From Bacillota bacterium (GTDB lineage Bacteria; Bacillota; Clostridia; Christensenellales; QAND01): 64,000 bases of DNA. Both the position numbers and the translations under genes were made by a program. Under the pieces are notes generated by a model. It saw only the letters and a list, made by a program, of their open reading frames with translations. It ran no database searches and was not told where the DNA came from. Below are positions 1 to 64,000 of the stretch, in pieces (position 1 is the stretch's first letter; each line of letters starts with the position of its first letter). Where the stretch lies: assembly GCA_003150225.1 (NCBI GenBank), contig QAND01000005.1:33928-97927 (forward strand), in the 5' to 3' direction.

Positions 1-50
1 CGCGACATCCACCTTGGCAAGGTGGCACTCTACCACTGAGCTACTACCGC
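1..50 (-). tRNA. tRNA-Gly (GCC), cut by the left edge
   Basis: The minus strand reads a tRNA 5' half: acceptor strand GCGGTAG, the D-loop sequence GCTCAGTGGTAGAG, and an anticodon stem-loop CCACC-TTGCCAA-GGTGG with anticodon GCC. The TpsiC arm and the 3' acceptor strand lie beyond base 1. Only 3 bases separate it from the next tRNA, so the two are probably cotranscribed. Confidence 0.93.
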
Positions 51-53
51 AGA

Positions 54-137
54 TGGTGCGGGCGAAGAGACTTGAACTCCCACGCCTATTGGCACTAGAT
101 CCTAAGTCTAGCGCGTCTGCCATTCCGCCACGCCCGC
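54..137 (-). tRNA. tRNA-Leu (TAG)
   Basis: A complete class II tRNA with a long variable arm and an encoded CCA end (54-56). The acceptor pair is GCGGGCG/CGCCCGC. The anticodon stem-loop is CTAGA-CTTAGGA-TCTAG, giving anticodon TAG for CUN leucine codons. It is the first gene of a tRNA-Leu/tRNA-Gly unit reading out of the window to the left. Confidence 0.96.
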
Positions 138-183
138 AGGGCTTGGCCTGCAAAAGCAACGTCTCACTCTTGCATGCCTTGTG

Positions 184-212
184 ATTATAGATAGTATCTC
201 CAAAATTGTCAA
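184..212 (-). promoter_or_regulatory. Promoter of the tRNA-Leu/Gly unit
   Basis: On the minus strand, TTGACA (207-212) is followed by a 17-base spacer and TATAAT (184-189), a perfect sigma-A-type consensus promoter. It lies about 47 bases upstream of the tRNA-Leu 5' end, as expected for a stable-RNA promoter. Confidence 0.85.
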
Positions 213-341
213 GCCCTTGTGAGAAAAAACCGCTCCTAAAACTTCCACAAAAGGAGGAAGCATCCGCCCTTGAATATATTGGCTCCATAAGAGCACCGCA
301 AACCGCCGAGGAGGCTCTGCTCCTCTCCGGCCAGCAGCATG

Positions 342-1658
342 CTACTGAAGCAGCCCCAGTTTCTCCTTCCATAGGAGGACTCGCAGCACCGACGCATCCA
401 ATGCCTCCTCGCTGATCGTTCCATCCTTAACCGCCTGAACCACGGCGGGTATCTGCTCCTTATAGTCGGTTCCACAGATCATATCATTCCCCGCTTGAAT
501 GGCCAATACCGCCGCATCCCCTATGCCATATTCCGTGCGGATGGCGTCCATATAGAGATCGTCGGTCATGATCACTCCCTGAAACTCCAGCTCCTCCCGA
601 AGAATCTCATGCACCTTAGGGGATAGGGATGCCGGAAGATCTGGGTCCATGGCCTCCACCACGTTATGACTCACCAGGACGCTATCGGCTCCGGCCGCAA
701 AGCCAGCGGAAAAGGGCAGAAAATCGCTGGAGCGGAAGGTCTCCATGGGGCGCTGGTCATGGGCTACCCCGGTGTGAGTATCCCGGTTATTGCCATAGCC
801 GGGGAAATGCTTTAGCACCGATCCCATACCCTCGGCATCCATCACCTCCACCACCGTTCTTACATATTCCGCGGTCTGGGCGGCGTCCTTTCCAAAGGTT
901 CGGGCATAAATATAGTCCCCGCTATCGGTGGAAACATCGCAAACCGGCGCCATGTTAACATTGATTCCAAGTTTTTTCAAAAACTGTGCCTTTTCCTGGG
1001 TATCGCTGCTTACCAATTCCAACCCCCCTGCTCGGAACAGCGCCTGAGGGGAGCGGAAGGGGGCGGAACGAAACTGGGGCAGTTGGCTGATGCGGTTCAC
1101 CAATCCCCCTTCTTCATCCACAGCAATCAGCATGGGAATCCTGCTGGCCTTCTGGTAGGATGCAATCTCCTCCTTTAAGCCGGCTGGCGTCTGGCTTTCC
1201 GTATTGGGCTTAAACAACACATATCCGCCCAGATGGTAGTCTGCAGCGTCCTGAGCGGCTCCCTGGGTCGGGCACCGCACCAAGAACAGTTGGCCCACCT
1301 TTTCCTCCACACTCATGCCAGCCAGAAGGTCGTCCACCACCCGATAGCGCTTGGCTTCCTCTCCCGGCTCCACCAGGGTGATCACCAGGGCTTCATAGGG
1401 ATTCCGGTGCTGAACCTCCACCCGGTCTCCCTCCATCAGGCGATATCCGTTCAGCTTCAACTGCGCGTTCTGCCGTTCAAAGGTATGGGTTGCATCCTCT
1501 GTGGTTTGAATGGTGATAATCTCCTCCGTTACCTCCACCACCTTGCCCACAGTGGCCTCCACGGGCTTAGGAGTGGGAGCGGGCTCAGCCGCATTGCCGC
1601 AGGCGGCGCACAGCATACAGATACAGCAGATGATTCCAATTACCGCTTGTTTTTTCAT
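342..1658 (-). CDS. Glycoside hydrolase family 3 lipoprotein (NagZ-like)
   Basis: 438 aa. Cleaves terminal beta-linked sugars, probably N-acetylglucosamine from cell-wall fragments, at the outer face of the membrane. A lipoprotein signal ends in the lipobox LCAAC (lipid Cys20). Residues about 30-110 form a small extra domain of unknown role. The rest is a GH3 barrel with the NagZ motif KHFPGYGNNRDTHT (His of the acid/base loop) and MTDDLYMDA, where the nucleophile Asp is expected. NagZ of Gram-negatives is cytosolic, whereas Firmicutes homologues are often exported lipoproteins, which fits here. The gene stands alone, between the tRNA-Leu and tRNA-Pro transcripts. Substrate is inferred from the family. 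Confidence 0.85.
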   Translation of the reverse strand: MKKQAVIGIICCICMLCAACGNAAEPAPTPKPVEATVGKVVEVTEEIITIQTTEDATHTFERQNAQLKLNGYRLMEGDRVEVQHRNPYEALVITLVEPGEEAKRYRVVDDLLAGMSVEEKVGQLFLVRCPTQGAAQDAADYHLGGYVLFKPNTESQTPAGLKEEIASYQKASRIPMLIAVDEEGGLVNRISQLPQFRSAPFRSPQALFRAGGLELVSSDTQEKAQFLKKLGINVNMAPVCDVSTDSGDYIYARTFGKDAAQTAEYVRTVVEVMDAEGMGSVLKHFPGYGNNRDTHTGVAHDQRPMETFRSSDFLPFSAGFAAGADSVLVSHNVVEAMDPDLPASLSPKVHEILREELEFQGVIMTDDLYMDAIRTEYGIGDAAVLAIQAGNDMICGTDYKEQIPAVVQAVKDGTISEEALDASVLRVLLWKEKLGLLQ

Positions 1659-1757
1659 AGGTTCACCCGATCCTTTTTTGCCATTTGTTTTATTATATCA
1701 GATCATCGGTGCCATAAAAAAGTCAATGTTCGGATGCATTCCTCCTGGACAATGCAA

Positions 1758-1786
1758 TTGACGGAGCAAGACATCTATACTATAAT
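1758..1786 (+). promoter_or_regulatory. Promoter of tRNA-Pro
   Basis: TTGACG (1758-1763), a 17-base spacer and TATAAT (1781-1786), ending 30 bases before the mature tRNA 5' end. Confidence 0.8.
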
Positions 1787-1816
1787 ATCCAAGGAATCGG
1801 CCGAAACCGGCATTCA

Positions 1817-1890
<74 letters not shown>

Positions 1891-1893
<3 letters not shown>

Positions 1894-1950
1894 GCGGCAA
1901 GTTGCCGCGTCTAATATCGCAATCCACTTTTGTGGGTTGCGATATTTTTA
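1891..1950 (+). repeat. tRNA-end hairpin repeat, copy 1
   Basis: Starts at the tRNA-Pro CCA. The unit has a short hairpin, GCGGC-AAGTT-GCCGC (1894-1908), then a long hairpin whose 9-base arms ATATCGCAA and TTGCGATAT (1914-1945) are followed by TTTTT. The second hairpin has terminator form. Three more copies are found at 1987-2045, 3198-3256 and 3293-3351. Confidence 0.8.
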
Positions 1951-1986
1951 TCCCCGCCCCATCTTTCCCTCCTTTCCGCATTTCAG

Positions 1987-2045
1987 CCAGCGGTAGGTTG
2001 CAGCGTCCAATATCGCAATCCGCCTTTGTGGGTTCTGGTATTTCT
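1987..2045 (+). repeat. tRNA-end hairpin repeat, copy 2 (degenerate)
   Basis: Begins with CCAGCGG like copy 1 although no tRNA precedes it. The first module reads GGTAGGTTGC and the long hairpin has lost part of its 3' arm. It lies 36 bases after copy 1. The region from here to the csp promoter at 2231 has no gene that can be supported. Confidence 0.7.
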
Positions 2046-2230
2046 ATCTTCCTTCATCCATACCATTCACATTCGGTTGTATCGCAAGATTCTCATAAAA
2101 AGCTTGGCTGATTCATAAGCGCAAGATACTTTTACATCGTTGTCTCGCTTATTCCCTCCGTTTTCTCCCAAACCGCCCTATATGATCCCGCAAAAAGCTG
2201 GCAAATCCTGCTATGTTTTTGTCCATGCCC

Positions 2231-2259
2231 TTGACAAATCCTGCAAAGACTGATAAAGT
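2231..2259 (+). promoter_or_regulatory. Promoter of the cold-shock gene
   Basis: TTGACA (2231-2236), a 17-base spacer, TAAAGT (2254-2259). It implies a transcript start near 2266 and a 5' leader of about 120 bases. Long leaders are typical of csp genes. Confidence 0.75.
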
Positions 2260-2291
2260 ATTTTTCGTATTCAAAGAGGTATCAATTGTAC

Positions 2292-2346
2292 TCACAGGTA
2301 TTGTAAGTCATTGGCTCCATTCTTGATTTACACCTGTGGGTTTTTT
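2292..2346 (+). terminator. Terminator-like hairpin in the csp leader
   Basis: CACAGGT (2293-2299) pairs with ACCTGTG (2332-2338), and the stem can be extended with small bulges. It is followed by GG and six T. It sits between the csp promoter and its ribosome site and no gene lies upstream that it could serve, so it may be an attenuator or a thermosensing leader element. Confidence 0.55.
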
Positions 2347-2385
2347 GTCTCTTATGGGTGCAGATTCTTTTAGGAGGTACCAGTT

Positions 2386-2598
2386 ATGAACAATGGTACG
2401 GTAAAATGGTTCAACGATAGCAAAGGCTATGGCTTCATCTCCAACGATGAGGGCGGCGAGGACGTTTTCGTTCATTTCTCCGCTATTCAGGGCGAAGGCT
2501 TCAAGACCCTTGCGGAAGGCCAGAAGGTAACCTATGATACCGAGGTCGATCCCAAGAACAGCAGCAAGACCCGCGCCATCAACGTCTGCCCTCTATAA
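2386..2598 (+). CDS. Cold-shock protein (CspA/CspD family)
   Basis: 70 aa, the full length of a single cold-shock domain. It shows both RNA-binding motifs: [13 protein letters not shown] (RNP1 type) and [10 protein letters not shown] (RNP2 type). These proteins bind single-stranded RNA or DNA and melt secondary structure that blocks translation. The start follows AGGAGGT by 7 bases. The gene is monocistronic, with its own promoter, a hairpin-bearing leader and a terminator just after the stop. Several paralogues per genome are common, so no specific symbol is given. Confidence 0.93.
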
Positions 2599-2652
2599 TT
2601 GGAAGTACCACGAACAGCCGCTGCTGTTCAGCCTTTCAACATACGGCAAAAG

Positions 2653-2681
2653 AAAGCGCCTGTCATCTGACAGGCGCTTTT
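2653..2681. terminator. Bidirectional terminator
   Basis: AAAGCGCCTGTC-ATCT-GACAGGCGCTTTT stem-loop between the convergent csp and YccF genes. A T run follows on the plus strand and A-rich sequence precedes it. Confidence 0.85.
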
Positions 2682-2688
2682 CGTTTCT

Positions 2689-3048
2689 TCAAACCACATC
2701 GGAGCCAAAAGGCATCAGTGCCAGCTTGGCGATTTTAAAGTGTTGCTTTCCAAACGGGATTCCCACGATCGTCATACAGAAAAGCACTCCGGTCACCGCG
2801 GAGCAGATGGCAAGTGGAATCCCGCTGAAGATCAGCCATAGGACATTGAGCAAAGTAGCCCCTACTCCCCCGGCATAGATGATTTTTTTCCCGAAGGGAA
2901 AGAATGTCAATTTGGCAAACTTAAAGCACTGCATTCCCAGGGGAATACCCACCACGGTGATGCTCCAGAGCACCCCTGCCAAAATCCAACCAAGGCCGAT
3001 CTCCAGCCCGCCAAATACAAACCAGATAAGATTACCAAATATTCGCAT
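2689..3048 (-). CDS. YccF domain inner-membrane protein
   Basis: 119 aa. Two YccF modules, each with a hydrophobic segment followed by a conserved GIPLG/GIPFG turn and a KFAKL/KIAKLAL amphipathic stretch: TVVGIPLGMQCFKFAKLTFFPFG near residues 32-54 and TIVGIPFGKQHFKIAKLALMPFG at the C-terminus. Family proteins are small membrane proteins of unknown function. The start chosen, MRIFGNLIWFVFGG, follows a GAGGGAG ribosome site. A longer reading frame upstream begins inside non-coding sequence without a ribosome site. Confidence 0.85.
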   Translation of the reverse strand: MRIFGNLIWFVFGGLEIGLGWILAGVLWSITVVGIPLGMQCFKFAKLTFFPFGKKIIYAGGVGATLLNVLWLIFSGIPLAICSAVTGVLFCMTIVGIPFGKQHFKIAKLALMPFGSDVV

Positions 3049-3197
3049 GATATGCTCCCTCTTCCCCTTCGTTAACCTGATGATACCCGATCTTCCTATG
3101 CTTCTCATAAAGAAAAGCATAATAAATCCTTAACTCGTTCGCCTCTGCAGCGCCATACTTTTCATGCGCTTCTGACGCCTTGTACATATCGGACTGC

Positions 3198-3256
3198 AAA
3201 AAAAGTCGCATCCTCCAATAGAAGATGCGACTTTGGGTGCTGCAACTTGCCGCTGG
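3198..3256 (-). repeat. tRNA-end hairpin repeat, copy 4 (different stem)
   Basis: On the minus strand it opens with CCAGCGGCAAGTTGC like the other copies. The long hairpin then has a different stem, AAGTCGCATC against GATGCGACTT, ending in seven T. The fold is kept while the sequence differs from copies 1-3. Confidence 0.7.
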
Positions 3257-3292
3257 CAGAGTCTTACGATTTGGCTCTTTACTGTCGGGAAC

Positions 3293-3351
3293 AAAAATAT
3301 CGCAACCCACCAAAGTGAATTGCGATATTGAGCGCGGCAACTTGCCGCTGG
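3293..3351 (-). repeat. tRNA-end hairpin repeat, copy 3
   Basis: Begins on the minus strand at the CCA of tRNA-Thr. It has GCGGCAAGTTGCCGC, then arms ATATCGCAAT and TTGCGATAT followed by TTTTTG. It is nearly identical to copy 1, 1.4 kb away on the other strand. Confidence 0.8.
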
Positions 3352-3423
3352 AGCCACTGAGCGGATTTGAACCGCTGACCTGCTGATTACGAATCAGCTG
3401 CTCTACCACTGAGCCACAGTGGC
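3349..3423 (-). tRNA. tRNA-Thr (CGT)
   Basis: Acceptor GCCACTG pairs with CAGTGGC, then T and an encoded CCA (3349-3351). The anticodon stem-loop GCTGA-TTCGTAA-TCAGC gives anticodon CGT. Confidence 0.96.
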
Positions 3424-3475
3424 CTGAATGCGGATGCATTATAGCATATTTGGAAAGAGGCTGTCACTACCCAAA

Positions 3476-4582
3476 TTATCGATACCGGCGAAAATACATA
3501 TATAGATCGCATCGAATGCTGCCATTATACAGCTTGCGACGCTTGTTTGCCCGCGCCCCAAAGGATCTTTCAAATCCCCGATCCTCGCTGATAGCAAATA
3601 CACCCCAGCGAGGGTTCGCCTCCTTGAGCCGGCCCAAAGCGCCGATGGCCTCCCGATCCACCTCCATGCGAACGCCGTAGGGGGGATTGGTGACGATGAC
3701 GCCGCCCTCGCTGGGCAGAGACAGGCTCTTAACGTCCCCCTGAACGGCGTTGATAAACCCGTTGACCCCCGCCCGCTTTCCGTGGCGCTGGGTCATGGAC
3801 ACCATCTTAGGATCGATATCGCTGGCGTGGATATGGGCAAATCCCCTTTCCCTCCGAAGATCCCGAGCCTCCTCGCGGCAGCGCTCTCCTGTCTCCCGCC
3901 AGTGGCTCCAGCTATCAAAGGCAAATTCCCGCATCAGTCCAGGTGCGGTGTTGCTGGCGATCATAGCCGCCTCAATAGCGATGGTACCAGAGCCACAGAA
4001 GGGATCCAACAGAATTTCCCTGCCGTCATAGTGGGAAAGATAGACCAACGCAGCGGCCAAGGTCTCCCGGATGGGAGCCTTTGCGGACAGGTCCCGGTAT
4101 CCCCGGCGGTTGAGCCCGCCTCCCGATAGATTCAAGCCGATGGTAGCTACATCCCGGAGCATGCCAATCTCAATGTTATACCGGGGCCCGGTCTCGGGAC
4201 AGCGGGCATATCCATAATGGGCCATCATGGACTCGGCCACAGCCTTTTTGCCGATGGACTGCATGTCCCGTACGCTGACCAGTTTGCTGAGCGCTCCCTT
4301 TCCGGTGATGTACAACTCCGCGTTGAAGGGCAAAAGCTCCCCAAACCCAATGGCGCGGATGCCCTCAAAGAGCTGATCAAAGGTCTCGGCGGGAAAGGAC
4401 CCTAACTCCAGAAAAACCCGGTCGGCGCACCGGAGCCAAAGGTTAGCCCGAACAGCGTCCTCCTGTTCTCCCTGGAAAAACACCCGGGCGTCCTCCACCC
4501 GCTCCACTTGAATGCCAAGCTCCCGGAGCTCATCCCGTACCAGAGCTTCCATTCCAAACCCGCAGGTGGCATAATACCTCAT
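3476..4582 (-). CDS. THUMP-domain class I RNA methyltransferase (RlmL/YpsC type)
   Basis: 368 aa. Predicted to transfer a methyl group from SAM to a guanine N2 in 23S rRNA. The N-terminal part (about 1-160) is a ferredoxin-like/THUMP RNA-binding region with the family start YYATCGFGMEALVRDEL. The C-terminal part is a Rossmann methylase with DPFCGSGTIAIEAA (SAM binding) and TNPPYGVRM (the NPPY catalytic motif of N-methylases). The start lies behind GGGGAGG, and its ATG overlaps the TGA of the HD gene upstream (ATGA). The overlap indicates translational coupling. Last gene of the minus-strand operon that begins at 9413. Confidence 0.9.
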   Translation of the reverse strand: MRYYATCGFGMEALVRDELRELGIQVERVEDARVFFQGEQEDAVRANLWLRCADRVFLELGSFPAETFDQLFEGIRAIGFGELLPFNAELYITGKGALSKLVSVRDMQSIGKKAVAESMMAHYGYARCPETGPRYNIEIGMLRDVATIGLNLSGGGLNRRGYRDLSAKAPIRETLAAALVYLSHYDGREILLDPFCGSGTIAIEAAMIASNTAPGLMREFAFDSWSHWRETGERCREEARDLRRERGFAHIHASDIDPKMVSMTQRHGKRAGVNGFINAVQGDVKSLSLPSEGGVIVTNPPYGVRMEVDREAIGALGRLKEANPRWGVFAISEDRGFERSFGARANKRRKLYNGSIRCDLYMYFRRYR

Positions 4583-5286
4583 CAGTTTTCCTCCCCTTGG
4601 CCGGATTTGCCCGGCTCGGTATGGCGGTTTACATATACATCGTTGATCCACAGCTCAAACCGACAGCCTAAATAACGGGCAGCGGCTTCCGTCAGCGTCA
4701 TCCGGCTCATATAGATGTCCAAAAACTCCTTGATGGAGGAGCCATTCTCCATCACGCAGGAAAAGCGGATCACCTTGGCCTCCCGATCCACCGTAACATT
4801 GGTCTTCTGGATGGAATAGTTCACCCGGTCGTGGATATCATTGGGATCATACTTGTTGCGCCGAACCCGGACCCGGTGGGCGTCGATCTTATCGGCAATG
4901 ATCAGAGCGGAGCTGATGGCGCTGACAGGCTTCCCATATTGCTCCTCGTGGTTTCCCACCGCAAGACAGATCTCGCTGGCCTCGTCCGGATCCATGCCGG
5001 CCTGCAGCAACATAGGAAACAGCAAACACGCCCCGGTGAGTCCATGATATTCCCGGTTGACCATGTTTCCCACGTCATGAACCCACCCGGCAATGGCGCC
5101 CAGCTCCACCGTGCGACTCGGATACCCCAAGCTGGAAAGGATCTCCGCGGTGATGCGGCTTACATAGCCCACATGCTTGGGCCCATGATCGGTATAGCCT
5201 ATGGCCTCCAAATACCGGTTGGCGGTTTCTATCATGGCTGATATGGCGGGATCCCGCCGAATATCCAGCAATACAATCTGCGACAT
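4582..5286 (-). CDS. HD-domain phosphohydrolase
   Basis: 234 aa. The metal-binding HD signature is present: H near residue 37 (DHGPKHVGYVSR), GWVHDVGN (the HD pair, about 68-72), EYHGLTG, and an ADKIDAHR helix later. HD enzymes hydrolyse phosphate esters of nucleotides, with the substrate set by context. Here that context (RNA methylase downstream, TPR and HEAT-like proteins upstream) does not point to a substrate. The start is 1 base after the stop of the preceding gene, behind GGGAGA. The last 30 residues are hydrophilic and not part of the domain. Confidence 0.83.
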   Translation of the reverse strand: MSQIVLLDIRRDPAISAMIETANRYLEAIGYTDHGPKHVGYVSRITAEILSSLGYPSRTVELGAIAGWVHDVGNMVNREYHGLTGACLLFPMLLQAGMDPDEASEICLAVGNHEEQYGKPVSAISSALIIADKIDAHRVRVRRNKYDPNDIHDRVNYSIQKTNVTVDREAKVIRFSCVMENGSSIKEFLDIYMSRMTLTEAAARYLGCRFELWINDVYVNRHTEPGKSGQGEEN

Positions 5287-5287
5287 A

Positions 5288-6100
5288 CTATTCTCCCATC
5301 GTTCTCATCAATTCATAATCCTGATCTCCGTAGAACTCTCGTTCCACATCCAGGATAGCGCCTAGGCTTTCAGCGGCATCCCGCATGGCAAGATAATCCC
5401 CATAGCGCAAATTGGGCGCCTGCATAGCGGTTTTGAGAGGTTCCACCGCCCGGGCATCCCCCAGCCGCATCAGACACTGGGCGTAGAAGGCGTCCGGACA
5501 ATCCAAAAATAGGTTCAACAGGGCTTCAAAGGTTCCCTCCACCGGGAGATAGCTCAGGATATCCCCCAGCCGCCGCCGGTTCTCCGGATCCATAATTCCG
5601 GGCAGGCGATCTTGGATCAACCGGGCGGTCTCCAAATCCCCCAGAGCGATGACGGCCTCGGCTGCGGCGTCGCTGAGGCCGGCGTCGGCGTCCTCATCCA
5701 GCAGGATCTCCCGGTAGCGGGTAAGCGGCGCCCTGCTCTCCAGATCCATGAGCAACCCGATGACCGCCACCCCCTCGCCAGGGCTGAGCCCGGTATCCGC
5801 AAGCGCCTCGTGAAGGGCTTCCTCCCCCTGAGAAGACGACAAAATGGCGTCCATCAGATAATCGGTCGGGGGGATTCCCTCCCTTGCGCAATCCAACAGC
5901 TCCTCTACCAGCATATAGGCGTTCTTTTCGGAAAAGTACTCCTCCATGGTTCGGCCGTCCAATTCGGGGAGCGGCGTGTGAAGGAACCCATGGTACAGCT
6001 CCTCCGCCCGCTCCTCGATCTCCTCCTCGGTGGCGTCCTCCGACACCTTGCCGTGCCGGGCGAAATACTGCCGGAACAGCCCGTCAAAATCCACAGCCAT
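5288..6100 (-). CDS. HEAT-repeat-like helical protein
   Basis: 270 aa from the start MAVDFDGLFRQYF, which follows AAGGAG by 10 bases. The start is 1 base downstream of the TPR gene stop, and upstream in-frame Met codons lie inside that gene. The protein is acidic and entirely helical in character. Repeated helix pairs such as AAAEAVIALGDLETARLIQDRL and FYAQCLMRLGDARAVEPLKTAM resemble HEAT or PBS-lyase repeats, which act as protein-interaction scaffolds. No catalytic motif is seen. It probably works with the adjacent TPR protein; the function is unknown. Confidence 0.75.
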   Translation of the reverse strand: MAVDFDGLFRQYFARHGKVSEDATEEEIEERAEELYHGFLHTPLPELDGRTMEEYFSEKNAYMLVEELLDCAREGIPPTDYLMDAILSSSQGEEALHEALADTGLSPGEGVAVIGLLMDLESRAPLTRYREILLDEDADAGLSDAAAEAVIALGDLETARLIQDRLPGIMDPENRRRLGDILSYLPVEGTFEALLNLFLDCPDAFYAQCLMRLGDARAVEPLKTAMQAPNLRYGDYLAMRDAAESLGAILDVEREFYGDQDYELMRTMGE

Positions 6101-6101
6101 A

Positions 6102-7784
6102 TCAGTGATGCTCCTTCCCATAGCCCAGGGCGCCAAGGCCCCGGTTCAGGCCGTCATACCGAACCCCAAAGATCCGGCAGGCCTCCTTCTTCAATAGGGG
6201 TTTTCCCCGCCGGAGAGCAGCAAGATAAGCAAGGGCTGCGCAGAGGTCCTCCTTCTTCATCCCGGTGATCTCCTCCATTCCATGATCCCGGATGTATTCG
6301 CAAAACACAGCCACCATCTCGTCCACCAGGGCATCCTGGCCCTCCTCGCCCATACGGCTAACGGCCAAGGCAATCACCTCTCGGTAAAAGGCTTCCCCAT
6401 CCTTTGGAAAATCATAGACCGATATCTTAGCCCGGACCACCGAGCCCTCCAGCATGGCCAGATAGGGCTCCGGCTCCCCCGCATGGTAAAGGGCCATCAA
6501 AAGCTCATTCTTTGTCTCGTCGTCGTAGAATTCCGATAACAACATCCCCCGCAGTGTCAGAATGCACTCTTGGGTAGCCACCATGGAAAGGATCTCAATA
6601 CAAGCGCTCCGCACCCGCTTATCGGAAAGCTCCACACCCCACAGAGCATAGGAGCGAAACTCCGCGTCCTCCAAAAAGGCGCTTCGGGTAGCCCGGGGAC
6701 CCTTGCGCAGCACGCCGTTGATCACCGATACCCGCCGGGCTGCTTCCGTAAGGGGCACCTGGTACTGATAGGCCAGCCACAGCACCTGAGGTTCCTCCTT
6801 CATGGCCTCCTGGGCAAGATTCCGATAGTATAGGGAGATACTGTTTTCCCATTCCCACTTGGACAGCTCCCCAAAATGCCGGAACGCCCGGCCGTATTGT
6901 CCACTGTTATAGGCGGCAATACCGGCAAAATACAGCATCCGCTCATCCCATTCAAACTGGTTCATAGCGGAACGAAATACCTCATACGCTGCGGCATCCC
7001 GGTGATTTTCTCCCAGGGCCAAACCCAGCCGCAGGGCATCCTGTTCATTCTGGGGAACCAGCTTTTCGATCTCCTCCAGCTGCTCTATCGACCGCTCTAC
7101 ATCCCGAAGGGTCTGGTAATATAGGAGCAGATTGCAGTTTGCAAAGATATTCTGAGGCTCCACAGCGCGGACTTGCTCCACATCCCGAAGCGCTCCCTCC
7201 ACATCCCCCAGGGCATACTGGCAGATGGACAGATTATTCCGTGCATACACCAGAGAATCGTCCTGCTCCAGGCATCGAGAGAACCGTTCCGCCGCCCGGG
7301 AATAGTCCCCCTGATCCATGGCCTCCCGCCCTTCTTCCGCCAGCTTTTCGGCGGGGGTCAGTTGTTCCATATCCTCCAGGTATTCATAGATGGAGAGGAT
7401 CATATCCTCCGCGTCCTCTGCGTATTCTCCCTCGGGCTCTGCATCCAAATACCCCCGCAAAAAGCGAAGGGCCTTGTCATACTGTCCCATATTCATCTGG
7501 TTGTATCCCAGATAATAGGCGCATTCCGCCGCCTCATCTCCTCCCTCCTCCAGAAGTCCATAGAGAATTCTGCAGCTCCGATCATACATCTGCAGCCGGG
7601 ACAGCACATCGGCCAGCAAAAGCTGGTATTCCCTGTTTCCAGGCTCCCGATTCAGGGCACGCCGAAGGTTGGCCATGGCCCCTGGCAGGTCGTCCCGGTC
7701 CAGATTGCGGATGGCCAGCTTGCCGTAGAATTCCCCCGGCTGATGATAGGTTAAAATCTTGCTTTTCTCTCTGGGTAGTGCCAT
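6102..7784 (-). CDS. TPR-repeat protein
   Basis: 560 aa, cytosolic, without signal or membrane segments. Tetratricopeptide repeats are clear in the N-terminal 330 residues, for example GAMANLRRALNREPGN, ECAYYLGYNQMNMGQYDKAL and RNNLSICQYALGDVEGALRDVEQV. The C-terminal 230 residues are helical and end in KKEACRIFGVRYDGLNRGLGALG, which may be a small DNA- or protein-binding helix bundle. The start is behind GAGGAG. Probably a scaffold for a multiprotein assembly; no partner can be named from the sequence. Confidence 0.83.
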   Translation of the reverse strand: MALPREKSKILTYHQPGEFYGKLAIRNLDRDDLPGAMANLRRALNREPGNREYQLLLADVLSRLQMYDRSCRILYGLLEEGGDEAAECAYYLGYNQMNMGQYDKALRFLRGYLDAEPEGEYAEDAEDMILSIYEYLEDMEQLTPAEKLAEEGREAMDQGDYSRAAERFSRCLEQDDSLVYARNNLSICQYALGDVEGALRDVEQVRAVEPQNIFANCNLLLYYQTLRDVERSIEQLEEIEKLVPQNEQDALRLGLALGENHRDAAAYEVFRSAMNQFEWDERMLYFAGIAAYNSGQYGRAFRHFGELSKWEWENSISLYYRNLAQEAMKEEPQVLWLAYQYQVPLTEAARRVSVINGVLRKGPRATRSAFLEDAEFRSYALWGVELSDKRVRSACIEILSMVATQECILTLRGMLLSEFYDDETKNELLMALYHAGEPEPYLAMLEGSVVRAKISVYDFPKDGEAFYREVIALAVSRMGEEGQDALVDEMVAVFCEYIRDHGMEEITGMKKEDLCAALAYLAALRRGKPLLKKEACRIFGVRYDGLNRGLGALGYGKEHH

Positions 7785-7791
7785 AGGCTCC

Positions 7792-8682
7792 TCATCCTAC
7801 CGATTTCGCGGAGGCCTCTCCCAACAGGCGAAGCAGCTCCTCTTCGGTAAAGCAGTACTTGGTGCCGCAGAAGTGACAGGTGATTTCGCAGCCATGGTCT
7901 TCCTCCACCATCTGAACCAGTTCAGCCTCCCCGATGCTGATCAGCGCCCGCTCCATGCGCTCCCGGCTGCAATTGCAAACATACCCGCAGTCCTGGCGCT
8001 GGGTAATGCGGTAAGCAAGACCGCTAAAAGCCATTGCAATGGAATCCAGCAGGGAGGAATCCTTCAGCATATTGGTAAAATCGCTGTATAAAGGCGCCCC
8101 CAGCTCCAGCTTCCGGATGGTCTCCTCCGGACATCCAGGCAGGGGAAAGATCCCGATGCCCCCCGCCGATAGAATGCTACCATCGGTATTCACCAGCACA
8201 CCAAGGTATAGCAAGCAGGGCTGCTGCTGGCTGGTGGCATAGTAGTAGGCCATATCCTCAGCGATCTCCCCGCTTACCAGGGGGGACTGTCCCACATAGG
8301 GTTCTCCAAACCCAAGATCCCTTACCACAGCGATGCGCCCATTCTTGCCCACGGCGCCTCCTACGTCCAGCTTGCCGTCGGCCCGGGGTGGCAGCATCAC
8401 CTCTGGATGATCCACACACCCCCTAACCTCCCCCTTGGGGTTGGCCACAGCGATGATGCGGCCCAGCGGGCCGTCCCCCTGGATGGTCACCGAAACGTCC
8501 CCTCGATCGTCCTTGATATCGGAAGCCATAATAAGGGCGCCCATGAGGGTGCGCCCCATGGCGGCGGCCGCTACCGGGCTCAGGCCGTGCAGGTTTACCG
8601 CCCGCTGAACGATCCGCGTCCCGTCAATGCAGACCCCGTAGGCCGCGCCGTCCTCCAGCATGGTTTTGATCAAATTTGCCAT
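7792..8682 (-). CDS. hslO: Redox-regulated chaperone Hsp33
   Basis: 296 aa, the usual family length. Hsp33 is activated by oxidation: its four zinc-binding cysteines form disulfides and the protein then holds unfolding client proteins. The C-terminal zinc motif CxC-x(n)-CxxC is present as CNC (about residue 237) and CHFC (about 269). The N-terminal domain has the family blocks GDGPLGRIIAVAN and GYVGQSPLVSGEIAEDMAYY-type sequence. The stop is 7 bases before the TPR gene, placing an oxidative-stress chaperone in this operon, in keeping with the oxygen-defence genes near 20 kb. Confidence 0.95.
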   Translation of the reverse strand: MANLIKTMLEDGAAYGVCIDGTRIVQRAVNLHGLSPVAAAAMGRTLMGALIMASDIKDDRGDVSVTIQGDGPLGRIIAVANPKGEVRGCVDHPEVMLPPRADGKLDVGGAVGKNGRIAVVRDLGFGEPYVGQSPLVSGEIAEDMAYYYATSQQQPCLLYLGVLVNTDGSILSAGGIGIFPLPGCPEETIRKLELGAPLYSDFTNMLKDSSLLDSIAMAFSGLAYRITQRQDCGYVCNCSRERMERALISIGEAELVQMVEEDHGCEITCHFCGTKYCFTEEELLRLLGEASAKSVG

Positions 8683-8687
8683 CGATC

Positions 8688-9413
8688 CTATCTCCTCGCT
8701 ATCATCATGATACGCTCATCCTGGGGCTTTATATCCTCCACCGTCAAAAAGGAGAAGGCCTCCACCTGGGAAAACCCCGCGTCATACAAAGCATCCGCCA
8801 GATCCATGGGATCATGGACAAACAGAAAATGCTCTTCATAGCCCCGTCTATAATACTCCCCTTGTTTGAAAAAGAGAGTCAGCTCCATGCTGCATCCCTC
8901 CTTCTCCCGGTGGGTTACCAGGATATAGGCGGAGTCGTCGTTCTCATCGGCAAAGGTATTGTCCCCCAATGCCGTTAGGAGCCGGTATTGGGTGCTGAAA
9001 TCAAAAAGCAGGAGCCCCTGAGGCAAAAGGGCATCATAAGCACAGCGAAAAAAATCGTCTCGGGCGTGGTGCGTCAAGTAGTTGATTCCATCGCACATAG
9101 CGGTGATGCAGTCCACCCCATTGATCAGGGAAAAGTCCGTCATATCCATTCGGTAAAAAGGAACTCGCTGCCCCCGATCCCTGGCCTTTTCCTGGGCTCT
9201 TTGTAGCATATCCTGACTCAAATCGCCGCCCATCACATCATATCCCAATGCAGCGAGCCCCAGGGAAACGGAGCCGGTACCGCAGCAAAGATCCAGCAGA
9301 CGCCGGGCCCCGGGGCGCCGGGTTTGAATCAAGCCGTGGAGATAGGCGCACCAGTCCCCATATGGAAGATCGGCCATAAAACCATCGTAAACCGTGGCAA
9401 AGTCTCCGTACAC
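8688..9413 (-). CDS. Class I SAM-dependent methyltransferase
   Basis: 241 aa. A Rossmann methylase with motif I LLDLCCGTGSVSLGLA (residues 39-54), acidic motif II GGDLSQDML, and motif IV region CDGINYLTHH. This is the arrangement of the small Clostridial methylases annotated as acting on unidentified small molecules. The start is GTG at 9413, preceded by GGAGGAGATGAGGCG. First gene of the minus-strand operon. It is divergent from the lysine-riboswitch operon on the plus strand, with about 130 bases between its start and that promoter. Confidence 0.85.
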   Translation of the reverse strand: MYGDFATVYDGFMADLPYGDWCAYLHGLIQTRRPGARRLLDLCCGTGSVSLGLAALGYDVMGGDLSQDMLQRAQEKARDRGQRVPFYRMDMTDFSLINGVDCITAMCDGINYLTHHARDDFFRCAYDALLPQGLLLFDFSTQYRLLTALGDNTFADENDDSAYILVTHREKEGCSMELTLFFKQGEYYRRGYEEHFLFVHDPMDLADALYDAGFSQVEAFSFLTVEDIKPQDERIMMIARR

Positions 9414-9542
9414 CGCCTCATCTCCTCCGGTTTGCCCACATTTTCAATGCCCTTTCCGGGCGCCAAGCATAGTATGATATATAATTGTATCATGTTTGTC
9501 AACGCGGACGGCAGAAAGGGGTATAAGAAACCCAGGATGCCG

Positions 9543-9572
9543 TTGACAACCCCCCTAGCGCAATGCTAAAAT
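9543..9572 (+). promoter_or_regulatory. Promoter of the lysine-biosynthesis operon
   Basis: TTGACA (9543-9548), an 18-base spacer, TAAAAT (9567-9572). It lies just upstream of the lysine riboswitch. Confidence 0.75.
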
Positions 9573-9589
9573 CATCATAATTACATACG

Positions 9590-9763
9590 GAGCAGGACAG
9601 AGGTGCGGTTTGCATCAGTAGCAGCGGCCAGGGCGCGGAGCCCGCTAACGCGCTGTGAAAGGGTAAACTGCCGAAGGGAGCGGGTCTGCCGCGGACGGTT
9701 CCCTGGCTGGTTGGATGAACAATCTCCCGGCTGTCACCCTCGGGTGGAGCGCTGACTGCCCTC
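9590..9763 (+). promoter_or_regulatory. Lysine riboswitch (L box) aptamer
   Basis: The leader contains the L-box blocks in the right order: AGAGGTGCGG (9600-9609), AGTAG (9618-9622), GTGAAAGGG, CTGCCGAAGGGAGC (9668-9682), GGCTGTC (9729-9735) and GGTGGAGCGCTGACTGCC (9743-9760). Binding of L-lysine to this aptamer favours a downstream terminator. It precedes asd-dapA-dapB, the aspartate-to-lysine/diaminopimelate branch, exactly the expected context. Confidence 0.93.
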
Positions 9764-9788
9764 ATACCGCGTTTTGCGGTTTGTTGGG

Positions 9789-9811
9789 CGGCGCGCTGAG
9801 CGCCGTTTTTT
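9789..9811 (+). terminator. Riboswitch expression-platform terminator
   Basis: CGGCGC-GCTGA-GCGCCG followed by six T, ending 24 bases before the asd start. It is the switchable terminator of the lysine riboswitch. Confidence 0.88.
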
Positions 9812-9835
9812 CATTATCTAGAGGAGGAAGCAACG

Positions 9836-10918
9836 ATGAAGAAGTATCAGGTGGCCGTAGTAGGCGCGACCGGCATGGTAGGCCAGCGGTTTGTCACCCT
9901 TTTGGAGAACCATCCCTGGTTCCAGCTTTCGGCAGTGGCGGCAAGCGGCCGTAGCGCTGGCAAAACATATGAAGAAGCAGTGGGCGCCCGTTGGGCCATG
10001 GCCACCCCCATGCCTCAGTCCGCCAAATCCCTGGTGGTGCTGGACGCCAGCCATGTGGAGGAGGTCGCCAGCCGGTGCGATTTTATCTTCTGTGCCGTGG
10101 ATATGCAGAAGAGCGAAATTCTGGCTCTGGAGGAAGCCTATGCCAAGGCCGAAACCCCGGTAATCTCCAACAACTCCGCCAACCGCATGGTAGCCGACGT
10201 TCCTATGATCATTCCGGAGATCAACCCCGAACACGCCCAGGTGATCCCCGCCCAGCGGAAACGGCTGGGCACCCGGACGGGGTTCATCACAGCCAAATCC
10301 AACTGCTCCATCCAGAGCTACGTTCCCGCCCTATCCTGCCTTATGGACTTCGGCGTAAAGGACATCCTGGCCTGCACCTATCAGGCCATTTCGGGCGCGG
10401 GCAAAAACTTTGCCACCTGGCCCGAGATGGTGGATAACCTCATCCCCTATATCGGCGGTGAGGAAGAGAAGAGCGAGCAGGAGCCCCTTAAGATCTGGGG
10501 CAAGGTGGAGGATGGCAAGATCATCCACGCCGCTTCTCCCCGGATCAGCGCTCAGTGCTACCGGGTGCCGGTTTCCGATGGCCACACCGCGGCGGTGTAT
10601 GTCAATTTTGACCGCAAACCCGCCCGGGAGGAGATCATTGCCCGATGGCAGGAATGGACCCCCCTGCCCCAGCAATTAAAGCTGCCCAGCGCCCCGCAGC
10701 AGTTCCTCACCTATTTCAATGAGGATGACCGGCCCCAGGCTAAGCTGGACCGGGAGCTGTATGGCGGCATGGGCATTACCATGGGCCGTCTCCGGGAGGA
10801 CAATATCTTCGACTACAAATTTGCCTGCTTGTCCCACAACACCCTTCGCGGCGCGGCGGGCGGCGGCGTGCTCTGCGCCGAGCTGCTCTGCGCCCAGGAG
10901 TACATTCCCCATAAATAA
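9836..10918 (+). CDS. asd: Aspartate-semialdehyde dehydrogenase
   Basis: 360 aa. Reduces 4-aspartyl phosphate to aspartate semialdehyde with NADPH, the branch point to lysine, threonine and methionine. The NADP-binding N-terminus VAVVGATGMVGQRF and the catalytic-cysteine motif KSNCSIQ (about residue 149) are present, and NNSAN precedes it. The SNCSxQ form and the length near 360 mark the archaeal/fungal-type branch of the family rather than the E. coli type. The start follows GAGGAGGAAGCAACG. First gene of the lysine-riboswitch operon. Lysine should switch it off through the leader. Confidence 0.95.
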   Translation: MKKYQVAVVGATGMVGQRFVTLLENHPWFQLSAVAASGRSAGKTYEEAVGARWAMATPMPQSAKSLVVLDASHVEEVASRCDFIFCAVDMQKSEILALEEAYAKAETPVISNNSANRMVADVPMIIPEINPEHAQVIPAQRKRLGTRTGFITAKSNCSIQSYVPALSCLMDFGVKDILACTYQAISGAGKNFATWPEMVDNLIPYIGGEEEKSEQEPLKIWGKVEDGKIIHAASPRISAQCYRVPVSDGHTAAVYVNFDRKPAREEIIARWQEWTPLPQQLKLPSAPQQFLTYFNEDDRPQAKLDRELYGGMGITMGRLREDNIFDYKFACLSHNTLRGAAGGGVLCAELLCAQEYIPHK

Positions 10919-10932
10919 AAGGAGGTAGCGCC

Positions 10933-11814
10933 ATGACCCTGTTTACCGGCTCCTGTACCGCTATGATCACACCCTTTACGGAAGACGGCATCGACTTCGA
11001 GGCCTATGGCCGGCTCATAGACTTCCAGATAGAAAATGGCACCGACGCCCTGTTGATCGCCGGCACCACCGGAGAACCCCCCACCATGACGGCCCAGGAA
11101 AAAAGCGATCTCATCCGCTTCGCCCTAGATCGGATCAATAAGCGGGTGCCCGCCATCGTCTCCACCGGCGGCAACAATACCGCCGCCGTCATCGAGGCCA
11201 GCTTGGCCGCACAAGCGGCGGGTGCGGACTGCCTTCTGGTGGTAACTCCCTATTACAACAAAGCCACCCAAAAGGGCCTCATCGCCCATTACAACGCCGT
11301 GGCCGACGCGGTGGATACTCCCATTATGGTCTATAATGTGCCGGGCCGTACCGGAGTCAACCTGCTTCCCGGTACCTTTGCGGAGATCGCCCGCCACAAG
11401 AATATCGTTGCCATGAAGGAGGCCTGTGGCAACGTAGCTCAGGCCCAGGAGACCCTGCGGCTCAGCCGGGGCCAGGCGGATCTGTACTGTGGCGAGGACG
11501 CCATCACCGTACCCTTGATGGCCATGGGCGCCAAGGGCGTGGTATCGGTGGTCAGCAACATCCTGCCCCGGGATACTCACGAGATGTGCGCCGCCGCCCT
11601 GCGGGGGGATTTCACCACCGCCGCCGAGATGCAGCATCGGCTAAACCCCGTCATCGACGCTCTGTTCTGCGAGGTAAGCCCCATCCCCGTCAAGACCGCC
11701 GCCGGTCTCATGGGCTTGTGTAGCGATCGGGTTCGGCTGCCCCTCTGTCCCATGGAGGAACCCACCAAAAACCGGCTGATCCGCGCCATGCGGGACTACG
11801 GCATCCAGTTCTGA
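10933..11814 (+). CDS. dapA: 4-hydroxy-tetrahydrodipicolinate synthase
   Basis: 293 aa, a full-length DapA. Condenses pyruvate with aspartate semialdehyde. Visible motifs: GTTGEPPTMT (pyruvate-binding GTTGE), YYNKATQKGLIAHY with the catalytic Tyr in VYNVPGRTG, and the Schiff-base lysine in IVAMKEACGN (about residue 161). The start is behind AGGAGGTAGCGCC, 14 bases after asd. A terminator-like hairpin follows it, before dapB. Confidence 0.96.
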   Translation: MTLFTGSCTAMITPFTEDGIDFEAYGRLIDFQIENGTDALLIAGTTGEPPTMTAQEKSDLIRFALDRINKRVPAIVSTGGNNTAAVIEASLAAQAAGADCLLVVTPYYNKATQKGLIAHYNAVADAVDTPIMVYNVPGRTGVNLLPGTFAEIARHKNIVAMKEACGNVAQAQETLRLSRGQADLYCGEDAITVPLMAMGAKGVVSVVSNILPRDTHEMCAAALRGDFTTAAEMQHRLNPVIDALFCEVSPIPVKTAAGLMGLCSDRVRLPLCPMEEPTKNRLIRAMRDYGIQF

Positions 11815-11822
11815 CATCACAC

Positions 11823-11846
11823 AAAAGGGCCTACGGGCCCTTTTTT
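11823..11846 (+). terminator. Intergenic terminator between dapA and dapB
   Basis: AAAAGGGCC-TACG-GGCCC followed by six T. It may lower dapB expression relative to asd-dapA. No separate promoter was recognised for dapB in the 25 bases that remain. Confidence 0.75.
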
Positions 11847-11871
11847 ACAAAGGATCTAACGAGGTGTTACT

Positions 11872-13080
11872 ATGATCGATGTTTTGTTGACCGGCGCCCT
11901 CGGCGTCATGGGTGGCATAGTGCGAGACGCCATCTCCCAAACCCAGGATCTGCGCATCATAGCAGGGGTGGACATCGCCCCCAACGACAGTCTTCCCTTT
12001 CCCGTCTATCCCTCCTTGGACTCGGTTCGGGAGGCCCCCCAGGTGGTGCTGGATTTCTCCCATTTTTCCGCCCTCAGCTCCATTCTGGACTACTGCCTAG
12101 AGCGTCAGCTTCCGGTGGTGATCTGCGCCACCGGGCATACCATGGAGCAGCGGCGGGAAATCCAGCGGGCGGCGGAGCGCATTCCCGTATTCTTTTCCGC
12201 CAATATGAGCCTGGGTGTAAACCTCATCAAACATCTAAGCCAGGAAGCCGCCAGCCTTCTGGAGCCAGCCTACGATATCGAGATTTTGGAAAAGCATCAC
12301 AATCGCAAAATAGACGCGCCCAGCGGCACGGCCAACATGCTGGCCGAAGCCATCAACGAAGCCGTAGCTCAGCCCAAGAGCTTTGTTTATGAGCGCCACA
12401 GCAAACGGGAGCCCCGGAAAAAAACCGATTTGGGCATTCATTCCATCCGGGGAGGGACCACGGTTGGAGAGCATTCCGTCCTCTTCTACGGAGAGGACGA
12501 GGTGGTGGAACTAACCCACATCGCCAATTCCCGGCGGATCTTCGCCACCGGAGCGGTAAGCGCCCTGCGGTACATCGCGGAAAAGGGCCCCGGCCTCTAC
12601 TCCATGGACAACCTCCTTGCCGAGGACCAGGCGGTGACGGATATTCGGAGCCTTTCCCACCAGACCCTTTTCAATCTAGCGGGAAAATTGAGCCCCGACG
12701 CCTTCCTGGAGATCTTTGCCGCCATTGCCCAGGAAGGAATTCCGGTGGACGTTATCACATACAGCTTTAGCGGCGTGATCTCCCACCTAACCCTTTCGGT
12801 GGACAACGCCCACAGCGCCGTGGTGACCGCCGCCATCTCCCCCATTCTAGACCGCCATGGCCTCTCCATGGATCTGATGGCAGACCTCAGTAAGATCACC
12901 ATCCGGGGGCCCGGCATGGAGTTCGAGGCTGGCGTGGGCGCCAGACTCTTCCGTCCCCTGATTCAGGCGGGCATTCCTCCCCTGTCGGTGGCCACCAGCG
13001 AAGAAAAAATCGTTCTCCTGGTGCCTGGCAAGATGGAGGAGCAGGCCCTTTCCCTTTTGGCCCAAGAATACGCCCGGTAA
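11872..13080 (+). CDS. dapB: DapB dihydrodipicolinate reductase fused to aspartokinase-type ACT domains
   Basis: 402 aa, about 150 longer than ordinary DapB. Residues 1-255 are a complete DapB: N-terminal nucleotide-binding LLTGALGVMGG, ICATGHT, catalytic region EILEKHHNRKIDAPSGTA with the KxDxPSGTA signature, and the C-terminal GLYSMDNLL that normally ends the protein. Residues about 265-402 match the tandem ACT module of aspartokinases. The second half reads KITIRGPGM, then GVGARLF, QAGIPPLSVATSEEKIVLLV, and ends in a LLAQEYAR helix equivalent to aspartokinase ALHEAF. ACT modules of this type bind amino acids, so feedback by lysine is a reasonable inference. No lysC is in the window. Confidence 0.9.
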   Translation: MIDVLLTGALGVMGGIVRDAISQTQDLRIIAGVDIAPNDSLPFPVYPSLDSVREAPQVVLDFSHFSALSSILDYCLERQLPVVICATGHTMEQRREIQRAAERIPVFFSANMSLGVNLIKHLSQEAASLLEPAYDIEILEKHHNRKIDAPSGTANMLAEAINEAVAQPKSFVYERHSKREPRKKTDLGIHSIRGGTTVGEHSVLFYGEDEVVELTHIANSRRIFATGAVSALRYIAEKGPGLYSMDNLLAEDQAVTDIRSLSHQTLFNLAGKLSPDAFLEIFAAIAQEGIPVDVITYSFSGVISHLTLSVDNAHSAVVTAAISPILDRHGLSMDLMADLSKITIRGPGMEFEAGVGARLFRPLIQAGIPPLSVATSEEKIVLLVPGKMEEQALSLLAQEYAR

Positions 13081-13117
13081 AGGCGCGTATCGACATCAGT
13101 TCCTATATTGATAGTGC

Positions 13118-13153
13118 ACATAAAAAGGCTCCCAGGGGGGAGCCTTTTTATGT
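13118..13153 (+). terminator. Terminator of the asd-dapA-dapB operon
   Basis: A 15-base stem, ACATAAAAAGGCTCC paired with GGAGCCTTTTTATGT, with an A/T-rich base. Confidence 0.85.
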
Positions 13154-13353
13154 ACTGCAGAATCCTCATTTTCGAGCATAGGCAGCAGGTCAGTTCGCAT
13201 CTTGCGATTCTCAGGTTCTTTTTCATACGCGCCCCCATAGATTCATATTTCTCTTCCCGGTTCTCCTTTTCCATCCTGCACAGCCTTTAGCAGAACCCCC
13301 GGCAATTCGCCTTCCTCTGGAACTACTCCATGGCCATTTTCACAATATAGCAA
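13154..13353. other. Gene-free spacer
   Basis: Between the dapB terminator and the terminator of the hydrogenase gene. No coding region, RNA or repeat that can be supported is seen on either strand. Confidence 0.6.
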
Positions 13354-13379
13354 AAAAGGAGCGCATAAGCGCTCCTTTT
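13354..13379 (-). terminator. Terminator of the hydrogenase gene
   Basis: AAAAGGAGCGC-ATAA-GCGCTCCTTTT, 10 bases beyond the hydrogenase stop on the minus strand, followed by a T run on that strand. Confidence 0.85.
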
Positions 13380-13389
13380 ACAGTTCTTG

Positions 13390-15135
13390 TTACTGTTCCC
13401 CGCCGAACTTAGGCCGAGCGGTGTAATGGGTGTGCAACAGCTCGTGGGCCTTGTGGCTGCCGGGCTCCCCGAAGAACTCCTTGTAAACCCGCTGGATGGA
13501 GGGGTTCTGGTGGCTCTTCCGGATGACCTTGGCCTCGTCCTCGTCGTAGATAGCCTTGGCGCGGAGGGTCCGCACATCCTTCAACATCTTTACATTGGCA
13601 GGTACGATGGGCTGGCCGCCGCCGTTTACGCAGCCGCCGGGGCAGGCCATAACCTCGATGAAGTGATAGCCAGAGTCGCCCTTCCTTACCTTCTCCATGA
13701 GCTTCCGGGCGTTGGCGGTACCATGTGCAACGGCAACCTTAATATCCATACCAGCCACGTTGACAGTGGCTTCCTTCACACCCTCAATGCCCCGCACATC
13801 ATTGTACTCAATGGTCTGGATATCCTGGCCGGACAGAATGTCCGCCACGGTACGGAGAGCAGCCTCCATGACGCCGCCGGTAGCGCCGAAGATTACGGCA
13901 GCGCCGGTAGAATCGCCATAGATCTGGTCGAAGTCCTCATCGGGCAGCAGGTTGAACTCAATGCCAGCCTGCTTGATCATCTTGCCAAGCTCACGGGTGG
14001 TCAGAACAGCGTCGATATCCTGATAGCCGCAGCTATTCATCTCAGGCCGCTGAATCTCGTATTTCTTGGCGGTGCAGGGCATGACGGATACCGAATAAAT
14101 ATCCTTAGGATCGATGCCCGCCTCCTGAGCATAAACGGACTTCACAACGGCGCCCATCATCTGCTGGGGAGACTTACAGGAGGAAAGGTTGTCAAGAAGA
14201 TCATGGTACTCATGCTCACAGAACTTGATCCAGCCGGGCGAGCAGGAAGTGATCACTGGCAGCTTACCGCCGTTCTTAATCCGGTCGATGACCTCAGTGC
14301 CCTCCTCCATAATGGTCAGGTCCGCGGCAAAATCGGTATCAAAGACCTTATCAGCGCCCAACCGCCGGATGGCAGCGGCCATCTTCCCGGTCACCCGGGT
14401 GCCGATGGGCAAACCAAACTCCTCGCCCAGGGCCACCCGGACGGAGGGAGCGGTATGGAACACCACGTGCTTGGTGGGATCGTTGATGGCGTCCCACACC
14501 TGAGCGGTGGAATCCTTCTCGTAAAGGGCGCCCACGGGGCAGGCCTGGATGCACTGTCCGCAGTTGACGCACTTGGACTCAGCCAAGGGCCGGTCAAAGG
14601 GCACGCCGATATCGCTCTTATAGCCGCGGTTCCGGATGCCAATAGCGCCGATCTGCTGTACCTCGTTACAGGCCGCTACGCAGCGCTTGCACAGAATGCA
14701 TTTATTGGGATCCCGCACAATGGAGGGAGACGCCAAATCCAAAGGCAGGTTCTTCTTGGGCATTTCATACTTGATATCGTCGATACCCAGCTCCTCGGCC
14801 AAAGCCTGAAGCTCGCACTTGCCGTTGCGGGGGCAGGTGAGGCAGGCCCGGTCATGATCAGCCAGGATGAGCTCTACCACAAACTTCCGGGCCTTGCGGA
14901 CCTTATCTGTGTTGGTATAGATCTCCATCCCCTCGTTGATGGGCATCACGCAGGCGGCGGCAAGAGCTCTTGCGCCCTTGATCTCCACCAGACAAACCCG
15001 GCAGGCGCCAATGGCGTTCACATCCTTCAGGTAACAAAGGGTAGGAATTTTAATCCCGTTTGCACGGGCGGCCTCCAATACGGTAGACCCCTCTGCCGCC
15101 TGCATCGGAACACCATTGATTTTGATGTTAACCAT
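13390..15135 (-). CDS. [FeFe] hydrogenase, NADH/NADP-type catalytic subunit (HydA/HndD)
   Basis: 581 aa. Reduces protons to H2 to dispose of fermentation electrons. N-terminus: 2Fe-2S ferredoxin domain (CYLKDVNAIGACRVC, about 34-48), then a His-Cys cluster site (DHDRACLTCPRNGKC, about 93-107), then two 4Fe-4S clusters (CILCKRCVAAC and CVNCGQCIQACP, 145-200). The H-cluster domain has all three signatures: TSCSPGWIKF, MPCTAKKYE and MACPGGCVNGGG. A C-terminal small-subunit-like tail (YKEFFGEPGSHKAHELLHTHY) closes it. The domain order is that of electron-bifurcating or NAD(P)-linked enzymes, but no HydB/HydC flavin subunit genes adjoin. It is transcribed alone from a strong promoter. Confidence 0.95.
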   Translation of the reverse strand: MVNIKINGVPMQAAEGSTVLEAARANGIKIPTLCYLKDVNAIGACRVCLVEIKGARALAAACVMPINEGMEIYTNTDKVRKARKFVVELILADHDRACLTCPRNGKCELQALAEELGIDDIKYEMPKKNLPLDLASPSIVRDPNKCILCKRCVAACNEVQQIGAIGIRNRGYKSDIGVPFDRPLAESKCVNCGQCIQACPVGALYEKDSTAQVWDAINDPTKHVVFHTAPSVRVALGEEFGLPIGTRVTGKMAAAIRRLGADKVFDTDFAADLTIMEEGTEVIDRIKNGGKLPVITSCSPGWIKFCEHEYHDLLDNLSSCKSPQQMMGAVVKSVYAQEAGIDPKDIYSVSVMPCTAKKYEIQRPEMNSCGYQDIDAVLTTRELGKMIKQAGIEFNLLPDEDFDQIYGDSTGAAVIFGATGGVMEAALRTVADILSGQDIQTIEYNDVRGIEGVKEATVNVAGMDIKVAVAHGTANARKLMEKVRKGDSGYHFIEVMACPGGCVNGGGQPIVPANVKMLKDVRTLRAKAIYDEDEAKVIRKSHQNPSIQRVYKEFFGEPGSHKAHELLHTHYTARPKFGGEQ

Positions 15136-15267
15136 GCTTCATTTCCTCCAACTCTATCGCTTACTTTTACGCCATAATCCCCTCTTTATGTCGCAGAGCC
15201 ATGGCGGAATGTCAACCTACAAAAAAGGACAAAACAAGACCTTTATGTGAAAAAATAGCCAAATAGA

Positions 15268-15296
15268 ATTATAGTATTTTATATGTGCTTTGTCAA
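15268..15296 (-). promoter_or_regulatory. Promoter of the hydrogenase gene
   Basis: On the minus strand TTGACA (15291-15296), a 17-base spacer and TATAAT (15268-15273), a perfect consensus. It leaves a leader of about 125 bases before the hydrogenase start. No obvious Rex-type operator (TTGTTAA-N4-TTAACAA) was seen there. Confidence 0.85.
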
Positions 15297-15329
15297 ACTG
15301 AAACCAGCCCAAATAGTGAAAACTCCGCC

Positions 15330-15360
15330 GTTTCGTCCCTTCATTTTGAAGGGACGAAAC
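15330..15360 (-). terminator. Terminator of the M20 peptidase gene
   Basis: GTTTCGTCCCTTC paired with GAAGGGACGAAAC, 40 bases beyond the M20 stop. It lies just upstream of the hydrogenase promoter. Confidence 0.75.
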
Positions 15361-15399
15361 CGGTTTTTCCCATGGGCGGAGATATTTAGCAGGTTTGCT

Positions 15400-16743
15400 T
15401 TACGCCTTGGGGGCGTCCATCTCAATCACTTCGGTTTTGTTCATGCTCTCCATATACGCAAGATACGCTTCCTTGGTGAGCTTGGGAGTAAAGCCGTCCT
15501 TTAACTCATGAGCCAGCTTGGCGCCGTCCTTCAAAAGATGATAGGCGGTCAGCGCGAAGATCTTAGCGGTAACAATATAGGCCAGCTCCTCATCTGCGAT
15601 GTCATAATTCACCTGATGCCCGCCGCCGCATGCGCCGCCGGTGCGGAACTCCATGGTAGGCATGATATGGGTCAGGTCGCCTACATCGGTGGAGCCAGTG
15701 GAGTGGTCCTTCTCCCCCGCCCAGGTCATCTCATAGGGATAGGCCTCCTTGATGGTCTCGGCGGCCTGGTTAAGCGCGTCGATATTCTCCAAGGGGATGG
15801 TGGGCAAATACCCCGGCATGGTGACGATCTCGCATCCCGCGCCCACGGCAAGGGCGCCCGCCCGGAAGGCCCGATCAGTCTTCTTATCGGCGTCCATAAC
15901 CATCTCCATGGTGTTGGCCCGGACCAAGGTCTCCACCACCACGTCATCGGGGATCACATTGACCAAATCCCCGCCCCGGGTGATGATGGGATGAATGCGG
16001 ACGGTATCCTTATCCTGGAAGGTTTCCCGCTGGAACTGGACGGCAGTGATGCCCAAGGTCGCGGCATTCAGCGCGTTCACGCCCTTGTGGGGAGAACCTG
16101 CCGCATGGGTAGCCACGCCCTTATAATTGATGGTTTTGGCGGTAAAGCCATTGTTGGTGGCCGACCCAATGATGACCTTATCCTCGGTAACGGTGTGATG
16201 CACCACGTTGATGTCCACATCGTCAAAAGCACCGATGCGGATCAGCTCGCACTTGCCGCCCAGGTAGCGGATAATGCCCTGATCCATCAGACTCTTCTTA
16301 AAGTCCACCTCGCCGCACTCCTCGCTGGGTACAGCGTAGAACACCACCCGGCCAGCTAAGGCCTCGGCGATCTCCGGATCCGTCAAGGCGAGCGCCGCGC
16401 CCATAACGCCTGCCATCTGGGCATGGTGGCCACAGCAGTGGGCGGCGCCGGTCTCGGCCCAGGCATGGGCATGGTTGGGAATGGCAAGGGCGTCCAATTC
16501 CCCAATGAGGGCTACGGTAGGGCCCTCCTGTCCGCCGGACAGATACCCCTTTACGCCGGTCACAGCCAGCTTCTCCTGGATCTCGGTGATGCCCGTATCC
16601 CGAAGAGCCTCCACAAACTTGCCGGCGGTACGATACTCCTTGTAGCCCAGCTCGGCGTGATCATAGATATCCCGGGCAAAGGCGATGATTTTCTCCCGGT
16701 TCTGGTCAATGCGTTCCAGTATTTTTTGTTCCATCCGATCCAT
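15400..16743 (-). CDS. M20-family amidohydrolase (AbgB/aminobenzoyl-glutamate hydrolase type)
   Basis: 447 aa. A zinc-dependent hydrolase of N-acyl amino acids or dipeptide-like amides. Metal-binding motifs: GELDAL (M20 Asp), GAAHCCGHHAQMAG (His), PSEECGE (Glu pair) and GGGHQVNY near the C-terminus, with the lid domain (HAAGSPHKGVNAL) inserted. HSTGSTDVGDLTHIMPT is typical of the AbgB branch, whose E. coli member cleaves p-aminobenzoyl-glutamate. The true substrate is not known here. The start MDRMEQ follows AGAGG by 9 bases; an in-frame ATG three codons earlier touches that ribosome site and is less likely. Monocistronic. Confidence 0.88.
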   Translation of the reverse strand: MDRMEQKILERIDQNREKIIAFARDIYDHAELGYKEYRTAGKFVEALRDTGITEIQEKLAVTGVKGYLSGGQEGPTVALIGELDALAIPNHAHAWAETGAAHCCGHHAQMAGVMGAALALTDPEIAEALAGRVVFYAVPSEECGEVDFKKSLMDQGIIRYLGGKCELIRIGAFDDVDINVVHHTVTEDKVIIGSATNNGFTAKTINYKGVATHAAGSPHKGVNALNAATLGITAVQFQRETFQDKDTVRIHPIITRGGDLVNVIPDDVVVETLVRANTMEMVMDADKKTDRAFRAGALAVGAGCEIVTMPGYLPTIPLENIDALNQAAETIKEAYPYEMTWAGEKDHSTGSTDVGDLTHIMPTMEFRTGGACGGGHQVNYDIADEELAYIVTAKIFALTAYHLLKDGAKLAHELKDGFTPKLTKEAYLAYMESMNKTEVIEMDAPKA

Positions 16744-17002
16744 GCGCTTCATCCTCTTTTCTCATAGTTTATCGGCATAGGCCATCAGCGCCTCCAAAAA
16801 AGCGCTAAAAACAAACCCCATTTATAGATAGTAAATTCCTATAAATTATAGCACCCTTTCCCACCATTTTGTAGGCTCTTTCGCATTTAAAAGAATTCCG
16901 AATTCCATTTGCGTTCCCGCCGGTCCACACGACGGGGTACGTCAGCCTTCCTCTTGTGCCGGCTTGCCAATGACGATAAAATAAAGAAAAGGAGGGAATT
17001 CC

Positions 17003-17557
17003 ATGTCTAAAAAGATTCTTGTGGTAACGGGTAGCGCCCGTCGGAATGGCAATAGTGACCAGCTGGCCCAGGCCTTCGCACGAGGGGCGCAGAAAGCTGG
17101 ACATCATGTGACGCTCTTTTCCGCCGCACAAAAGCGCATCGGAGGTTGTCTCGGCTGCGATCTATGCTGGAGCCAAGGCCGTCCCTGCATCCAGAAGGAC
17201 GATATGACAGAAGCCTATCCGCTCTTTCAAGAGGCAGATGTTCTGGCCCTGGCAAGTCCGGTGTATTTCTCCTGCCTCACCGCCCAGCTAAAAGCCTTTT
17301 TGGACCGGACCTATTGCTTTGGCTCCCTCTCCGAAGAGCATAAATCCCATATCCGGGAAAGCGTTCTTCTCCTGACGGCCGGGGACGCCCCCGAAAGCGC
17401 CGTCTTTGACGCTCCCCTCAAAATCTACCGGGATACCATCCGGTTCTGGAAGGTCCAAGATCGGGGCATTATCAAGGCCGGCGGCCTGGGAGAAAAGGGA
17501 GCCATTCAAGGAACCCATTGGCTCCAGGAGGCGGAAGCCCTTGGCCGCTCCATCTGA
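17003..17557 (+). CDS. NADPH-dependent FMN reductase / iron-sulfur flavoprotein-like
   Basis: 184 aa. A flavodoxin-fold protein with the FMN phosphate loop VVTGSARRNGNSDQLA (residues 7-22) and the conserved ASPVYFSCLTAQLKAFLDR. A cysteine cluster, CLGCDLCWSQGRPC (about 49-62), resembles the compact 4Fe-4S motif of iron-sulfur flavoproteins, so it may carry both cofactors. Such proteins pass electrons between ferredoxin, FMN and acceptors such as O2 or H2O2 in anaerobes. The start is behind AGGAGGG. The next gene starts 1 base after its stop. Confidence 0.85.
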   Translation: MSKKILVVTGSARRNGNSDQLAQAFARGAQKAGHHVTLFSAAQKRIGGCLGCDLCWSQGRPCIQKDDMTEAYPLFQEADVLALASPVYFSCLTAQLKAFLDRTYCFGSLSEEHKSHIRESVLLLTAGDAPESAVFDAPLKIYRDTIRFWKVQDRGIIKAGGLGEKGAIQGTHWLQEAEALGRSI

Positions 17558-17558
17558 G

Positions 17559-18281
17559 ATGGAGATGTGGAGCCCTTGGCACGGCTGCCATAGGATCAGC
17601 CCGGGCTGCACCAACTGCTATGTCTACGCCCGGGATGCCGCTTACGGCAAGGATAGCTCGGTGGTGGAAAAAACCAAGTCCTTTGACCTCCCCCTCCGCC
17701 GGGATCGGCAGGGCAACTATAAGCTGCGTTGCAATAGTCCGGTATTCACCTGCGGCACCTCGGATTTCTTTCTTCCAGAGGCGGATCCCTGGCGGCTAGA
17801 GGCCTGGAGCATGATCAAAGCTCGGCCGGATCTCACTTTCGCCATCATTACCAAGCGTCCTCAACGGTTCTACGTCAATTTGCCCCTGGATTGGGGCCAG
17901 GGCTATCCCAACGTACGCCTCTATTGCACCGTAGAAAACCAGGCCGAGGCGGATCGCCGCCTGCCGGTATTTTTAAGCCTTCCCCTCCGCTACCGGGCCA
18001 TCAACTGCGAACCCCTTTTAGAGAACCTGAACCTAACCGCCTACCTTAACCCCCAGCTTCTGAAAAAGGTATCGGTGGGCGGGGAATCCGGCCCTCATGG
18101 ACGGGATCTGTCCTATCAATGGGTGGTGGCCATCCGGCAGCAATGTCTTGCCTATGGTATTCCCTTCGCCTTCAAGCAAACCGGCACCCATTTCATCAAA
18201 AACGGACGGCGTTATACCATCCCGCGGCGGCTTCAACACCAGCAGGCAATCCGGGCGGGACTGGACCATCCAAAACCATAA
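17559..18281 (+). CDS. DUF5131 (phage Gp37/Gp68-like) radical-SAM-like protein
   Basis: 240 aa. It begins SPWHGCHRISPGCTNCYVYARD. The cysteines in this stretch, with GCxxC spacing, and KTKSFDLPL are the hallmark of the DUF5131 family. The family has a radical-SAM-like barrel and an unknown reaction. Further conserved parts: FTCGTSDFF, IITKRPQR and VGGESGPHGR. The start is ATG at 17559; a second ATG two codons later is equally possible. It follows the flavoprotein gene by 1 base, so the flavoprotein may be its electron donor (inference). Not inside a prophage here. Confidence 0.85.
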   Translation: MEMWSPWHGCHRISPGCTNCYVYARDAAYGKDSSVVEKTKSFDLPLRRDRQGNYKLRCNSPVFTCGTSDFFLPEADPWRLEAWSMIKARPDLTFAIITKRPQRFYVNLPLDWGQGYPNVRLYCTVENQAEADRRLPVFLSLPLRYRAINCEPLLENLNLTAYLNPQLLKKVSVGGESGPHGRDLSYQWVVAIRQQCLAYGIPFAFKQTGTHFIKNGRRYTIPRRLQHQQAIRAGLDHPKP

Positions 18282-18308
18282 AAGCGGCCCGAAGGCCGCT
18301 CTTTATTT
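18279..18308. terminator. Bidirectional terminator
   Basis: AAAGCGGCC-CGAA-GGCCGCTCTTTATTT between the convergent DUF5131 and flavokinase genes. Confidence 0.8.
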
Positions 18309-19041
18309 ATTGATCCATATGTTCCAGCAAAACCGTCCGCTCCCGCCGGCAGGCAAAAGCCGGCAAATCCTTTCCCATCTTACGGGCCGTTTCCATGTCC
18401 CCATGGATCACCCGGCTCAGCTCGTCAAATCCGGAAAAGCGCTGCTCTCTCCGAAGCCGTCGGATGAACCCAACCTCCAGAAGCTTGCCGTAGAGATTTC
18501 CCTCAAAGTTTAGGATATGGGTTTCCACCGAGAGAAATCCCGTCTCCCCCACCGTAGGATTCTGGCCCAGGTTGGTCACCCCTAAAAAGGCCCGGTCGCC
18601 CAACCAAACCCGGCTCAAGTACACTCCGCCCTCCGGCAGAAGGCGTCCCGTTATCCGCAGGTTAGCGGTGGGAATCCCCAGCTTTGCCCGGCCCACCTGC
18701 CGTCCATGGATTACCCGGCCATAGATGGTATAAGGCCGCTCCAAGCGTTCTCCCACCGGTTCCACGTCCCCTTGCCGTAGCAGCTTTGCCAGGGGCTCTT
18801 TGGGAGAATCCTCTCCTTCCCAGAAAAGCCGTGTTTCTTGATAGCCCATTCGGGACAGCATATAAAACGCCGATCGGAGGGAATACATCCGCTTCCCCTC
18901 GGCAGAAAGGGGCAGATGCGCCACGGTCTCCCCCGCTCGCGCTCGCTCCCCTAGGGCCCGCACCGCTTCCGGCAGCAAAGCGTCCAATCCCGAAATCACG
19001 CTGGGAATCTCCTCATTGTTTGGTATCCAAGCAACCCGCAC
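18307..19041 (-). CDS. Riboflavin kinase-domain protein with reduced N-terminal half
   Basis: 244 aa against about 310 for bifunctional RibF. Residues about 100-235 are a full flavokinase domain: YTIYGRVIHGRQVGRAKLGIPTANL with the PTAN motif, GVYLSRV, GVTNLGQNPTV and THILNFEGNLYG, which phosphorylates riboflavin to FMN. The first 95 residues do not show the FAD-synthetase nucleotide-binding HxGH-type motif and are about 90 residues too short. They keep only the linker that normally joins the two halves (AKLLRQGDVEPVGERLERPY). GTG start behind AAGGAGGAATCCGG. It is either a monofunctional kinase or a diverged paralogue; a normal ribF would be needed elsewhere. Confidence 0.82.
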   Translation of the reverse strand: MRVAWIPNNEEIPSVISGLDALLPEAVRALGERARAGETVAHLPLSAEGKRMYSLRSAFYMLSRMGYQETRLFWEGEDSPKEPLAKLLRQGDVEPVGERLERPYTIYGRVIHGRQVGRAKLGIPTANLRITGRLLPEGGVYLSRVWLGDRAFLGVTNLGQNPTVGETGFLSVETHILNFEGNLYGKLLEVGFIRRLRREQRFSGFDELSRVIHGDMETARKMGKDLPAFACRRERTVLLEHMDQ

Positions 19042-19090
19042 CCGGATTCCTCCTTTTTTCGTCGCTGTCCTTTATTCTACCACAAAATAC

Positions 19091-19122
19091 AGAAAAGCCC
19101 GATGGGATTTTCCCACCGGGCC
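19091..19122 (-). terminator. Terminator of the perR-dfx-rbr operon
   Basis: On the minus strand GCCCGGTGGGA-AAAT-CCCATCGGGC followed by TTTTCT, 14 bases past the rubrerythrin stop. Confidence 0.75.
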
Positions 19123-19135
19123 GTTCCAAACTCGC

Positions 19136-19678
19136 TTATTTGTAGTTATCAGCTTTGATGGCGAAGTACGCTTTGGGATGATCGCAAACGGGGCAGATCT
19201 CGGGGGCGGTGTCGCCGGTGTGGATGTGGCCGCAGTTGCCGCAGATCCAAACCACAGGCTGCTCCCGCTTGAAGACGCGGCCCTGCTCCATGTTGGCGAT
19301 GAGGGTGTTGTACCGCTCCTCATGCTCCTTCTCAATCTTGCCTACGGCCTCAAAGAGGTAAGCCAGCTTGGTGAAGCCCTCTTCCTTGGCCTCCTTGGCA
19401 AAGGTAGCATACATATCGGTCCACTCATAGTTCTCGCCGGCAGCAGCATCCTTCAGATTGGTGAGGGTATCGGGCACAGCGCCGTCATGAAGCTGCTTGA
19501 ACCAAATCTTGGCATGCTCTTTCTCGTTGGCAGCGGTCTCAGCGAAGATATTGGCGATCTGCTGATACCCCTCGCTCCGGGCCTTGGACTCATAGTAGGT
19601 GTACTTATTCCGGGCCTGGGACTCCCCAGCAAAAGCGGCAAGCAGATTGGCTTCAGTCTTGGATCCTTTCAATTCCAT
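19136..19678 (-). CDS. rbr: Rubrerythrin
   Basis: 180 aa. Reduces hydrogen peroxide to water with electrons from rubredoxin or NADH oxidoreductases. N-terminal ferritin-like four-helix bundle with the di-iron ligands in [32 protein letters not shown] and [11 protein letters not shown]. The C-terminal rubredoxin-like iron centre is [13 protein letters not shown] with [12 protein letters not shown]. The start follows AAGGAGGAAGACAAACC. It is the last gene after perR and dfx, and should be derepressed by peroxide through PerR. Confidence 0.96.
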
Positions 19679-19723
19679 GGTTTGTCTTCCTCCTTAGATT
19701 GTTTTTTTGTTCCGTACGTTATG

Positions 19724-20098
19724 TTACAGGGCAGCTTTCCACAGGCCGTGGAGGTTGCACCAAGCATAAACGTCCAGCACCTTCTCGTCGGTATAGAAGT
19801 CGGCCTCAGGGGCGGCGTCGGGGCTCAGGTTCTTCCGCAGAACGCCAGTGGGCGTCACCAGGGAGATCCACTGGATGCTGTGCTCCGCCGTCATGGGATG
19901 GGCCACATCCCCCACGCTTACATGAACCCGGTTGCCATCAATGGTAACCACGGGCACATGCTTTTCGGTAGCCGCGTCGGTGGTATTGGCCACCAACAGC
20001 TCCATGTCCTGTCCACAGCAAACCAGCTTGCCGGGGCCAGTTACCACTTCTTCTACGATCTTCTTACAGAGATTGCACCGATAGTAGTTCACTTTCAT
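19724..20098 (-). CDS. dfx: Desulfoferrodoxin / superoxide reductase
   Basis: 124 aa. Reduces superoxide to peroxide without making O2, the usual superoxide defence of strict anaerobes. N-terminal desulforedoxin domain with iron ligands CNLC (about 8-11) and CC in LVCCGQDM. The SOR domain carries the active-site histidines (KHVPVV, DVAHPM, EHSIQWI) and the distal Cys-His pair YAWCNLHG. The start MKVNYYRCNLC follows GGAGGG. It lies 1 base downstream of the perR stop and upstream of rubrerythrin. The two enzymes act in sequence. Confidence 0.95.
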   Translation of the reverse strand: MKVNYYRCNLCKKIVEEVVTGPGKLVCCGQDMELLVANTTDAATEKHVPVVTIDGNRVHVSVGDVAHPMTAEHSIQWISLVTPTGVLRKNLSPDAAPEADFYTDEKVLDVYAWCNLHGLWKAAL

Positions 20099-20099
20099 C

Positions 20100-20498
20100 T
20101 TAATTCCCTCCATTGATTTTGTCACGACATTTTTTACATAAACCGTAAAATATTACCTCATGGGACCGTAATTGATATCCGCAGGCTTCCTCCGCCCGCC
20201 GGATCAACGCTCCCTCGGGTTCCAGAAAAACGTCGGCCACCTCACCGCAGGACTGGCATACCGCATGGTAATGCGGCCTGGTATCGCCATCGAAGTGATC
20301 GGAGCTGTGGGGAGTGGTCACCTTGCGGATCACGCCCTCCTCGGCCAAGTAGTTGAGGTTTCGGTATACCGTTGCCAAACCGATCCCGGTTCCTCGCTCC
20401 TGCAACATTCGATAGACCATATCCGCCGTAGGATGGCCGGTGGTGCTGTTGACGGCATCCAGAATCAGCCGCCGCTGTCTGGTCATTCTCCGTTCCAT
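20100..20498 (-). CDS. perR: Fur-family peroxide regulator PerR
   Basis: 132 aa from the start MERRMTRQRR, behind TTAGGAGG. DNA-binding winged helix (RLILDAVNSTTGHPTADMVY ... IGLATVYRNLNYLAEEGVI). Regulatory-metal ligands include HFDGDTRPHYH; the structural zinc cysteines are CQSCG and CKKC near the C-terminus. The Asp in HFDGDTRPHYH is the position that separates PerR from Fur. Together with the peroxide/superoxide genes downstream this supports PerR. A Fur/PerR-type box overlaps the transcription start, so the operon should be autorepressed. Confidence 0.92.
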   Translation of the reverse strand: MERRMTRQRRLILDAVNSTTGHPTADMVYRMLQERGTGIGLATVYRNLNYLAEEGVIRKVTTPHSSDHFDGDTRPHYHAVCQSCGEVADVFLEPEGALIRRAEEACGYQLRSHEVIFYGLCKKCRDKINGGN

Positions 20499-20516
20499 CG
20501 GTCCTCCTAACAATAA

Positions 20517-20531
20517 TGAGAATTATTTTCA
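20517..20531 (-). promoter_or_regulatory. PerR/Fur box
   Basis: TGAGAAT-T-ATTTTCA, a 7-1-7 inverted repeat matching the TGATAAT-N-ATTATCA consensus at 12 of 14 positions. It covers the expected transcription start of perR. Confidence 0.8.
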
Positions 20532-20536
20532 ATTAA

Positions 20537-20565
20537 AGTATATCCATCCTCCGCCCTCTTGTCAA
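20537..20565 (-). promoter_or_regulatory. Promoter of perR-dfx-rbr
   Basis: TTGACA (20560-20565), a 17-base spacer and TATACT (20537-20542) on the minus strand. The predicted start near 20530 lies inside the PerR box. Confidence 0.85.
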
Positions 20566-20682
20566 CCCCTTTTCTACCAATTTTTCCAGCTTTTCTAGTC
20601 TAACCATTTGGAGGGAAAGCCATTCTTTTGCGCAAAATTTTCGTTCCCTGCCCTGGTATCACATCCCGCCAGCTATCCTCGG

Positions 20683-20711
20683 TTGCGGCAAAAAGGCTTT
20701 GGGCTTATAAT
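20683..20711 (+). promoter_or_regulatory. Promoter of the ATC-hydrolase family gene
   Basis: TTGCGG (20683-20688), a 17-base spacer, TATAAT (20706-20711), 48 bases before the start codon. Confidence 0.7.
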
Positions 20712-20759
20712 ATAAGTATCATTTTCCAGATTGTGACGACCCAATAAAGGAGGATTTCC

Positions 20760-21488
20760 ATGCAAAACAAGCAGCCCCTGATTTTGGATGCGGAGCACCA
20801 TGCGGCGCTCTTCGGATGCCTTGCCCGCTGTACCCTTTCCACCCTGGAGGAACAGGGCCCCGCCGCTGTACGGGAAGCGGTCATCCTATACGGAAACCAG
20901 CGGGGTGCCCGCATGGCCATGCGGGCCAAAGCCGCCGGCCTGCCCCTGGACATGGCCACCTATAACGCCACCCGGGAATGGCAGGTGGTCACCCCTGGGG
21001 CCGCTCACCAGCATCCCGCCTATAAAGCCGACCCCATGCCGGCTTATTACGTTTCCCTGAGCTCCAGTTGCCCCTGGCACGCCGCATGGGAAAAGCACGG
21101 CATGCTGGAGGAAGGCCTTTACTACTGCAACGACGTGGATGTTGCCCTGCTTCACGGCTTCAATCCGGAGCTGCGTCTAACGGTCACCAAGCTGCTGACC
21201 CGGGGAGACGGCTGCTGCGAGATGCACTGGCAGGACGATCTTGACCACAAGGCCGCAGAAGAACTCGTCCAAGAGCGGGCGGCAGCTGCCGGCAAGGTCA
21301 TGGGGTGGGACTATCACATGTGCCACCTTTACTGCTCCTTCATTTCGGTGCTCTCAAAATACCCCCAGTGCCGCTCCATCCTGAACGCCGCCCGGGAGAT
21401 GTTCGAGGGGTTGTACGGCGTCGGCGCCTTGGATGCCCTAACGCCCTGGATGACCTGCAACTTTGCTTCCCTTCCCAAAGAAGGATAA
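20760..21488 (+). CDS. L-2-amino-thiazoline-4-carboxylic acid hydrolase family protein
   Basis: 242 aa. Resembles the ATC hydrolase-like family of anaerobes: long N-terminal helices, YYVSLSSSCPWHAAWEKHG, the YCNDVDVALLHGFNP block and the cysteine-bearing RGDGCCEMHW, all typical family landmarks. The founding enzyme opens the thiazoline ring on the way to L-cysteine. Most Clostridial members are uncharacterised, so the substrate is open. The start is behind AAAGGAGG. Monocistronic, with its own promoter and terminator. Confidence 0.8.
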   Translation: MQNKQPLILDAEHHAALFGCLARCTLSTLEEQGPAAVREAVILYGNQRGARMAMRAKAAGLPLDMATYNATREWQVVTPGAAHQHPAYKADPMPAYYVSLSSSCPWHAAWEKHGMLEEGLYYCNDVDVALLHGFNPELRLTVTKLLTRGDGCCEMHWQDDLDHKAAEELVQERAAAAGKVMGWDYHMCHLYCSFISVLSKYPQCRSILNAAREMFEGLYGVGALDALTPWMTCNFASLPKEG

Positions 21489-21497
21489 GAACTTACC

Positions 21498-21533
21498 AAA
21501 AAGAACGGCCCCCTGCGTGGGGCCGTTCTTTTT
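21498..21533 (+). terminator. Terminator
   Basis: AAAAAGAACGGCCCC-CTGCGT-GGGGCCGTTCTTTTT just after the ATC-hydrolase family gene. Confidence 0.9.
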
Positions 21534-21651
21534 GGGGTCTTCTCGCCCAACATAGTCCTATACCCGAAATCATTGGGCCCTTTTAATCACCTTTATATGC
21601 CATCCTACATCTGATATAATCAAAATAAGTTACGATTTATAGGTAAATTAC

Positions 21652-22098
21652 ATGAACATCGTAGAGGTAAAAGACAGAACCAACGTATTGGTTGAGCAAT
21701 TACTAAAAGTTTGGGAAAGCTCCGTTAGAGCAACGCATCTATTTTTATCTAACGAAGAAATTGAGAATATCAAAAAATATGTCCCACAAGCACTAAAAGA
21801 AATTTCTTATTTAATTCTTTTCAACGACGAAAGCAACAGACCCATTGGATTCATGGGGATCAATCATCAAATGTTAGAAATGCTATTTATTGCAGCTAAA
21901 AATAGAGGACAGGGAATTGGAAAACAATTATTAAATTATGGAGTTGAAAAGTTCAATATAAATGAACTTGCGGTGAATGAACAGAATCCTCAAGCAAAAG
22001 GTTTTTATGAACATATGGGATTTAAGGTCTATAAAAGAACTGAATTAGATGAGCAAGGAAAACCATATCCGCTTTTATACATGAGAAGGGAAATTTGA
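21652..22098 (+). CDS. GNAT-family N-acetyltransferase, AT-rich
   Basis: 148 aa. The GNAT acetyl-CoA site is NRGQGIGKQLL (residues about 84-94), followed by NEQNPQAKGFYEHMGF, the standard C-terminal GNAT block. By overall sequence it resembles putative acetyltransferases of the YjaB/YafP kind (EVKDRTN...LLKVWESSVRATHLFL). Its codons and flanks are visibly AT-rich compared with genes on both sides, and the ribosome site is weak (only AGGT). Recent acquisition is likely. No neighbour suggests a substrate. Confidence 0.82.
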   Translation: MNIVEVKDRTNVLVEQLLKVWESSVRATHLFLSNEEIENIKKYVPQALKEISYLILFNDESNRPIGFMGINHQMLEMLFIAAKNRGQGIGKQLLNYGVEKFNINELAVNEQNPQAKGFYEHMGFKVYKRTELDEQGKPYPLLYMRREI

Positions 22099-22315
22099 TT
22101 TTTCTCTGGATTAATGCTTTAGCAAGAACGATTCTTTTCTATAATTTATCATTTTTAGGATTGTCCATTTTCATTCGGATTATCCTTTAGAAAACCTGTC
22201 TAGAATTTTTTTCTTTTTGAACTTATCTTCGGCTTTCCATTCGGATGCTGGCAACATGCACGGAAATCCAGTAAACTATAAAGAATAGTATGTATCTACC
22301 AGGAGGAACTCGCCC

Positions 22316-23485
22316 ATGGGATTGCAAATGGCCCAATACATCGACAGCTACCTCCCCGCTGTGGATGGCGTCGTAACAGTGGTAAAAAACTATGCTCGGG
22401 TATTGGATGAAGCATATGGCAGCTGCTGTGTGGTGGCCCCCCGAATGCCTGGATACCTGGACCAGGATCCGTTCAACGTCTACCGGTTCCAGTCCATCAA
22501 GGTCCCCAAACGGGACCCCTACCGGTTTGGCTTGCCCAGCGTGGATGTTGCCTATCGCCGCTATATCCGGGACGTCTCCTTTGATATCATCCACGCCCAC
22601 TCCCCCTTCGGAGCCGGCCGGGAGGCCGCGCGCCTAGCGCGGAAGCTGGACGTGCCCCTTGTGGCTACGTTCCACTCCAAGTTTTACGATGATTTCAAAG
22701 AGGCTACCGGCAGCGATCGGATGGCACGGCTGGGAGTCAAATACGTCATCCGCTTTTTTCACTCCGCCGACTACGTATGGAGCGTCAATGCCGCCACCGC
22801 CCAAACCCTCCGGGACTATGGCTATCAGGGCGAAATCACCGTGGTGCCCAACGGAACCGATGTGGGCGTTCCCGCCGATACCAAGGAGCGCCGGGCAAGA
22901 GTACGGCAGGAATTGAAACTGGGAGAATTGCCGGTGTTTCTATTCGTAGGACAAATGATTTGGCAGAAAAACCTGCGCCTCATCTGCGAAAGTCTTGCAC
23001 GCTATAAGGAACTGGGCAATGACTTCCGCATGGTTTTTGTGGGTACCGGGGTAGCGCTGAGCGACCTCCAAGCCCTCTGTCGAGAGCTGGGACTGGAGGA
23101 AAATACCATCTTTACAGGAATCGTTTTGGACCGCGATTATCTCCGCAGCATCTTTGTAGCTGCCGACCTCTTTCTCTTCCCCTCCATCTATGACAACGCG
23201 CCCCTGGTGGTTCGGGAAGCGGCCGCCGTCTGCACCCCATCCCTATTGATTGCCGGATCCAACTCCGCCGAGGGGATCGCCCATCTTGATAACGGTTTCC
23301 TCTGCGCAGAAACCCCTCAAGCCATCTGTGATACCCTCTGTGCAATCGCAACGGACCGGCCCCTTTTGGAGCAGGTGGGCCGCCGGGCCAGCGAGACTCT
23401 GCCCCTGGGTTGGGACAAGGTGGTGAAACAGGTTTATAACAACTATCAAGAGATCTTAAAGGATTGGAACGGCCGCCGGAAATAA
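22316..23485 (+). CDS. GT4-family glycosyltransferase
   Basis: 389 aa. A retaining GT-B enzyme, similar in layout to diacylglycerol glucosyltransferases and other lipid-sugar transferases. N-terminal domain: QYIDSYLPAVDGVVTVVKNYARVL and IHAHSPFGAGREAARLARKL, the family's membrane-lipid acceptor side. C-terminal donor domain: FVGQMIWQKNLRLI, FVGTGVALSDLQ and FPSIYDNAPLVVREAAAV, the E-x7-E type motif with the first Glu replaced by Asp/Asn context. Start behind AGGAGGAACTCGCCC. It probably builds membrane glycolipids. Convergent with nagB. Confidence 0.85.
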   Translation: MGLQMAQYIDSYLPAVDGVVTVVKNYARVLDEAYGSCCVVAPRMPGYLDQDPFNVYRFQSIKVPKRDPYRFGLPSVDVAYRRYIRDVSFDIIHAHSPFGAGREAARLARKLDVPLVATFHSKFYDDFKEATGSDRMARLGVKYVIRFFHSADYVWSVNAATAQTLRDYGYQGEITVVPNGTDVGVPADTKERRARVRQELKLGELPVFLFVGQMIWQKNLRLICESLARYKELGNDFRMVFVGTGVALSDLQALCRELGLEENTIFTGIVLDRDYLRSIFVAADLFLFPSIYDNAPLVVREAAAVCTPSLLIAGSNSAEGIAHLDNGFLCAETPQAICDTLCAIATDRPLLEQVGRRASETLPLGWDKVVKQVYNNYQEILKDWNGRRK

Positions 23486-23496
23486 CCGTAACGTAC

Positions 23497-23536
23497 AAAA
23501 AGCGCCCATGAACCCTCTGGTTCATGGGCGCTTTTT
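23497..23536. terminator. Bidirectional terminator
   Basis: Stem AAAAAGCGCCCATGAACC / GGTTCATGGGCGCTTTTT with a CTCT loop, between the convergent GT4 and nagB genes. Confidence 0.92.
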
Positions 23537-23545
23537 CGGTTCGGC

Positions 23546-24277
23546 TTACAGAAGAGCCGCTGCCTCAGCATCCGCCACCACAATAACATCGGGATGCTTC
23601 TGCAAAAGGCTTGCGGGCACCTGCTCCGTCACGGGGCCGGTAAGCGCCGCCTTCAGGATCTCGGCCTTTTTCGCTCCCCGCACCATTAAAAGGATGGTCT
23701 TGCTCTGCAAGATGGTATAAAGGCCCATGGTGATGGCCTTATGGGGCATCTCCTCGGGAGAATTGAAGTTGACGCTGTTGGCGTCAATGGTGCTCTGGGT
23801 CAGCTCCACTACATGGGTCTTCTGATCGGCGGAAGTTCCGGGTTCATTAAATCCGATATGGCCGTTCATTCCCATGCCCAAGATGGCAAAATCGGCGTAC
23901 CCTCTAGCGGCCAGAGCGTTCTCATAGTCCCGGCTCTCCTGCTCCATATCCGCCGCCATGCCGTTGGGCAGATGGAGGTTCTTGGGATCGGCGTCGATAT
24001 GCCGAAACAGCCGGTTCTCCATATAATACCGGTAGCTGTTTACATCGGACGCGGGAAGGCCCACATATTCATCCAGGTTATAGGAATGCAGATCCCGGAA
24101 GGACACCTTTCCCTCCTTGCACCGTTTTACCAGCTCATCATAGACCGGTTCCGGAGTGGACCCCGTCGCAAGGATCATGGTGAGGTCGGGCTTTTCCTCC
24201 ACTGCTTTCTGAATCTCATCCGCCACCGCATTGGTCCATTTTTCTAGGGTTTCACATACCACCGTCTTCACTGCCAT
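23546..24277 (-). CDS. nagB: Glucosamine-6-phosphate deaminase, canonical
   Basis: 243 aa. Converts glucosamine-6-phosphate to fructose-6-phosphate and ammonia, the last step of amino-sugar use. Substrate phosphate loop ILATGSTPEPVYDEL (about 37-51), LDEYVGLP with the catalytic Asp, and GMGMNGHIGFNEPGTS, where the conserved His and Glu of GHIxFNEP are both kept. AITMGLYTI and VPASLLQKHPD complete the family pattern. An ATG at 24277 is preferred; a GTG lies one codon upstream. It is separated from the four NagB-like genes by a terminator and about 210 bases, so it is expressed apart from them. Confidence 0.93.
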   Translation of the reverse strand: MAVKTVVCETLEKWTNAVADEIQKAVEEKPDLTMILATGSTPEPVYDELVKRCKEGKVSFRDLHSYNLDEYVGLPASDVNSYRYYMENRLFRHIDADPKNLHLPNGMAADMEQESRDYENALAARGYADFAILGMGMNGHIGFNEPGTSADQKTHVVELTQSTIDANSVNFNSPEEMPHKAITMGLYTILQSKTILLMVRGAKKAEILKAALTGPVTEQVPASLLQKHPDVIVVADAEAAALL

Positions 24278-24448
24278 CACCGTTCCATTTCTTTATTGAT
24301 TCTTCCGGGACGCCATTGGCTGTCCCATCTAAAACAATAGCACAAAAATCACCAAGAAACAATACCCATTGTTTGCTCTTGTGCGTTTGATTGGTTGTTG
24401 CATTTACAGGTTTTCCATCGTTCCTTGTTTTTTCCCTGTTATTTTCCA

Positions 24449-24480
24449 GAAAAAAAAGGGGGCCTTTTAAAGGCCCCCTT
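24449..24480 (-). terminator. Terminator of the NagB-like array
   Basis: AAGGGGGCCTTT / AAAGGCCCCCTT stem with eight T on the minus strand, 12 bases past the stop of the last NagB-like gene. Confidence 0.88.
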
Positions 24481-24491
24481 GTCTCGGCTGA

Positions 24492-25262
24492 CTATTTGAT
24501 GCGAACCCCGTTCTCGTCGATCCGGCCAATGATGCCCTCAGCGGCTTCCTTATCCATCAGCCAGGTGCAGTTGGGATGCAGCTGCAGAATGCTGGCGGGC
24601 ACCGCCTCCGTCACCGGTCCCAGAATGGCGTTGGCTACGGCTTCCGCTTTGCTGGTTCCTACGGTGATGGGCAGGGTGATCTTGCCCTGCATGAAGGTCT
24701 TCAGGCCCATGGTGATGCCGTTAAAGGGGCCATATTTTGCGGCGTCCAGATCAAACCGGCGGCACATGTTGCCGGTAACGGTCTCGGACAGAGCGGTTAC
24801 ATGGGTGGTAGTGCCGAAGGAGGTGCCCGGCAGACAGAAGCCAAGGTGCGCATCGGGGCCCACACCCAGCATCTGCAGGCCGATACCGCCTACCGCACGG
24901 ATCTCCGCCTCATACTTTTCACACTCGGCATCCCAGTCCTCGGCCAGCGGATTGGGAAGATGGCAATGGGCGTCGTCCATGGAAAGAGGGCCCCACAGAT
25001 CGCCTTCCATCCGGGGCCGCATGGAGCACACCACGCCGGCATCCTTGGGAGAGCAATACTCATCGGCGTTAAAGGTATGGAGGCCGGAGGCATCGAAGGG
25101 ATTCTTCTTGTACATTTCAGCCACGATCCGATGGATGGGCTCGGTGGTGGTGCCGGTGCAGACGCCGATTACCGGATTCTCATGGTTCAGGGCGTACCGC
25201 ATAAAAGCCCATGCGCCGGCGACCAGGCACTCTTCGCGGGAGTCGTAAATTTTAATTTTCAT
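24492..25262 (-). CDS. Divergent NagB-like sugar-phosphate isomerase/deaminase, copy 4 of array
   Basis: 256 aa. NagB/6-phosphogluconolactonase fold: TGTTTEPIH (phosphate loop, residues 36-44), FNADEY (64-69, catalytic Asp67), GVGPDAHLGF (133-142), GITMGLKTFMQG and VPASILQLHPNCTW. Relative to E. coli NagB, the Asp141/His143 equivalents are kept (Asp137, His139) but Glu148 is Leu144 and Gly142 is Ala138. The ring-opening triad is therefore altered and the substrate may differ. AGGAGG precedes the start. Last gene of four tandem paralogues on the minus strand. Of the four, it has the most distinct mid-region. Confidence 0.85.
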   Translation of the reverse strand: MKIKIYDSREECLVAGAWAFMRYALNHENPVIGVCTGTTTEPIHRIVAEMYKKNPFDASGLHTFNADEYCSPKDAGVVCSMRPRMEGDLWGPLSMDDAHCHLPNPLAEDWDAECEKYEAEIRAVGGIGLQMLGVGPDAHLGFCLPGTSFGTTTHVTALSETVTGNMCRRFDLDAAKYGPFNGITMGLKTFMQGKITLPITVGTSKAEAVANAILGPVTEAVPASILQLHPNCTWLMDKEAAEGIIGRIDENGVRIK

Positions 25263-25301
25263 TGTGGTTCTCCTCCTATTGTATATGGTTATTTGATGCC
25301 G

Positions 25302-26069
25302 TTATTTAATACGAACCCCATCGGGGGTAATGCGGCCAATGATGCCCTCAGCGGCCTCGCGGTCCAGGAGCCAGGTACAGTTGGGGTGCAGCTGCAGAAT
25401 GCTGGCGGGCACTTCCTCCGTCACCGGCCCCAGAATGGCATTGGCAGCGGCCTCAGCCTTGTGGGAGCCCGAGACTATGGGCATGGTAATCTGCCCCTGC
25501 ATAAAGGTCTTAAGACCCATGGTGATTCCAGAGAGCGGCAGCCATTTGGGATCCACTCCCTCGTTCTGCACCATATCGTTCTGGATGGTATCGGACAGCT
25601 TCACCACATGGCTCACGCTATCAAAGGGGGTCCCAGGGAGACAGAAACCCAGATGGGCGTCAGGACCCACACCCAACATCTGCAAACCAACCTTCAGTTC
25701 CCGCACGCGTGCCTCGTAACGGGCCGCCTCAGCTTCCCAATCATCGGGGTCGGGATTGGGCATATTGGCCCGGTCGCCCTCGATGCCCAGCGCATCCCAC
25801 AGTCCCTTCTGCATCCGGGGGCGCATGGTCAGAAGGCCCTTGTCGTATCCCTTAGGGGTAAGGAATTCGTCTGCGTTGACGGTATGAAGTCCGGACGCGT
25901 CGAAGGGGTTCTTCCGATAGATTTCGGAGATCATCTCATGGATGGGTTCAGTGGTGGTTCCTGTGCAGCAGCCGATGGTTCCATCGGGATGGGCAAGGGC
26001 GTATTTGATAAACGCCCAGGCTCCGGCGGTAAGGCACTCTTCTCGGGAATCAAAAATCCTGATCTTCAT
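25302..26069 (-). CDS. Divergent NagB-like protein, copy 3 of array
   Basis: 255 aa from MKIRIFDSREEC, behind AAGGAGGACACCC. Same layout as its neighbours: CTGTTTEPIHEM, VNADEFLTPK, GVGPDAHLGFCLPGTPFD, GITMGLKTFMQGQ and VPASILQLHPNC, with Leu instead of the catalytic Glu. The motif block is almost identical to the other copies while the segment around residues 75-125 varies strongly, as if substrate-contact loops had diverged. 39 bases separate its stop from copy 4. Confidence 0.85.
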   Translation of the reverse strand: MKIRIFDSREECLTAGAWAFIKYALAHPDGTIGCCTGTTTEPIHEMISEIYRKNPFDASGLHTVNADEFLTPKGYDKGLLTMRPRMQKGLWDALGIEGDRANMPNPDPDDWEAEAARYEARVRELKVGLQMLGVGPDAHLGFCLPGTPFDSVSHVVKLSDTIQNDMVQNEGVDPKWLPLSGITMGLKTFMQGQITMPIVSGSHKAEAAANAILGPVTEEVPASILQLHPNCTWLLDREAAEGIIGRITPDGVRIK

Positions 26070-26133
26070 GGGTGTCCTCCTTATATTTGGTTGTTCCAGG
26101 CGAGCGGATTTCTTCTTTCCCCCGCCAAATCCA

Positions 26134-26916
26134 TCATTTGATACGGACGCCGTTCTCATCGATGCGGCCAATGATGCCGGCTGCCGCCTCCCGGTCCATA
26201 TACCAGGTGCAGTTGGGATGCAACTGCAAAATGCTGGCAGGGACCTCCTCCGTCACCGGCCCTAAGATGGCCTTTTCCACCGCTTCCGCCTTGCTGGCGC
26301 CAACGGTGATGGGTAGCAGCTCCCGGCCCTGCATAAAGGTTCTAAGGCCCATGGTAATGCCATAGAAAGGACCCCATTTGGGATTTACCTGGCGGGTCCC
26401 CCCTACAATGCTGCTCTCGGTCAGCACCTGGGAGATGGGGGCGACATGGGAGATGGTGCCAAAGGGGGTTCCAGGCAGGCAAAAGCCCAGATGAGCATCG
26501 GGACCCACACCCAGCATCTGCAGACCAATGCCTCCGATCTCCCGGATGGTGGCCTCATACTTCTCCGCCTCGGCCTCCCAGTCCTTGGGATTGGCGTCCG
26601 GCATATGGGCATGGTTCTCATCGATGCCCAGCACCGACCAAAGGGTTTTTTCCATGCCGGGGCGCATGGTGATGATGGGACCGTCATACCCCTCGCCCTG
26701 GGGAGTCAAAAATTCATCGGCATTGACGGTGTGAATGCCCGAAGCGTCAAAGGGATTTTTCCGGTAGATCTCAGCGATCATCTCATGGATAGGGCCGGTG
26801 GTGCTTCCAGTGCAGAGGCCGATGGCGCCGCAGGGCTCCTTTAGCATATAACCGACGGCCCGCCAGGCCGCGGCAGTCCTGCACTCTTCACTGGAATCAA
26901 AAATACGGATTCTCAT
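26134..26916 (-). CDS. Divergent NagB-like protein, copy 2 of array
   Basis: 260 aa from MRIRIFDSSEECRT, behind AGGAGGAGTTCAGTC. CTGSTTGPIHEM, VNADEFLTPQ, GVGPDAHLGFCLPGTPFG, GITMGLRTFMQG and VPASILQLHPNCTWYMD are present. It carries an insert, VLTESSIVGGTRQVNPK, after the active-site loop. Its second and third helices (AAAWRAVGYMLKEPCG) differ from the AGAWAF found in the other three. Same Glu-to-Leu change at the catalytic motif. Confidence 0.85.
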   Translation of the reverse strand: MRIRIFDSSEECRTAAAWRAVGYMLKEPCGAIGLCTGSTTGPIHEMIAEIYRKNPFDASGIHTVNADEFLTPQGEGYDGPIITMRPGMEKTLWSVLGIDENHAHMPDANPKDWEAEAEKYEATIREIGGIGLQMLGVGPDAHLGFCLPGTPFGTISHVAPISQVLTESSIVGGTRQVNPKWGPFYGITMGLRTFMQGRELLPITVGASKAEAVEKAILGPVTEEVPASILQLHPNCTWYMDREAAAGIIGRIDENGVRIK

Positions 26917-26951
26917 GACTGAACTCCTCCTATTCACCCGGCAAACGGGCG

Positions 26952-27719
26952 TTATTTCATGGGGGTGCCATCGGGATTAACCCGGCCGATGATGCCGGCC
27001 GCCGCCTCCCGGTCCATATACCAGGTGCAGTTGGGGTGCAGCTGCAAAATGCTGGCGGGAACCTCCTCCGTCACCGGGCCAAAGATGGCTTTCTCAGCCG
27101 CCTCGGCCTTGCTGGCGCCGCAGACAATAGGCAGCATCTCTTTGCCCTGCATAAAGGTCTTCAGCCCCATGGTAATGCCATAGAAGGGGCCCATGGAGCG
27201 ATCGAACTTATACTTGTTGACGATGATCTCCTCGATGGCCGGGGAAACCGCCCGCTTATGACAGACGCTGTCAAAGGAGGTTCCCGCAAGACAGAAACCC
27301 AGGTGGGCGTCGGGGCCCACACCCAGCATCTGCAAGCCTACGCCGCCTACAGCTTTGATGCGCTCCTCATATTTGAGGGCCTCGGCGTCGCCATCCTCGG
27401 CGGTGCTGTCCGGAAGCATGCCCCGCTCCTCATCGATGCCTAGGGCGTCAAACAGATCCTTTTTCATGGTGGTACGCATGGTCAGGGTGACAGGGCTTCC
27501 CTTGGGGGTGAGAAACTCGTCGGCGTTTACGGTGTGCAGCCGGGAAACATCGAAGGGGTATTTCCGATAGATATCCGCCACCATCTCATGGATGGGGCCG
27601 GTGGTGGATCCGGTGCAGAGGCCGATGGTTCCCTCCGGGTTGTTGAGGGCATACCTGATAAAGGCCCAGGCCCCCGCCACAAGGCATTCTTCCCTGGAAT
27701 CAAAGATGCGAATTTTCAT
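26952..27719 (-). CDS. Divergent NagB-like protein, copy 1 (first gene of array)
   Basis: 255 aa. CTGSTTGPIHEM, VNADEFLTPK, GVGPDAHLGFCLAGTSFD (Pro of the loop also changed to Ala), GITMGLKTFMQGK and VPASILQLHPNCTWYMD. It starts behind TGGAGGT and is the promoter-proximal gene. The four genes are read in one direction with spacers of 35-64 bases and no terminator between them, so they form an operon. The catalytic Glu position is Leu, as in copies 2-4. What they act on is not known; an amino-sugar or other aldose phosphate is a guess. Confidence 0.85.
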   Translation of the reverse strand: MKIRIFDSREECLVAGAWAFIRYALNNPEGTIGLCTGSTTGPIHEMVADIYRKYPFDVSRLHTVNADEFLTPKGSPVTLTMRTTMKKDLFDALGIDEERGMLPDSTAEDGDAEALKYEERIKAVGGVGLQMLGVGPDAHLGFCLAGTSFDSVCHKRAVSPAIEEIIVNKYKFDRSMGPFYGITMGLKTFMQGKEMLPIVCGASKAEAAEKAIFGPVTEEVPASILQLHPNCTWYMDREAAAGIIGRVNPDGTPMK

Positions 27720-27771
27720 CCGTTACCTCCATTGGGACCGTCTACCAAACCGGTCCTATTTTGATAAATTT

Positions 27772-27834
27772 ATTATACTATGAGGCTCCCGGGAAATCCA
27801 CCCATTTATACCAATCAAACAAAACCATATTGGT
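27772..27834 (-). promoter_or_regulatory. Promoter and possible operator of the NagB-like array
   Basis: TATAAT at 27772-27777 on the minus strand serves the array; its -35 is weak. Upstream lies an inverted repeat ACCAAT-N13-ATTGGT (27810-27834). ATTGGTATA-type sequence here recalls GntR/NagR-like operators, but this is only suggestive. Confidence 0.4.
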
Positions 27835-27917
27835 GTTTTTTGTAGGTTCTGCCGGTCTTTTCCCGTGTATTTTATGGTATACTAATAAGGTTATCGAAAA
27901 GAACGGAGGAGATAAAC

Positions 27918-28430
27918 ATGAAACAACTGGACTATACCCAGACGGCCAACCGGGTTTTGGAGGCTTTCTCCCAGGGCGGAGCCTTTCTCACCGCCGGAAA
28001 GATGGGGGATGCCAATCCTATGACCATCGGCTGGGGTGCCGTGGAAATCATGTGGAACAAAGGCATCTTTCTTACGGTAGTCCGGCCCCAGCGGCATACC
28101 TTTCCCCTACTCCGTCGGGATATGGAGTTTACCGTCAGCGTGCCCACAAAAAATCCTTTGAAAAAGGAATTAGCCTATTGCGGCACCAAATCCGGCCGTG
28201 ACGGCGATAAATGGGCGGCAACCGGTCTTACTGCCGCTCCTGGACAGGTGGTAAAAACCCCCATTGTAGCACAATGCGGCCTGCATTTTGAGTGCAAAGT
28301 GGTAGCATGCCAGACCTTCGAACCCATGCTGCTTCAGGAAGAGATTCGGGAAAAAAGCTATCCTGGCAACGACTATCATACCGCCTTCTATGGGGAGATC
28401 GTAGCCTGCTATACCACCGATGAAGAGTAG
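27918..28430 (+). CDS. Flavin reductase-like FMN-binding protein
   Basis: 170 aa. The split-barrel flavin-reductase domain is recognisable from MTIGWGAVEIMWNKGIFLTVVRPQRHTFPLLRR, the FMN-binding core, and FTVSVPTKNPLKKELAYCGTKSGRDGDK, a block typical of the Clostridial members. It is complete and starts behind ACGGAGGAGATAAAC. Such proteins bind FMN and reduce small acceptors; the physiological partner is unknown. Divergent from the NagB-like array. A TATACT -10 box lies about 30 bases upstream. Confidence 0.87.
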   Translation: MKQLDYTQTANRVLEAFSQGGAFLTAGKMGDANPMTIGWGAVEIMWNKGIFLTVVRPQRHTFPLLRRDMEFTVSVPTKNPLKKELAYCGTKSGRDGDKWAATGLTAAPGQVVKTPIVAQCGLHFECKVVACQTFEPMLLQEEIREKSYPGNDYHTAFYGEIVACYTTDEE

Positions 28431-28445
28431 CGCGCAACCTCGTGC

Positions 28446-28472
28446 AAAAGGGGCCTTTGGGGGCCCTTTTTT
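28446..28472 (+). terminator. Terminator of the flavin reductase gene
   Basis: AAAAGGGGCC-TTTGG-GGGCCC followed by six T. Confidence 0.8.
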
Positions 28473-28484
28473 CATGGATTTTTC

Positions 28485-28512
28485 TTGACTTCAGCCAAAA
28501 CAATGGTATGAT
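28485..28512 (+). promoter_or_regulatory. Promoter of the AbrB-ABC operon
   Basis: TTGACT (28485-28490), a 16-base spacer, TATGAT (28507-28512), with an extended -10 TG at 28504-28505. 44 bases before the GTG start. Confidence 0.75.
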
Positions 28513-28556
28513 TTATATGAAAAGTAATACTATTCTTACCATTGGAGAGATGTATC

Positions 28557-28850
28557 GTGGAGAACAAGCGGCAGCCGGAACCCTATATGGGCACCGTAAA
28601 GCTGGGGCCCAAGGGGCAAATCGTGATTCCCAAGGAGGTTCGGGAGATGTTTGGCATTGGGCCCGGGGATTCCCTCTTGCTGATGGCTCACCCAGGACGG
28701 GGAATCGCTATGCACCGGCCCTCCTTCTTTGCCGCTATGGCGGACGCCATCTTCCAGGGAACCTATCGAGAGGAAGCCGCTCCAACGGAGCAACTTGCAA
28801 ATTTTGCCCAGGTGGTCCAGGAGACCGTCCGGGAGGAGGAAACCAAATGA
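28557..28850 (+). CDS. AbrB/SpoVT-family transcriptional regulator
   Basis: 97 aa from a GTG start 7 bases after GGAGAG; a TTG five codons earlier would overlap that ribosome site. The swapped-hairpin AbrB domain is GTVKLGPKGQIVIPKEVREMFGIGPGDSLLLMAHP. The C-terminal 45 residues are an amphipathic helical extension. Its TGA overlaps the ATG of the ABC ATPase (ATGA), so regulator and transporter are made together, and it probably represses its own operon. Confidence 0.88.
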   Translation: MENKRQPEPYMGTVKLGPKGQIVIPKEVREMFGIGPGDSLLLMAHPGRGIAMHRPSFFAAMADAIFQGTYREEAAPTEQLANFAQVVQETVREEETK

Positions 28851-29578
28851 ACGCCCTAGAGATTCGTGCCCTTACCAAGGTGTACGAACAGCATACGGCG
28901 GTAGACCACCTGACCCTTGACATCAGGGAGGGAGAGCTCTTCGGCCTGTTGGGGGTCAACGGCGCCGGCAAATCCACCACCATTAAGATGCTGTCCTGTC
29001 TATGTCGCCCCACCGCGGGGGACGCCCTTCTATTGGGGGACAGCATTCTTACCGCTCCCCACCGGGTAAAGGAGAAGATCAACGTCTCCCCCCAGGAAAC
29101 CGCCGTTGCCCCCAATTTATCGGTGGCGGAAAACCTGGCGCTCATGGCCGGTATCTATGGAAGCCCCGGAGCACAGGCCCGGGAGCGAGTCCAGGAAATG
29201 CTGGTTTCCATGGGACTAACGGAGGTGGAAAAACAGAAGGCGAAAACCCTCTCGGGAGGCTGGCAACGGCGGCTTAGCATCGCCATGGCGCTGATTACCC
29301 GGCCAAGGATTCTATTCCTGGACGAACCCACCCTGGGCCTGGACGTACTGGCCCGCCGGGAGCTATGGGGAATCATTCGCAGCTTAAAAGGCCGGGTCAC
29401 CGTCATCCTGACCACCCATTACATGGAGGAGGCTCAATCCCTATGCGACCGGATCGCCGTCATGGCACGAGGACGGCTTCGGGCGGTGGGCACCGTGGGT
29501 GAGTTGATGGCGCAGACAAAGGCTCCCAACTTTGAGGAGGCCTTTGTATCCCTCTGCGAAAAGGAGGAATCTCTATGA
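28847..29578 (+). CDS. ABC-2 type transporter ATP-binding protein
   Basis: 243 aa. Walker A GVNGAGKST (about 39-47), signature LSGGWQRR, Walker B RILFLDEPT and a switch histidine in TTHYMEE. Closest in style to exporters of drugs or small lipids in the CcmA/NatA group. The signature has W where Q is usual (LSGGW), which is common in this group. Start ATGA overlaps the regulator; stop overlaps the permease by 4 bases. Forms an exporter with the next gene. Confidence 0.92.
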   Translation: MNALEIRALTKVYEQHTAVDHLTLDIREGELFGLLGVNGAGKSTTIKMLSCLCRPTAGDALLLGDSILTAPHRVKEKINVSPQETAVAPNLSVAENLALMAGIYGSPGAQARERVQEMLVSMGLTEVEKQKAKTLSGGWQRRLSIAMALITRPRILFLDEPTLGLDVLARRELWGIIRSLKGRVTVILTTHYMEEAQSLCDRIAVMARGRLRAVGTVGELMAQTKAPNFEEAFVSLCEKEESL

Positions 29579-30312
29579 AGCTCATAGCGTTTGCATCTCG
29601 CAACTGGAAAGAGCTGATTCGGGATAAGCTAAACTTGATATTCGGCATTGGCTTTCCGGTGATCCTGCTGCTGCTGTTGACGGCCATCCAGGCCAACATC
29701 CCGGTTTCCTTGTTTACCCTGGATCAGCTTACGCCCGGCGTAGCGGTCTTTGGCCTATCCTTTGTATCCCTATTTTCCGGCGTACTCATCGCTAAGGACA
29801 GAACCAGCTCCTTTATGCTGCGGCTGTTCATCTCCCCCCTTCATCCGGGGGAGTTCATCCTGGGTTACATCCTTCCCCTTCTGCCCATGGCCGCCGCCCA
29901 GATTCTCCTCTGCTTTCTGGTGGCGGGTATACTGGGGTTGCCTTTAACCGTTAACGTCCTTTGGAGCGCGCTGATCCTGCTTCCGGCATCGGTGCTGTTC
30001 ATCGCACTGGGGTTGCTGTGCGGCTGTCTTCTCACCGACAAACAGGTGGGCGGTATCTGCGGCGCGCTTTTGACCAACATCACCGCCTGGCTGTCCGGCA
30101 CCTGGTTTGATCTCAACCTGGTAGGAGGTGTGTTTTCAGGGGTAGCAAATGCGCTGCCCTTTGTACACGCGGTGGAGGCGGGCCTGGCAGCCCTTCATGG
30201 AAACCTTGCTGGCGTATTTCCCCACCTCTGGTGGGTGCTGGGCTACGGCGTCGCTTTTCTGGGGCTGGCGGTCTGGGTGTTCACCCGGCGGATGAATGGG
30301 GATCAAAAATGA
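29575..30312 (+). CDS. ABC-2 type transporter permease
   Basis: 245 aa with six predicted membrane segments: about 21-41, 60-80, 101-125, 134-156, 165-185 and 213-236. The pattern SFVSLFSGVLIAKDRTSSFMLRLFISPLHPGEFILGY is characteristic of the ABC2 membrane family. Pairs with the ATPase upstream. The substrate cannot be read from sequence; the adjacent AbrB regulator suggests a drug or toxic-compound exporter (inference). Confidence 0.9.
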   Translation: MKLIAFASRNWKELIRDKLNLIFGIGFPVILLLLLTAIQANIPVSLFTLDQLTPGVAVFGLSFVSLFSGVLIAKDRTSSFMLRLFISPLHPGEFILGYILPLLPMAAAQILLCFLVAGILGLPLTVNVLWSALILLPASVLFIALGLLCGCLLTDKQVGGICGALLTNITAWLSGTWFDLNLVGGVFSGVANALPFVHAVEAGLAALHGNLAGVFPHLWWVLGYGVAFLGLAVWVFTRRMNGDQK

Positions 30313-30386
30313 TCCTTGCCACCAAGCGTTCCGGATGCTTTCCATGATATAATTAATAAACACTATATCAATCGGGAGATACAAGA

Positions 30387-30968
30387 ATGGCACAGAAATA
30401 CACCATACCCGCTTGCTGCGGACGGGCAATCGACGTACTCATGGGACAAACCATAACTGTAATCGATCTTGAGGGAGGACAGGTTGTAGATTTCTTTGCG
30501 GAGTCCGCGGAAAATCCAGAGGAGTTTCTATCCCCCGGCGTTACCATCGACTGCAACGAATCCCTGCGCATATCCGTTGGGAACCATCTCTATTCCAATC
30601 TTTACCGCCCCATGTTTCAAGTGCTTCAAGATGAGGTTGGTGAGCACGACCTTTTACATCCATGCTGCCGGCCGGAAATGTACGATTTTTTCTACCACAA
30701 CGGCGCAGGACATCCCAACTGTCTGGAAAACATCAATGGCTGCCTAGGAAGGGCAAGGCCGATCATCCATCCCATCAATCTCTTTATGTATACGGAGATC
30801 CAGCCAGATGGCAGCATCTGCGTCAAACGCCCCCTCTCCAAACCGGGCGATCGGATCGTTTTCAAAGCGGAGATGGATCTGCGGATCGGCGCCGCGGCCT
30901 GCAGCGTCTCGGAAAGCGACTGCAACAGCGGGAGCTGCACGCCCATAAAAATCCTGATTACGGACTAA
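30387..30968 (+). CDS. DUF1989 (urea carboxylase-associated family) protein
   Basis: 193 aa. The double-stranded beta-helix family DUF1989 is recognised by GGQVVDFFAESAENPEEFLSPG, the LYSNLYRPMFQVLQD block and the C-terminal CSVSESDCNSGSCTPIKI, which holds Cys residues seen in the group. Members associate with urea carboxylase or amino-acid use in other bacteria. No urea genes are here, so the job is unknown. Ends just before a terminator. Confidence 0.85.
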   Translation: MAQKYTIPACCGRAIDVLMGQTITVIDLEGGQVVDFFAESAENPEEFLSPGVTIDCNESLRISVGNHLYSNLYRPMFQVLQDEVGEHDLLHPCCRPEMYDFFYHNGAGHPNCLENINGCLGRARPIIHPINLFMYTEIQPDGSICVKRPLSKPGDRIVFKAEMDLRIGAAACSVSESDCNSGSCTPIKILITD

Positions 30969-30975
30969 CGCCGCA

Positions 30976-31236
30976 TCAAAAAAGGCCGCCCTGGGGCGGC
31001 CTTTTATTTGGTCTCCAGAAGCTTTTCCGGAAAATGCCACAAGCCACAGCAACTCTGTAAAGGATCCGAAGCGTTGGCATGCGGATACAATTCAGTGCTT
31101 CTATTTCGCCTATATAGGCACGGCTGAGTCCCGAGGCTTCTGCCGACTCCTCCTGTGTATACCCCGAAAGCTTCCGGTAGTGGCTTATGTTGAGGTCAAC
31201 TTTTAATAGAAAGCATTCCTCCTCTTTAGAAAGCAT
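30976..31236 (-). CDS. Small XRE-type helix-turn-helix protein
   Basis: 86 aa. A single HTH domain of the phage Cro/CI type: ISHYRKLSGYTQEESAEASGLSRAYIGEIEAL, followed by the usual third-helix region MPTLRILYRVAVACGI. It is complete at the N-terminus, with ribosome site GAGGGG. The C-terminus, KRPPQGGLF, is encoded by the terminator stem, so the final nine residues may be accidental read-through of a lost stop. DNA-binding regulator of unknown target. Confidence 0.6.
   Translation of the reverse strand: MLSKEEECFLLKVDLNISHYRKLSGYTQEESAEASGLSRAYIGEIEALNCIRMPTLRILYRVAVACGIFRKSFWRPNKRPPQGGLF
30979..31005. terminator. Bidirectional terminator
   Basis: AAAAAGGCCGCC-CTGG-GGCGGCCTTTTA between the convergent DUF1989 and XRE genes. 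Its minus-strand reading encodes the last residues of the XRE gene. Confidence 0.85.
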
Positions 31237-31354
31237 TTTCCCCTCAATGGATAGACAATGAAATGGCAGAAACGATTTACCCCAAACCCACTATATCGCA
31301 GTTTGCTGTTAAAATGCTGATTTCGCCTAAAGTAGGAGAAAGTGGGATAGCTGG

Positions 31355-31393
31355 CAATAAAAAAACGGCGGGTTCCAGATTGGAACCCGCCGC
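31355..31393 (-). terminator. Terminator of the first DegV gene
   Basis: On the minus strand CGGCGGGTTCCA-ATC-TGGAACCCGCCG followed by seven T, 19 bases past the DegV stop. Confidence 0.92.
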
Positions 31394-31411
31394 GGGCCAT
31401 CGCAAGGGGCG

Positions 31412-32263
31412 CTACACCTCAAAGGCGATGATGCCGATGAGACCTGGTCCGGTATGAGCCCCCAACACGGGGCTCACCGCCGAGATGAAGGATTCCTTCA
31501 CCTTGGCAACCCCCCTAAGCTCCCGCTCCACATCCCGAGCCAGGGCTTCCGCTCCGCCGTGAACCACCGCCAGCTCCACCTCTTTACCGGTAAAGCGGGC
31601 CTTGAACTCTTTTTTCATGCTCTCCAGGGATTTTCGATACCCTACCGTTTTGCTCATGGGATAGTAGACGCCGTCATCGTTGACGGAAATCACCGGGCAG
31701 ATGCGCAGCAACGTGCCCACAATGCCCTCCACCTTGCCGATTCGTCCGCCCTTACTGAGGTATTCCAGCGTGCGAACCACATAGGCCGCCAACATGCTCC
31801 CACGGATCCGATCCATCCGTGCGATGGCCCTGGGGATGCTGCCGCTCTTTTGAATCTCTCGGGCAGCGCTCAATACCATGAGCCCCAAAGCCATAGACAG
31901 GGTTCGGCTGTCATACACCGTCACCTGCATCCGGGTGTATTCCTCGGCGCACATCCGCATGGCGTTATAGGTCCCCGAAAGGCCCGAACTGATGCAGATC
32001 TGCAGCAAATGGGTGTAGCCCTCATCCGCGATGGCATCCCAGGTGGCGGTGATATCATCGAGGCTGGGCATGGAGGAGGTGGGTAGTTCCTCATCCAGGC
32101 GCTCGTACACATACTGCGCATCCACCTCTACCCGATCCCGGTACTCTCGGTCCGCATACACAATCCGAAGCGGAATGATACTGATCCCATACTGGGCCAA
32201 AATCTCATCGGATAGATCGCAGGAGCTATCGGTGGCAATGGCAATTCTCTGATCCATTTCCAT
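31412..32263 (-). CDS. DegV-family fatty-acid-binding protein (first of two)
   Basis: 283 aa. DegV (FakB-like) proteins hold a fatty acid for phosphorylation by the FakA kinase. Motifs: IATDSSCDLSDE at the N-terminus, PTSSMPS, ISSGLSGTYN (the fatty-acid carboxylate site), YLSKGGRIGKVEG and VVHGGAEALA. Start behind GGAGGCACCCA. No fakA in the window. A paralogue lies at 40011-40865, so two carriers with different acyl preference are plausible. Confidence 0.9.
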   Translation of the reverse strand: MEMDQRIAIATDSSCDLSDEILAQYGISIIPLRIVYADREYRDRVEVDAQYVYERLDEELPTSSMPSLDDITATWDAIADEGYTHLLQICISSGLSGTYNAMRMCAEEYTRMQVTVYDSRTLSMALGLMVLSAAREIQKSGSIPRAIARMDRIRGSMLAAYVVRTLEYLSKGGRIGKVEGIVGTLLRICPVISVNDDGVYYPMSKTVGYRKSLESMKKEFKARFTGKEVELAVVHGGAEALARDVERELRGVAKVKESFISAVSPVLGAHTGPGLIGIIAFEV

Positions 32264-32481
32264 TGGGTGCCTCCAATCGGCAACAGATTATATTCCCCTA
32301 TACCGGCCCCTCCGGCCAATACACAGTCGATATGATAAATGATACCAGATGCCCTGGTTTTTTGCAACAAATCTAACCGACCACAAGGGATTTCTACTTC
32401 ATTCTATCCATGAAAGGGCAAAAAAAAATCCACTTTCCCAAAAATTTCTCTGGAAAAACCGGTGCACATCGTATATACTGT

Positions 32482-32509
32482 CATAGTACTGCACTATTGC
32501 TGTACTATG
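32482..32509. promoter_or_regulatory. Inverted repeat upstream of the amino-acid ABC operon
   Basis: CATAGTAC (32482-32489) and GTACTATG (32502-32509), perfect 8-base arms around a 12-base spacer, 30 bases before the binding-protein start codon. It overlaps the expected promoter region (TATACT at 32473-32478 precedes it). A dimeric regulator's operator is a reasonable guess. Confidence 0.45.
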
Positions 32510-32538
32510 CTAAATTATATTTGGGAGTGTACGCTGTG

Positions 32539-33405
32539 ATGAAAAAGTTGAGGTTCACCGCTCTGTGCGCAGCCGGCATGATGCTGGCCGCCCTCACCGC
32601 CGGATGTGGCGGAGACAATCCCGCCGATACCAGCGCGAAGACCTATGTGGTGCTGGAGGATTCCCTGGACGCCGAACAATACGGCATCGGCTTCCGCAAT
32701 GAGGATATCGCTCTGGGACTGGAGGTACAAAAGCATCTGGATGAGATGATCCAGGACGGCACCGCCGCCGAGATCAGCAACAAATGGTTTGGCGAGGATA
32801 TCCTTCTGAAGGATCAGGCCTATCTGGAGGAATCCACTGCCCCCAGCGGAGACGATTCCCTGACCAAAATCCAGAACAAGGGCAAGCTGGTTCTGGGCTT
32901 GGACGACAGCTTCCCGCCCATGGGCTTCCGGGATGAGAGCGACACCATCGTCGGCTTTGATATCGACCTTGCCACCGAAGTTGCCAAGCGCATGGGGGTT
33001 ACCCTTGAGGTGCAGCCCATCGATTGGGACGCCAAGGAGATGGAACTCAGCACCGGCCGCATCGACTGCATCTGGAACGGAATGTCCATCGATGACGACC
33101 GGCTAGCCGCCATGTTCTTCGCCAAGCCCTATGTGGCCAACCGCCAGATCGTCATCGTGCCCAGCGATTCCGATATCAAAACCGTGGCTGACCTTGCCGG
33201 CAAAAAAGTTGGCCTGCAGAAGGGTTCCACCGCCCTTTCTGCCCTCAAGAAAAACGCCGTCTTTGAGCAGGTGGCCGAGGTTGTGGAGCTGGCCGACAAC
33301 GTCACGGTCTTTATGGATCTGAAAGCCGGACGGGTGGACGCCTTTGTGGTGGACGAGGTGGTAGGACGGTATATCATCTCCACCGACCAGGGAGAACAGG
33401 AATAA
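32539..33405 (+). CDS. Amino-acid ABC binding lipoprotein, circularly permuted
   Basis: 288 aa. Lipoprotein signal MKKLRFTALCAAGMMLAALTAGCGG (lipid Cys23). In ordinary type II binding proteins the segment YVVLEDSLDAEQYGIGFR...WFGED is the C-terminal end. Here it comes first, about residues 35-95, followed by the linker AYLEESTAPSGDDS. The normal N-terminal half then starts at about 107 (LTKIQNKGKLVLGLDDSFPPMGF) and runs to VVDEVVGRYIIS at the very end. Each element occurs once, so the domain is complete but permuted. It binds a polar amino acid for the permease and ATPase genes that follow. Start ATG behind GGGAG; the operon hairpin follows its stop. Confidence 0.88.
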   Translation: MKKLRFTALCAAGMMLAALTAGCGGDNPADTSAKTYVVLEDSLDAEQYGIGFRNEDIALGLEVQKHLDEMIQDGTAAEISNKWFGEDILLKDQAYLEESTAPSGDDSLTKIQNKGKLVLGLDDSFPPMGFRDESDTIVGFDIDLATEVAKRMGVTLEVQPIDWDAKEMELSTGRIDCIWNGMSIDDDRLAAMFFAKPYVANRQIVIVPSDSDIKTVADLAGKKVGLQKGSTALSALKKNAVFEQVAEVVELADNVTVFMDLKAGRVDAFVVDEVVGRYIISTDQGEQE

Positions 33406-33442
33406 CTTTAAATCGTATTCCCCATTATTAGAACGGTTTCGC

Positions 33443-33469
33443 GGGGCTTGCGGCTTGGCCGCAAGCCCC
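33443..33469 (+). terminator. Intercistronic hairpin after the binding-protein gene
   Basis: A 12-base perfect stem GGGGCTTGCGGC / GCCGCAAGCCCC with a TTG loop and no T run, 28 bases before the permease start. Typical of hairpins that stabilise the binding-protein part of the mRNA and keep its expression above that of the membrane genes. Confidence 0.65.
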
Positions 33470-33497
33470 CGTGCTGTCATAAAAGGAGTAAGACGCT

Positions 33498-34154
33498 ATG
33501 AGCGCCCAATACCTGTTACAGCTGAGCGCCTCCCTGGCAGGGGGACTAAAATACACCATCGGGCTGTTTTTCATCACCATTCTATTGTCCATGCCTTTGG
33601 GGCTAGCACTGACCTTTCTACGGATTGGCAAAAGCCGTGTGCTGAAGGCCATCACCGGAGGGTATGTATGGATCATGCGAGGCACCCCTCTTTTGCTACA
33701 GTTATTTTTCTTCTGCTATGGCATTACCGCCATTCCGGGCATCGGCCCCTACTTGGTGATGGACCGGTTTACATCGGCCTGCGTGGCCTTTGTTCTCAAC
33801 TACGCCGCCTATTTCTGTGAAATCTTCCGAGGCGGCATTCTATCGGTGGACAAGGGCCAATATGAAGCCGCAAAGGTGCTGGGCTTTTCCCGCTGGAAGA
33901 CGACACGGCTCATCGTGTTGCCCCAGATGCTCAAGGTATCCCTGCCCTCCATCAGCAACGAGTGCATCACCCTTGTGAAGGATACCGCCCTCATCACCGC
34001 CATCGGCATCACGGAGGTTTTGTACTTTGCCAAGAGCGCCGTAAACCGGGACGTCAACGCCCTGGCATATCTGGTGGCCGCGGGCTTTTATTTGATCATG
34101 ACCTACGGTCTAACGGTGCTGTTCCGCCGCTTGGAGCGGAAATACAACTATTAG
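33498..34154 (+). CDS. Polar amino-acid ABC transporter permease
   Basis: 218 aa with five to six membrane segments. HisM/GlnP family features: N-terminal [35 protein letters not shown] and the EAA loop [20 protein letters not shown], the contact for the ATPase. Start behind AAAGGAG. With one permease gene a homodimer is expected. Confidence 0.94.
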
Positions 34155-34165
34155 GAGGCGCCCCT

Positions 34166-34909
34166 ATGGAGATGATCCGTGTAACCCAGCTTGGAAAATC
34201 GTTTGGCTCGGAAGCGGTGCTGCGGGACGTCAGCTTTACGGTGGAAAAGGGGGAAACCGTGGCCATTATCGGAGCGTCGGGTGCGGGTAAAAGTACCATG
34301 CTTCGATGCCTCATCGGCCTGGAGCGAGCCGACAGCGGCTCCATCCTGGTGGAGGGCGAGGCCATTTTGCGGGACGGCAGCTATCAGGATGAAAAGACCT
34401 GCCGCCGTATCTGCGGCAAGATGGGCATGGTGTTCCAGAGTTTCAACTTATTTCCCCATATCTCGGTGCTGGATAACCTCATCTACGCACCGGTTCATGT
34501 GCGCAAGGAGAGCAGGGCCTCCGCGGTGGAGCGCGCCATGGAGCACCTTCGGATGGTAGGCCTTGTGGGCAAAGAAGCCGCCTATCCCGGCCAGCTTTCC
34601 GGAGGGCAGAAACAGCGGGTAGCCATCGCCCGGGCCATGATGATGGATCCCGATATGCTGCTGTTCGACGAGCCCACCTCCTCCCTGGATCCGCAACTCA
34701 CCGCAGAGGTTTTAGCCGTCATGCGGGACCTGGCCGCCCGGCGCATGACCATGGTGGTGGTCACCCATGAAATGGGATTTGCCCGGGAAGCCGCGGACAA
34801 AGTGCTGTTCATGGGGGATGGCTGCATCATCGAAGAAGGGCGGCCGGAGGAGCTTTTCGGCAATCCCAAAGATAACCGGGTAAAGGAATTCATCCACAGC
34901 ATTCTATAA
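34166..34909 (+). CDS. Polar amino-acid ABC transporter ATP-binding protein
   Basis: 247 aa. Walker [10 protein letters not shown] (about 34-42), Q-loop [11 protein letters not shown], signature [14 protein letters not shown], Walker [15 protein letters not shown] and the H-loop VVTHEM. Belongs to the GlnQ/HisP group. The start MEMIRV follows AGGAGGCGCCCCT; the spacing to the permease is 11 bases. Operon order is binding protein, permease, ATPase. Confidence 0.95.
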
Positions 34910-34913
34910 CTGG

Positions 34914-34940
34914 AAGGGCCTGGTTTTACCGGCCCTTTTT
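34914..34940 (+). terminator. Terminator of the amino-acid ABC operon
   Basis: AAGGGCC-TGGTTTTACC-GGCCC followed by five T. Confidence 0.8.
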
Positions 34941-34996
34941 CTTGCACCGGTTTTTATGGGCTGGTATACTCAAATGTAAAAAGGAGGAAGAAGTTC

Positions 34997-35455
34997 TTGG
35001 CCATCCGTGAGATCCGCACCCTGCCCGACCCCACTCTGCGAAAGAAATGCAAAGCCGTTCCAAAGGTGGATGACGATATCCGCTCCCTTTTAGCCGATAT
35101 GGCGGAAACCATGTATGCTTCCCCCAACGGCGCTGGGCTGGCCGCCAATCAGGTTGGGATGTTAAAACGGCTGGTGGTGCTGGATATGGGCCAGGGCCTG
35201 ATTCAGCTGGTAAATCCTCGGATCGTGCATCGAGAGGGCAAGCAGGAGGTTCTGGAGGGATGTTTGAGCCTGCCCGGCCGATGGGGCAAAGTGGTTCGTC
35301 CCAAAATCGTAACGGTGGAAGCCCTAGACCAAAATGGAGCGCCTCTGCGCCTGGTGGGGACTGGGAATCTGGCCAAATGCTTCTGCCATGAAATCGACCA
35401 TCTGGATGGCATTCTTTTTTGTGATCGGGTGATCCAATGGGTCGCCATGGAATAG
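34997..35455 (+). CDS. def: Peptide deformylase
   Basis: 152 aa. Removes the N-formyl group from nascent proteins. All three metal-site motifs are present: GAGLAANQVG (motif 1), EGCLSLPG (motif 2, Cys ligand) and HEIDHLDG (motif 3, HExxH). The length and motif form are those of the type 1 enzymes. The start is TTG at 34997, 8 bases behind GGAGGAAG, giving MAIREIRTLPDPTLR. A single-gene unit that ends just upstream of the nitroreductase gene. Confidence 0.95.
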   Translation: MAIREIRTLPDPTLRKKCKAVPKVDDDIRSLLADMAETMYASPNGAGLAANQVGMLKRLVVLDMGQGLIQLVNPRIVHREGKQEVLEGCLSLPGRWGKVVRPKIVTVEALDQNGAPLRLVGTGNLAKCFCHEIDHLDGILFCDRVIQWVAME

Positions 35456-35466
35456 GAGGATTTATA

Positions 35467-36048
35467 ATGATCAAAGATCTGGTACAAAAAAACCGCAGTT
35501 ACCGCGGCTATGATGAAAGCCGCAAAGTCACCCGGGAAGAGCTGGTTCACCTGGTGGAATGCGCCCGCCTGGCTCCCTCAAGCGTCAACATGCAGCCGCT
35601 GCGCTATTATCTCATTCATACCCAGGAGGAGCTCGATCTGCTTCAGCCCCTCACCAACTGGGCACGGGCGCTGCCGGAGCTGACCCTTCCCCATCCCGGC
35701 CACTGTCCCACCGGCTTTGTGGTGATCTGTCAGGACACCAACCTGAATCCCTCCATTCCCCGCTTCCAAAAAGACATCGGCATTGTGGCCCAGACCATGC
35801 TCCTTGCCGCCGTGGAAATGGGGCTGGGTGGTTGTATGATCGGCAATTATGACGCCGGAAAGGTAAAGGCCGCGCTCAATCTGGCGGAGAACCTAGCGCC
35901 CGTCCTCATCGTAGCCATCGGAAAGCCCGATGAAACCATCGTTCTCACCGATGTGGGCCCCAATGGCGAAACCAACTACTACCGGGATGAAAACGATGTT
36001 CACTACGTTCCCAAACGGAGCCTCGACGACCTCATCATCAACAGATAG
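35467..36048 (+). CDS. Nitroreductase-family flavoprotein
   Basis: 193 aa. FMN-binding nitroreductase fold: NRSYRGYDESRKVTREELVHLVECARLAPSS (the R-S-x-R phosphate contacts and the helix before SS) and the QTMLLAAVEMGLGGCMIG block, characteristic of the family. NAD(P)H-dependent reduction of quinones or nitro-compounds is typical. The start follows AGGAGG, 11 bases after def, so both may be read together. Confidence 0.9.
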   Translation: MIKDLVQKNRSYRGYDESRKVTREELVHLVECARLAPSSVNMQPLRYYLIHTQEELDLLQPLTNWARALPELTLPHPGHCPTGFVVICQDTNLNPSIPRFQKDIGIVAQTMLLAAVEMGLGGCMIGNYDAGKVKAALNLAENLAPVLIVAIGKPDETIVLTDVGPNGETNYYRDENDVHYVPKRSLDDLIINR

Positions 36049-36061
36049 AAACGGCAAAATA

Positions 36062-36088
36062 AAAAAAGAGCCTTAGGCTCTTTTTTTA
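36062..36088. terminator. Bidirectional terminator
   Basis: AAAAAAGAGCC-TTA-GGCTCTTTTTTT between the convergent nitroreductase and DUF4180 genes. Confidence 0.88.
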
Positions 36089-36451
36089 TTTTGCTTGGGC
36101 TAACCGCTCCAAAGCTTCCTTCTGGGTGGATAGGAAAAAGAAATCCCTTCCCTCGTTGCTCTCATAGATAAAATCCCGAAGGGGCTTGCTGGTATAGCCG
36201 GAGTAATCCCCATAAACCGCCAATTTCATCCCGTAGTTCTGGTATTTCTGAAGAATTTCCCCCAATAAGCCGGTGGATAGCCGAAAAAAATCCTCCGAAA
36301 AAGCCTCCTTGGGAAGGGCCATGCGATTACAGCCCGTCTCATACCGCACCGCTGCCATGAGATCCAGCGCGGATTGCCCATCCGCAATGGGATCACAACC
36401 CTCTATCAGAGCGATCTCCCGATCCCTATAGACGATCTTTTGTATGATCAT
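36086..36451 (-). CDS. DUF4180-domain protein
   Basis: 121 aa covering the whole DUF4180 domain: DGQSALDLMAAVRYETGCNRMALPKEAFSEDFFRLSTGLLGEILQKYQNY, followed by LAVYGDYSGYTSKPLRDFIYESNEGRDFFFL. A small cytosolic alpha/beta protein of unknown function. It ends inside the terminator shared with the gene on the other strand. Confidence 0.85.
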   Translation of the reverse strand: MIIQKIVYRDREIALIEGCDPIADGQSALDLMAAVRYETGCNRMALPKEAFSEDFFRLSTGLLGEILQKYQNYGMKLAVYGDYSGYTSKPLRDFIYESNEGRDFFFLSTQKEALERLAQAK

Positions 36452-36499
36452 CTCGTTTCTCCTTTAAAAGGGCCCGCAAGTACCGGGCCAAGGTCTTCT

Positions 36500-36985
36500 T
36501 TATATCCCCTGAAACAGGGATACCACACCGTAGGAGCCCAAGGTCATGATGACTCCTGCAATGAATACCCCCAGCACAATCGCCGGCAGGGCATACTTCA
36601 TCCGGATATCCAACAGGGCAGCGATGATGGCTCCGGACCACGCTCCCGTTCCCGGCAAAGGCACCGCCACAAAGAGGCAAAGGCCCATCACGGAATACTT
36701 TAAAGCGCTCTGCGCCTTCCGCACCAACTTTTCCTCATAGCGGTTGAAAAAGCCGCCAAACCATTTGGTGCCCTGAAGCCAATGCAAGATCTTCCTGCCA
36801 AAGACGATCAAAAGGGGGACCGGCAGGATGTTTCCAATCAAAGCGATGAGGAAGGTGGTTCCCCATGGCATGCCCAGGGCGGCGCCCAGTGGAATGGCTC
36901 CCCGCAGTTCCACAATGGGTAGCATGGACACGATGAACAGCGCCCCCTCCTGCCCCAGGAAGGAAAAAAAATTTAAAATATCCAT
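36500..36985 (-). CDS. Small multidrug-export family membrane protein (COG2426)
   Basis: 161 aa from MDILNFFSFLGQEG; an in-frame Met 17 codons earlier has no better ribosome site, so the exact start is uncertain. Four to five membrane segments and the family signature SMLPIVELRGAIPLGAALGMPW, RKILHW and PLPGTGAWSGAIIAALL. Transport role is by family name only. Confidence 0.8.
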   Translation of the reverse strand: MDILNFFSFLGQEGALFIVSMLPIVELRGAIPLGAALGMPWGTTFLIALIGNILPVPLLIVFGRKILHWLQGTKWFGGFFNRYEEKLVRKAQSALKYSVMGLCLFVAVPLPGTGAWSGAIIAALLDIRMKYALPAIVLGVFIAGVIMTLGSYGVVSLFQGI

Positions 36986-37090
36986 AAAAAGAATTCCAGC
37001 AGCTTTCCTTAGTTTTACCGGGCATGCCAGCAGCATTTTTCATTTTACACAAATTTCCGCTGGGATACAATTAATTTTGTCTTAAATCAA

Positions 37091-37113
37091 GGAGCGGGGC
37101 TCAGCCCCGCTCC
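37091..37113 (-). terminator. Hairpin at the end of the zinc-ribbon gene pair
   Basis: GGAGCGGGGC-TGA-GCCCCGCTCC on the minus strand; the loop is the stop codon of the gene at 37101-37316. The T run after it is weak (TTGATTT). Confidence 0.65.
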
Positions 37114-37316
37114 TGTTCTTCCATAGCAATATGCAATTCCCGCAGTCGCTTATCGATGCCAATGATCTCCGCCATTGCCTCTCCATAGGCCCCTGAGCCA
37201 TGATTCTGGCAAAGGACGTTTTTAGCCGTCAAAGCATATAGCCGCTGCCGGCGGGCCAAAAGTGCCGTCCGCTCCTGCTCCAAGGCTTCCCAAGCGGCCG
37301 AAGCTTCTTCCTTCAT
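37101..37316 (-). CDS. Small coiled-coil protein
   Basis: 71 aa: two long charged helices, AWEALEQERTALLARRQRLYAL and MAEIIGIDKRLRELHIAMEEQE. No family is recognised. It starts 3 bases after the zinc-ribbon gene and probably depends on it for translation, since no ribosome site is evident. It may pair with that protein's own N-terminal coiled coil. Confidence 0.6.
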   Translation of the reverse strand: MKEEASAAWEALEQERTALLARRQRLYALTAKNVLCQNHGSGAYGEAMAEIIGIDKRLRELHIAMEEQERG

Positions 37317-37319
37317 GGG

Positions 37320-37886
37320 TTAATCCAGCTTGGCGCCGCACTGGGGACAGAATTTGGTAGCCCCCTCCAACTCCGTTCCGCACTGAGGACAGGCTTTGGG
37401 CGCCGCCGAGGCAGCCTCCTCCGTCTTCGCGCCGCACTCAGGGCAGAATTTCGCCCCCTGCTCCAGCTGAGCGCCGCAGGCTACACACTTAGCTCCAGCG
37501 GCTGGAGCGGGCTCCTCCATTCTGGTTCCGCACTCGGGGCAGAACCGCGCTCCCTTTTCCAGCTTGGCGCCGCACTGGGGACAAATCGGGCTATTGGCAG
37601 CCGCTCTGGCCTGCTGCCGTTCCCGAATCTCGGCGATCTGCCGCTCCAAATCGGTAATCTTCTGGTACTCTTCCTCGATAATTTTGCAGATATTTACGAT
37701 GGATTCATCCAGGCTGCCGTCCTTTTGATACAAATTCCAGACATATTCTCCCAGATCCGCCTTGCTAGCGGCAATTTTGCCCTCCTGGCTGCGAATCTCA
37801 CCGTTTAACTTGCTGATCTCGATGGATTCCCCCGTCTTATCCGCTACGCCCTTGGCGAAGTTCCCCATCTTCTCAAAAAACGCCAT
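37320..37886 (-). CDS. Zinc-ribbon protein with coiled-coil N-terminus
   Basis: 188 aa. N-terminal 105 residues are helical (MAFFEKMGNFAKGVADKTGE at the start, then a coiled coil). Then three zinc ribbons follow, each with CxxCG pairs: CPQCGAKLEKGARFCPECG, CVACGAQLEQGAKFCPECG and CPQCGTELEGATKFCPQCG, joined by Ala/Pro linkers. Resembles the family with the helical part ending FAKGVADKTGES. Probably a structural or regulatory scaffold. The start is behind GGAGCGTGGGGGAACC. Confidence 0.85.
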   Translation of the reverse strand: MAFFEKMGNFAKGVADKTGESIEISKLNGEIRSQEGKIAASKADLGEYVWNLYQKDGSLDESIVNICKIIEEEYQKITDLERQIAEIRERQQARAAANSPICPQCGAKLEKGARFCPECGTRMEEPAPAAGAKCVACGAQLEQGAKFCPECGAKTEEAASAAPKACPQCGTELEGATKFCPQCGAKLD

Positions 37887-37986
37887 GGTTCCCCCACGCT
37901 CCTTCACTTTTCTGTCTCCATTATAGCCCATTTTTGTCCGGACAGAAATAGCTTTTTCCCCTTTTCCCGGGATCAAAAAATATTGA

Positions 37987-38001
37987 TAAAAAATGATCAA
38001 T
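37987..38001. repeat. 15-base direct repeat upstream of the RNA promoter
   Basis: TAAAAAATGATCAAT, repeated at 38045-38059. The two copies start 58 bases apart and flank the -35/-10 of the promoter at 38007-38034. Confidence 0.65.
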
Positions 38002-38006
38002 ATCTA

Positions 38007-38034
38007 TTGACACAGAAAAAAAACTTGCTATAAT
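38007..38034 (+). promoter_or_regulatory. Strong promoter of a candidate RNA gene
   Basis: TTGACA (38007-38012), a 16-base spacer and TATAAT (38029-38034). No coding region follows for at least 340 bases on this strand. Confidence 0.8.
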
Positions 38035-38040
38035 CAAAGT

Positions 38041-38325
38041 GTGTTAAAAAATGATCAATCTTTGCAGGCTGCTCTGCCGAGATTGCGCACCTTAAGATAG
38101 AGACCGGAAGCGGAACGATGGGAACCTCTCTTTTGCATTTTGTTTCAACTCCAGACCGGGCGGATTGAATTCGGCTCAGGTTCCCAGAAACGCGTAGCGT
38201 TTCAGCCTATCCTTCCAAAGCAGATTATTCCCATCCCCACCAAGCGTGGCCCTGCGCTTCCAGCGAAAGCCTCTGCCGGCCGGACCGGCGATAAAATAGA
38301 TTATTTCTTTCCCCTTTTTTTCATC
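38041..38325 (+). ncRNA. Candidate structured non-coding RNA, class not identified
   Basis: A 285-base stretch behind the consensus promoter at 38007-38034, with no supportable open reading frame. Stems visible: TGGGAACCT (38119-38127) with AGGTTCCCA (38179-38187), a perfect 9-base long-range helix; GAAACGC-GTA-GCGTTTC (38188-38204); CCAAGCG/CGCTTCC; and GCCGG-CCGGA-CCGGC. A pyrimidine/T-rich tail ends near 38321. It does not show the recognisable cores of SRP RNA, RNase P RNA or tmRNA. 6S RNA remains possible, since its sequence is poorly conserved. Ends are approximate. Confidence 0.5.
38045..38059. repeat. 15-base direct repeat downstream of the RNA promoter
   Basis: Second copy of TAAAAAATGATCAAT, identical to 37987-38001, placed a few bases past the expected transcription start. 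Confidence 0.65.
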
Positions 38326-38330
38326 CTTCA

Positions 38331-38366
38331 ATACAGCAAAAGCCCCCTCGGGGGCTTTTGCTGTAT
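38331..38366. terminator. Long bidirectional terminator
   Basis: ATACAGCAAAAGCCCCC (38331-38347) and GGGGGCTTTTGCTGTAT (38350-38366) form a 17-base stem with a minimal loop. It serves the peptidoglycan-binding gene on the minus strand and could end the candidate RNA on the plus strand. Confidence 0.85.
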
Positions 38367-38375
38367 CTCCAACTG

Positions 38376-39881
38376 TTAAAAGGTATCCTGATAGCGCCGA
38401 ATGAGCGCGTCCCAGGTGGCCGGCCCTACGATGCCATCCGCCGCCAGGTTGCTCATCTGCTGGAAAGCCACCACCGCCGCACGGGTTCTAGGACCGAAGA
38501 TGCCGTCCGGTGTAACGGAGGGAATCTGAGGATACACAGTGGCCAGATCCGCCAAATACTGCTGCACCAGCCGCACATTCTCCCCACGGGAGCCTTCCCG
38601 AATGAGGTAGCCGGGATAGGGGCGAATGGGGACGGTACCTACGCCGGGGGACTCCCCCTCGCTGTTAAGAGCGGCAAGGCGTTTGACCGCTGCATAGATA
38701 TAGGACAGCTGATACCAGGTGGCACGGCCCACGATGCCATCCTGCTGGAGATCGAAAATCTGCTGAAACTTCCGCACTGCGGCCTCGGTCTGAGGGCCAA
38801 AGATGCCATCCGGCGCAACGTACGGGATGGCGGGATAGTTCTGCCCTACCCTGTTGAGCTGCTGCTGGATGATCCGCACGTTCTCATCCCGACTGCCCCT
38901 GCGCAAAAGATAGCCCGGATAGGAGCGTTCAATGCCGCGAATCTCGTTGGTCTGTACCAGCTCCACATCCCGGCCATAGTAATATTGGAGCATCTGGAGC
39001 GGATTATAGCCCTGGTTGGCCAAGCTTACCGTCCCCCACTGGGATAGGCCGCTGCAAGTCGTGGTGGTGCCGTTACAGTAGGAGGAAAACAGCGGCTCCA
39101 GATGGCCCAGGCGCCGGGGATATACGTTGAAAATTTCATCCACCAGCCGGCTGATGTTATCAAAGATATTCCGTCCCTCCACGAAGGATTGGTCGTAGGC
39201 CGTGGAGTTGGTGATCTCAAAATCATAGCCCCGGCTTGGATACCATTCGGTAAACACCCGGTTGAGGACAAATCCCACCTGGGCATGGATGTTGGCCCGG
39301 AGAGCAGCCTCGGGCCAAGTGGGATAGATCTCACTGCTGGCTACATTTTTGATATAGTCAATAAAGGGAACTCTTACGTTCCGGGCGCTGGCGCTGGGGC
39401 GCCCCAAATGCACCGTAATGAACTCCGGTATGTATACCCTGGTGAGGATTCTGGCATTGGACGGAGGGCCCTCCGGTTCTCGCTCTTCGCTGGAATCCAG
39501 GCTGTTCGGCGGAATCTCAATGACGATTTCCTCCTCGCCGCTTCGGGCTCGGCTGGAAGCCGCAATCAAGTCCACCGGCTGGATGGTCTCAATCCCTGAA
39601 AACACCTGAATTCCCCGCACCGATACCGGCGTATAGCCCTCTTTTCTTACATCCACCTGAAAGAGAGAGTAGGGAGTGATCAAACTGTCCGGGTCCAAAC
39701 TGGCGGATAGGGGCGGCGTCTCCACCCGGATGACGGGTGTACGCCCCGACTCGTCGGTTACCAGTTCCATGGCCTCGCCATTGGCCAGATCGGTAAGGAG
39801 CACCGACGCCCCTTGGATGGGCAGCGCCCCCTGGCCGGTGGTAACCTCCACAATGATGGTTCCATGATCGATCTGTTCCAT
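38376..39881 (-). CDS. SpoIID/LytB-like protein with two peptidoglycan-binding domains
   Basis: 501 aa. Residues 1-125: carboxypeptidase-regulatory-like beta domain (VTTGQGALPIQGASVLLTDL). About 150-340: SpoIID/LytB-related segment with EFITVHLGRPSASARNVRVPFIDYIKNVASSEIYPTWPEAALRANIHAQ. About 350-420 and 435-498: two PG_binding_1 repeats (PGYLLRRGSRDENVRIIQQQL...DGIFGPQTEAAVRKFQQ and the matching second copy). No signal peptide is evident, which is known for forespore or germination proteins of this type. Likely a wall-associated or sporulation protein. Ribosome site and start agree (AGGACGATAG before ATG is weak). Confidence 0.82.
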   Translation of the reverse strand: MEQIDHGTIIVEVTTGQGALPIQGASVLLTDLANGEAMELVTDESGRTPVIRVETPPLSASLDPDSLITPYSLFQVDVRKEGYTPVSVRGIQVFSGIETIQPVDLIAASSRARSGEEEIVIEIPPNSLDSSEEREPEGPPSNARILTRVYIPEFITVHLGRPSASARNVRVPFIDYIKNVASSEIYPTWPEAALRANIHAQVGFVLNRVFTEWYPSRGYDFEITNSTAYDQSFVEGRNIFDNISRLVDEIFNVYPRRLGHLEPLFSSYCNGTTTTCSGLSQWGTVSLANQGYNPLQMLQYYYGRDVELVQTNEIRGIERSYPGYLLRRGSRDENVRIIQQQLNRVGQNYPAIPYVAPDGIFGPQTEAAVRKFQQIFDLQQDGIVGRATWYQLSYIYAAVKRLAALNSEGESPGVGTVPIRPYPGYLIREGSRGENVRLVQQYLADLATVYPQIPSVTPDGIFGPRTRAAVVAFQQMSNLAADGIVGPATWDALIRRYQDTF

Positions 39882-39956
39882 CTATCATCGTCCTTCCCTT
39901 GGCCTTGCGGCCCATGATTTCTCCCTATCCTATGCTTGCCCTGCCCTTTCTGCCAC

Positions 39957-39992
39957 AAAAAAGCGTCCGGCAAACTTGCCGGACGCTTTCAA
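39957..39992 (-). terminator. Terminator of the second DegV gene
   Basis: GCGTCCGGCAA-AC-TTGCCGGACGC with a T run on the minus strand (AAAAAA on plus). Confidence 0.85.
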
Positions 39993-40010
39993 TGCTTTTT
40001 CTAAACGCCG

Positions 40011-40865
40011 CTATTCCGTCAAAAAGAGGACCCCTAGGGTATTGGGCCCGCAATGGGAGGAGATGGTACAGCTGGCCTGGGTGATATGGATCTCATCAAA
40101 GAGATTTTGTTCCCGCACAATGCGTTCCACCAGAGCGATCCGCTCCGGAGCGATGCCCGAATGGGTGATGAACACGCGGTCCCGGCGATAGGAGGGATAG
40201 CGGCTCAGCTGTTCCTGGACGTACTTTTTCAACACCCGATCCAGCTTGCCCTTGTACTTTTTCCCCACCTTCATAGCCCCGCCATGAAGGTTGTCCACCT
40301 CAATGCAGGGCTTCAGGTTCAGCATATTTGCACCCAGAGCTACCAGGGCAGAGCAACGCCCTCCGGCCTTCAAAAACTCCAGAGTATTGAGAATAAAGCT
40401 GGCGTGGCTCTTGGGCACCAGCGCCTCCACCTCCTGGGCAATCTGCCGGGCGGGCATACCCTGTTCCGCGCGGATAGCCGCCTCCAGCACCAAAAGGCCC
40501 ATGCCGGTGGAAAGGTTTTGAGAATCCACCACATAGACCCCGCGAAGCGCTTCGGCGGCTAGGCGGCAGTTCTGATGAGTGGAGGATATGGCCGATCCCA
40601 GATTGATGTGAATCACCTCATAGCCATCGTCCACCCAGGGCTTGAAGTACTCGTAGTATTCCTTTACATTGATGGCGGAGGTTTTGGGCAGAATCCCCCT
40701 CTTCTCATAGGCAGCATAGATATCCTCGGGGAAGATGTCCACGCTGTCTATGAACTCCTCCTCACCCAGGGCGATATGAAAGGGAAAATAGTGGATATGA
40801 TACCGCTCCTTGAGTTCGGGTCCCAGATCACAGGTGCTGTCCGCGCTGATGATAATCTTCTGCAT
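40011..40865 (-). CDS. DegV-family fatty-acid-binding protein (second of two)
   Basis: 284 aa. IISADSTCDLGPE at the N-terminus, LPKTSAINVKEYYEYF, INLGSAISSTHQN (carboxylate-binding SS pair), FLKAGGRCSALVALG and VFITHSGI. Compared with the first DegV (31412) it has SAISSTH instead of SGLSGTY, so ligand chain length may differ. No partner kinase lies nearby. Single-gene unit. Confidence 0.9.
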   Translation of the reverse strand: MQKIIISADSTCDLGPELKERYHIHYFPFHIALGEEEFIDSVDIFPEDIYAAYEKRGILPKTSAINVKEYYEYFKPWVDDGYEVIHINLGSAISSTHQNCRLAAEALRGVYVVDSQNLSTGMGLLVLEAAIRAEQGMPARQIAQEVEALVPKSHASFILNTLEFLKAGGRCSALVALGANMLNLKPCIEVDNLHGGAMKVGKKYKGKLDRVLKKYVQEQLSRYPSYRRDRVFITHSGIAPERIALVERIVREQNLFDEIHITQASCTISSHCGPNTLGVLFLTE

Positions 40866-40993
40866 AACCCTCTAACTCGCTTTATAAATTTTCAGTCCAC
40901 ATCGGTGGACGGATTTCATAATTGGTCCATGCTTAGTTTATCCCATAAATCCGTAGGAGCATGGGAAATATTATAAAAAATTATGAAGGTTTT

Positions 40994-41662
40994 CTAGGCT
41001 GTCTCCCTGCCGTCCGCTTCCATGATCCTCTGGTTGATCTTCATCATCTTTTCATCTAAAAGGCTGATCTGCTCCGCACAGTAAAGAAGATCCTCCGACA
41101 CCCCCGGCAGCACGCGTCCCTCATGCTTATACCGCAGCTTGTGCTCCAAACTAGCCCAAAAATCCATGGCAACCGTACGGATCTGCACCTCCACCCGGAC
41201 CCGCTCCATCCCATTACTAAAGAATACCGGAATCTCCACCACCAAATGCAGGCTTCGATACCCGTTTGGCTTGGGGTTTTTGATGTAGTCCGTCCGCTTG
41301 ACGAGCGTTACGTCGTTCTGTCGGATCAGGGTGTCCGCCACCATGTAAATATCATCCACAAAGGAACAGATCACCCGGATCCCCGCGATATCGTTTAGAT
41401 TCCGCCGGGCGGATTCCACCGACAGGGGCAGTCCCTTGCGGGCCAACTTTTTCAGCATGCTGGCAGGAGTCTTGATCCTGGACTTGATGTGTTCGATGGG
41501 GTTATCCTGCCGAAGAGAACTGAATTCATCGTTTAAAATTTCCAGCTTGGTGCCCACCTCTCGCAGAGCAGATTGGTACATCAAACGTATTTTGGTAAAC
41601 TCCTCCACATAGGTTTCCACCTCGTGGGAACTCAGCTCCAATATGGTTTCCTTTGCTTCCAT
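40994..41662 (-). CDS. Small alarmone synthetase (RelQ-type GTP pyrophosphokinase)
   Basis: 222 aa. RelA/SpoT synthetase domain only, with no HD or TGS domain. Motifs: HIKSRIKTPASMLKKLARKG (ATP/G-loop region), LNDIAGIRVICSFVDDIY with the catalytic region, and KPNGYRSLHLVVEIPV followed by VEVQIRTVAMDFWASLEHKLRYK. Makes (p)ppGpp from ATP and GTP/GDP. The start MEAKETI lies behind GGGAGAGC, 11 bases after the sensor kinase gene, so it is likely read with the two-component system. That links wall or envelope sensing to the stringent response (inference). Confidence 0.92.
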   Translation of the reverse strand: MEAKETILELSSHEVETYVEEFTKIRLMYQSALREVGTKLEILNDEFSSLRQDNPIEHIKSRIKTPASMLKKLARKGLPLSVESARRNLNDIAGIRVICSFVDDIYMVADTLIRQNDVTLVKRTDYIKNPKPNGYRSLHLVVEIPVFFSNGMERVRVEVQIRTVAMDFWASLEHKLRYKHEGRVLPGVSEDLLYCAEQISLLDEKMMKINQRIMEADGRETA

Positions 41663-41673
41663 GCTCTCCCTTT

Positions 41674-42966
41674 CTATGCCAGCTCTCCCGTCAAGAGACG
41701 GAGTACAAACACCACCGTTAGACCGCCACCCGGCCGATTTTCCGCCCAAATCCGGCCTTTATGGGCCTCGATGATCTCCTTACAGATAGCAAGGCCCAAC
41801 CCCGCCACGCTGCGGCTTTCGTCGGAGGTATAAAGGGCTTCAAAAATGCGGTCCAGATTCTCCTCAGGAACCCCAACGCCATTGTCGGATACCGCCACAC
41901 GGACCCCGTCTGGAACCTGATCCACCGTCACCTTGATGAGGCGGTCCGCTCCCTTCATATGCTTAACGCTATTGCCGATGATGTTGCCGAACACCCGCCG
42001 CAGCTTGCTAATATCCACCCACAGGAGGGTTTCAGGACAATGGTCTTCCACTCGCAAAGCGATGCCCATGCCATCCAGCTCCTCCTGGTTGTCCACAATC
42101 ACCATGCGGCAAAGATCCGCAACCGCGACCTGTTGGCATCGCAGGGAGCCCTGCAGATGGCTGGAAAGATAGTCGTCAAACTCGTCGATGAGGTCGCGGA
42201 TAGCGAGAGAACGATCATAGATGGTATCGATATACCGCTCCTGCCGCTCAGGGCTTAGCCCTCCCCTGCGCAGTCGTTCCGTGTACCCCATCACCGAGGT
42301 AAGGGGCGTTTTGATATCATGGGAGATAGACGCGATGATCCTATCCTGCTTCTGCCGCTCCTGGTCAAGGCGTTCCGTCATATCCACAAAGGCGTTGTGA
42401 AGATTCCCAATCTCATCCGGCCGCTCCATCCGAAGCAGGCGGCTTCCCTTGCCATAGCCTGTAATGGCTTTCTGAAGCTGCTCGATGGGTTTGATATACA
42501 GAAGATAGATGATCACCATCATCACCGCTAGGATGATGGGAAGGGCCATCATCTCCCCCCAGAAGAGATATCGGATGGTGTTGGTCCCCTGTTTGCCCAC
42601 CGGTATGGGCCGGGCCACCTCCACAAAGTAGGTAACGCCTTCCAGTTCCACCGGGGCCATAGCGTTGATGGCGTATAAGCCCAGACCAAGGTCTCCCTCT
42701 TCTCCTGTTAGGGTTCTGCCATCCATATTCTTAATGCGGAGGATTAGATCCTCCTTGGTACAGCTTTCCATCACCGTCTGAAAGCTCTCCCCCGCTTCCA
42801 GCCTATCCGATATCTGGTGCGCCGTCTGGTTTAAGGACTGCTCCAGCGCCGTCTGATTGGAAGCGAGCTGCCTGGTAATAAAAATGTTGTAATAGCCCAC
42901 CAGCAGCAGGAGGTTCAAGCAGCAGGCCGTCACCACCGTAAGGGTGATCTTCCATCTAAGCTTCAT
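41674..42966 (-). CDS. Sensor histidine kinase
   Basis: 430 aa. Two membrane segments (about 9-28 and 142-162) flank an extracytoplasmic sensor of about 110 residues; HAMP-like region then follows (YIKPIEQLQKAITGYGKG). H-box SISHDIKTPLTSVMGYTERL, N-box GNIIGNSVKHM, G1 DNGVGVPEENLDRIFEALY and G2 GLGLAICKEIIEAH are intact. The start overlaps the response regulator stop by 11 bases. Resembles envelope-stress or VanS-like kinases only in layout. Confidence 0.92.
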   Translation of the reverse strand: MKLRWKITLTVVTACCLNLLLLVGYYNIFITRQLASNQTALEQSLNQTAHQISDRLEAGESFQTVMESCTKEDLILRIKNMDGRTLTGEEGDLGLGLYAINAMAPVELEGVTYFVEVARPIPVGKQGTNTIRYLFWGEMMALPIILAVMMVIIYLLYIKPIEQLQKAITGYGKGSRLLRMERPDEIGNLHNAFVDMTERLDQERQKQDRIIASISHDIKTPLTSVMGYTERLRRGGLSPERQERYIDTIYDRSLAIRDLIDEFDDYLSSHLQGSLRCQQVAVADLCRMVIVDNQEELDGMGIALRVEDHCPETLLWVDISKLRRVFGNIIGNSVKHMKGADRLIKVTVDQVPDGVRVAVSDNGVGVPEENLDRIFEALYTSDESRSVAGLGLAICKEIIEAHKGRIWAENRPGGGLTVVFVLRLLTGELA

Positions 42967-43657
42967 CCAAATCCTCCGTGGGTTTTACAAATTTATAGCC
43001 CACACCCCACACCGTTTTGATGTAACGGCTGTCGGGATCAATCTTCTTCCGCAGGTTCTTGATGTTGACCGTCACGGTGCGAATATCCCCATAATTCATC
43101 CCCCAGACCCCGTTGAAGATCTGTTCCCGGGTCAGCACATTGCCCTGGTTCCGCATAAAGTATTCCAATAGTTGAAACTCCCGGGGGGTCAGTTCCACCC
43201 GTTCCCCCTTCAAAAACACCTCATAGCTTTTGGCATATAGGCGGATGTCCCCCACCGCAAGGCAATCGGGCTCCTGATCCACATGGCTGCTGCGGTTTTC
43301 CCGCCGGAGATGCGCTTTTACCCGGGCCACCAGTTCCTCTACCACAAAAGGTTTGGCAATGTAATCGTCGGCCCCCATCTCCAGGCCCAGCAGGGTATCG
43401 ATGGTCTTGCTCTTGGCGGTTACAAAGATGATTGGGCAGGATACCACATCTCGGATCCTGCGGCACAGCTCCAGACCGTTCATCCGGGGCATCATGATGT
43501 CCAAAAGGATCAGGCTTACATCCGGGTTCTGCCGCACCGCTTCCTGGGCGGCAGCGCCGTCCCGGCAGAGGATCGTCTCATAGCCTTCGTCCGCGAGGGC
43601 ATCTGACACCAATTCTCCAATGGCGCGATCGTCATCCACGATGAGTATTTTTTCCAC
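42956..43657 (-). CDS. OmpR-family response regulator
   Basis: 233 aa from a GTG that gives MEKILIVDDD, the usual family start, behind GAGGG by 8 bases; in-frame ATGs at 43678 and 43687 are possible alternatives. Receiver domain with DDD (Asp pocket), LILLDIMMPRM (phosphorylated Asp) and a FVTAKS-type Thr-x-Lys; winged-helix DNA-binding domain ending YIKTVWGVGYKF. Partner of the kinase at 41674-42966. First gene of the three-gene unit RR, kinase, alarmone synthetase. Confidence 0.92.
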   Translation of the reverse strand: MEKILIVDDDRAIGELVSDALADEGYETILCRDGAAAQEAVRQNPDVSLILLDIMMPRMNGLELCRRIRDVVSCPIIFVTAKSKTIDTLLGLEMGADDYIAKPFVVEELVARVKAHLRRENRSSHVDQEPDCLAVGDIRLYAKSYEVFLKGERVELTPREFQLLEYFMRNQGNVLTREQIFNGVWGMNYGDIRTVTVNIKNLRKKIDPDSRYIKTVWGVGYKFVKPTEDLDEA

Positions 43658-43801
43658 AGTGGCTTCCCTCTTTTCCATAGGCTCCATTCCTTCCGGCTCC
43701 AGTATAACACAGCATTTCAGACCAATTCTAACGTCAGTATAAAATCAAAAAGTGATGGAGTAACCCACAACCCATGAAGAATTATGAAAGCTCCTTTCCT
43801 C

Positions 43802-43830
43802 TTGACATGCCGAGTTCCATTGGGTATGCT
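43802..43830 (+). promoter_or_regulatory. Promoter of the ABC-F gene
   Basis: TTGACA (43802-43807), a 17-base spacer and TATGCT (43825-43830). It gives a leader of about 210 bases before the ABC-F start. Confidence 0.75.
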
Positions 43831-43862
43831 GAAGCAAAACCATAGGAATTGGAGTTGAAAGC

Positions 43863-43883
43863 ATGTTCGATTGCGCTTGCTAA
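43863..43883 (+). CDS. Leader peptide of the ABC-F gene (6 codons)
   Basis: Reads MFDCAC followed by TAA. The ATG lies 8 bases behind GGAG (43851-43854), a proper ribosome site. Short uORFs of this sort precede antibiotic-resistance genes whose leader terminator is bypassed when a drug stalls the ribosome. It is assigned here from position and ribosome site only. Confidence 0.55.
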   Translation: MFDCAC

Positions 43884-43994
43884 CATGATACCCATCATGG
43901 GGCCCGGAGATCTCTTGGCCCGCCGGCAAGGAAATCGTCATGCTTTTTCCATTCGTATCATATAAACGCCCAGGGGCGTTTCCTAGGGGGATGC

Positions 43995-44031
43995 GGGACG
44001 CGGAAAACACGGTTTTCTTGCGTCCCTTTTT
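43995..44031 (+). terminator. Attenuator terminator upstream of the ABC-F gene
   Basis: GGGACGC (43995-44001) pairs with GCGTCCC (44020-44026), extended by AAAAC/GTTTT inside, then five T. It ends 18 bases before the ABC-F start. A second small hairpin, AAACGCC-CAG-GGGCGTTT, precedes it (43967-43984 region). Confidence 0.75.
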
Positions 44032-44049
44032 GTCGATAGGAGGTGCCCA

Positions 44050-45516
44050 ATGGCACAGATCCGCATATCCCATCTTACCTTTGCCTACCCAAGCAGCTAT
44101 GATGATATTTTTACCGACGTCTCCTTTTCCCTTGACACCGATTGGAAACTGGGATTCATCGGCCGTAACGGCCGGGGCAAAACCACCTTCTTGCAGCTTC
44201 TCATGGGACGGTATCCCTTTGAGGGCTCCATCACCTCACCGGTGGACTTCGCCTACTTTCCCTTTTTGGTAGAGCATCCCGAGGAGTGGACCCTCAGCAT
44301 AGCCCAGGATCTCCTGCCTTGTCTGGAAACCTGGGCTCTGTGCCGGGAACTCTCCCTTCTGGAGGTGGAAGAAGAGGTCCTCTACCGGCCCTTTTCCACC
44401 CTGAGCCAAGGGGAGCAGACCAAGGTGCTCCTGGCCCTTATGTTCTTGATGGAGGGCTGCTTTCTCCTGGTTGACGAACCCACCAACCATCTGGATCTCC
44501 ACGGCCGGGAGGTTGTCAGTCGTTATCTATCCCGGAAGCATGGCTTTATCCTGGTATCCCATGACCGGTCCTTTCTGGATGGCTGTGTGGACCATGTCCT
44601 CTCCCTCAACCGCACTGGACTGGAGGTACAGCAGGGAAACTTTTCCTCCTGGTGGAAAAACAAGGAATACCGGGACCAATTTGAACAGGGCGAACAGGAT
44701 CGGCTGCGGAAGGACATTGGCCGCCTGACCCGCGCCGCCGGCCGCACCGCTGGATGGTCCCACCGGATAGAGGCCAGCCGTACAGGCCAAGGCCCGGTAG
44801 ACCGAGGGTATATCGGCCATAAATCCGCCAAGATGATGAAACGAGCCAAGGCCATCGAACAACGACGGGAACGGGCAATAGCAGCAACCACCGACCTACT
44901 TCAGGATCTAGAGTCCGCCGAAGCCCTCAAGCTCTTTCCTCTCCGCTATCACAGCGCACGACTGGCGGAGTGCCAAGACGTCACAATCATGTATGGAGAA
45001 AGAGGGATAACCAATCCCCTGTGCGTTACCATCGCCCAAGGGGAACGGCTGGCCGTCACCGGACCCAACGGCGCGGGAAAGTCCAGTCTATTGCGCCTGC
45101 TTGCTGGGGAGGAAGTCCCTCATCGGGGAAGCCTTCGTCTGGGGAGCGGCCTAACGGTCTCCTATGTTCCCCAGGATCCCTCCTTTCTGCATGGAAACCT
45201 TCTGGAATATGCCCGGGAATGCGGGATAGATCAGAGCCTGTTTCTAACCATCCTACGAAAGCTGGATTTCAGCCGGAGCCAGTTTGAAAAGAATATGGAG
45301 AATTTTAGTGCAGGGCAAAAAAAGAAGGTGCTCATTGCCCGGAGCCTATGCGAAAAGGCCCACCTCTATCTTTGGGATGAGCCTTTGAATTACTTGGACG
45401 TATGGTCCCGCATGCAGGTGGAGGAGCTGCTTTTAGACAGCCAGCCCACCATGGTGTTTGTGGAGCATGACGCAGCCTTCTGCCAAAAGGTCGCCACTAA
45501 ACGATTAGCGCTCTAG
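44050..45516 (+). CDS. Lsa-type ABC-F ribosomal protection protein
   Basis: 488 aa. Two ABC cassettes in one chain, with no membrane segments. First: Walker A GRNGRGKTT (about 37-45), signature LSQGEQTKVLLAL, Walker B FLLVDEPTNHLDLHG. Interdomain linker about 185-270 (RLRKDIGRLTRAAGRTAGW, then GYIGHKSAKMMKRAKAIEQR). Second: GPNGAGKSS, FSAGQKKKVLIARS, LYLWDEPLNYLDVWSRMQ. The GHKSAKMMKRAKAIEQR and DEPLNYLDV blocks and the length match the Lsa group, which displaces lincosamides, streptogramin A and pleuromutilins from the ribosome. Resistance itself is inference. AGGAGGT precedes the ATG. Confidence 0.88.
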   Translation: MAQIRISHLTFAYPSSYDDIFTDVSFSLDTDWKLGFIGRNGRGKTTFLQLLMGRYPFEGSITSPVDFAYFPFLVEHPEEWTLSIAQDLLPCLETWALCRELSLLEVEEEVLYRPFSTLSQGEQTKVLLALMFLMEGCFLLVDEPTNHLDLHGREVVSRYLSRKHGFILVSHDRSFLDGCVDHVLSLNRTGLEVQQGNFSSWWKNKEYRDQFEQGEQDRLRKDIGRLTRAAGRTAGWSHRIEASRTGQGPVDRGYIGHKSAKMMKRAKAIEQRRERAIAATTDLLQDLESAEALKLFPLRYHSARLAECQDVTIMYGERGITNPLCVTIAQGERLAVTGPNGAGKSSLLRLLAGEEVPHRGSLRLGSGLTVSYVPQDPSFLHGNLLEYARECGIDQSLFLTILRKLDFSRSQFEKNMENFSAGQKKKVLIARSLCEKAHLYLWDEPLNYLDVWSRMQVEELLLDSQPTMVFVEHDAAFCQKVATKRLAL

Positions 45517-45603
45517 GCGCCGCTTCCGTTTCCGACGGCGGAATACCAAGCCGCGCATTGGCGCGCCTATGACAAAACCTTTTGAGAGCAAGGCCGATAT
45601 GGT

Positions 45604-47439
45604 TTACCCGTTGAGCAGTTCCATAAACTCCTCGCCGGAGATGGTCTCCTTCTCCAATAGATGCTTGGCCAGCAGATGGAGTTTTTCCTGATTGTCCTGA
45701 AGAATACGGGCAGCCTTGGCATGGGCCGATTTAATGATGGATAACACCTCGTCGTCGATTTTGGCCGCCGTCTCAGAGGAGCAGGTCAGGCTGGTATCCC
45801 CCGAAAGATAGGGGTTATTTACCGTTTCCAGAGCCATCATATCGAAGGCATCGCTCATCCCCAGCCGGGTTACCATGGCCCGGGCGATGCGGGTGGCCTC
45901 GGCAATGTCATTGCTGGCGCCGCTGGTAAAGGTGCCAAACACCAGTTCCTCCGCCGCCCGGCCCCCGGTCAGGGTAGCCACCTTGTTCACGGCCTCCTCC
46001 CGGGTCATGAGAACCTTTTCGTCCTCCTCCACCTGCATGGTATATCCCAGGGCTCCCGAGGTCCGGGGTACGATGGTGATCTTATGAACCGGCGCGGAAT
46101 CCGTCTGCTTGGCTGCTACCAGGGCATGGCCGATTTCATGATAGGCTACGATCTCCTTTTCGCGGCCGGAGATCACCGCGCCCTTGCGCTGGTATCCCGC
46201 AATGACCACCTCTACGCTCTCTTCCAAGTCTTCCTGTGCCACGGCGTGCCGGCCGCAGCGCACAGCCCGGAGAGCAGCCTCGTTGATGATGTTGCTAAGC
46301 TCCGCCCCCGAAGCCCCGGCGGTGGCCCGGGCAATGGCTCGAAGATCCACAGCGCTCTCCATCCGCACCTTTTTGGCATGAACCTTCAAGATGGCCTCCC
46401 GTCCAGCCAAATCCGGAAGCTCCACCGGGATGCGACGGTCAAACCGCCCCGGCCGCAGAAGAGCCTTGTCCAGCACCTCCGGCCGGTTGGTAGACGCAAG
46501 AATTACCACGCCCTTTTTCCCGTCGAAGCCATCCATCTCGGTAAGGAGCTGGTTTAGGGTCTGTTCCCGCTCATCGTTCCCCCCTGGCATCCCGGTATCC
46601 CGCCGTTTGCCAATGGTATCGATCTCATCGATAAAGATGATACAGGGCGCCTTTTCGTTGGCCTCTCGAAATAGATCCCGTACCTTGGCGGCGCCCATTC
46701 CCACAAACATCTCCACAAACTCCGAACCGGAAATAGAGAAAAAGGGGACTTGGGCCTCCCCCGCCACCGCCTGGGCCAAAAGGGTCTTACCGGTGCCGGG
46801 AGGGCCCACCAAAAGAGCGCCTTTGGGCATACTAGCGCCGATCTCCTGGTACTTCTGGGGATTATGGAGGAAATCCACAATCTCCTGAAGGGCTTCTTTG
46901 GCTTCATCCTCCCCCGCCACATCGGCAAACGTCTTTCCGGCGGTATCCTTTACATATATTTTTGCGTTGCTCTTCCCCAGGTTCAGGGCATTTGGCATAT
47001 TGCCTCCGCCCATCCGCTTCATCATGGAACGCATCATCAGCTGACCCAGGAAAGCGAAAAGAGCAATGGGAAGCACCCAGGACAAAAGGAAGCTCACCAG
47101 CGGGGAGTTCTCCTTGGGAATCACTCTGCCAAATTCGATCTCGGCCTGATTCAGACGCTCCACCAACCCTGGATCGTCCATGATGCCCGTCACATAGGCT
47201 ACATCGTTGCCGGTATCCCGGGTGAGGTAGGCAATCTGGTTTTCCTGAATCTCCACCTGGGTCACTTGGCCGGCTTCCACCTGATCCAAGAAGGTGTTGT
47301 AGCCTACCTCTTCCACCTTCTGCCCTCCCAGGAAGGGAAACACCAGGGCGTTGAGCAATAGCACCAGGATCAGTACAATACAGTAATAATATAAAAGGGA
47401 TTTCTTGGGATTTTTAGGATTCTGTTGTTCGATGGGCAT
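45604..47439 (-). CDS. ftsH: ATP-dependent zinc metalloprotease FtsH
   Basis: 611 aa from [10 protein letters not shown], behind AAGGGGG; an upstream Met lies at the edge of that site. Membrane AAA+ protease for quality control of membrane and regulatory proteins. Two membrane segments (about 19-41 and 106-127) around an extracytoplasmic loop. AAA module: Walker A GPPGTGKT, Walker [15 protein letters not shown] region [20 protein letters not shown]. Protease zinc site [10 protein letters not shown] (HExxH) and a downstream Asp in [14 protein letters not shown] region. Single-gene unit on the minus strand. Confidence 0.96.
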
Positions 47440-47557
47440 GGAACCCCCTTCTTTCTTCATTGGTTTCCAGTGTATCTTTATTTTATCTGTCGTCTATGAA
47501 CCAATCCCGAAAATATTATAAAGAATCATAAATTTTTGAATCTATAAAATTCATATG

Positions 47558-47585
47558 AAAAAGGACGGCGCATAGCCGTCCTTTT
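47558..47585 (-). terminator. Terminator of the pepC gene
   Basis: AAAAAGGACGGC-GCATA-GCCGTCCTTTT, 16 bases past the pepC stop on the minus strand. Confidence 0.85.
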
Positions 47586-47601
47586 CTGCCGTTTAAACGG
47601 A

Positions 47602-48945
47602 TTACCGCATCCAAGCCAGGGCGCCCATGGGATCCCAGGGCGGCAGAGGGATGGGCTCGCTTTCATAGGCGGAAAGCTCTTCCTGGCTCAGATACTTCTT
47701 GTGTACCACCACCTGATAGGTGAACTGAGAAAACCAATCATCCGACATGATATAGACCCCCTTCTCCCCGGACTTGGCGCCCCAGCTGTTCTCCACCCGC
47801 CAACGGTCCGGCACGCCGTCTTCGGTTAAGTTCACCCCGGTAAATACCATGGCGTGGGTCATCAGGCTCTCACCATAATCTAAACGCTGGGCCTTGGTCA
47901 TGGGGAACCGAGTGGAAAACAGGTTTTCAAGAGCGAAGCCGTCAAGGTCCATAGCCCCTGTGGTGCGGTTTAGCCACTGGCCCACATCGCATCCAAACCA
48001 AACCGCATGGCCGTCCTGCATCTGGGCAATGGCCAAGCGCTTTAAACCCTCCACCGGAAGGTTCAGATACCGGACAGGCGCGCCATCCACAGCACTGCCC
48101 AGGTAGGTGACGGTGTAACTTCTGCCGTAGGGCTTATCGGCTGTAGGCGCATTGATAACGCTGACATAGTCCGACAGCTCCCAGCCCACATACTCCCGGT
48201 AGAAATCCTGGGGCGTGATGGGCCCAATGCGCAGGAACTTGTTATCCTTGTCCCGGGTCTCATAGACAAAGGTCTCCGGAGGCTTGCCCAAAGCCACGCA
48301 CAGCATATGGTAGATGGTATACAGCATTTCCTCCTTCATTCCCCGGAGCTCCCCCAGCGGCGCGCCGGCGCCATGTGCTTCCCGGAGGGTGCAGGCAAAT
48401 CCCCGGAGTTTTAAGGTCAGGTAACGGTTCAGTTCCGCCGTAGCTGAGGAGGAAAAGGACTCGGGCATAGCATCCTTTGGCACCACGCCGTACTTCCTTA
48501 CCAATCCGGCAAACATATCCCACTGTCCACCATCCTGAACGGGGGCGGACAGCAAGTGGGATATCAGCCGGCCGGACAGGGGTTCATCAAGGGTGGAAAG
48601 AATGCTCTCTAAAAAATAATTGGCCTTCTCCAGCTTGTCATAGAACAGCGGATAGCTCTGGGATAGCTCCATGGTCTTGAGGTTCAGCTTCTGCATCACT
48701 TCCAGCCGCATGGTATTAAGGGCAGCAAACATCCAACAGCGGCCTGACCGCTTCTGGTCCGTCACCTCTCCCGCCTCCAGCTGAAGGGAAAAATCGTACC
48801 GCATGCGCCGGGCTCCAGCGTAGTCCGTAGCGGCAGCGCTGATCCCATTCTTAACGGCGGCGTTCATGGCAACCTGGGCAACCTGGTTTTCATCAAACCG
48901 GGCGGAAAATCCTGTTAATAGCTCAGATGTGATCGCAACTTCCAT
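47602..48945 (-). CDS. pepC: C1B aminopeptidase / bleomycin hydrolase
   Basis: 447 aa from MEVAITSELL, 9 bases behind AGGGGG. A cytosolic papain-like aminopeptidase. Active-site residues: Gln and Cys in DQKRSGRCWMFAALN (about 72-86), His in MTHAMVFTGV and Asn in VENSWGAKSGEKGVYIMSDDWF near the end. The family usually forms hexamers in which the C-terminal residues enter the active site; the final LAWMR is not of the usual Lys/Ala form. Likely releases amino acids from peptides. Divergent from the symporter gene. Confidence 0.93.
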   Translation of the reverse strand: MEVAITSELLTGFSARFDENQVAQVAMNAAVKNGISAAATDYAGARRMRYDFSLQLEAGEVTDQKRSGRCWMFAALNTMRLEVMQKLNLKTMELSQSYPLFYDKLEKANYFLESILSTLDEPLSGRLISHLLSAPVQDGGQWDMFAGLVRKYGVVPKDAMPESFSSSATAELNRYLTLKLRGFACTLREAHGAGAPLGELRGMKEEMLYTIYHMLCVALGKPPETFVYETRDKDNKFLRIGPITPQDFYREYVGWELSDYVSVINAPTADKPYGRSYTVTYLGSAVDGAPVRYLNLPVEGLKRLAIAQMQDGHAVWFGCDVGQWLNRTTGAMDLDGFALENLFSTRFPMTKAQRLDYGESLMTHAMVFTGVNLTEDGVPDRWRVENSWGAKSGEKGVYIMSDDWFSQFTYQVVVHKKYLSQEELSAYESEPIPLPPWDPMGALAWMR

Positions 48946-49072
48946 ACCGTTCATCCCCCTAGTCATTTCGATATTCCGATTATACCACCAGGCACTCGTC
49001 CCCTACAATCCCGGCCCGCTGCATGTTTTATCCGGGAAAGGCATATGTACTCATAGAACAAGGAGGGCCCAC

Positions 49073-50497
49073 ATGGAGCAGTTTCTAACCACTCTGGATT
49101 CGGCGAATCGCGCCGTCAACAATTTTGTATGGGGGCCGCCCATGTTGATCCTGCTTCTAGGAGCCGGCGTCTATCTAACCCTGCGCACCCGGTTCTTTCA
49201 GCTGTCCAGGATGGGGCTATGGTTTAAAAGCACCCTTTTTGCCCTATTTTGCAACAAAGAGGTACGGGATGGAAGTGATCCCGGCTCCATTAGCCAATTT
49301 CAAAGCTTTACCACCGCCCTCGCCGGCACTATGGGCACCGGCAATATCGTGGGAGTCGCTACCGCTCTTACTGCCGGAGGGCCAGGAGCCATCTTCTGGA
49401 TGTGGGTCTCCGCTTTATTCGGCATGATGACCAAGTACGCCGAAATCGTGCTTGGCATCCTCTTCCGGCGGCGGGGGAAAAACGGTCAATGGAAGGGCGG
49501 CCCCATGGCCTATCTTGAAAAGGGGCTTCACTGCAAACCCCTGGCGGTTCTTTTTGCTCTTTTCGCCAGCTTGGCCTCCTTTGGCATAGGGAATATGACC
49601 CAGGGCAACGGCATCGCCGACGCCATTCACCGCAGCTTTCCAGTGATCCCCAAATGGGCGGTAGCGGCAGCCGTCATGGCCCTTACCGCCCTCTGCATTT
49701 TAGGCGGCATCAAGCGGATAGCCAAGGTCACCGAAGGGCTCATCCCCCTTATGACGGTTTTATACCTGGCGGGTTCCCTGGCCATTCTGGTTCTGCACTT
49801 CCGCCTGATTCCCGCCGCGCTGGGGCTGATCCTGCGCGACGCCTTTTCCCTACAATCGGTGGGCGGTGGTGTAGGTGGATATGCCGTTCTGCGGGCCATC
49901 CGATACGGCACCGCCCGAGGAGTCTTCAGCAATGAAGCCGGCCTGGGCTCCTCGGTGATCGTCCACTCTGCCGCACAGGTCAAGGAGCCGGTGATCCAGG
50001 GCATGTGGGGCATCTTTGAGGTGTTTGCCGACACCATCGTTTCCTGCACCCTGACCGCCCTTTGCATCCTTACTACCGGAGTGCTTTCCACCGGACTTAC
50101 AGGAGCCTCTCTTGCTATGGCGGCCTTTTCCAGGGTATTCGGCTCCTGGGGGGAGCTGTTCATCACCATCTCCATCACGCTCTTTGCCTTCTCCACCATT
50201 TTGGGATGGAGCTATTATGGAGAGCAAACGGTGGAATATCTTCTGGGGCCTCGGGCCATCCCCGGCTATAAGCTTCTCTATATCCTGCTGGCTGGAGTGG
50301 GCTGCGTAGCTTCCTTAGAGTTGGTCTGGGACATCTCCGATACCATGAATGGCCTCATGGCTCTACCCAACCTCATCGGGGTTCTGGGACTCAGCGGCAT
50401 GGTGGTTCGGGCCACAAAAGACTTTCTTTCCCGACGTGACAAGGGCCAATACCGGGAACTGGCCCGTACCTATCGGGATTTTATTAAAAAGCGGTGA
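49073..50497 (+). CDS. Sodium/alanine symporter (AGCS family)
   Basis: 474 aa with about ten membrane segments. N-terminal LDSANRAVNNFVWGPPMLILLLGAGVYLTLRTRFFQ and GTMGTGNIVGVATALTAGGPGAIFWMW are the AGCS signature; further NEAGLGSSVIVHSAA. Imports alanine or glycine with Na+. The start MEQFLTT follows AGGAGGGCCCAC. It may supply amino acids released by the divergent pepC gene. Its last codons form half of a large palindrome. Confidence 0.94.
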   Translation: MEQFLTTLDSANRAVNNFVWGPPMLILLLGAGVYLTLRTRFFQLSRMGLWFKSTLFALFCNKEVRDGSDPGSISQFQSFTTALAGTMGTGNIVGVATALTAGGPGAIFWMWVSALFGMMTKYAEIVLGILFRRRGKNGQWKGGPMAYLEKGLHCKPLAVLFALFASLASFGIGNMTQGNGIADAIHRSFPVIPKWAVAAAVMALTALCILGGIKRIAKVTEGLIPLMTVLYLAGSLAILVLHFRLIPAALGLILRDAFSLQSVGGGVGGYAVLRAIRYGTARGVFSNEAGLGSSVIVHSAAQVKEPVIQGMWGIFEVFADTIVSCTLTALCILTTGVLSTGLTGASLAMAAFSRVFGSWGELFITISITLFAFSTILGWSYYGEQTVEYLLGPRAIPGYKLLYILLAGVGCVASLELVWDISDTMNGLMALPNLIGVLGLSGMVVRATKDFLSRRDKGQYRELARTYRDFIKKR

Positions 50498-50522
50498 GGA
50501 ATTCCTCACCGCTTTTTAATAA
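50481..50522. terminator. 42-base perfect palindrome, bidirectional terminator
   Basis: Runs TTATTAAAAAGCGGTGAGGA and its exact complement around the centre at 50501/50502. The left half encodes the last residues and the TGA of the symporter. It also ends the exopolysaccharide genes reading from the right. Confidence 0.88.
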
Positions 50523-50527
50523 TTAAT

Positions 50528-51994
50528 TTAGTTATTGTCGATGTTTTTTACAGTCAAAGCAGTCACCGGCTTCTTCCTCGTCGCCTCAAGGTAGCATAAT
50601 GCTAACATTAGAGAAAAATAAATGGAGGCATTGGGCCGCCGCAATAGATAACCTGTAAAAATGGAAGCTCCAATTTGCAATGCCACTGTTAAAATAATTG
50701 CAAAATTGTATAAGGACATCGCATTTCTAAAATCCGTCAAAACTTTCTTCAACACTTTGGAAAAAATAAAAAGTAAAAGTATAAGGTACAGTCCTGCCCC
50801 GATATAACCATAGTAATAGAGAATACTCTCCGCGTCATTCTCTAAGTCAAAATTATCATTCGGCGTACGCATCCTTGTTTCTTCAAAGCCAACTAGCTTC
50901 GTAAGGAAATCGCTTTCTTCCCATTGCAATTGTCCAAAAATTCTTTTTTTTAACCGCATATCAAGCAATTGGGATGCCGATGGATCTCCTCCATAAGCTG
51001 CCAAAACACGCTCAAATCCAAATCTAGCAATCAAGTCTTGATTGAATTGATTTTTATAGTCTTCATTGGACGATAATTCAGTTGGGCCATTTGAAGAAGG
51101 TGTTTCAATGTTACTTAGTTGTTGCTCCACCTGATTCTGACCGTGAATCTCAGTATTGCGTCTTTGTTTATATGGAGTATATGGTAAAATAATATATGTG
51201 ACAATCAGCATACTACAAAGAACAACTATTATAGATCCACAGAATTTTTCTCCTTTTCTTATATTTAGAAAATACTTAAATAACAAAAATAAAATAAATC
51301 CTAAAAACAGAATGATCAATGTATAAAAAGTAGTTTTCGTCCCATTACTTAGCAACAAAAAGGTAAGAATAGCAACACCAGTAATCAATAACCATTTATT
51401 ATTTGACTTAATAAAGGTATAAAGAGCAAATGGAGCTAGGCTAATTATAACAATGCTCTGGGAATTTGCCTCTGCAAACCATCCAGTCAAACCCAAGTCA
51501 TAATCTACGTAAGTATATCGACCCGTTCCTGTAATCCATGCAAGTATCACCACCAAAAATATCAATAATAGATTTACAAGAAATCCATATTGGATTTCTT
51601 TTGACATTAATTCATAATCTTTTTCTTTTCTGTGATTAAAATAAAAAATAAAGCTTATTGCAAGTATTGGCATATACCACGTACGAATAAAATAACCCAT
51701 ATCCTCAAAAAAAGAAATATAGCCAACGCGAAACGAATTTGCGCAATGCAAGAGGCCTAACAAAGCAATCGGAAGCAATGAGAAAAGAAAACCTTTTTTA
51801 TAGGATGTCTTTATGAAAACAAAAATTGGAACTACAATTACAAAAGCTAGGCGCAAATATCCTGCCATAGTCCCTATCGGATTATTATATTGAATATATG
51901 CAATTATATCCAAAATAGGCTGCATGACAATGCATAAGAATAGCGGACTTTTAATAACTTGTTTTATTGTAATTCGATTTACTGTCACGTTCAT
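50528..51994 (-). CDS. O-antigen ligase/polymerase-like membrane protein
   Basis: 488 aa from ATG at 51994; a GTG two codons on has a better-spaced ribosome site (GGGAG). About eleven to twelve membrane segments, the rest being a soluble loop of about 110 residues (roughly 290-400, hydrophilic with QNQVEQQLSNIETPSSNG) between membrane segments near the C-terminus. This is the layout of Wzy polymerases and O-antigen ligases. AT-rich codons, unlike flanking genes. Together with the two GT2 genes it suggests exopolysaccharide or teichoic-acid-like glycan synthesis. Confidence 0.75.
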   Translation of the reverse strand: MNVTVNRITIKQVIKSPLFLCIVMQPILDIIAYIQYNNPIGTMAGYLRLAFVIVVPIFVFIKTSYKKGFLFSLLPIALLGLLHCANSFRVGYISFFEDMGYFIRTWYMPILAISFIFYFNHRKEKDYELMSKEIQYGFLVNLLLIFLVVILAWITGTGRYTYVDYDLGLTGWFAEANSQSIVIISLAPFALYTFIKSNNKWLLITGVAILTFLLLSNGTKTTFYTLIILFLGFILFLLFKYFLNIRKGEKFCGSIIVVLCSMLIVTYIILPYTPYKQRRNTEIHGQNQVEQQLSNIETPSSNGPTELSSNEDYKNQFNQDLIARFGFERVLAAYGGDPSASQLLDMRLKKRIFGQLQWEESDFLTKLVGFEETRMRTPNDNFDLENDAESILYYYGYIGAGLYLILLLFIFSKVLKKVLTDFRNAMSLYNFAIILTVALQIGASIFTGYLLRRPNASIYFSLMLALCYLEATRKKPVTALTVKNIDNN

Positions 51995-52101
51995 TCTCCC
52001 TACCCACAATCATTGCTATAGACTAAAAAATCTTATTCTTGAATATACAGGTAAGATGCAAATTATCCATCATATTTTCGGACATAAAACACCATTACAA
52101 T

Positions 52102-53055
52102 TCAATGTTTTATTTTTGCGCTTAATAACAAAAGAATTCGTGAAAGGGAATGTAAGCCCATAGCATTCATCTTTGCAACGATTCTTCGGTTCCTTGGCAT
52201 ATTAAGAAAAGCTTCATCCCTCTGAAATTTTGGGTACTTATTTTTCACATAATGGCGCAATTCAGCTATAACCCTATTTTTCTCAGGATGCTTTTGTCTT
52301 GCCACCCGATTAATCGTAGTAATCAAGACATGCTCAAGTACGATGTACTCAATATCCTTCTCGTATTTATCATACAAGAAATTCCTCCTCGCAAAATCAA
52401 GAATATCATCAACCGCTACAATGATATCAAGATTTTTTGGAGAATTATGATTATTCATTGTTGATACAGTGCGACTATGACAATGATAAAAAAACTCTGC
52501 ACAATATCCTATGCACTCTGTCTTCATCAGAAGTTTTGTCGTAAAATTAAAATCTTCATACCAAATACCGTCCATAAAAGTTTGATTTCCTATCAAATTT
52601 TTAGAAAAAAGCTTGTTACATGCAGAAGGAGTCTGCATAAACTTATTTTTTGCATGGTTTGTATCATAAGCTATCACTTTTCCATTGGAAAAATGATCAT
52701 CCAAATTACATACTACAATATCTAGCATTTCTTTTTGTGCAAATGCTAACATAACTTCATACATGCTGGAGTCAACCCAATCATCGCTGTCAACAAATCC
52801 AATATATTCTCCTTTAGCATATTGCAGCGCATAATTTCGCGCACTAGCTTGTCCAGCATTATCTTTAAAGTATGCTTTTAAGCGCTCTGGATAACGTTCG
52901 GAAAATTCTCGAACAATTTCTGTACTTCCGTCAGTTGAACCATCGTCAACCACTAATATTTCTAAATCCTCTAAAGTTTGCGCAACTAAAGAATCAAGAC
53001 ACTGTTTTAAATAGTCCTTAGTATTATAAACAGGCACGATAATACTTACTTTCAT
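52102..53055 (-). CDS. GT2-family glycosyltransferase
   Basis: 317 aa. GT-A fold: N-terminal VSIIVPVYNTKDYLKQCLDSLVAQTLEDLEILVVDDGSTDGS, then the donor motif FVDSDDWVDSSM (D-x-D type). No C-terminal membrane segment, so it is probably a soluble or peripheral inverting transferase acting on a lipid-linked glycan. AT-rich island gene, 14 bases after the next GT2. Confidence 0.9.
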   Translation of the reverse strand: MKVSIIVPVYNTKDYLKQCLDSLVAQTLEDLEILVVDDGSTDGSTEIVREFSERYPERLKAYFKDNAGQASARNYALQYAKGEYIGFVDSDDWVDSSMYEVMLAFAQKEMLDIVVCNLDDHFSNGKVIAYDTNHAKNKFMQTPSACNKLFSKNLIGNQTFMDGIWYEDFNFTTKLLMKTECIGYCAEFFYHCHSRTVSTMNNHNSPKNLDIIVAVDDILDFARRNFLYDKYEKDIEYIVLEHVLITTINRVARQKHPEKNRVIAELRHYVKNKYPKFQRDEAFLNMPRNRRIVAKMNAMGLHSLSRILLLLSAKIKH

Positions 53056-53069
53056 AATAATTGTCTTCC

Positions 53070-54056
53070 TTATAAATTCTTGAGCTTAAAAATTAATCGA
53101 ATAAGTTTATACATTTTATGACGTAGTAAAAAGAAAACCAATCGTTTATTTCTTCCCAACAAATTCAAATAAGGATTTCTATTATAATCAGGAAAGCTAT
53201 TCTGCATAAAGGCACAAATTTCTTGAAGAAGTTGATGTTTAGAATCCACAAGAATAATTCTAACAGAAGCAGCAATATAAAGATGGAAAATCGCTAAATA
53301 CTCTATTTCATGATAGTATTTTTCCCAAAGATTATTACTCTTGTAATAATCTTGAATATGACTAAAAGCTAGAGAGACACTTCGATTTTTCTCTGGATCT
53401 TGACTTCGCATAGCAGAAGAATTTCTTTGTATATAGTGATAAAGCGGCGCATCCCCCTCATATACAAAATAGCGGCAGTGAGGAAGATATGCCAAGAAAA
53501 AATCCAGATCCTCCGCAATAGATAGACTAGGACTAAACCGTATAGAAAATCTTTCAACAATTTCTCGAACAAACAACTTATTCCACATAGCGGGCTGAAC
53601 CAGCATTACTTCAGAATAATTATCAAAAAGGAGTGCTTTCTGGACAGGGAGCTTCTCATTCATAATTTTAAGCGGGGTCCCGTCTTCTGATTCCGCTATT
53701 GCGCTACAAATTACACATCCTATCTCAGGATGCAAAGCACTACATTGGTACAAACGTGCTAACATATCAGGCTCGATATAGTCATCACTATCCAGAAAGG
53801 CTAGATAGGTCCCGGAGGATTTCTTTATTGCATAATTTCGCGCATTGGAAACGCCATTATTAGAGATGTGAAATACCTGAAAACGGGGGTCTATTTTCGC
53901 AAAAGAATCACAGATTTTACCGCTTTCATCCGTGGATCCATCATCAACAATAATCACCTCAAAGTTCAAAAACGTTTGAGCAACTAATGAATTTAAACAT
54001 CGCTCCAAATATTTTTCAACATTATAAACTGGGATAATTACACTGATCGCAGGCAT
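53070..54056 (-). CDS. GT2-family glycosyltransferase
   Basis: 328 aa from MPAISVIIPVYN, behind GGGAGGATTTTTC. Motifs: VEKYLERCLNSLVAQTFLNFEVIIVDDGSTDES and FLDSDDYIEPDM. Similar to its neighbour in the first 110 residues, different later, which implies another acceptor. Together with the polymerase gene it forms a three-gene AT-rich unit, read leftwards. Confidence 0.9.
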   Translation of the reverse strand: MPAISVIIPVYNVEKYLERCLNSLVAQTFLNFEVIIVDDGSTDESGKICDSFAKIDPRFQVFHISNNGVSNARNYAIKKSSGTYLAFLDSDDYIEPDMLARLYQCSALHPEIGCVICSAIAESEDGTPLKIMNEKLPVQKALLFDNYSEVMLVQPAMWNKLFVREIVERFSIRFSPSLSIAEDLDFFLAYLPHCRYFVYEGDAPLYHYIQRNSSAMRSQDPEKNRSVSLAFSHIQDYYKSNNLWEKYYHEIEYLAIFHLYIAASVRIILVDSKHQLLQEICAFMQNSFPDYNRNPYLNLLGRNKRLVFFLLRHKMYKLIRLIFKLKNL

Positions 54057-54369
54057 GAAAAATCCTCCCACTTAAAAACTACAACCTTTACTAATGCATA
54101 GAAAACAAAATTTTGTTTGCCACGACAAATTTAATAGCATCTTGCTTCCCAAAATCGCACATAGGCTTCGATTGTAATACAAAAAACAATTTATCCATAC
54201 CCACAATTGCACAAAAATACCGAAAAAATGGGTCAGATATATGTTTACATTCTACCCGATTCTATGTACATCAGCAACTATGAAAACAAAGGGCTCAATT
54301 TAAGTGCATAAAATTAATTTATTATTTTAACACCATTCTATCCCAAAAATAATCAAGTAACCCAATCGC
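54057..54369. other. AT-rich gene-free spacer
   Basis: About 310 bases upstream of the GT2 genes. No reading frame, RNA or repeat that can be supported was seen. It should contain the promoter of the exopolysaccharide unit, but no convincing -35/-10 pair was recognised. Confidence 0.5.
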
Positions 54370-55161
54370 CTATTCCATCTTGGTCAAGCAAGCATCCCGA
54401 TCTACGGCATTCACATGGACGATTTTCACGTCCACGCGATAGACGCTGGAGAGCAATTGCTCCGTCAGCACCTGGCGGGCGAGGCCCGCTGTCATCCTGC
54501 CCTCTCGGTCCAAAACGCCCACGGTATCGTCCAGCATGATGGCATGATCAGGGTTGTGGGTGGTCATGACTACAGCATAGCCCCGTTGAGCTAAGGAACG
54601 GATCATCCTTATCGTCCGCAGCTGATTGCCAAAGTCTAGGGAGCTTGTGGGCTCATCCATGAGGATAATCTTGGGCTCCTGGGCAATGACGCGGGCAATG
54701 GTCGCCTGCTGGCGCTCTCCCCCGCTGATATCGGTATAGGGACGATCCCTAAGATGCTCAATTCCCATGATTTCAAGGGCCTGATCCGCTTTTTCAAAAT
54801 CCTCCTGTTTGGGGAGCTGCATGGTGCTGATATAGGGGGCGCGTCCCATCACCACAAAATCCCGAACGGTATAGCCATAGGTGGGATCCTGGCTTTGGGG
54901 TACATATCCTATCCACTGGGCGACTTCCCTGCGGGAAAGGGTATGCATGGGCTGCCCGTTTAAGAGGATTTCTCCCTTTTGAAGGGGAAAGAGATTGGCC
55001 AGGCAGTTGAGCAGAGTGGATTTCCCCGCGCCATTGGGACCTAGAATACAAAAGACTTGTCCCGCTCGCAGAGAAAAGCTGACGTCTTCAAAAATCACAG
55101 GGCCGTCATGATATCGAAAAGCTCCCTGCCTTATTTCCAACTGTACATTTCCTTCCATCAT
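54370..55161 (-). CDS. Metal-chelate ABC transporter ATP-binding protein (FecE/BtuD type)
   Basis: 263 aa. Walker A GPNGAGKST (about 38-46), FECE-group landmarks ARREVAQWIGYVPQ-like sequence, signature ISGGERQQATIARV, Walker [15 protein letters not shown] and H-loop TTHNPDHA. Last gene of the binding protein, permease, ATPase operon; its start overlaps the permease stop (ATGA). Substrate is unassigned: iron-siderophore, cobamide, haem or molybdate are all served by this family. Confidence 0.92.
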   Translation of the reverse strand: MMEGNVQLEIRQGAFRYHDGPVIFEDVSFSLRAGQVFCILGPNGAGKSTLLNCLANLFPLQKGEILLNGQPMHTLSRREVAQWIGYVPQSQDPTYGYTVRDFVVMGRAPYISTMQLPKQEDFEKADQALEIMGIEHLRDRPYTDISGGERQQATIARVIAQEPKIILMDEPTSSLDFGNQLRTIRMIRSLAQRGYAVVMTTHNPDHAIMLDDTVGVLDREGRMTAGLARQVLTEQLLSSVYRVDVKIVHVNAVDRDACLTKME

Positions 55162-56207
55162 TTTATCCGCATCCTCTGTTTGGTAAGCATCCAGGCATAT
55201 AGCGGCGCACCGATGAAACTGGTTACGATACTGAGGGGCAGCTCGGCCACCGTCACGGTACGGGCAAGGGTATCCACCACCACCATAAAGGCCGCTCCCA
55301 TCACCAGGGAGAAGGGGATGGCCTGCGTATTGTTTGGGCCGGCCAGCATCCGGCTAAGATGGGGCACCACAAGGCCCACCCAACCGATGGTCCCGCTGAT
55401 GCATACAGCACAGGCCGTCAAAATGGTGGAACAAAGCACCATCAAGCCCCGAACCGCGCGTATGTTGACGCCCAGGGTCTTGGCCTCTCCGTCCCCCAGG
55501 GACAGAAGGTTGACCCGCCAGCGCATGCGCAGCAAGATGACTGCGGCAACAGCCATGGCAGGGAGGACAGAAAACACATCCTGCATATTGGCCCCAGCAA
55601 TGCTGCCCATGGTCCAATAGGTGATCTCCGCCAGCTCGGTCTGGGGATCGGCAACAAACTTGATGATACCCATCACCGCTCCAAAAAAGCCGCTGACGAT
55701 AATGCCCGAAAGTACCAGCACCATGGTGGAACGATTTTTTAAAAGCCGTGGCAGCATGGTGGTCATCAGCACGGCCAATAAGCCGGCTATTAGGGCCAAG
55801 ATTTGGATGCCGGTGCCTCCCAGGCCCAATAGAATGGCTATGGCTGCTCCCACGCAAGCGCCTGAAGAAACGCCCAATAGATCGGGGGATACCAGGGGGT
55901 TCTTAAAGATTCCCTGATAGACCGATCCCGAGAGAGACAAAGCGCCTCCCACCATGGCTGCTACCAGCATACGGGGCAGGCGGATCCGAAAGACCACGTT
56001 TTCCATGGTAGGCGTCCAGGTGGATTCCATGGGAATGATACGGGAAAGCAGGATCTTAACAGCCTCCAAAGGCCCGATACCATACCGTCCCACGCAGAGA
56101 GAGCCGATGCAAACCACAAGGGCTATCACACATACGGGTATGAAAAAGTGGGAACGCCAAAGGGCGTTCTCACTTTTTCTTTTGCTATGTTGCTTTTGGA
56201 TTTCCAT
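55158..56207 (-). CDS. FecCD-family ABC transporter permease
   Basis: 349 aa with about nine to ten membrane segments. Family landmarks: RIPRLLVAAMVGGALSLSG-like region at 88-110 (here RIRLPRMLVAAMVGGALSLSGSVYQ), NPLVSPDLLGVSSGACVGA, GTIGWVGLVVPHLSRMLAG (coupling region with VPH-R) and a final GAPLYAWML. Homodimer expected. Positioned between the binding protein and the ATPase; gene start 20 bases after the binding-protein stop. Confidence 0.94.
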   Translation of the reverse strand: MEIQKQHSKRKSENALWRSHFFIPVCVIALVVCIGSLCVGRYGIGPLEAVKILLSRIIPMESTWTPTMENVVFRIRLPRMLVAAMVGGALSLSGSVYQGIFKNPLVSPDLLGVSSGACVGAAIAILLGLGGTGIQILALIAGLLAVLMTTMLPRLLKNRSTMVLVLSGIIVSGFFGAVMGIIKFVADPQTELAEITYWTMGSIAGANMQDVFSVLPAMAVAAVILLRMRWRVNLLSLGDGEAKTLGVNIRAVRGLMVLCSTILTACAVCISGTIGWVGLVVPHLSRMLAGPNNTQAIPFSLVMGAAFMVVVDTLARTVTVAELPLSIVTSFIGAPLYAWMLTKQRMRIK

Positions 56208-56227
56208 AAAGATGCTCCAAACTTATT

Positions 56228-57280
56228 CTATTGGGGAAGCAGCTCGGTGCGCAGAAGCTGATCGACCTCCTCGTCGGTAAGCTCGCACTGTTTGAAGTCC
56301 TTATAATATTTCTTGGTCTCTTCCTTGATATCGAAGGAAACCTTGTCGGGATGCAGAATGGTTGCGGCCCACAGCGCCTGCAGAGGGGTATCGCCGCACA
56401 AACGGCCCCACCAGAAACAGCCCTTGGGGATGCAGTAAATCCTGTTTTCCTTGACGGCGGTGATGTCCTGCCACTCGGGGCTGGCCTTCAGAGCGTCACG
56501 GACTTCCGCAGCGTTATCCCCATCGATCATGATATAGTCGGGGTTGGTGGCCAGGATCTGCTCAGCGGTAACGTCCTTCAAGCCCATGCCCTTGCCTAAG
56601 GCCGCAGTGGAAAGCTTGCCGCCAGCGTAGTTGATCCACTCTTCGATGATGCTGCCGCCGCCAGCGCCGGAATAGAGCTTGGTGGTATCGGAGGTCATGA
56701 TGTAGTGAACAACGGGCTTGTCCTCCTCCTGAACGTCCTTCAGGTCTTCCGCCAGGGTGTCGGTAACCCATTGGGTGTAGTCCACCAGAGCCTTAGCACG
56801 CTCCTCGTATTCGCCGCCCAGGATCTGGCCCAGGATGGTGGTGGATTTCTGGAAGCCCTCATAATCGGTATACATGAGGTTGATGGCGTTTACCCCTACG
56901 TCCCGCAGCTCCTTCTCCTTTTCGGTGCTGGTGACGATGACCATATCGGGGTTCAGCTCCAAAAGCTCCTCAGCGGTGGCCTTGGAATAATCCGGCAGAT
57001 CAGCGATTCCAGGGAAAACCCGTTTGCTCCAATCGGACACAGCAGCGGGATGTCCAGAAACCAGCAGCTCGCCGGCGCCCAGGTTAAATAGGTTGTCCGT
57101 AGCGGCAGACCAGGTATCCACGATGGTCTTCACTTCCTTGGGAAGGGTAACCTCCACTCCCCCCATGCCGGTTACGGTCTGGGTCTGAGCCTCTTCAGAA
57201 GCAGGGCCGCCGCAGCCGGCGGTCATGAGCATCAGAGCAGCCAGCATCAGCGCCAGCAGAAGGCTTGTCTTCTTTTTCAT
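56228..57280 (-). CDS. ABC metal-chelate substrate-binding lipoprotein
   Basis: 350 aa. Lipoprotein signal ending LMTAGC (lipid Cys23). The BtuF/FhuD-type fold (two lobes joined by a long helix) is indicated by ATAEELLELNPDMVIV, LKDVTAEQILATNPDYIMIDG and the C-terminal AWTATILHPD-like region (ALWAATILHPDKVSF). WWGRLCGDTPLQALWAATIL is a feature of Clostridial members. Start behind AAGGAGAGGACGGA. Preceded by a structured leader with a terminator. Confidence 0.9.
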   Translation of the reverse strand: MKKKTSLLLALMLAALMLMTAGCGGPASEEAQTQTVTGMGGVEVTLPKEVKTIVDTWSAATDNLFNLGAGELLVSGHPAAVSDWSKRVFPGIADLPDYSKATAEELLELNPDMVIVTSTEKEKELRDVGVNAINLMYTDYEGFQKSTTILGQILGGEYEERAKALVDYTQWVTDTLAEDLKDVQEEDKPVVHYIMTSDTTKLYSGAGGGSIIEEWINYAGGKLSTAALGKGMGLKDVTAEQILATNPDYIMIDGDNAAEVRDALKASPEWQDITAVKENRIYCIPKGCFWWGRLCGDTPLQALWAATILHPDKVSFDIKEETKKYYKDFKQCELTDEEVDQLLRTELLPQ

Positions 57281-57339
57281 TCCGTCCTCTCCTTATCCTT
57301 AAACATTATTTTACAGCAGCCATAGGCCACGGCTGTAAC

Positions 57340-57373
57340 AAAAAAAGAACGCGCAGAAAAATCCACGCGTACA
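57340..57373 (-). terminator. Terminator in the leader of the metal-chelate ABC operon
   Basis: ACGCG-TGGATTTTTCTG-CGCGT followed by TCTTTTTTT on the minus strand, 60 bases before the binding-protein start. It is about 150 bases past the DUF1847 stop, too far to be an ordinary end of that gene. Confidence 0.65.
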
Positions 57374-57530
57374 GAAAACTGCGCCGATCTTTCTTTTCAA
57401 ACACGGAAGGCGGCGCCGTTTCCGGCGCAACCCATTGGCAGCGGACCATAGCCCATCGGGCGGTAGGCGTCGCTTGCTTGAAAAATCGCGGTATGATTCG
57501 TATGGTTCACTGGGTCAGGTTGGAATCATA
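57374..57530 (-). promoter_or_regulatory. Structured leader of the metal-chelate ABC operon, candidate riboswitch
   Basis: On the minus strand after the DUF1847 gene: 8-base arms TATGATTC/GAATCATA (57492-57530), GCCC-GAT-GGGC, and GCGCCG-GAAA-CGGCGC with a GNRA loop (57415-57430), then the terminator at 57340-57373. Ligand class not recognised. Layout suggests a regulatory aptamer followed by an expression platform. Confidence 0.45.
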
Positions 57531-58188
57531 GAAGGCCCCTGGCCTCTGCGGTATAGAAATCCGCAACAGGATTATGGTTTAACATTCGGTCCTTGGCAAC
57601 CAAAACGGTACAAGGAGCGTTAGCATACTGCAAAAATAGACTGTCGTGCCCGACGCATAGGCCTACCACAACGTTGAACTCGGTATTGGCCTCGTTAAGC
57701 ACCATGGCTTGGCCGATAGGATCACAGATAGCCCGCGGTTTGACCTTTTCCGGCGGATGAAGCCGTCCATCCGGGCTCCGGAGATCCCTGCGCTCGGGAA
57801 GGGATTCCCGCATGGGGCAGGGCCCGATGAGCTCCTCACTGGAAAATCCACCCACCTTGCAGCCGGCCGATACGGTTTCAAAGCCTTCTTTTTTGAACAG
57901 GGCATTGACGATCCGTCCCTCCCGCAGCATGCCGCTGCAATAGGCGATGCCGATGGTATGATACTTCATCAGCCTGCAGAAATTAATGGTCTCCATCAGC
58001 CGGGTCAGACGGGCAAAGGATTGCCGCATGCTCTCCACGGAGGCCTCATAAAAGGTATGGATATCCGGCTTCTGATACTCGGCCAGAATGGCGTCAAATA
58101 ACGCCTGATCCTTCATGGGGCAATCCGCACCGCCAGGCTGTTTACACTGAACCTGACAGTTCTGAACGAGACACTCCGCGCAATGCAT
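57526..58188 (-). CDS. DUF1847 metal-binding protein
   Basis: 220 aa from MHCAECLVQNC behind AAGGAGGAGTATCCT. Cysteine-rich N-terminus with CAECLVQNCQVQC and a CPM turn, presumably a metal site. The rest is a conserved family core: GIAYCSGMLREGRIVNALFKKEGFETVSAGCKVGGF, and FNVVVGLCVGHDSLFLQYANAPCTVLVAKDR. The function is unknown. It lies directly upstream of the metal-chelate ABC genes, so a role in metal or corrinoid handling is a possibility only. Confidence 0.85.
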   Translation of the reverse strand: MHCAECLVQNCQVQCKQPGGADCPMKDQALFDAILAEYQKPDIHTFYEASVESMRQSFARLTRLMETINFCRLMKYHTIGIAYCSGMLREGRIVNALFKKEGFETVSAGCKVGGFSSEELIGPCPMRESLPERRDLRSPDGRLHPPEKVKPRAICDPIGQAMVLNEANTEFNVVVGLCVGHDSLFLQYANAPCTVLVAKDRMLNHNPVADFYTAEARGLL

Positions 58189-58370
58189 AGGATACTCCTC
58201 CTTCATCTTTCGACACAATTTGCCAAAAGCATAGCCATTCTATCCCATTTTCAAATCTCTGGCAAGGGGACTACTGCCGGGCGACAGCCCCTTTCTCTTT
58301 CTGAAAAACATGAAATACGAAAGCCGGATCTCCTCAACGGCACATCCAGTTCTTCCATTAACGGCACTGG

Positions 58371-59213
58371 CTAGCGCCGCTCCAGCTCCAAACGGCGCCT
58401 GGAGGATTCACAAAACCGCTCCATGAGCCGCTCCTCATCCTCCTTTTTGATGGCCTCCTTCAATTCTTGGAATTGCATCTCAAAGTCCTCCATGGCCAAT
58501 AGCAAATTCTCCCGGTTCCCCAGGAAAAGCTGGGACCATAAGGGCCCGTTGATATTGGCGATCCGGGTCAGCTCCCGGTAGCTGTCCCCCACAAAGGAGC
58601 TGGTTTCCTGGGGATGGCGATCGCTGTTGATAAGGGCTACCGCCAGCACATGGGGCAGTTGGGAGGTAAAACCGATCATCCGATCATGCTCCTCCGGTGA
58701 GATGCGCCTGATCCTGCCAAACCCCAGCTCCAGAACCAGATCTTCCACCAATCGGATGCTCTCTTCCCGGTTTCCCGGCCGGGGAACGATGAGATAGTTG
58801 GCTCCAAGGAATACCTCCGCACTGGCAAAATCAATGCCCTCTTTTTCCCTTCCGGCCATGGGATGGCCTAAAACAAAGTCCACCCCTGGAGCCAGAAGGT
58901 CATCCAGTTCCCGGCATAGAGGGCCTTTGATGCCGCTAACGTCGGTAAGGACGGTGCCCGGCCTCAGGCAGCTTCCATGCTCCCGTAAAAAGGCAGGTAC
59001 ATCCTTAGGATACACCGCCAATATGGTAAGATCCGCGCGGGGCAGTACCGCCTCGGGATCGACGCTGCCCTCCCGAATCATTCCTCGGCAAAGGGCCTTT
59101 TGGATGGTATCGGGATTCCGGTCCACTCCAAAAACGGTGTGGTCGCTTTTCTCCAACAGGGCCTGGGCGAAGGATCCCCCAATAACCCCCAAGCCAACAA
59201 TGGCAATGTTCAT
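58371..59213 (-). CDS. tyrA: Prephenate dehydrogenase
   Basis: 280 aa. Oxidises prephenate to 4-hydroxyphenylpyruvate with NAD+ for tyrosine. N-terminal nucleotide-binding VGLGVIGGSFAQALL, DVSGIKGPL, GHPMAGREKEG (catalytic His region) and SQLPHVLAVAL. No ACT domain follows, so direct tyrosine feedback is not expected from this chain. Last gene of the aromatic operon; its ATG overlaps the aroQ stop (ATGA). Confidence 0.95.
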   Translation of the reverse strand: MNIAIVGLGVIGGSFAQALLEKSDHTVFGVDRNPDTIQKALCRGMIREGSVDPEAVLPRADLTILAVYPKDVPAFLREHGSCLRPGTVLTDVSGIKGPLCRELDDLLAPGVDFVLGHPMAGREKEGIDFASAEVFLGANYLIVPRPGNREESIRLVEDLVLELGFGRIRRISPEEHDRMIGFTSQLPHVLAVALINSDRHPQETSSFVGDSYRELTRIANINGPLWSQLFLGNRENLLLAMEDFEMQFQELKEAIKKEDEERLMERFCESSRRRLELERR

Positions 59214-59656
59214 GTCCGTTTTCCTTTCAGATGATGGTTCAATGTGTAAAGCGCCAGGATATAGCCGTATTCCCCCAGTCCGCAGATCTGGCCCAGACAG
59301 ACCGGCGCCGTCACCGAGCGGCTCCGAAACTCCTCCCGAGCGTGGATATTGGATAGGTGCACCTCCACCGTGGGGATGGATACCGATTGAATGGCGTCAT
59401 GGATGGCATAACTGGTATGGGTATAGGCGCCGGGATTTAGGATGATCCCATCCACCCCGTCATGGTAGGCCTTCTGAAAAGCATCGATGATGGCGCCCTC
59501 GCAGTTGCTCTGAAAAAACGCCATCGTATGGCCCAGCTTCCGAGCCTCCTCCTCTATCCGAGCGTTGATCTGCTCCAGTCCCACGCTGCCGTAAATCTGC
59601 GGCTCCCGAATCCCAAGAAAGTTCATATTAGGGCCGTTGATCACCAATAGGTTCAT
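59210..59656 (-). CDS. aroQ: 3-dehydroquinate dehydratase, type II
   Basis: 148 aa, the type II length. NGPNMNFLGIREPQIYG with the catalytic Tyr (about residue 22), QSNCEGAIIDAFQKA, ILNPGAYTHTSYAI and EVHLSNIHAREEFR, with active-site Arg and His. Removes water from dehydroquinate. Both ends overlap its neighbours by ATGA. Confidence 0.97.
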   Translation of the reverse strand: MNLLVINGPNMNFLGIREPQIYGSVGLEQINARIEEEARKLGHTMAFFQSNCEGAIIDAFQKAYHDGVDGIILNPGAYTHTSYAIHDAIQSVSIPTVEVHLSNIHAREEFRSRSVTAPVCLGQICGLGEYGYILALYTLNHHLKGKRT

Positions 59657-60156
59657 CCGATTCCTTCCTCCTTCAGATAGACCAGGATGGCGGCCACCGC
59701 CGCCTCCTGGGTCGCATCGTTTTGAATCACCGCGTCCCCGGCCGCCCGGTACAGGGAATAACGGTCCGCATAGAGCTGATACAATCGATCCATTCCATCC
59801 CGCAGCAGCGGACGGGTGGATCGGTCAATATCCCCAGCGATATGGGCCAGGGGCCTATCCAGGAACAACACAGGCCCACCGGCTTTCAGAGCGTCAATGT
59901 TGCCAGGGGTTAGGACTACCCCCCCGCCGCAGGCCACTACCGTAGGCCTGTCAACGCTGGATAAGCGGGCACAGACCCGGGCCTCCCATTGGCGGAATAC
60001 CGGCTCCCCTTGGGAAAATAGCTCTGGGATGGTGCGTCCCGCCATATCCTGGATGGCGTCGTCCATATCCACAAAATCCCATCCCAATTCCCGCGCAACC
60101 AGCCTTCCCAAAGTGGTCTTCCCACTGCCCGGCATACCAATTAGAGACAGGATCAT
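59653..60156 (-). CDS. aroK: Shikimate kinase
   Basis: 167 aa. Phosphorylates shikimate at the 3-hydroxyl. Walker A GMPGSGKTTLGR (about 7-18), substrate Asp in DFVDMDDAI, the CGGGVVL shikimate-binding loop and RPLLRDG of the lid. The overlap ATGA with aroE upstream and with aroQ downstream shows one translational unit. Confidence 0.96.
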   Translation of the reverse strand: MILSLIGMPGSGKTTLGRLVARELGWDFVDMDDAIQDMAGRTIPELFSQGEPVFRQWEARVCARLSSVDRPTVVACGGGVVLTPGNIDALKAGGPVLFLDRPLAHIAGDIDRSTRPLLRDGMDRLYQLYADRYSLYRAAGDAVIQNDATQEAAVAAILVYLKEEGIG

Positions 60157-60953
60157 CGCCGATGCCTCCCCTCATGCAGAGCGCCCCAGGCCTCTTTATA
60201 GGCCGCTTCCCCAATCCTTTGGGGAATGTCCCGCTCCTGCCAAAGCTCCTGTGCCCGCACCGCTTGGCTTACCAGCATCCAAAGCCCTCCACAGGTGCGC
60301 TTGCCCAGCGTTCGGCCCAGTACCAGAAGCTTGGTCTCCAGAGGATTGTAGATTAAATCCACAATATCCTCATGCCGCTCGATGACGGTGGGCCCCACCG
60401 GGCAGGCGTCCGTATGAGGATGCATTCCAACGGGGGTACAGTTGACCAGCACATCCCCTTCCCAGCGTTCCAGTTCCCGGTAGGAGCGTTCCCCCTCTCG
60501 TGGCGTGCGGCTCACCAGGGTCACCTCCCCACCTCCATCCCGGATGGCCGTGGTCACCGCCCGGCTGGCACCTCCCGTTCCCAAAACGGTAAACCGCCGG
60601 CCGGACACGCCGATGCCCTTCTGCGCCAGCATGGCCAGAAATCCATGGTAATCGGTATTATCCCCGTATAATAGTCCATCCCGCAAAGCGACGGTATTGA
60701 TGGCCCCGATGCGTTCTGCCTGGGGAGAAAGAACATCCATCTGCTCCATCACCGTCCGTTTATAGGGGATGGTAACGTTGACTCCTCGGATGCCAAGGGT
60801 CCGGATAGCTTCCCCAAGGCCGCCGATGCGGCCGCGGGGAACCTCTATCAGATGATAGGTGCCGGGGACGCCCAACTCCTTTAAGATGCGGGTATGAATC
60901 AGGGGGGACAGGCTATGGCCCAGAACCTCCCCGATCAATCCATAACATTCCAT
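60153..60953 (-). CDS. aroE: Shikimate dehydrogenase
   Basis: 266 aa. Reduces dehydroshikimate with NADPH. Substrate domain: LGHSLSPLIHTRIL (shikimate-binding S-x-S) and NVTIPYKRTVM (catalytic Lys); NTV region ending DNTDYHGFL; NADP loop LGTGGASRAVTTAI. C-terminal region LIYNPLETKLL is usual. 35 bases separate it from pheA. Confidence 0.96.
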   Translation of the reverse strand: MECYGLIGEVLGHSLSPLIHTRILKELGVPGTYHLIEVPRGRIGGLGEAIRTLGIRGVNVTIPYKRTVMEQMDVLSPQAERIGAINTVALRDGLLYGDNTDYHGFLAMLAQKGIGVSGRRFTVLGTGGASRAVTTAIRDGGGEVTLVSRTPREGERSYRELERWEGDVLVNCTPVGMHPHTDACPVGPTVIERHEDIVDLIYNPLETKLLVLGRTLGKRTCGGLWMLVSQAVRAQELWQERDIPQRIGEAAYKEAWGALHEGRHRR

Positions 60954-60987
60954 AGATGCTCACCAATCCTCACAACGACTGTGGTTT

Positions 60988-62133
60988 TTAGCCGCCTAAA
61001 GTTCGTCCTCCCATTTTATGGGCCTGATAGATTCCCAGCAGCCGCCAATGTTCGCTTAGGGACTGGGCAACCATTTCCGCCTCCTGGAAGTTCTCCCCCA
61101 AATCCCCGGAAAAATCCCCGTAAAAGCGGTATTCAAAGGGGCGGTGAGGGATGGGCCTCGACTCGATCTTGGTCATGTTGATGCCCCTTTGGGCAAAGAC
61201 AGTCAACAGCTGTGCTAGGGTGCCCGGGCGGTTCTTTAGGGTGAATACCGCCGTGGCCTTGTTCCCCGGCCCCCTCATGGGTTCCCGGGTCACCACCAAA
61301 AAACGGGTGTTATTGTCCCGCACATCGTTGATGGCCTCCGCTAAAATCGTAAGACCGTAGAGGCTTGCCGCCCGTCGGCTGGCAATGGCCGCCCGGGTTT
61401 GGTCGCCGCACTCAGACACATATTTGGCGCTGGTAGCAGTATTGTAATAGGGAATCAGCCTCCACCCAGGGTGGGTATGGAGGAACCCCGCGCACTGAGC
61501 GATCCCCTGGCTATGGGAATAAACCTCCCGGATGTCGTCGAGGCGAGCACCCGGCAGAGCGAGAAGGTGCTGCTGCACCCCGATGACCCGCTCCCCCACC
61601 ACGCTGAGGTTATACTTCTCCAAAAGGTCATATACCTCAAAGACCGATCCTGTGGTGGTGTTTTCCACCGGCAGGACCCCGCAGGGGACTTCCCCACCCT
61701 GTACCAGCTGGCAGAGCTCCTCAAAGGTATCGGTTCGCCGGACGGGGACCTCCTCCCCAAACAGTTCCCGGAGGGCCTGTTCTGAGAAGGACCCCGGAAC
61801 TCCCTGATAGGCGATGGCTCCCTGCGCTCTCAAGGGGGAAAGCTCCTGGCAGGATTGCCGCTCCTCCGACAAAAGCTGGCGCTGATAATCCTTGCTGATG
61901 TTCATAAGAGCGGTATACAGTTCCCGCACGCCGGCATCATAGGCGTGGTTCTCCAACAACGCCTGTACCTTTTCCAGCACCTGGGCCTCCCGGGTTCCCT
62001 GGAAAACCTCCAGGTTATGGGCCAGCTTATACCGGGCAACATCCAACACCACATCCATCCGCTCCTCAAAAAGGGCGGTGATCTTCCGGTCAATGGCGTC
62101 AATTCGATTCCGATATTCCGTCAAATCCCCCAT
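60988..62133 (-). CDS. pheA: Bifunctional chorismate mutase/prephenate dehydratase (P-protein)
   Basis: 381 aa from MGDLTEYRNRID behind AAAGGAGAG. Residues 1-90: AroQ-type chorismate mutase helices (RNRIDAIDRKITALFEERMDVVLDVARYK). 105-290: prephenate dehydratase with GVPGSFSEQALRELFG, NTTTGSV and NDVRDNNTRFLVV (the T-R-F motif). 295-375: ACT domain for phenylalanine feedback with GTLAQLLTVFAQRGINMTKIESRP. The start overlaps aroC by 13 bases. Confidence 0.96.
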   Translation of the reverse strand: MGDLTEYRNRIDAIDRKITALFEERMDVVLDVARYKLAHNLEVFQGTREAQVLEKVQALLENHAYDAGVRELYTALMNISKDYQRQLLSEERQSCQELSPLRAQGAIAYQGVPGSFSEQALRELFGEEVPVRRTDTFEELCQLVQGGEVPCGVLPVENTTTGSVFEVYDLLEKYNLSVVGERVIGVQQHLLALPGARLDDIREVYSHSQGIAQCAGFLHTHPGWRLIPYYNTATSAKYVSECGDQTRAAIASRRAASLYGLTILAEAINDVRDNNTRFLVVTREPMRGPGNKATAVFTLKNRPGTLAQLLTVFAQRGINMTKIESRPIPHRPFEYRFYGDFSGDLGENFQEAEMVAQSLSEHWRLLGIYQAHKMGGRTLGG

Positions 62134-63215
62134 GCCGCTCTCTCCTTTAACAACTCCACCATGGCCATAGCCGCTACCCCCTCGATAACCGGTACCGCCC
62201 GGGGCACGATGCAAGGATCATGACGACCGCCCGTCTGAATGGGCTCCTCACGATGCCGGACGAGGGATACCGTTTGCTGCTCCCGATGGATGGAAGCGGT
62301 GGGCCGAACGGCCGCCCGAAACACCACCGGCATGCCACAGGTGATGCCCCCCTGGATACCGCCCCCTCGATTGGTACGGGTTTTCACTGCGTCCCCTTCC
62401 AAATAGAATTCATCGTTGCACTGGCTACCCCGCAGGGCCGCCATGGCAAATCCCAATCCGAATTCTACTCCTTTGACGGCGGGAACCGAAAACAACAAAT
62501 GGGCGATCACCGATTCTGCCGAATCAAAGAAAGGAGCGCCCAGCCCCGCAGGAACCCCGAAGATTCCGCACTCGATGACGCCCCCTAGGGAATCCCCCTC
62601 CATGCGGGCAGCGTCAATCGCCTGTTCCATGGGCTTCCGTTTGGCTGGATCCAGCAAGGGCAGCACCTCCTTTGCCAGCTCTGGCAGGCGGGGATCCCCC
62701 GTTGGCACATCCAAAAGCCGCGCGTCCTGAATCCCCCCAAGGGCAGCCACATGGGCGTAGACGTCAATCCCATGGCGGCGCAGGATCTGTTTGCAGACCG
62801 CCCCACAAAATACCAAGGGTGCGGTGATCCGTCCAGAAAAATGTCCCCCGCCATGATGGTCCTCAAATCCGCCATACCGTACATGCCCGGTATAATCGGC
62901 ATGCCCCGGACGGAGCAAATCCAACTCTTCCCCGTAATCCCCGCTATGGGCGCCGGTATTGGCAATGGTAGCGGAAAGGGGGGTGCCGGTGGTCCTCCCC
63001 CGATACAGGCCGCTCAAAATCCGGGGCGTGTCCGCCTCCTGGCGCTGGGTGGAGAGCGAATTCCGCCCAGGCGCCCGCCGTGCCATCTCAAAAGCAATGG
63101 CATCCAGATCCAGGGGCAGCCCACTTGGCAGGCCGTCTATGGTGATGCCGATGGCCGGGCCGTGGGACTCCCCGTAAATGCTTACGCGCAGATAATTACC
63201 CCATTGTCCACTCAT
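62121..63215 (-). CDS. aroC: Chorismate synthase
   Basis: 364 aa. Makes chorismate from EPSP, using reduced FMN. GESHGPAIGITIDGLPSGL (N-terminal signature), RAPGRNSLSTQRQEAD, RPGHADYTGHVRYG (signature 2) and RKPMEQAIDAARMEGDSLGG all match the family. Start is behind GGAGGAAAAGCGG. 20-base overlap with the aroA stop. Confidence 0.97.
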   Translation of the reverse strand: MSGQWGNYLRVSIYGESHGPAIGITIDGLPSGLPLDLDAIAFEMARRAPGRNSLSTQRQEADTPRILSGLYRGRTTGTPLSATIANTGAHSGDYGEELDLLRPGHADYTGHVRYGGFEDHHGGGHFSGRITAPLVFCGAVCKQILRRHGIDVYAHVAALGGIQDARLLDVPTGDPRLPELAKEVLPLLDPAKRKPMEQAIDAARMEGDSLGGVIECGIFGVPAGLGAPFFDSAESVIAHLLFSVPAVKGVEFGLGFAMAALRGSQCNDEFYLEGDAVKTRTNRGGGIQGGITCGMPVVFRAAVRPTASIHREQQTVSLVRHREEPIQTGGRHDPCIVPRAVPVIEGVAAMAMVELLKERAAWGI

Positions 63216-64000
63216 CCGCTTTTCCTCCTAACGCCGTAAAATCCCGGAAAAATCCCGGATAGGACTTCCGTACACAGGGATAGTCCTCAAGGTAAATGGG
63301 CTCCTGGCAGACCGTGGCGGCCACGGCCAGCATCATGGCGATGCGGTGATCCCCGTGGCTCCACACCGTGGCACCCCCGGCAAGGCGCTCCACCCCCTGA
63401 ATAAGAAATCCATCGGGAGTCTCCTCAATCCTGGCTCCCAGCTTGCTCAGTTCCTGGGCGGTAGCCGCCAGCCGGTCGCACTCCTTGATCCGCAGACGGG
63501 CCGCTCCGGTGATTTTCGTTTCCCCATGACAAAGACAAGCCGCCAAAGCCGCAATGGGCACGATATCGGGGCACTGGCTGCCATCGATATGAGTGGCCGT
63601 GAGCCGCTTTGGCGGAAGGACAGCGCCTCCATCCATCCGGCAGCCCATTCGAGAAAGGATATCCAGGATAGCCCGATCCCCTTGGGCGCTGTTGGAATCA
63701 AGCCCTGTCACCGACACACGGCTGCCCAACGCATCGGCAACCAGATAAAAAGCGGCCTGGGAATAATCCCCCTCTACCGCCCCGTCCCGGGGCCGATACC
63801 GTTGCCTGCCAGGAATATGGAATCTCTGATACATCTGGTTTTCCACCTGGATCCCATGGGCAAAAAGAGCCGAAAGGGTTAGATCCAAATACCCCTTGGA
63901 TTCCATAGGCGTGGTGATGACCAGATCAGAATCCCCTTCCAAAACAGGCAGGGCCAACAGCAAACCGGTGATGAACTGGGAGCTGATGTCCCCTGGAACG
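63196..64000 (-). CDS. aroA: EPSP synthase, C-terminal part, runs off the right edge
   Basis: At least 268 codons are in the window; the N-terminus and start lie beyond base 64000. The frame continues upstream of the first internal Met as VPGDISSQFITGLLLALPVL, the conserved GDxSSQF motif of the enzyme. Other landmarks: GDYSQAAFYLVADAL, DIVPIAALAACLC and RIKECDRLAATAQEL, with the E-C-D-R motif; SHGDHRIAMMLAVAA near the end. Adds enolpyruvate to shikimate-3-phosphate. First gene seen of the aromatic operon; aroF/aroB may lie further upstream. Confidence 0.95.
   Translation of the reverse strand, partial: VPGDISSQFITGLLLALPVLEGDSDLVITTPMESKGYLDLTLSALFAHGIQVENQMYQRFHIPGRQRYRPRDGAVEGDYSQAAFYLVADALGSRVSVTGLDSNSAQGDRAILDILSRMGCRMDGGAVLPPKRLTATHIDGSQCPDIVPIAALAACLCHGETKITGAARLRIKECDRLAATAQELSKLGARIEETPDGFLIQGVERLAGGATVWSHGDHRIAMMLAVAATVCQEPIYLEDYPCVRKSYPGFFRDFTALGGKADEWTMG

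Follow-up and report, generated by a model that had tools for sequence, protein, structure and literature searches.

Circular permutation among the family-3 solute-binding lipoproteins of Clostridia

Members of the SBP_bac_3 family (PF00497, family 3 below) run in the order lobe I, lobe II, lobe I, and the question raised by the present locus is whether a solute-binding protein (SBP) with its parts in another order is a genuine circular permutant, whether it could work as a receptor and whether it stands alone. The window, that is the whole stretch of 64,000 nucleotides analysed here, holds at 32539..33405 (+) the gene of a 288-amino-acid lipoprotein, with its ATG at 32539, a GGGAG upstream of it at 32523-32527 and a stop codon ending at 33405. 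Its parts, and the two genes that follow, are these:

32539..32607 (+): signal peptide and lipobox LTAGC, with the lipid-anchored Cys23 (from the sequence)
32641..32814 (+): residues 35-92, which hold the last strand of lobe II, the second crossing of the hinge and the stretch back into lobe I that carries KWFGED (phmmer and BLAST order)
32815..32874 (+): residues 93-112, linker from old C-terminus to old N-terminus (linkers set against ordinary mature N-termini by eye)
32875..33153 (+): residues 113-205, lobe I first half and first hinge crossing, ordinarily N-terminal (phmmer and Pfam profile)
33154..33384 (+): residues 206-282, lobe II through its last helix (VVDEVVGRYIIST) (phmmer and structure match)
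33385..33405 (+): short new C-terminal tail and stop (from the sequence)
33498..34154 (+): ABC permease for polar amino acids (passes the cut-off of the HEQRo_perm_3TM domain model)
34166..34909 (+): ABC ATPase (EhuA, TcyN and GlnQ score best among the curated models, none reaching its cut-off)

Segment order, fold and anchor

Searched by phmmer against the PDB, the protein matches 4ohn in two swapped stretches, residues 102-282 to 4ohn 6-189 and residues 35-92 to 4ohn 195-252, which is the C-terminus in ordinary proteins (i-E 4e-36 and 9e-6 respectively). The same swapped order is seen with 3hv1 and 4zv1, the other two alignments inspected, where the second stretch is weaker (i-E 0.002 and 0.0045). 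The PF00497 profile scores 122.4 bits against a cut-off of 26.4 and is split in two stretches, and since the ordinary order is absent the lipoprotein counts as a permuted relative of the family and not as an ordinary member. Each segment is present once, the order is cyclically shifted and the old termini are joined, as in natural circular permutants, and so on sequence grounds the lipoprotein is a clean circular permutation of a family-3 SBP. A preliminary description of the locus had already proposed that the last lobe I segment (residues 35-92 by the present boundaries) precedes the usual N-terminal segment (113-282 by the same) and that each element occurs once with no partial duplication; phmmer and BLAST order bear out the former and BLAST segment order the latter. 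It had also proposed a linker of 18 residues, and the linker stands, its length being 20 residues by the present boundaries. Compared by eye with ordinary loci, the linker retains a DDSLxxI stretch resembling the old N-terminus. Across 32 aligned sequences linker residues D105 and S107 and the pocket positions are invariant, and C23 is present in at least 90%.

A complete two-lobed type II binding-protein fold, which the description had anticipated, is predicted with confidence by AlphaFold2 (pLDDT 89.7, pTM 0.80). Matches by VIA-align are sequence-ordered and cover essentially residues 103-286, those by Foldseek being similar in length, and because these aligners keep to sequence order it is the confidence of AlphaFold, and not a superposition, that places residues 35-92. 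In the model the chain now begins and ends within lobe II, at a break that precedes the final strand of that lobe and comes shortly before the hinge is crossed a second time. Residue 285 matches LAO residue 177 (1lst row of VIA-align), and LAO makes this second crossing at about 186-194; the anchor is therefore predicted to sit on lobe II beside the hinge, and not in the hinge crossing itself, where it had first been placed.

Relatives, cut sites and frequency

Of 5.8 billion proteins searched, 7219 matched. Among the 120 relatives listed, the C segment (ordinarily C-terminal) lies before the N segment in all 120 by BLAST segment order, with local alignments spanning 85-100% of the query, and the first listed relative, P0002, shares 99% identity with the window protein. 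These are homologues of the kind, with the WFG segment N-terminal, that the preliminary description had suggested looking for. Simple motifs give the same order in 112/112 proteins holding both motifs (121 examined, the window protein included). A scan of 84,980 species genomes yielded at least 580 relatives, and the best 80 loci kept divide into 29 permuted and 51 ordinary. All 29 permuted loci are titled Bacillota (Oscillospiraceae, Christensenella-like and other Clostridia) and all are MAG, uncultured or Candidatus entries; the open frame is complete in 27 of them, L006 being cut by the contig start and L027 interrupted. Ordinary kin of the permuted proteins share 52-60% identity across the N segment, and 11 permuted genomes have no strong match besides the permuted gene, the next best having an E of 5e-34. 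Because the relatives share the C-before-N order, chance and sequencing error are excluded, and a frameshift, sequencing or assembly error is ruled out for the simple permuted form by the 120 listed relatives together with 29 of the best 80 genome loci.

Further permuted single SBPs were found among 200 genomes of the order to which the genome of locus L001 belongs. Segment profiles resolve three arrangements, cut before the last lobe II strand (the window's), at the first hinge crossing or inside lobe II, and other family-3 subfamilies hold the window's cut and the two others. The profiles were applied to 202 SBP frames, some genes having been fetched twice (176 rows once merged); 107 frames are ordinary, 51 have the window order, as does one further frame in which a part was missed, and 29 have the first-hinge order. 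The remainder are seven frames lacking one part, two of which go to the first-hinge type and five to the inner-lobe type, and seven otherwise incomplete. Most of these further cases were found with permuted queries, so that other kinds of cut site may be missed. An AlphaFold model of a first-hinge-cut protein is weaker (pLDDT 77.6, pTM 0.59) and was kept out of the evidence. At L175 (frame 441-977) a first-hinge-cut permuted SBP is followed by an apparent permease domain in one 537-amino-acid frame, where the tether to the transporter would move as well.

For frequency a query holding both orders was run, with a threshold of 1e-40, against 291 genomes from the class to which L001's genome belongs. 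The 145 matches, in 143 genomes, were sorted from their spans by hand into 105 ordinary, 19 window-type, 15 first-hinge and six unclear or partial (G322, G404, G314, G421, G256 and G277), so that 34/145 have permuted spans, and 29 of the 34 were then checked by profile, all in agreement (L168-L171, L173-L175, L177, L196 and L227-L246). As a control the same query was put to 120 genomes from the class that includes the Megasphaera locus L051; it matched 55 times, in 40 genomes, and none of the 55, sorted by span alone, is permuted. The control matches are more distant, at 37-44% identity, although permuted matches at 41-48% did reach the threshold in L001's class. A smaller control of two genomes yielded no match at its threshold and carries no weight. 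A different query, run in the order to which the Avimonas locus L026 belongs, found 29 matches, 10 of them permuted. All these figures describe best matches in samples, obtained with queries of known order, and are not a census.

Separate origins and the route to permutation

In an SBP tree with N and C segments aligned apart, and with L006, L027 and L028 (incomplete or interrupted) left out, 22 permuted rows group with the window protein (96/96), and five further permuted rows and L030 are placed among ordinary kin; the AU test rejects a clade that unites all 28 (p-AU 0.00026). The permease and ATPase sequences are independent of SBP segment order, and their tree, from which L016, L021, L022, L028, L039 and L056 were omitted as having no permease and ATPase pair, gives the same split with support of 100/100 and again rejects a single permuted clade (p-AU 1e-118). 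A single origin is thus rejected in two data sets. For the second permuted group the AU test is compatible with one origin as well as with two (p 0.25 and 0.087); junction residues, judged by eye, track the two lineages. The window protein falls within a clade of 29 permuted rows. As far as these sequences go, the permutation is neither unique to the window nor a single event, and it recurs in the family.

A larger tree of 218 rows, identical rows merged and the long or odd L126, L133, L117, L120, L141 and one L067 frame removed, has at least ten changes between ordinary and permuted, nine of them forced by supported branches, with 10-12 in bootstrap trees; the exact number is rough because the bootstrap is not quite settled and some long branches meet. 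The tree counts changes of arrangement, and therefore some may be returns to the ordinary order. L200 (frame 454-754) has the ordinary order inside the second permuted clade (a six-row clade, 100/88), and this nesting together with a tail, SIVPDNE, like the permuted linker makes a return possible at least once. P0238, likewise an ordinary-order SBP, is linked with L200 to such a possible return.

Duplication followed by trimming is a textbook route to permutation (PMC3320104), and it fits the linkers of the permuted loci. Each permutation probably arose by tandem duplication, in-frame fusion and loss of the outer parts. Swaposin and the DNA methyltransferases, permuted by duplication, offer a likeness in linkers with pieces like both old ends and in candidate intermediates; the difference is that the intermediates here are uncorroborated in genomes (PMC3320104). 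The protein sets hold P0130, of form N-C-N-C, and P0173 and P0190, of form C-N-C, all derived from metagenomes. A first-hinge query listed 120 proteins, 73 of form N2-C-N1, 36 of form N2-C-N1-N2-C and 11 of form N1-N2-C-N1, and by hand count 38 of these 47 long forms come from 'ena' assemblies. P0278, P0282 and P0303 have near-identical C-terminal halves and different N-terminal halves and look chimeric, and another long form, P0342, represents seven contigs. N2-C-N1-N2-C proteins of that size are absent from the 145 matches in 291 genomes, where the sole whole-length match, G256, is a 1000-amino-acid frame; none of 29 matches among 245 genomes is C-N-C, and no N-C-N-C protein was found in the four genomes searched. 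A complete series of evolutionary intermediates was for that reason dropped as a claim, the long forms being mostly 'ena', several of them chimeric-looking, and the forms tested being absent from the genome samples. P0278, P0282, P0303, P0343 and similar one-and-a-half SBP proteins, of form N2-C-N1-N2-C, would offer one half of lobe I a choice between two partners, and judged by sequence they are either real alternative folders or chimeric assemblies. Two neighbouring ordinary-order SBP genes stand before one permease and ATPase at L051 4440-5942, in a Megasphaera MAG.

Probable receptor function, rival explanations and known systems

A cognate permease and ATPase lie alongside the SBP gene in the window, as is expected for PF00497 proteins, and permease then ATPase follow it in 26/29 permuted and 48/51 ordinary loci among the best 80 of at least 580. 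No riboswitch was found at gathering scores at this operon in the window and eight related loci, and no curated model names a ligand above cut-off for the operon proteins of the window, the best NCBIfam SBP model giving the permuted protein 151.4 of 256.35 bits; naming the ligand by RNA regulation or by curated models was accordingly given up. Elsewhere in the window there are a lysine riboswitch at 9590-9762 (+; 81.4 bits), a molybdenum/tungsten cofactor riboswitch at 57374-57495 (-; 53.4 bits), a cspA thermoregulator match at 2217-2683 (+; 79.1 against a gathering score of 78) and, at 30387-30968 (+), a frame resembling the urea amidolyase associated protein UAAP2 below its cut-off (92 of 284.7 bits).

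It is very probable that the window gene is a natural circular permutant and that its product works as the lipid-anchored receptor of an ABC importer for polar amino acids. The conserved linker of some 20 residues would have joined the old termini, which both lie on lobe I, and the chain would have been opened in a loop of lobe II, leaving lobe I as a single uninterrupted stretch of the gene and the lipid anchor on lobe II. The protein would retain its ligand pocket and the Venus-flytrap fold, and the receptor would close on a polar amino acid, dock on the adjoining permease and ATPase and pass on the ligand as ordinary receptors do, differing from them in the tether on lobe II and in the continuity of lobe I. 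The window gene would then be one of several separate permutations in Clostridia.

That fragments of two adjacent ordinary SBP genes were merely fused in silico is scarcely conceivable; longer forms such as P0278, P0282 and P0303 do look chimeric, but the simple form is spread over independent genomes, mostly in complete frames, which refutes an artefact. A decayed or non-transporting relic, or a sensor without binding, is very improbable, although the shortfall against every curated SBP model and the interrupted frame of L027, one of 29 permuted loci, are what such a relic might show, for the pocket positions are invariant, the operon is conserved, 27/29 frames are complete and 11 permuted genomes have no other match better than that noted above. 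Equally improbable is one ancient permutation followed by returns that would explain all cases; L200, with its linker-like tail in the second permuted clade, is the sort of row it would produce, and yet 4ohn, 3hv1 and 4zv1 have the ordinary order, a single permuted clade fails in both trees and there are three cut sites.

Why permutation should recur leaves a choice between drift and selection. Neutral permutation has close to an even chance of being the explanation: with both old termini on lobe I, duplicates would arise readily and lobe II openings would drift to fixation with uptake unaffected, in keeping with a conserved operon and conserved pocket positions that bear no sign of new function and with several tolerated cut sites. 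Against it, weakly, stand the 34/145 permuted matches in L001's class versus 0/55 in the control, the control matches being more distant, and the lie of the cuts in lobe II or at its edge though lobe I makes up more than half of the chain, in searches that favoured known cut sites. That permutation recurs in one class and is absent from the control matches, and that the cuts fall within lobe II or along its edge, hints at selection, and we would suggest, tentatively and with rather more doubt than belief, that the family-3 receptors of Clostridia are a permutation hotspot with at least ten changes and three cut sites, selected for an anchor and both ends on lobe II or for a lobe I that folds as one block, with occasional returns.

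Ordinary family-3 SBPs (4ohn, 3hv1, LAO/HisJ, GlnH) share with the window protein its segments, fold, pocket positions and operon, and differ in segment order and in the position of N-terminus and lipid anchor. The tandem substrate-binding domains of GlnPQ (6h30) are presumably a natural N-C-N-C fusion; a first-hinge-cut protein aligns to 6h30 in one stretch (query 45-272 to 99-324), and the GlnPQ domains are complete and ordinary, none being permuted. Glycine betaine-binding proteins, molybdate-binding proteins and CysB are, we assume, of the type II fold. Permutation among the glycine betaine binders (2b4l, 1r9l, 1sw1), and between these and molybdate-binding proteins and CysB, was recognised by structure comparison of proteins all less than 24% identical (PMC2395249); these too are permuted SBPs with the same pocket position, remote from one another, whereas the present cases lie within one family with close ordinary kin, the operon and several origins (PMC2395249). 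TpMglB-2 (Tp0684), a glucose receptor of Treponema pallidum classed as 'Type Ic / Cluster Bc', is of type I and permuted; its authors offer adaptation to anchoring as a possible reason (PMC4990184). It is alike in its natural permutation, lipid anchor and relatives in Gram-positive gut bacteria, with glucose binding shown for TpMglB-2 itself, and unlike in its type I sugar fold and the one arrangement reported, against an amino acid family here with three cut sites and repeated origins (PMC4990184). Type Ic / Cluster Bc proteins have a type I sugar-binding fold with a permuted N lobe, and the strong match of the window protein to a type II family speaks against its membership there. The imelysin-like proteins of Bacteroidales are a further case, recognised from sequence, of a naturally permuted bacterial protein related to uptake; they are all-helical and have no SBP fold (PMC3143127). 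The OpuA paper (PMC2861598) holds no wording of permutation or rearrangement. The literature searched, subscription papers lying outside it, has no description of a permuted family-3 receptor; the statement of the preliminary description to that effect stands within this scope, and permuted SBPs as such are described (PMC4990184, PMC2395249).

Annotation may suffer in such proteins, whose profile matches are split and which reach no curated SBP cut-off, by reason of permutation or of mere distance. A single family of amino acid receptors that has apparently changed arrangement some ten times, with its operon kept and with close relatives of ordinary order, would serve as a set of repeated natural experiments, from which one could learn whether the place of the anchor and the continuity of a lobe bear on folding, on anchoring and on delivery to ABC importers.
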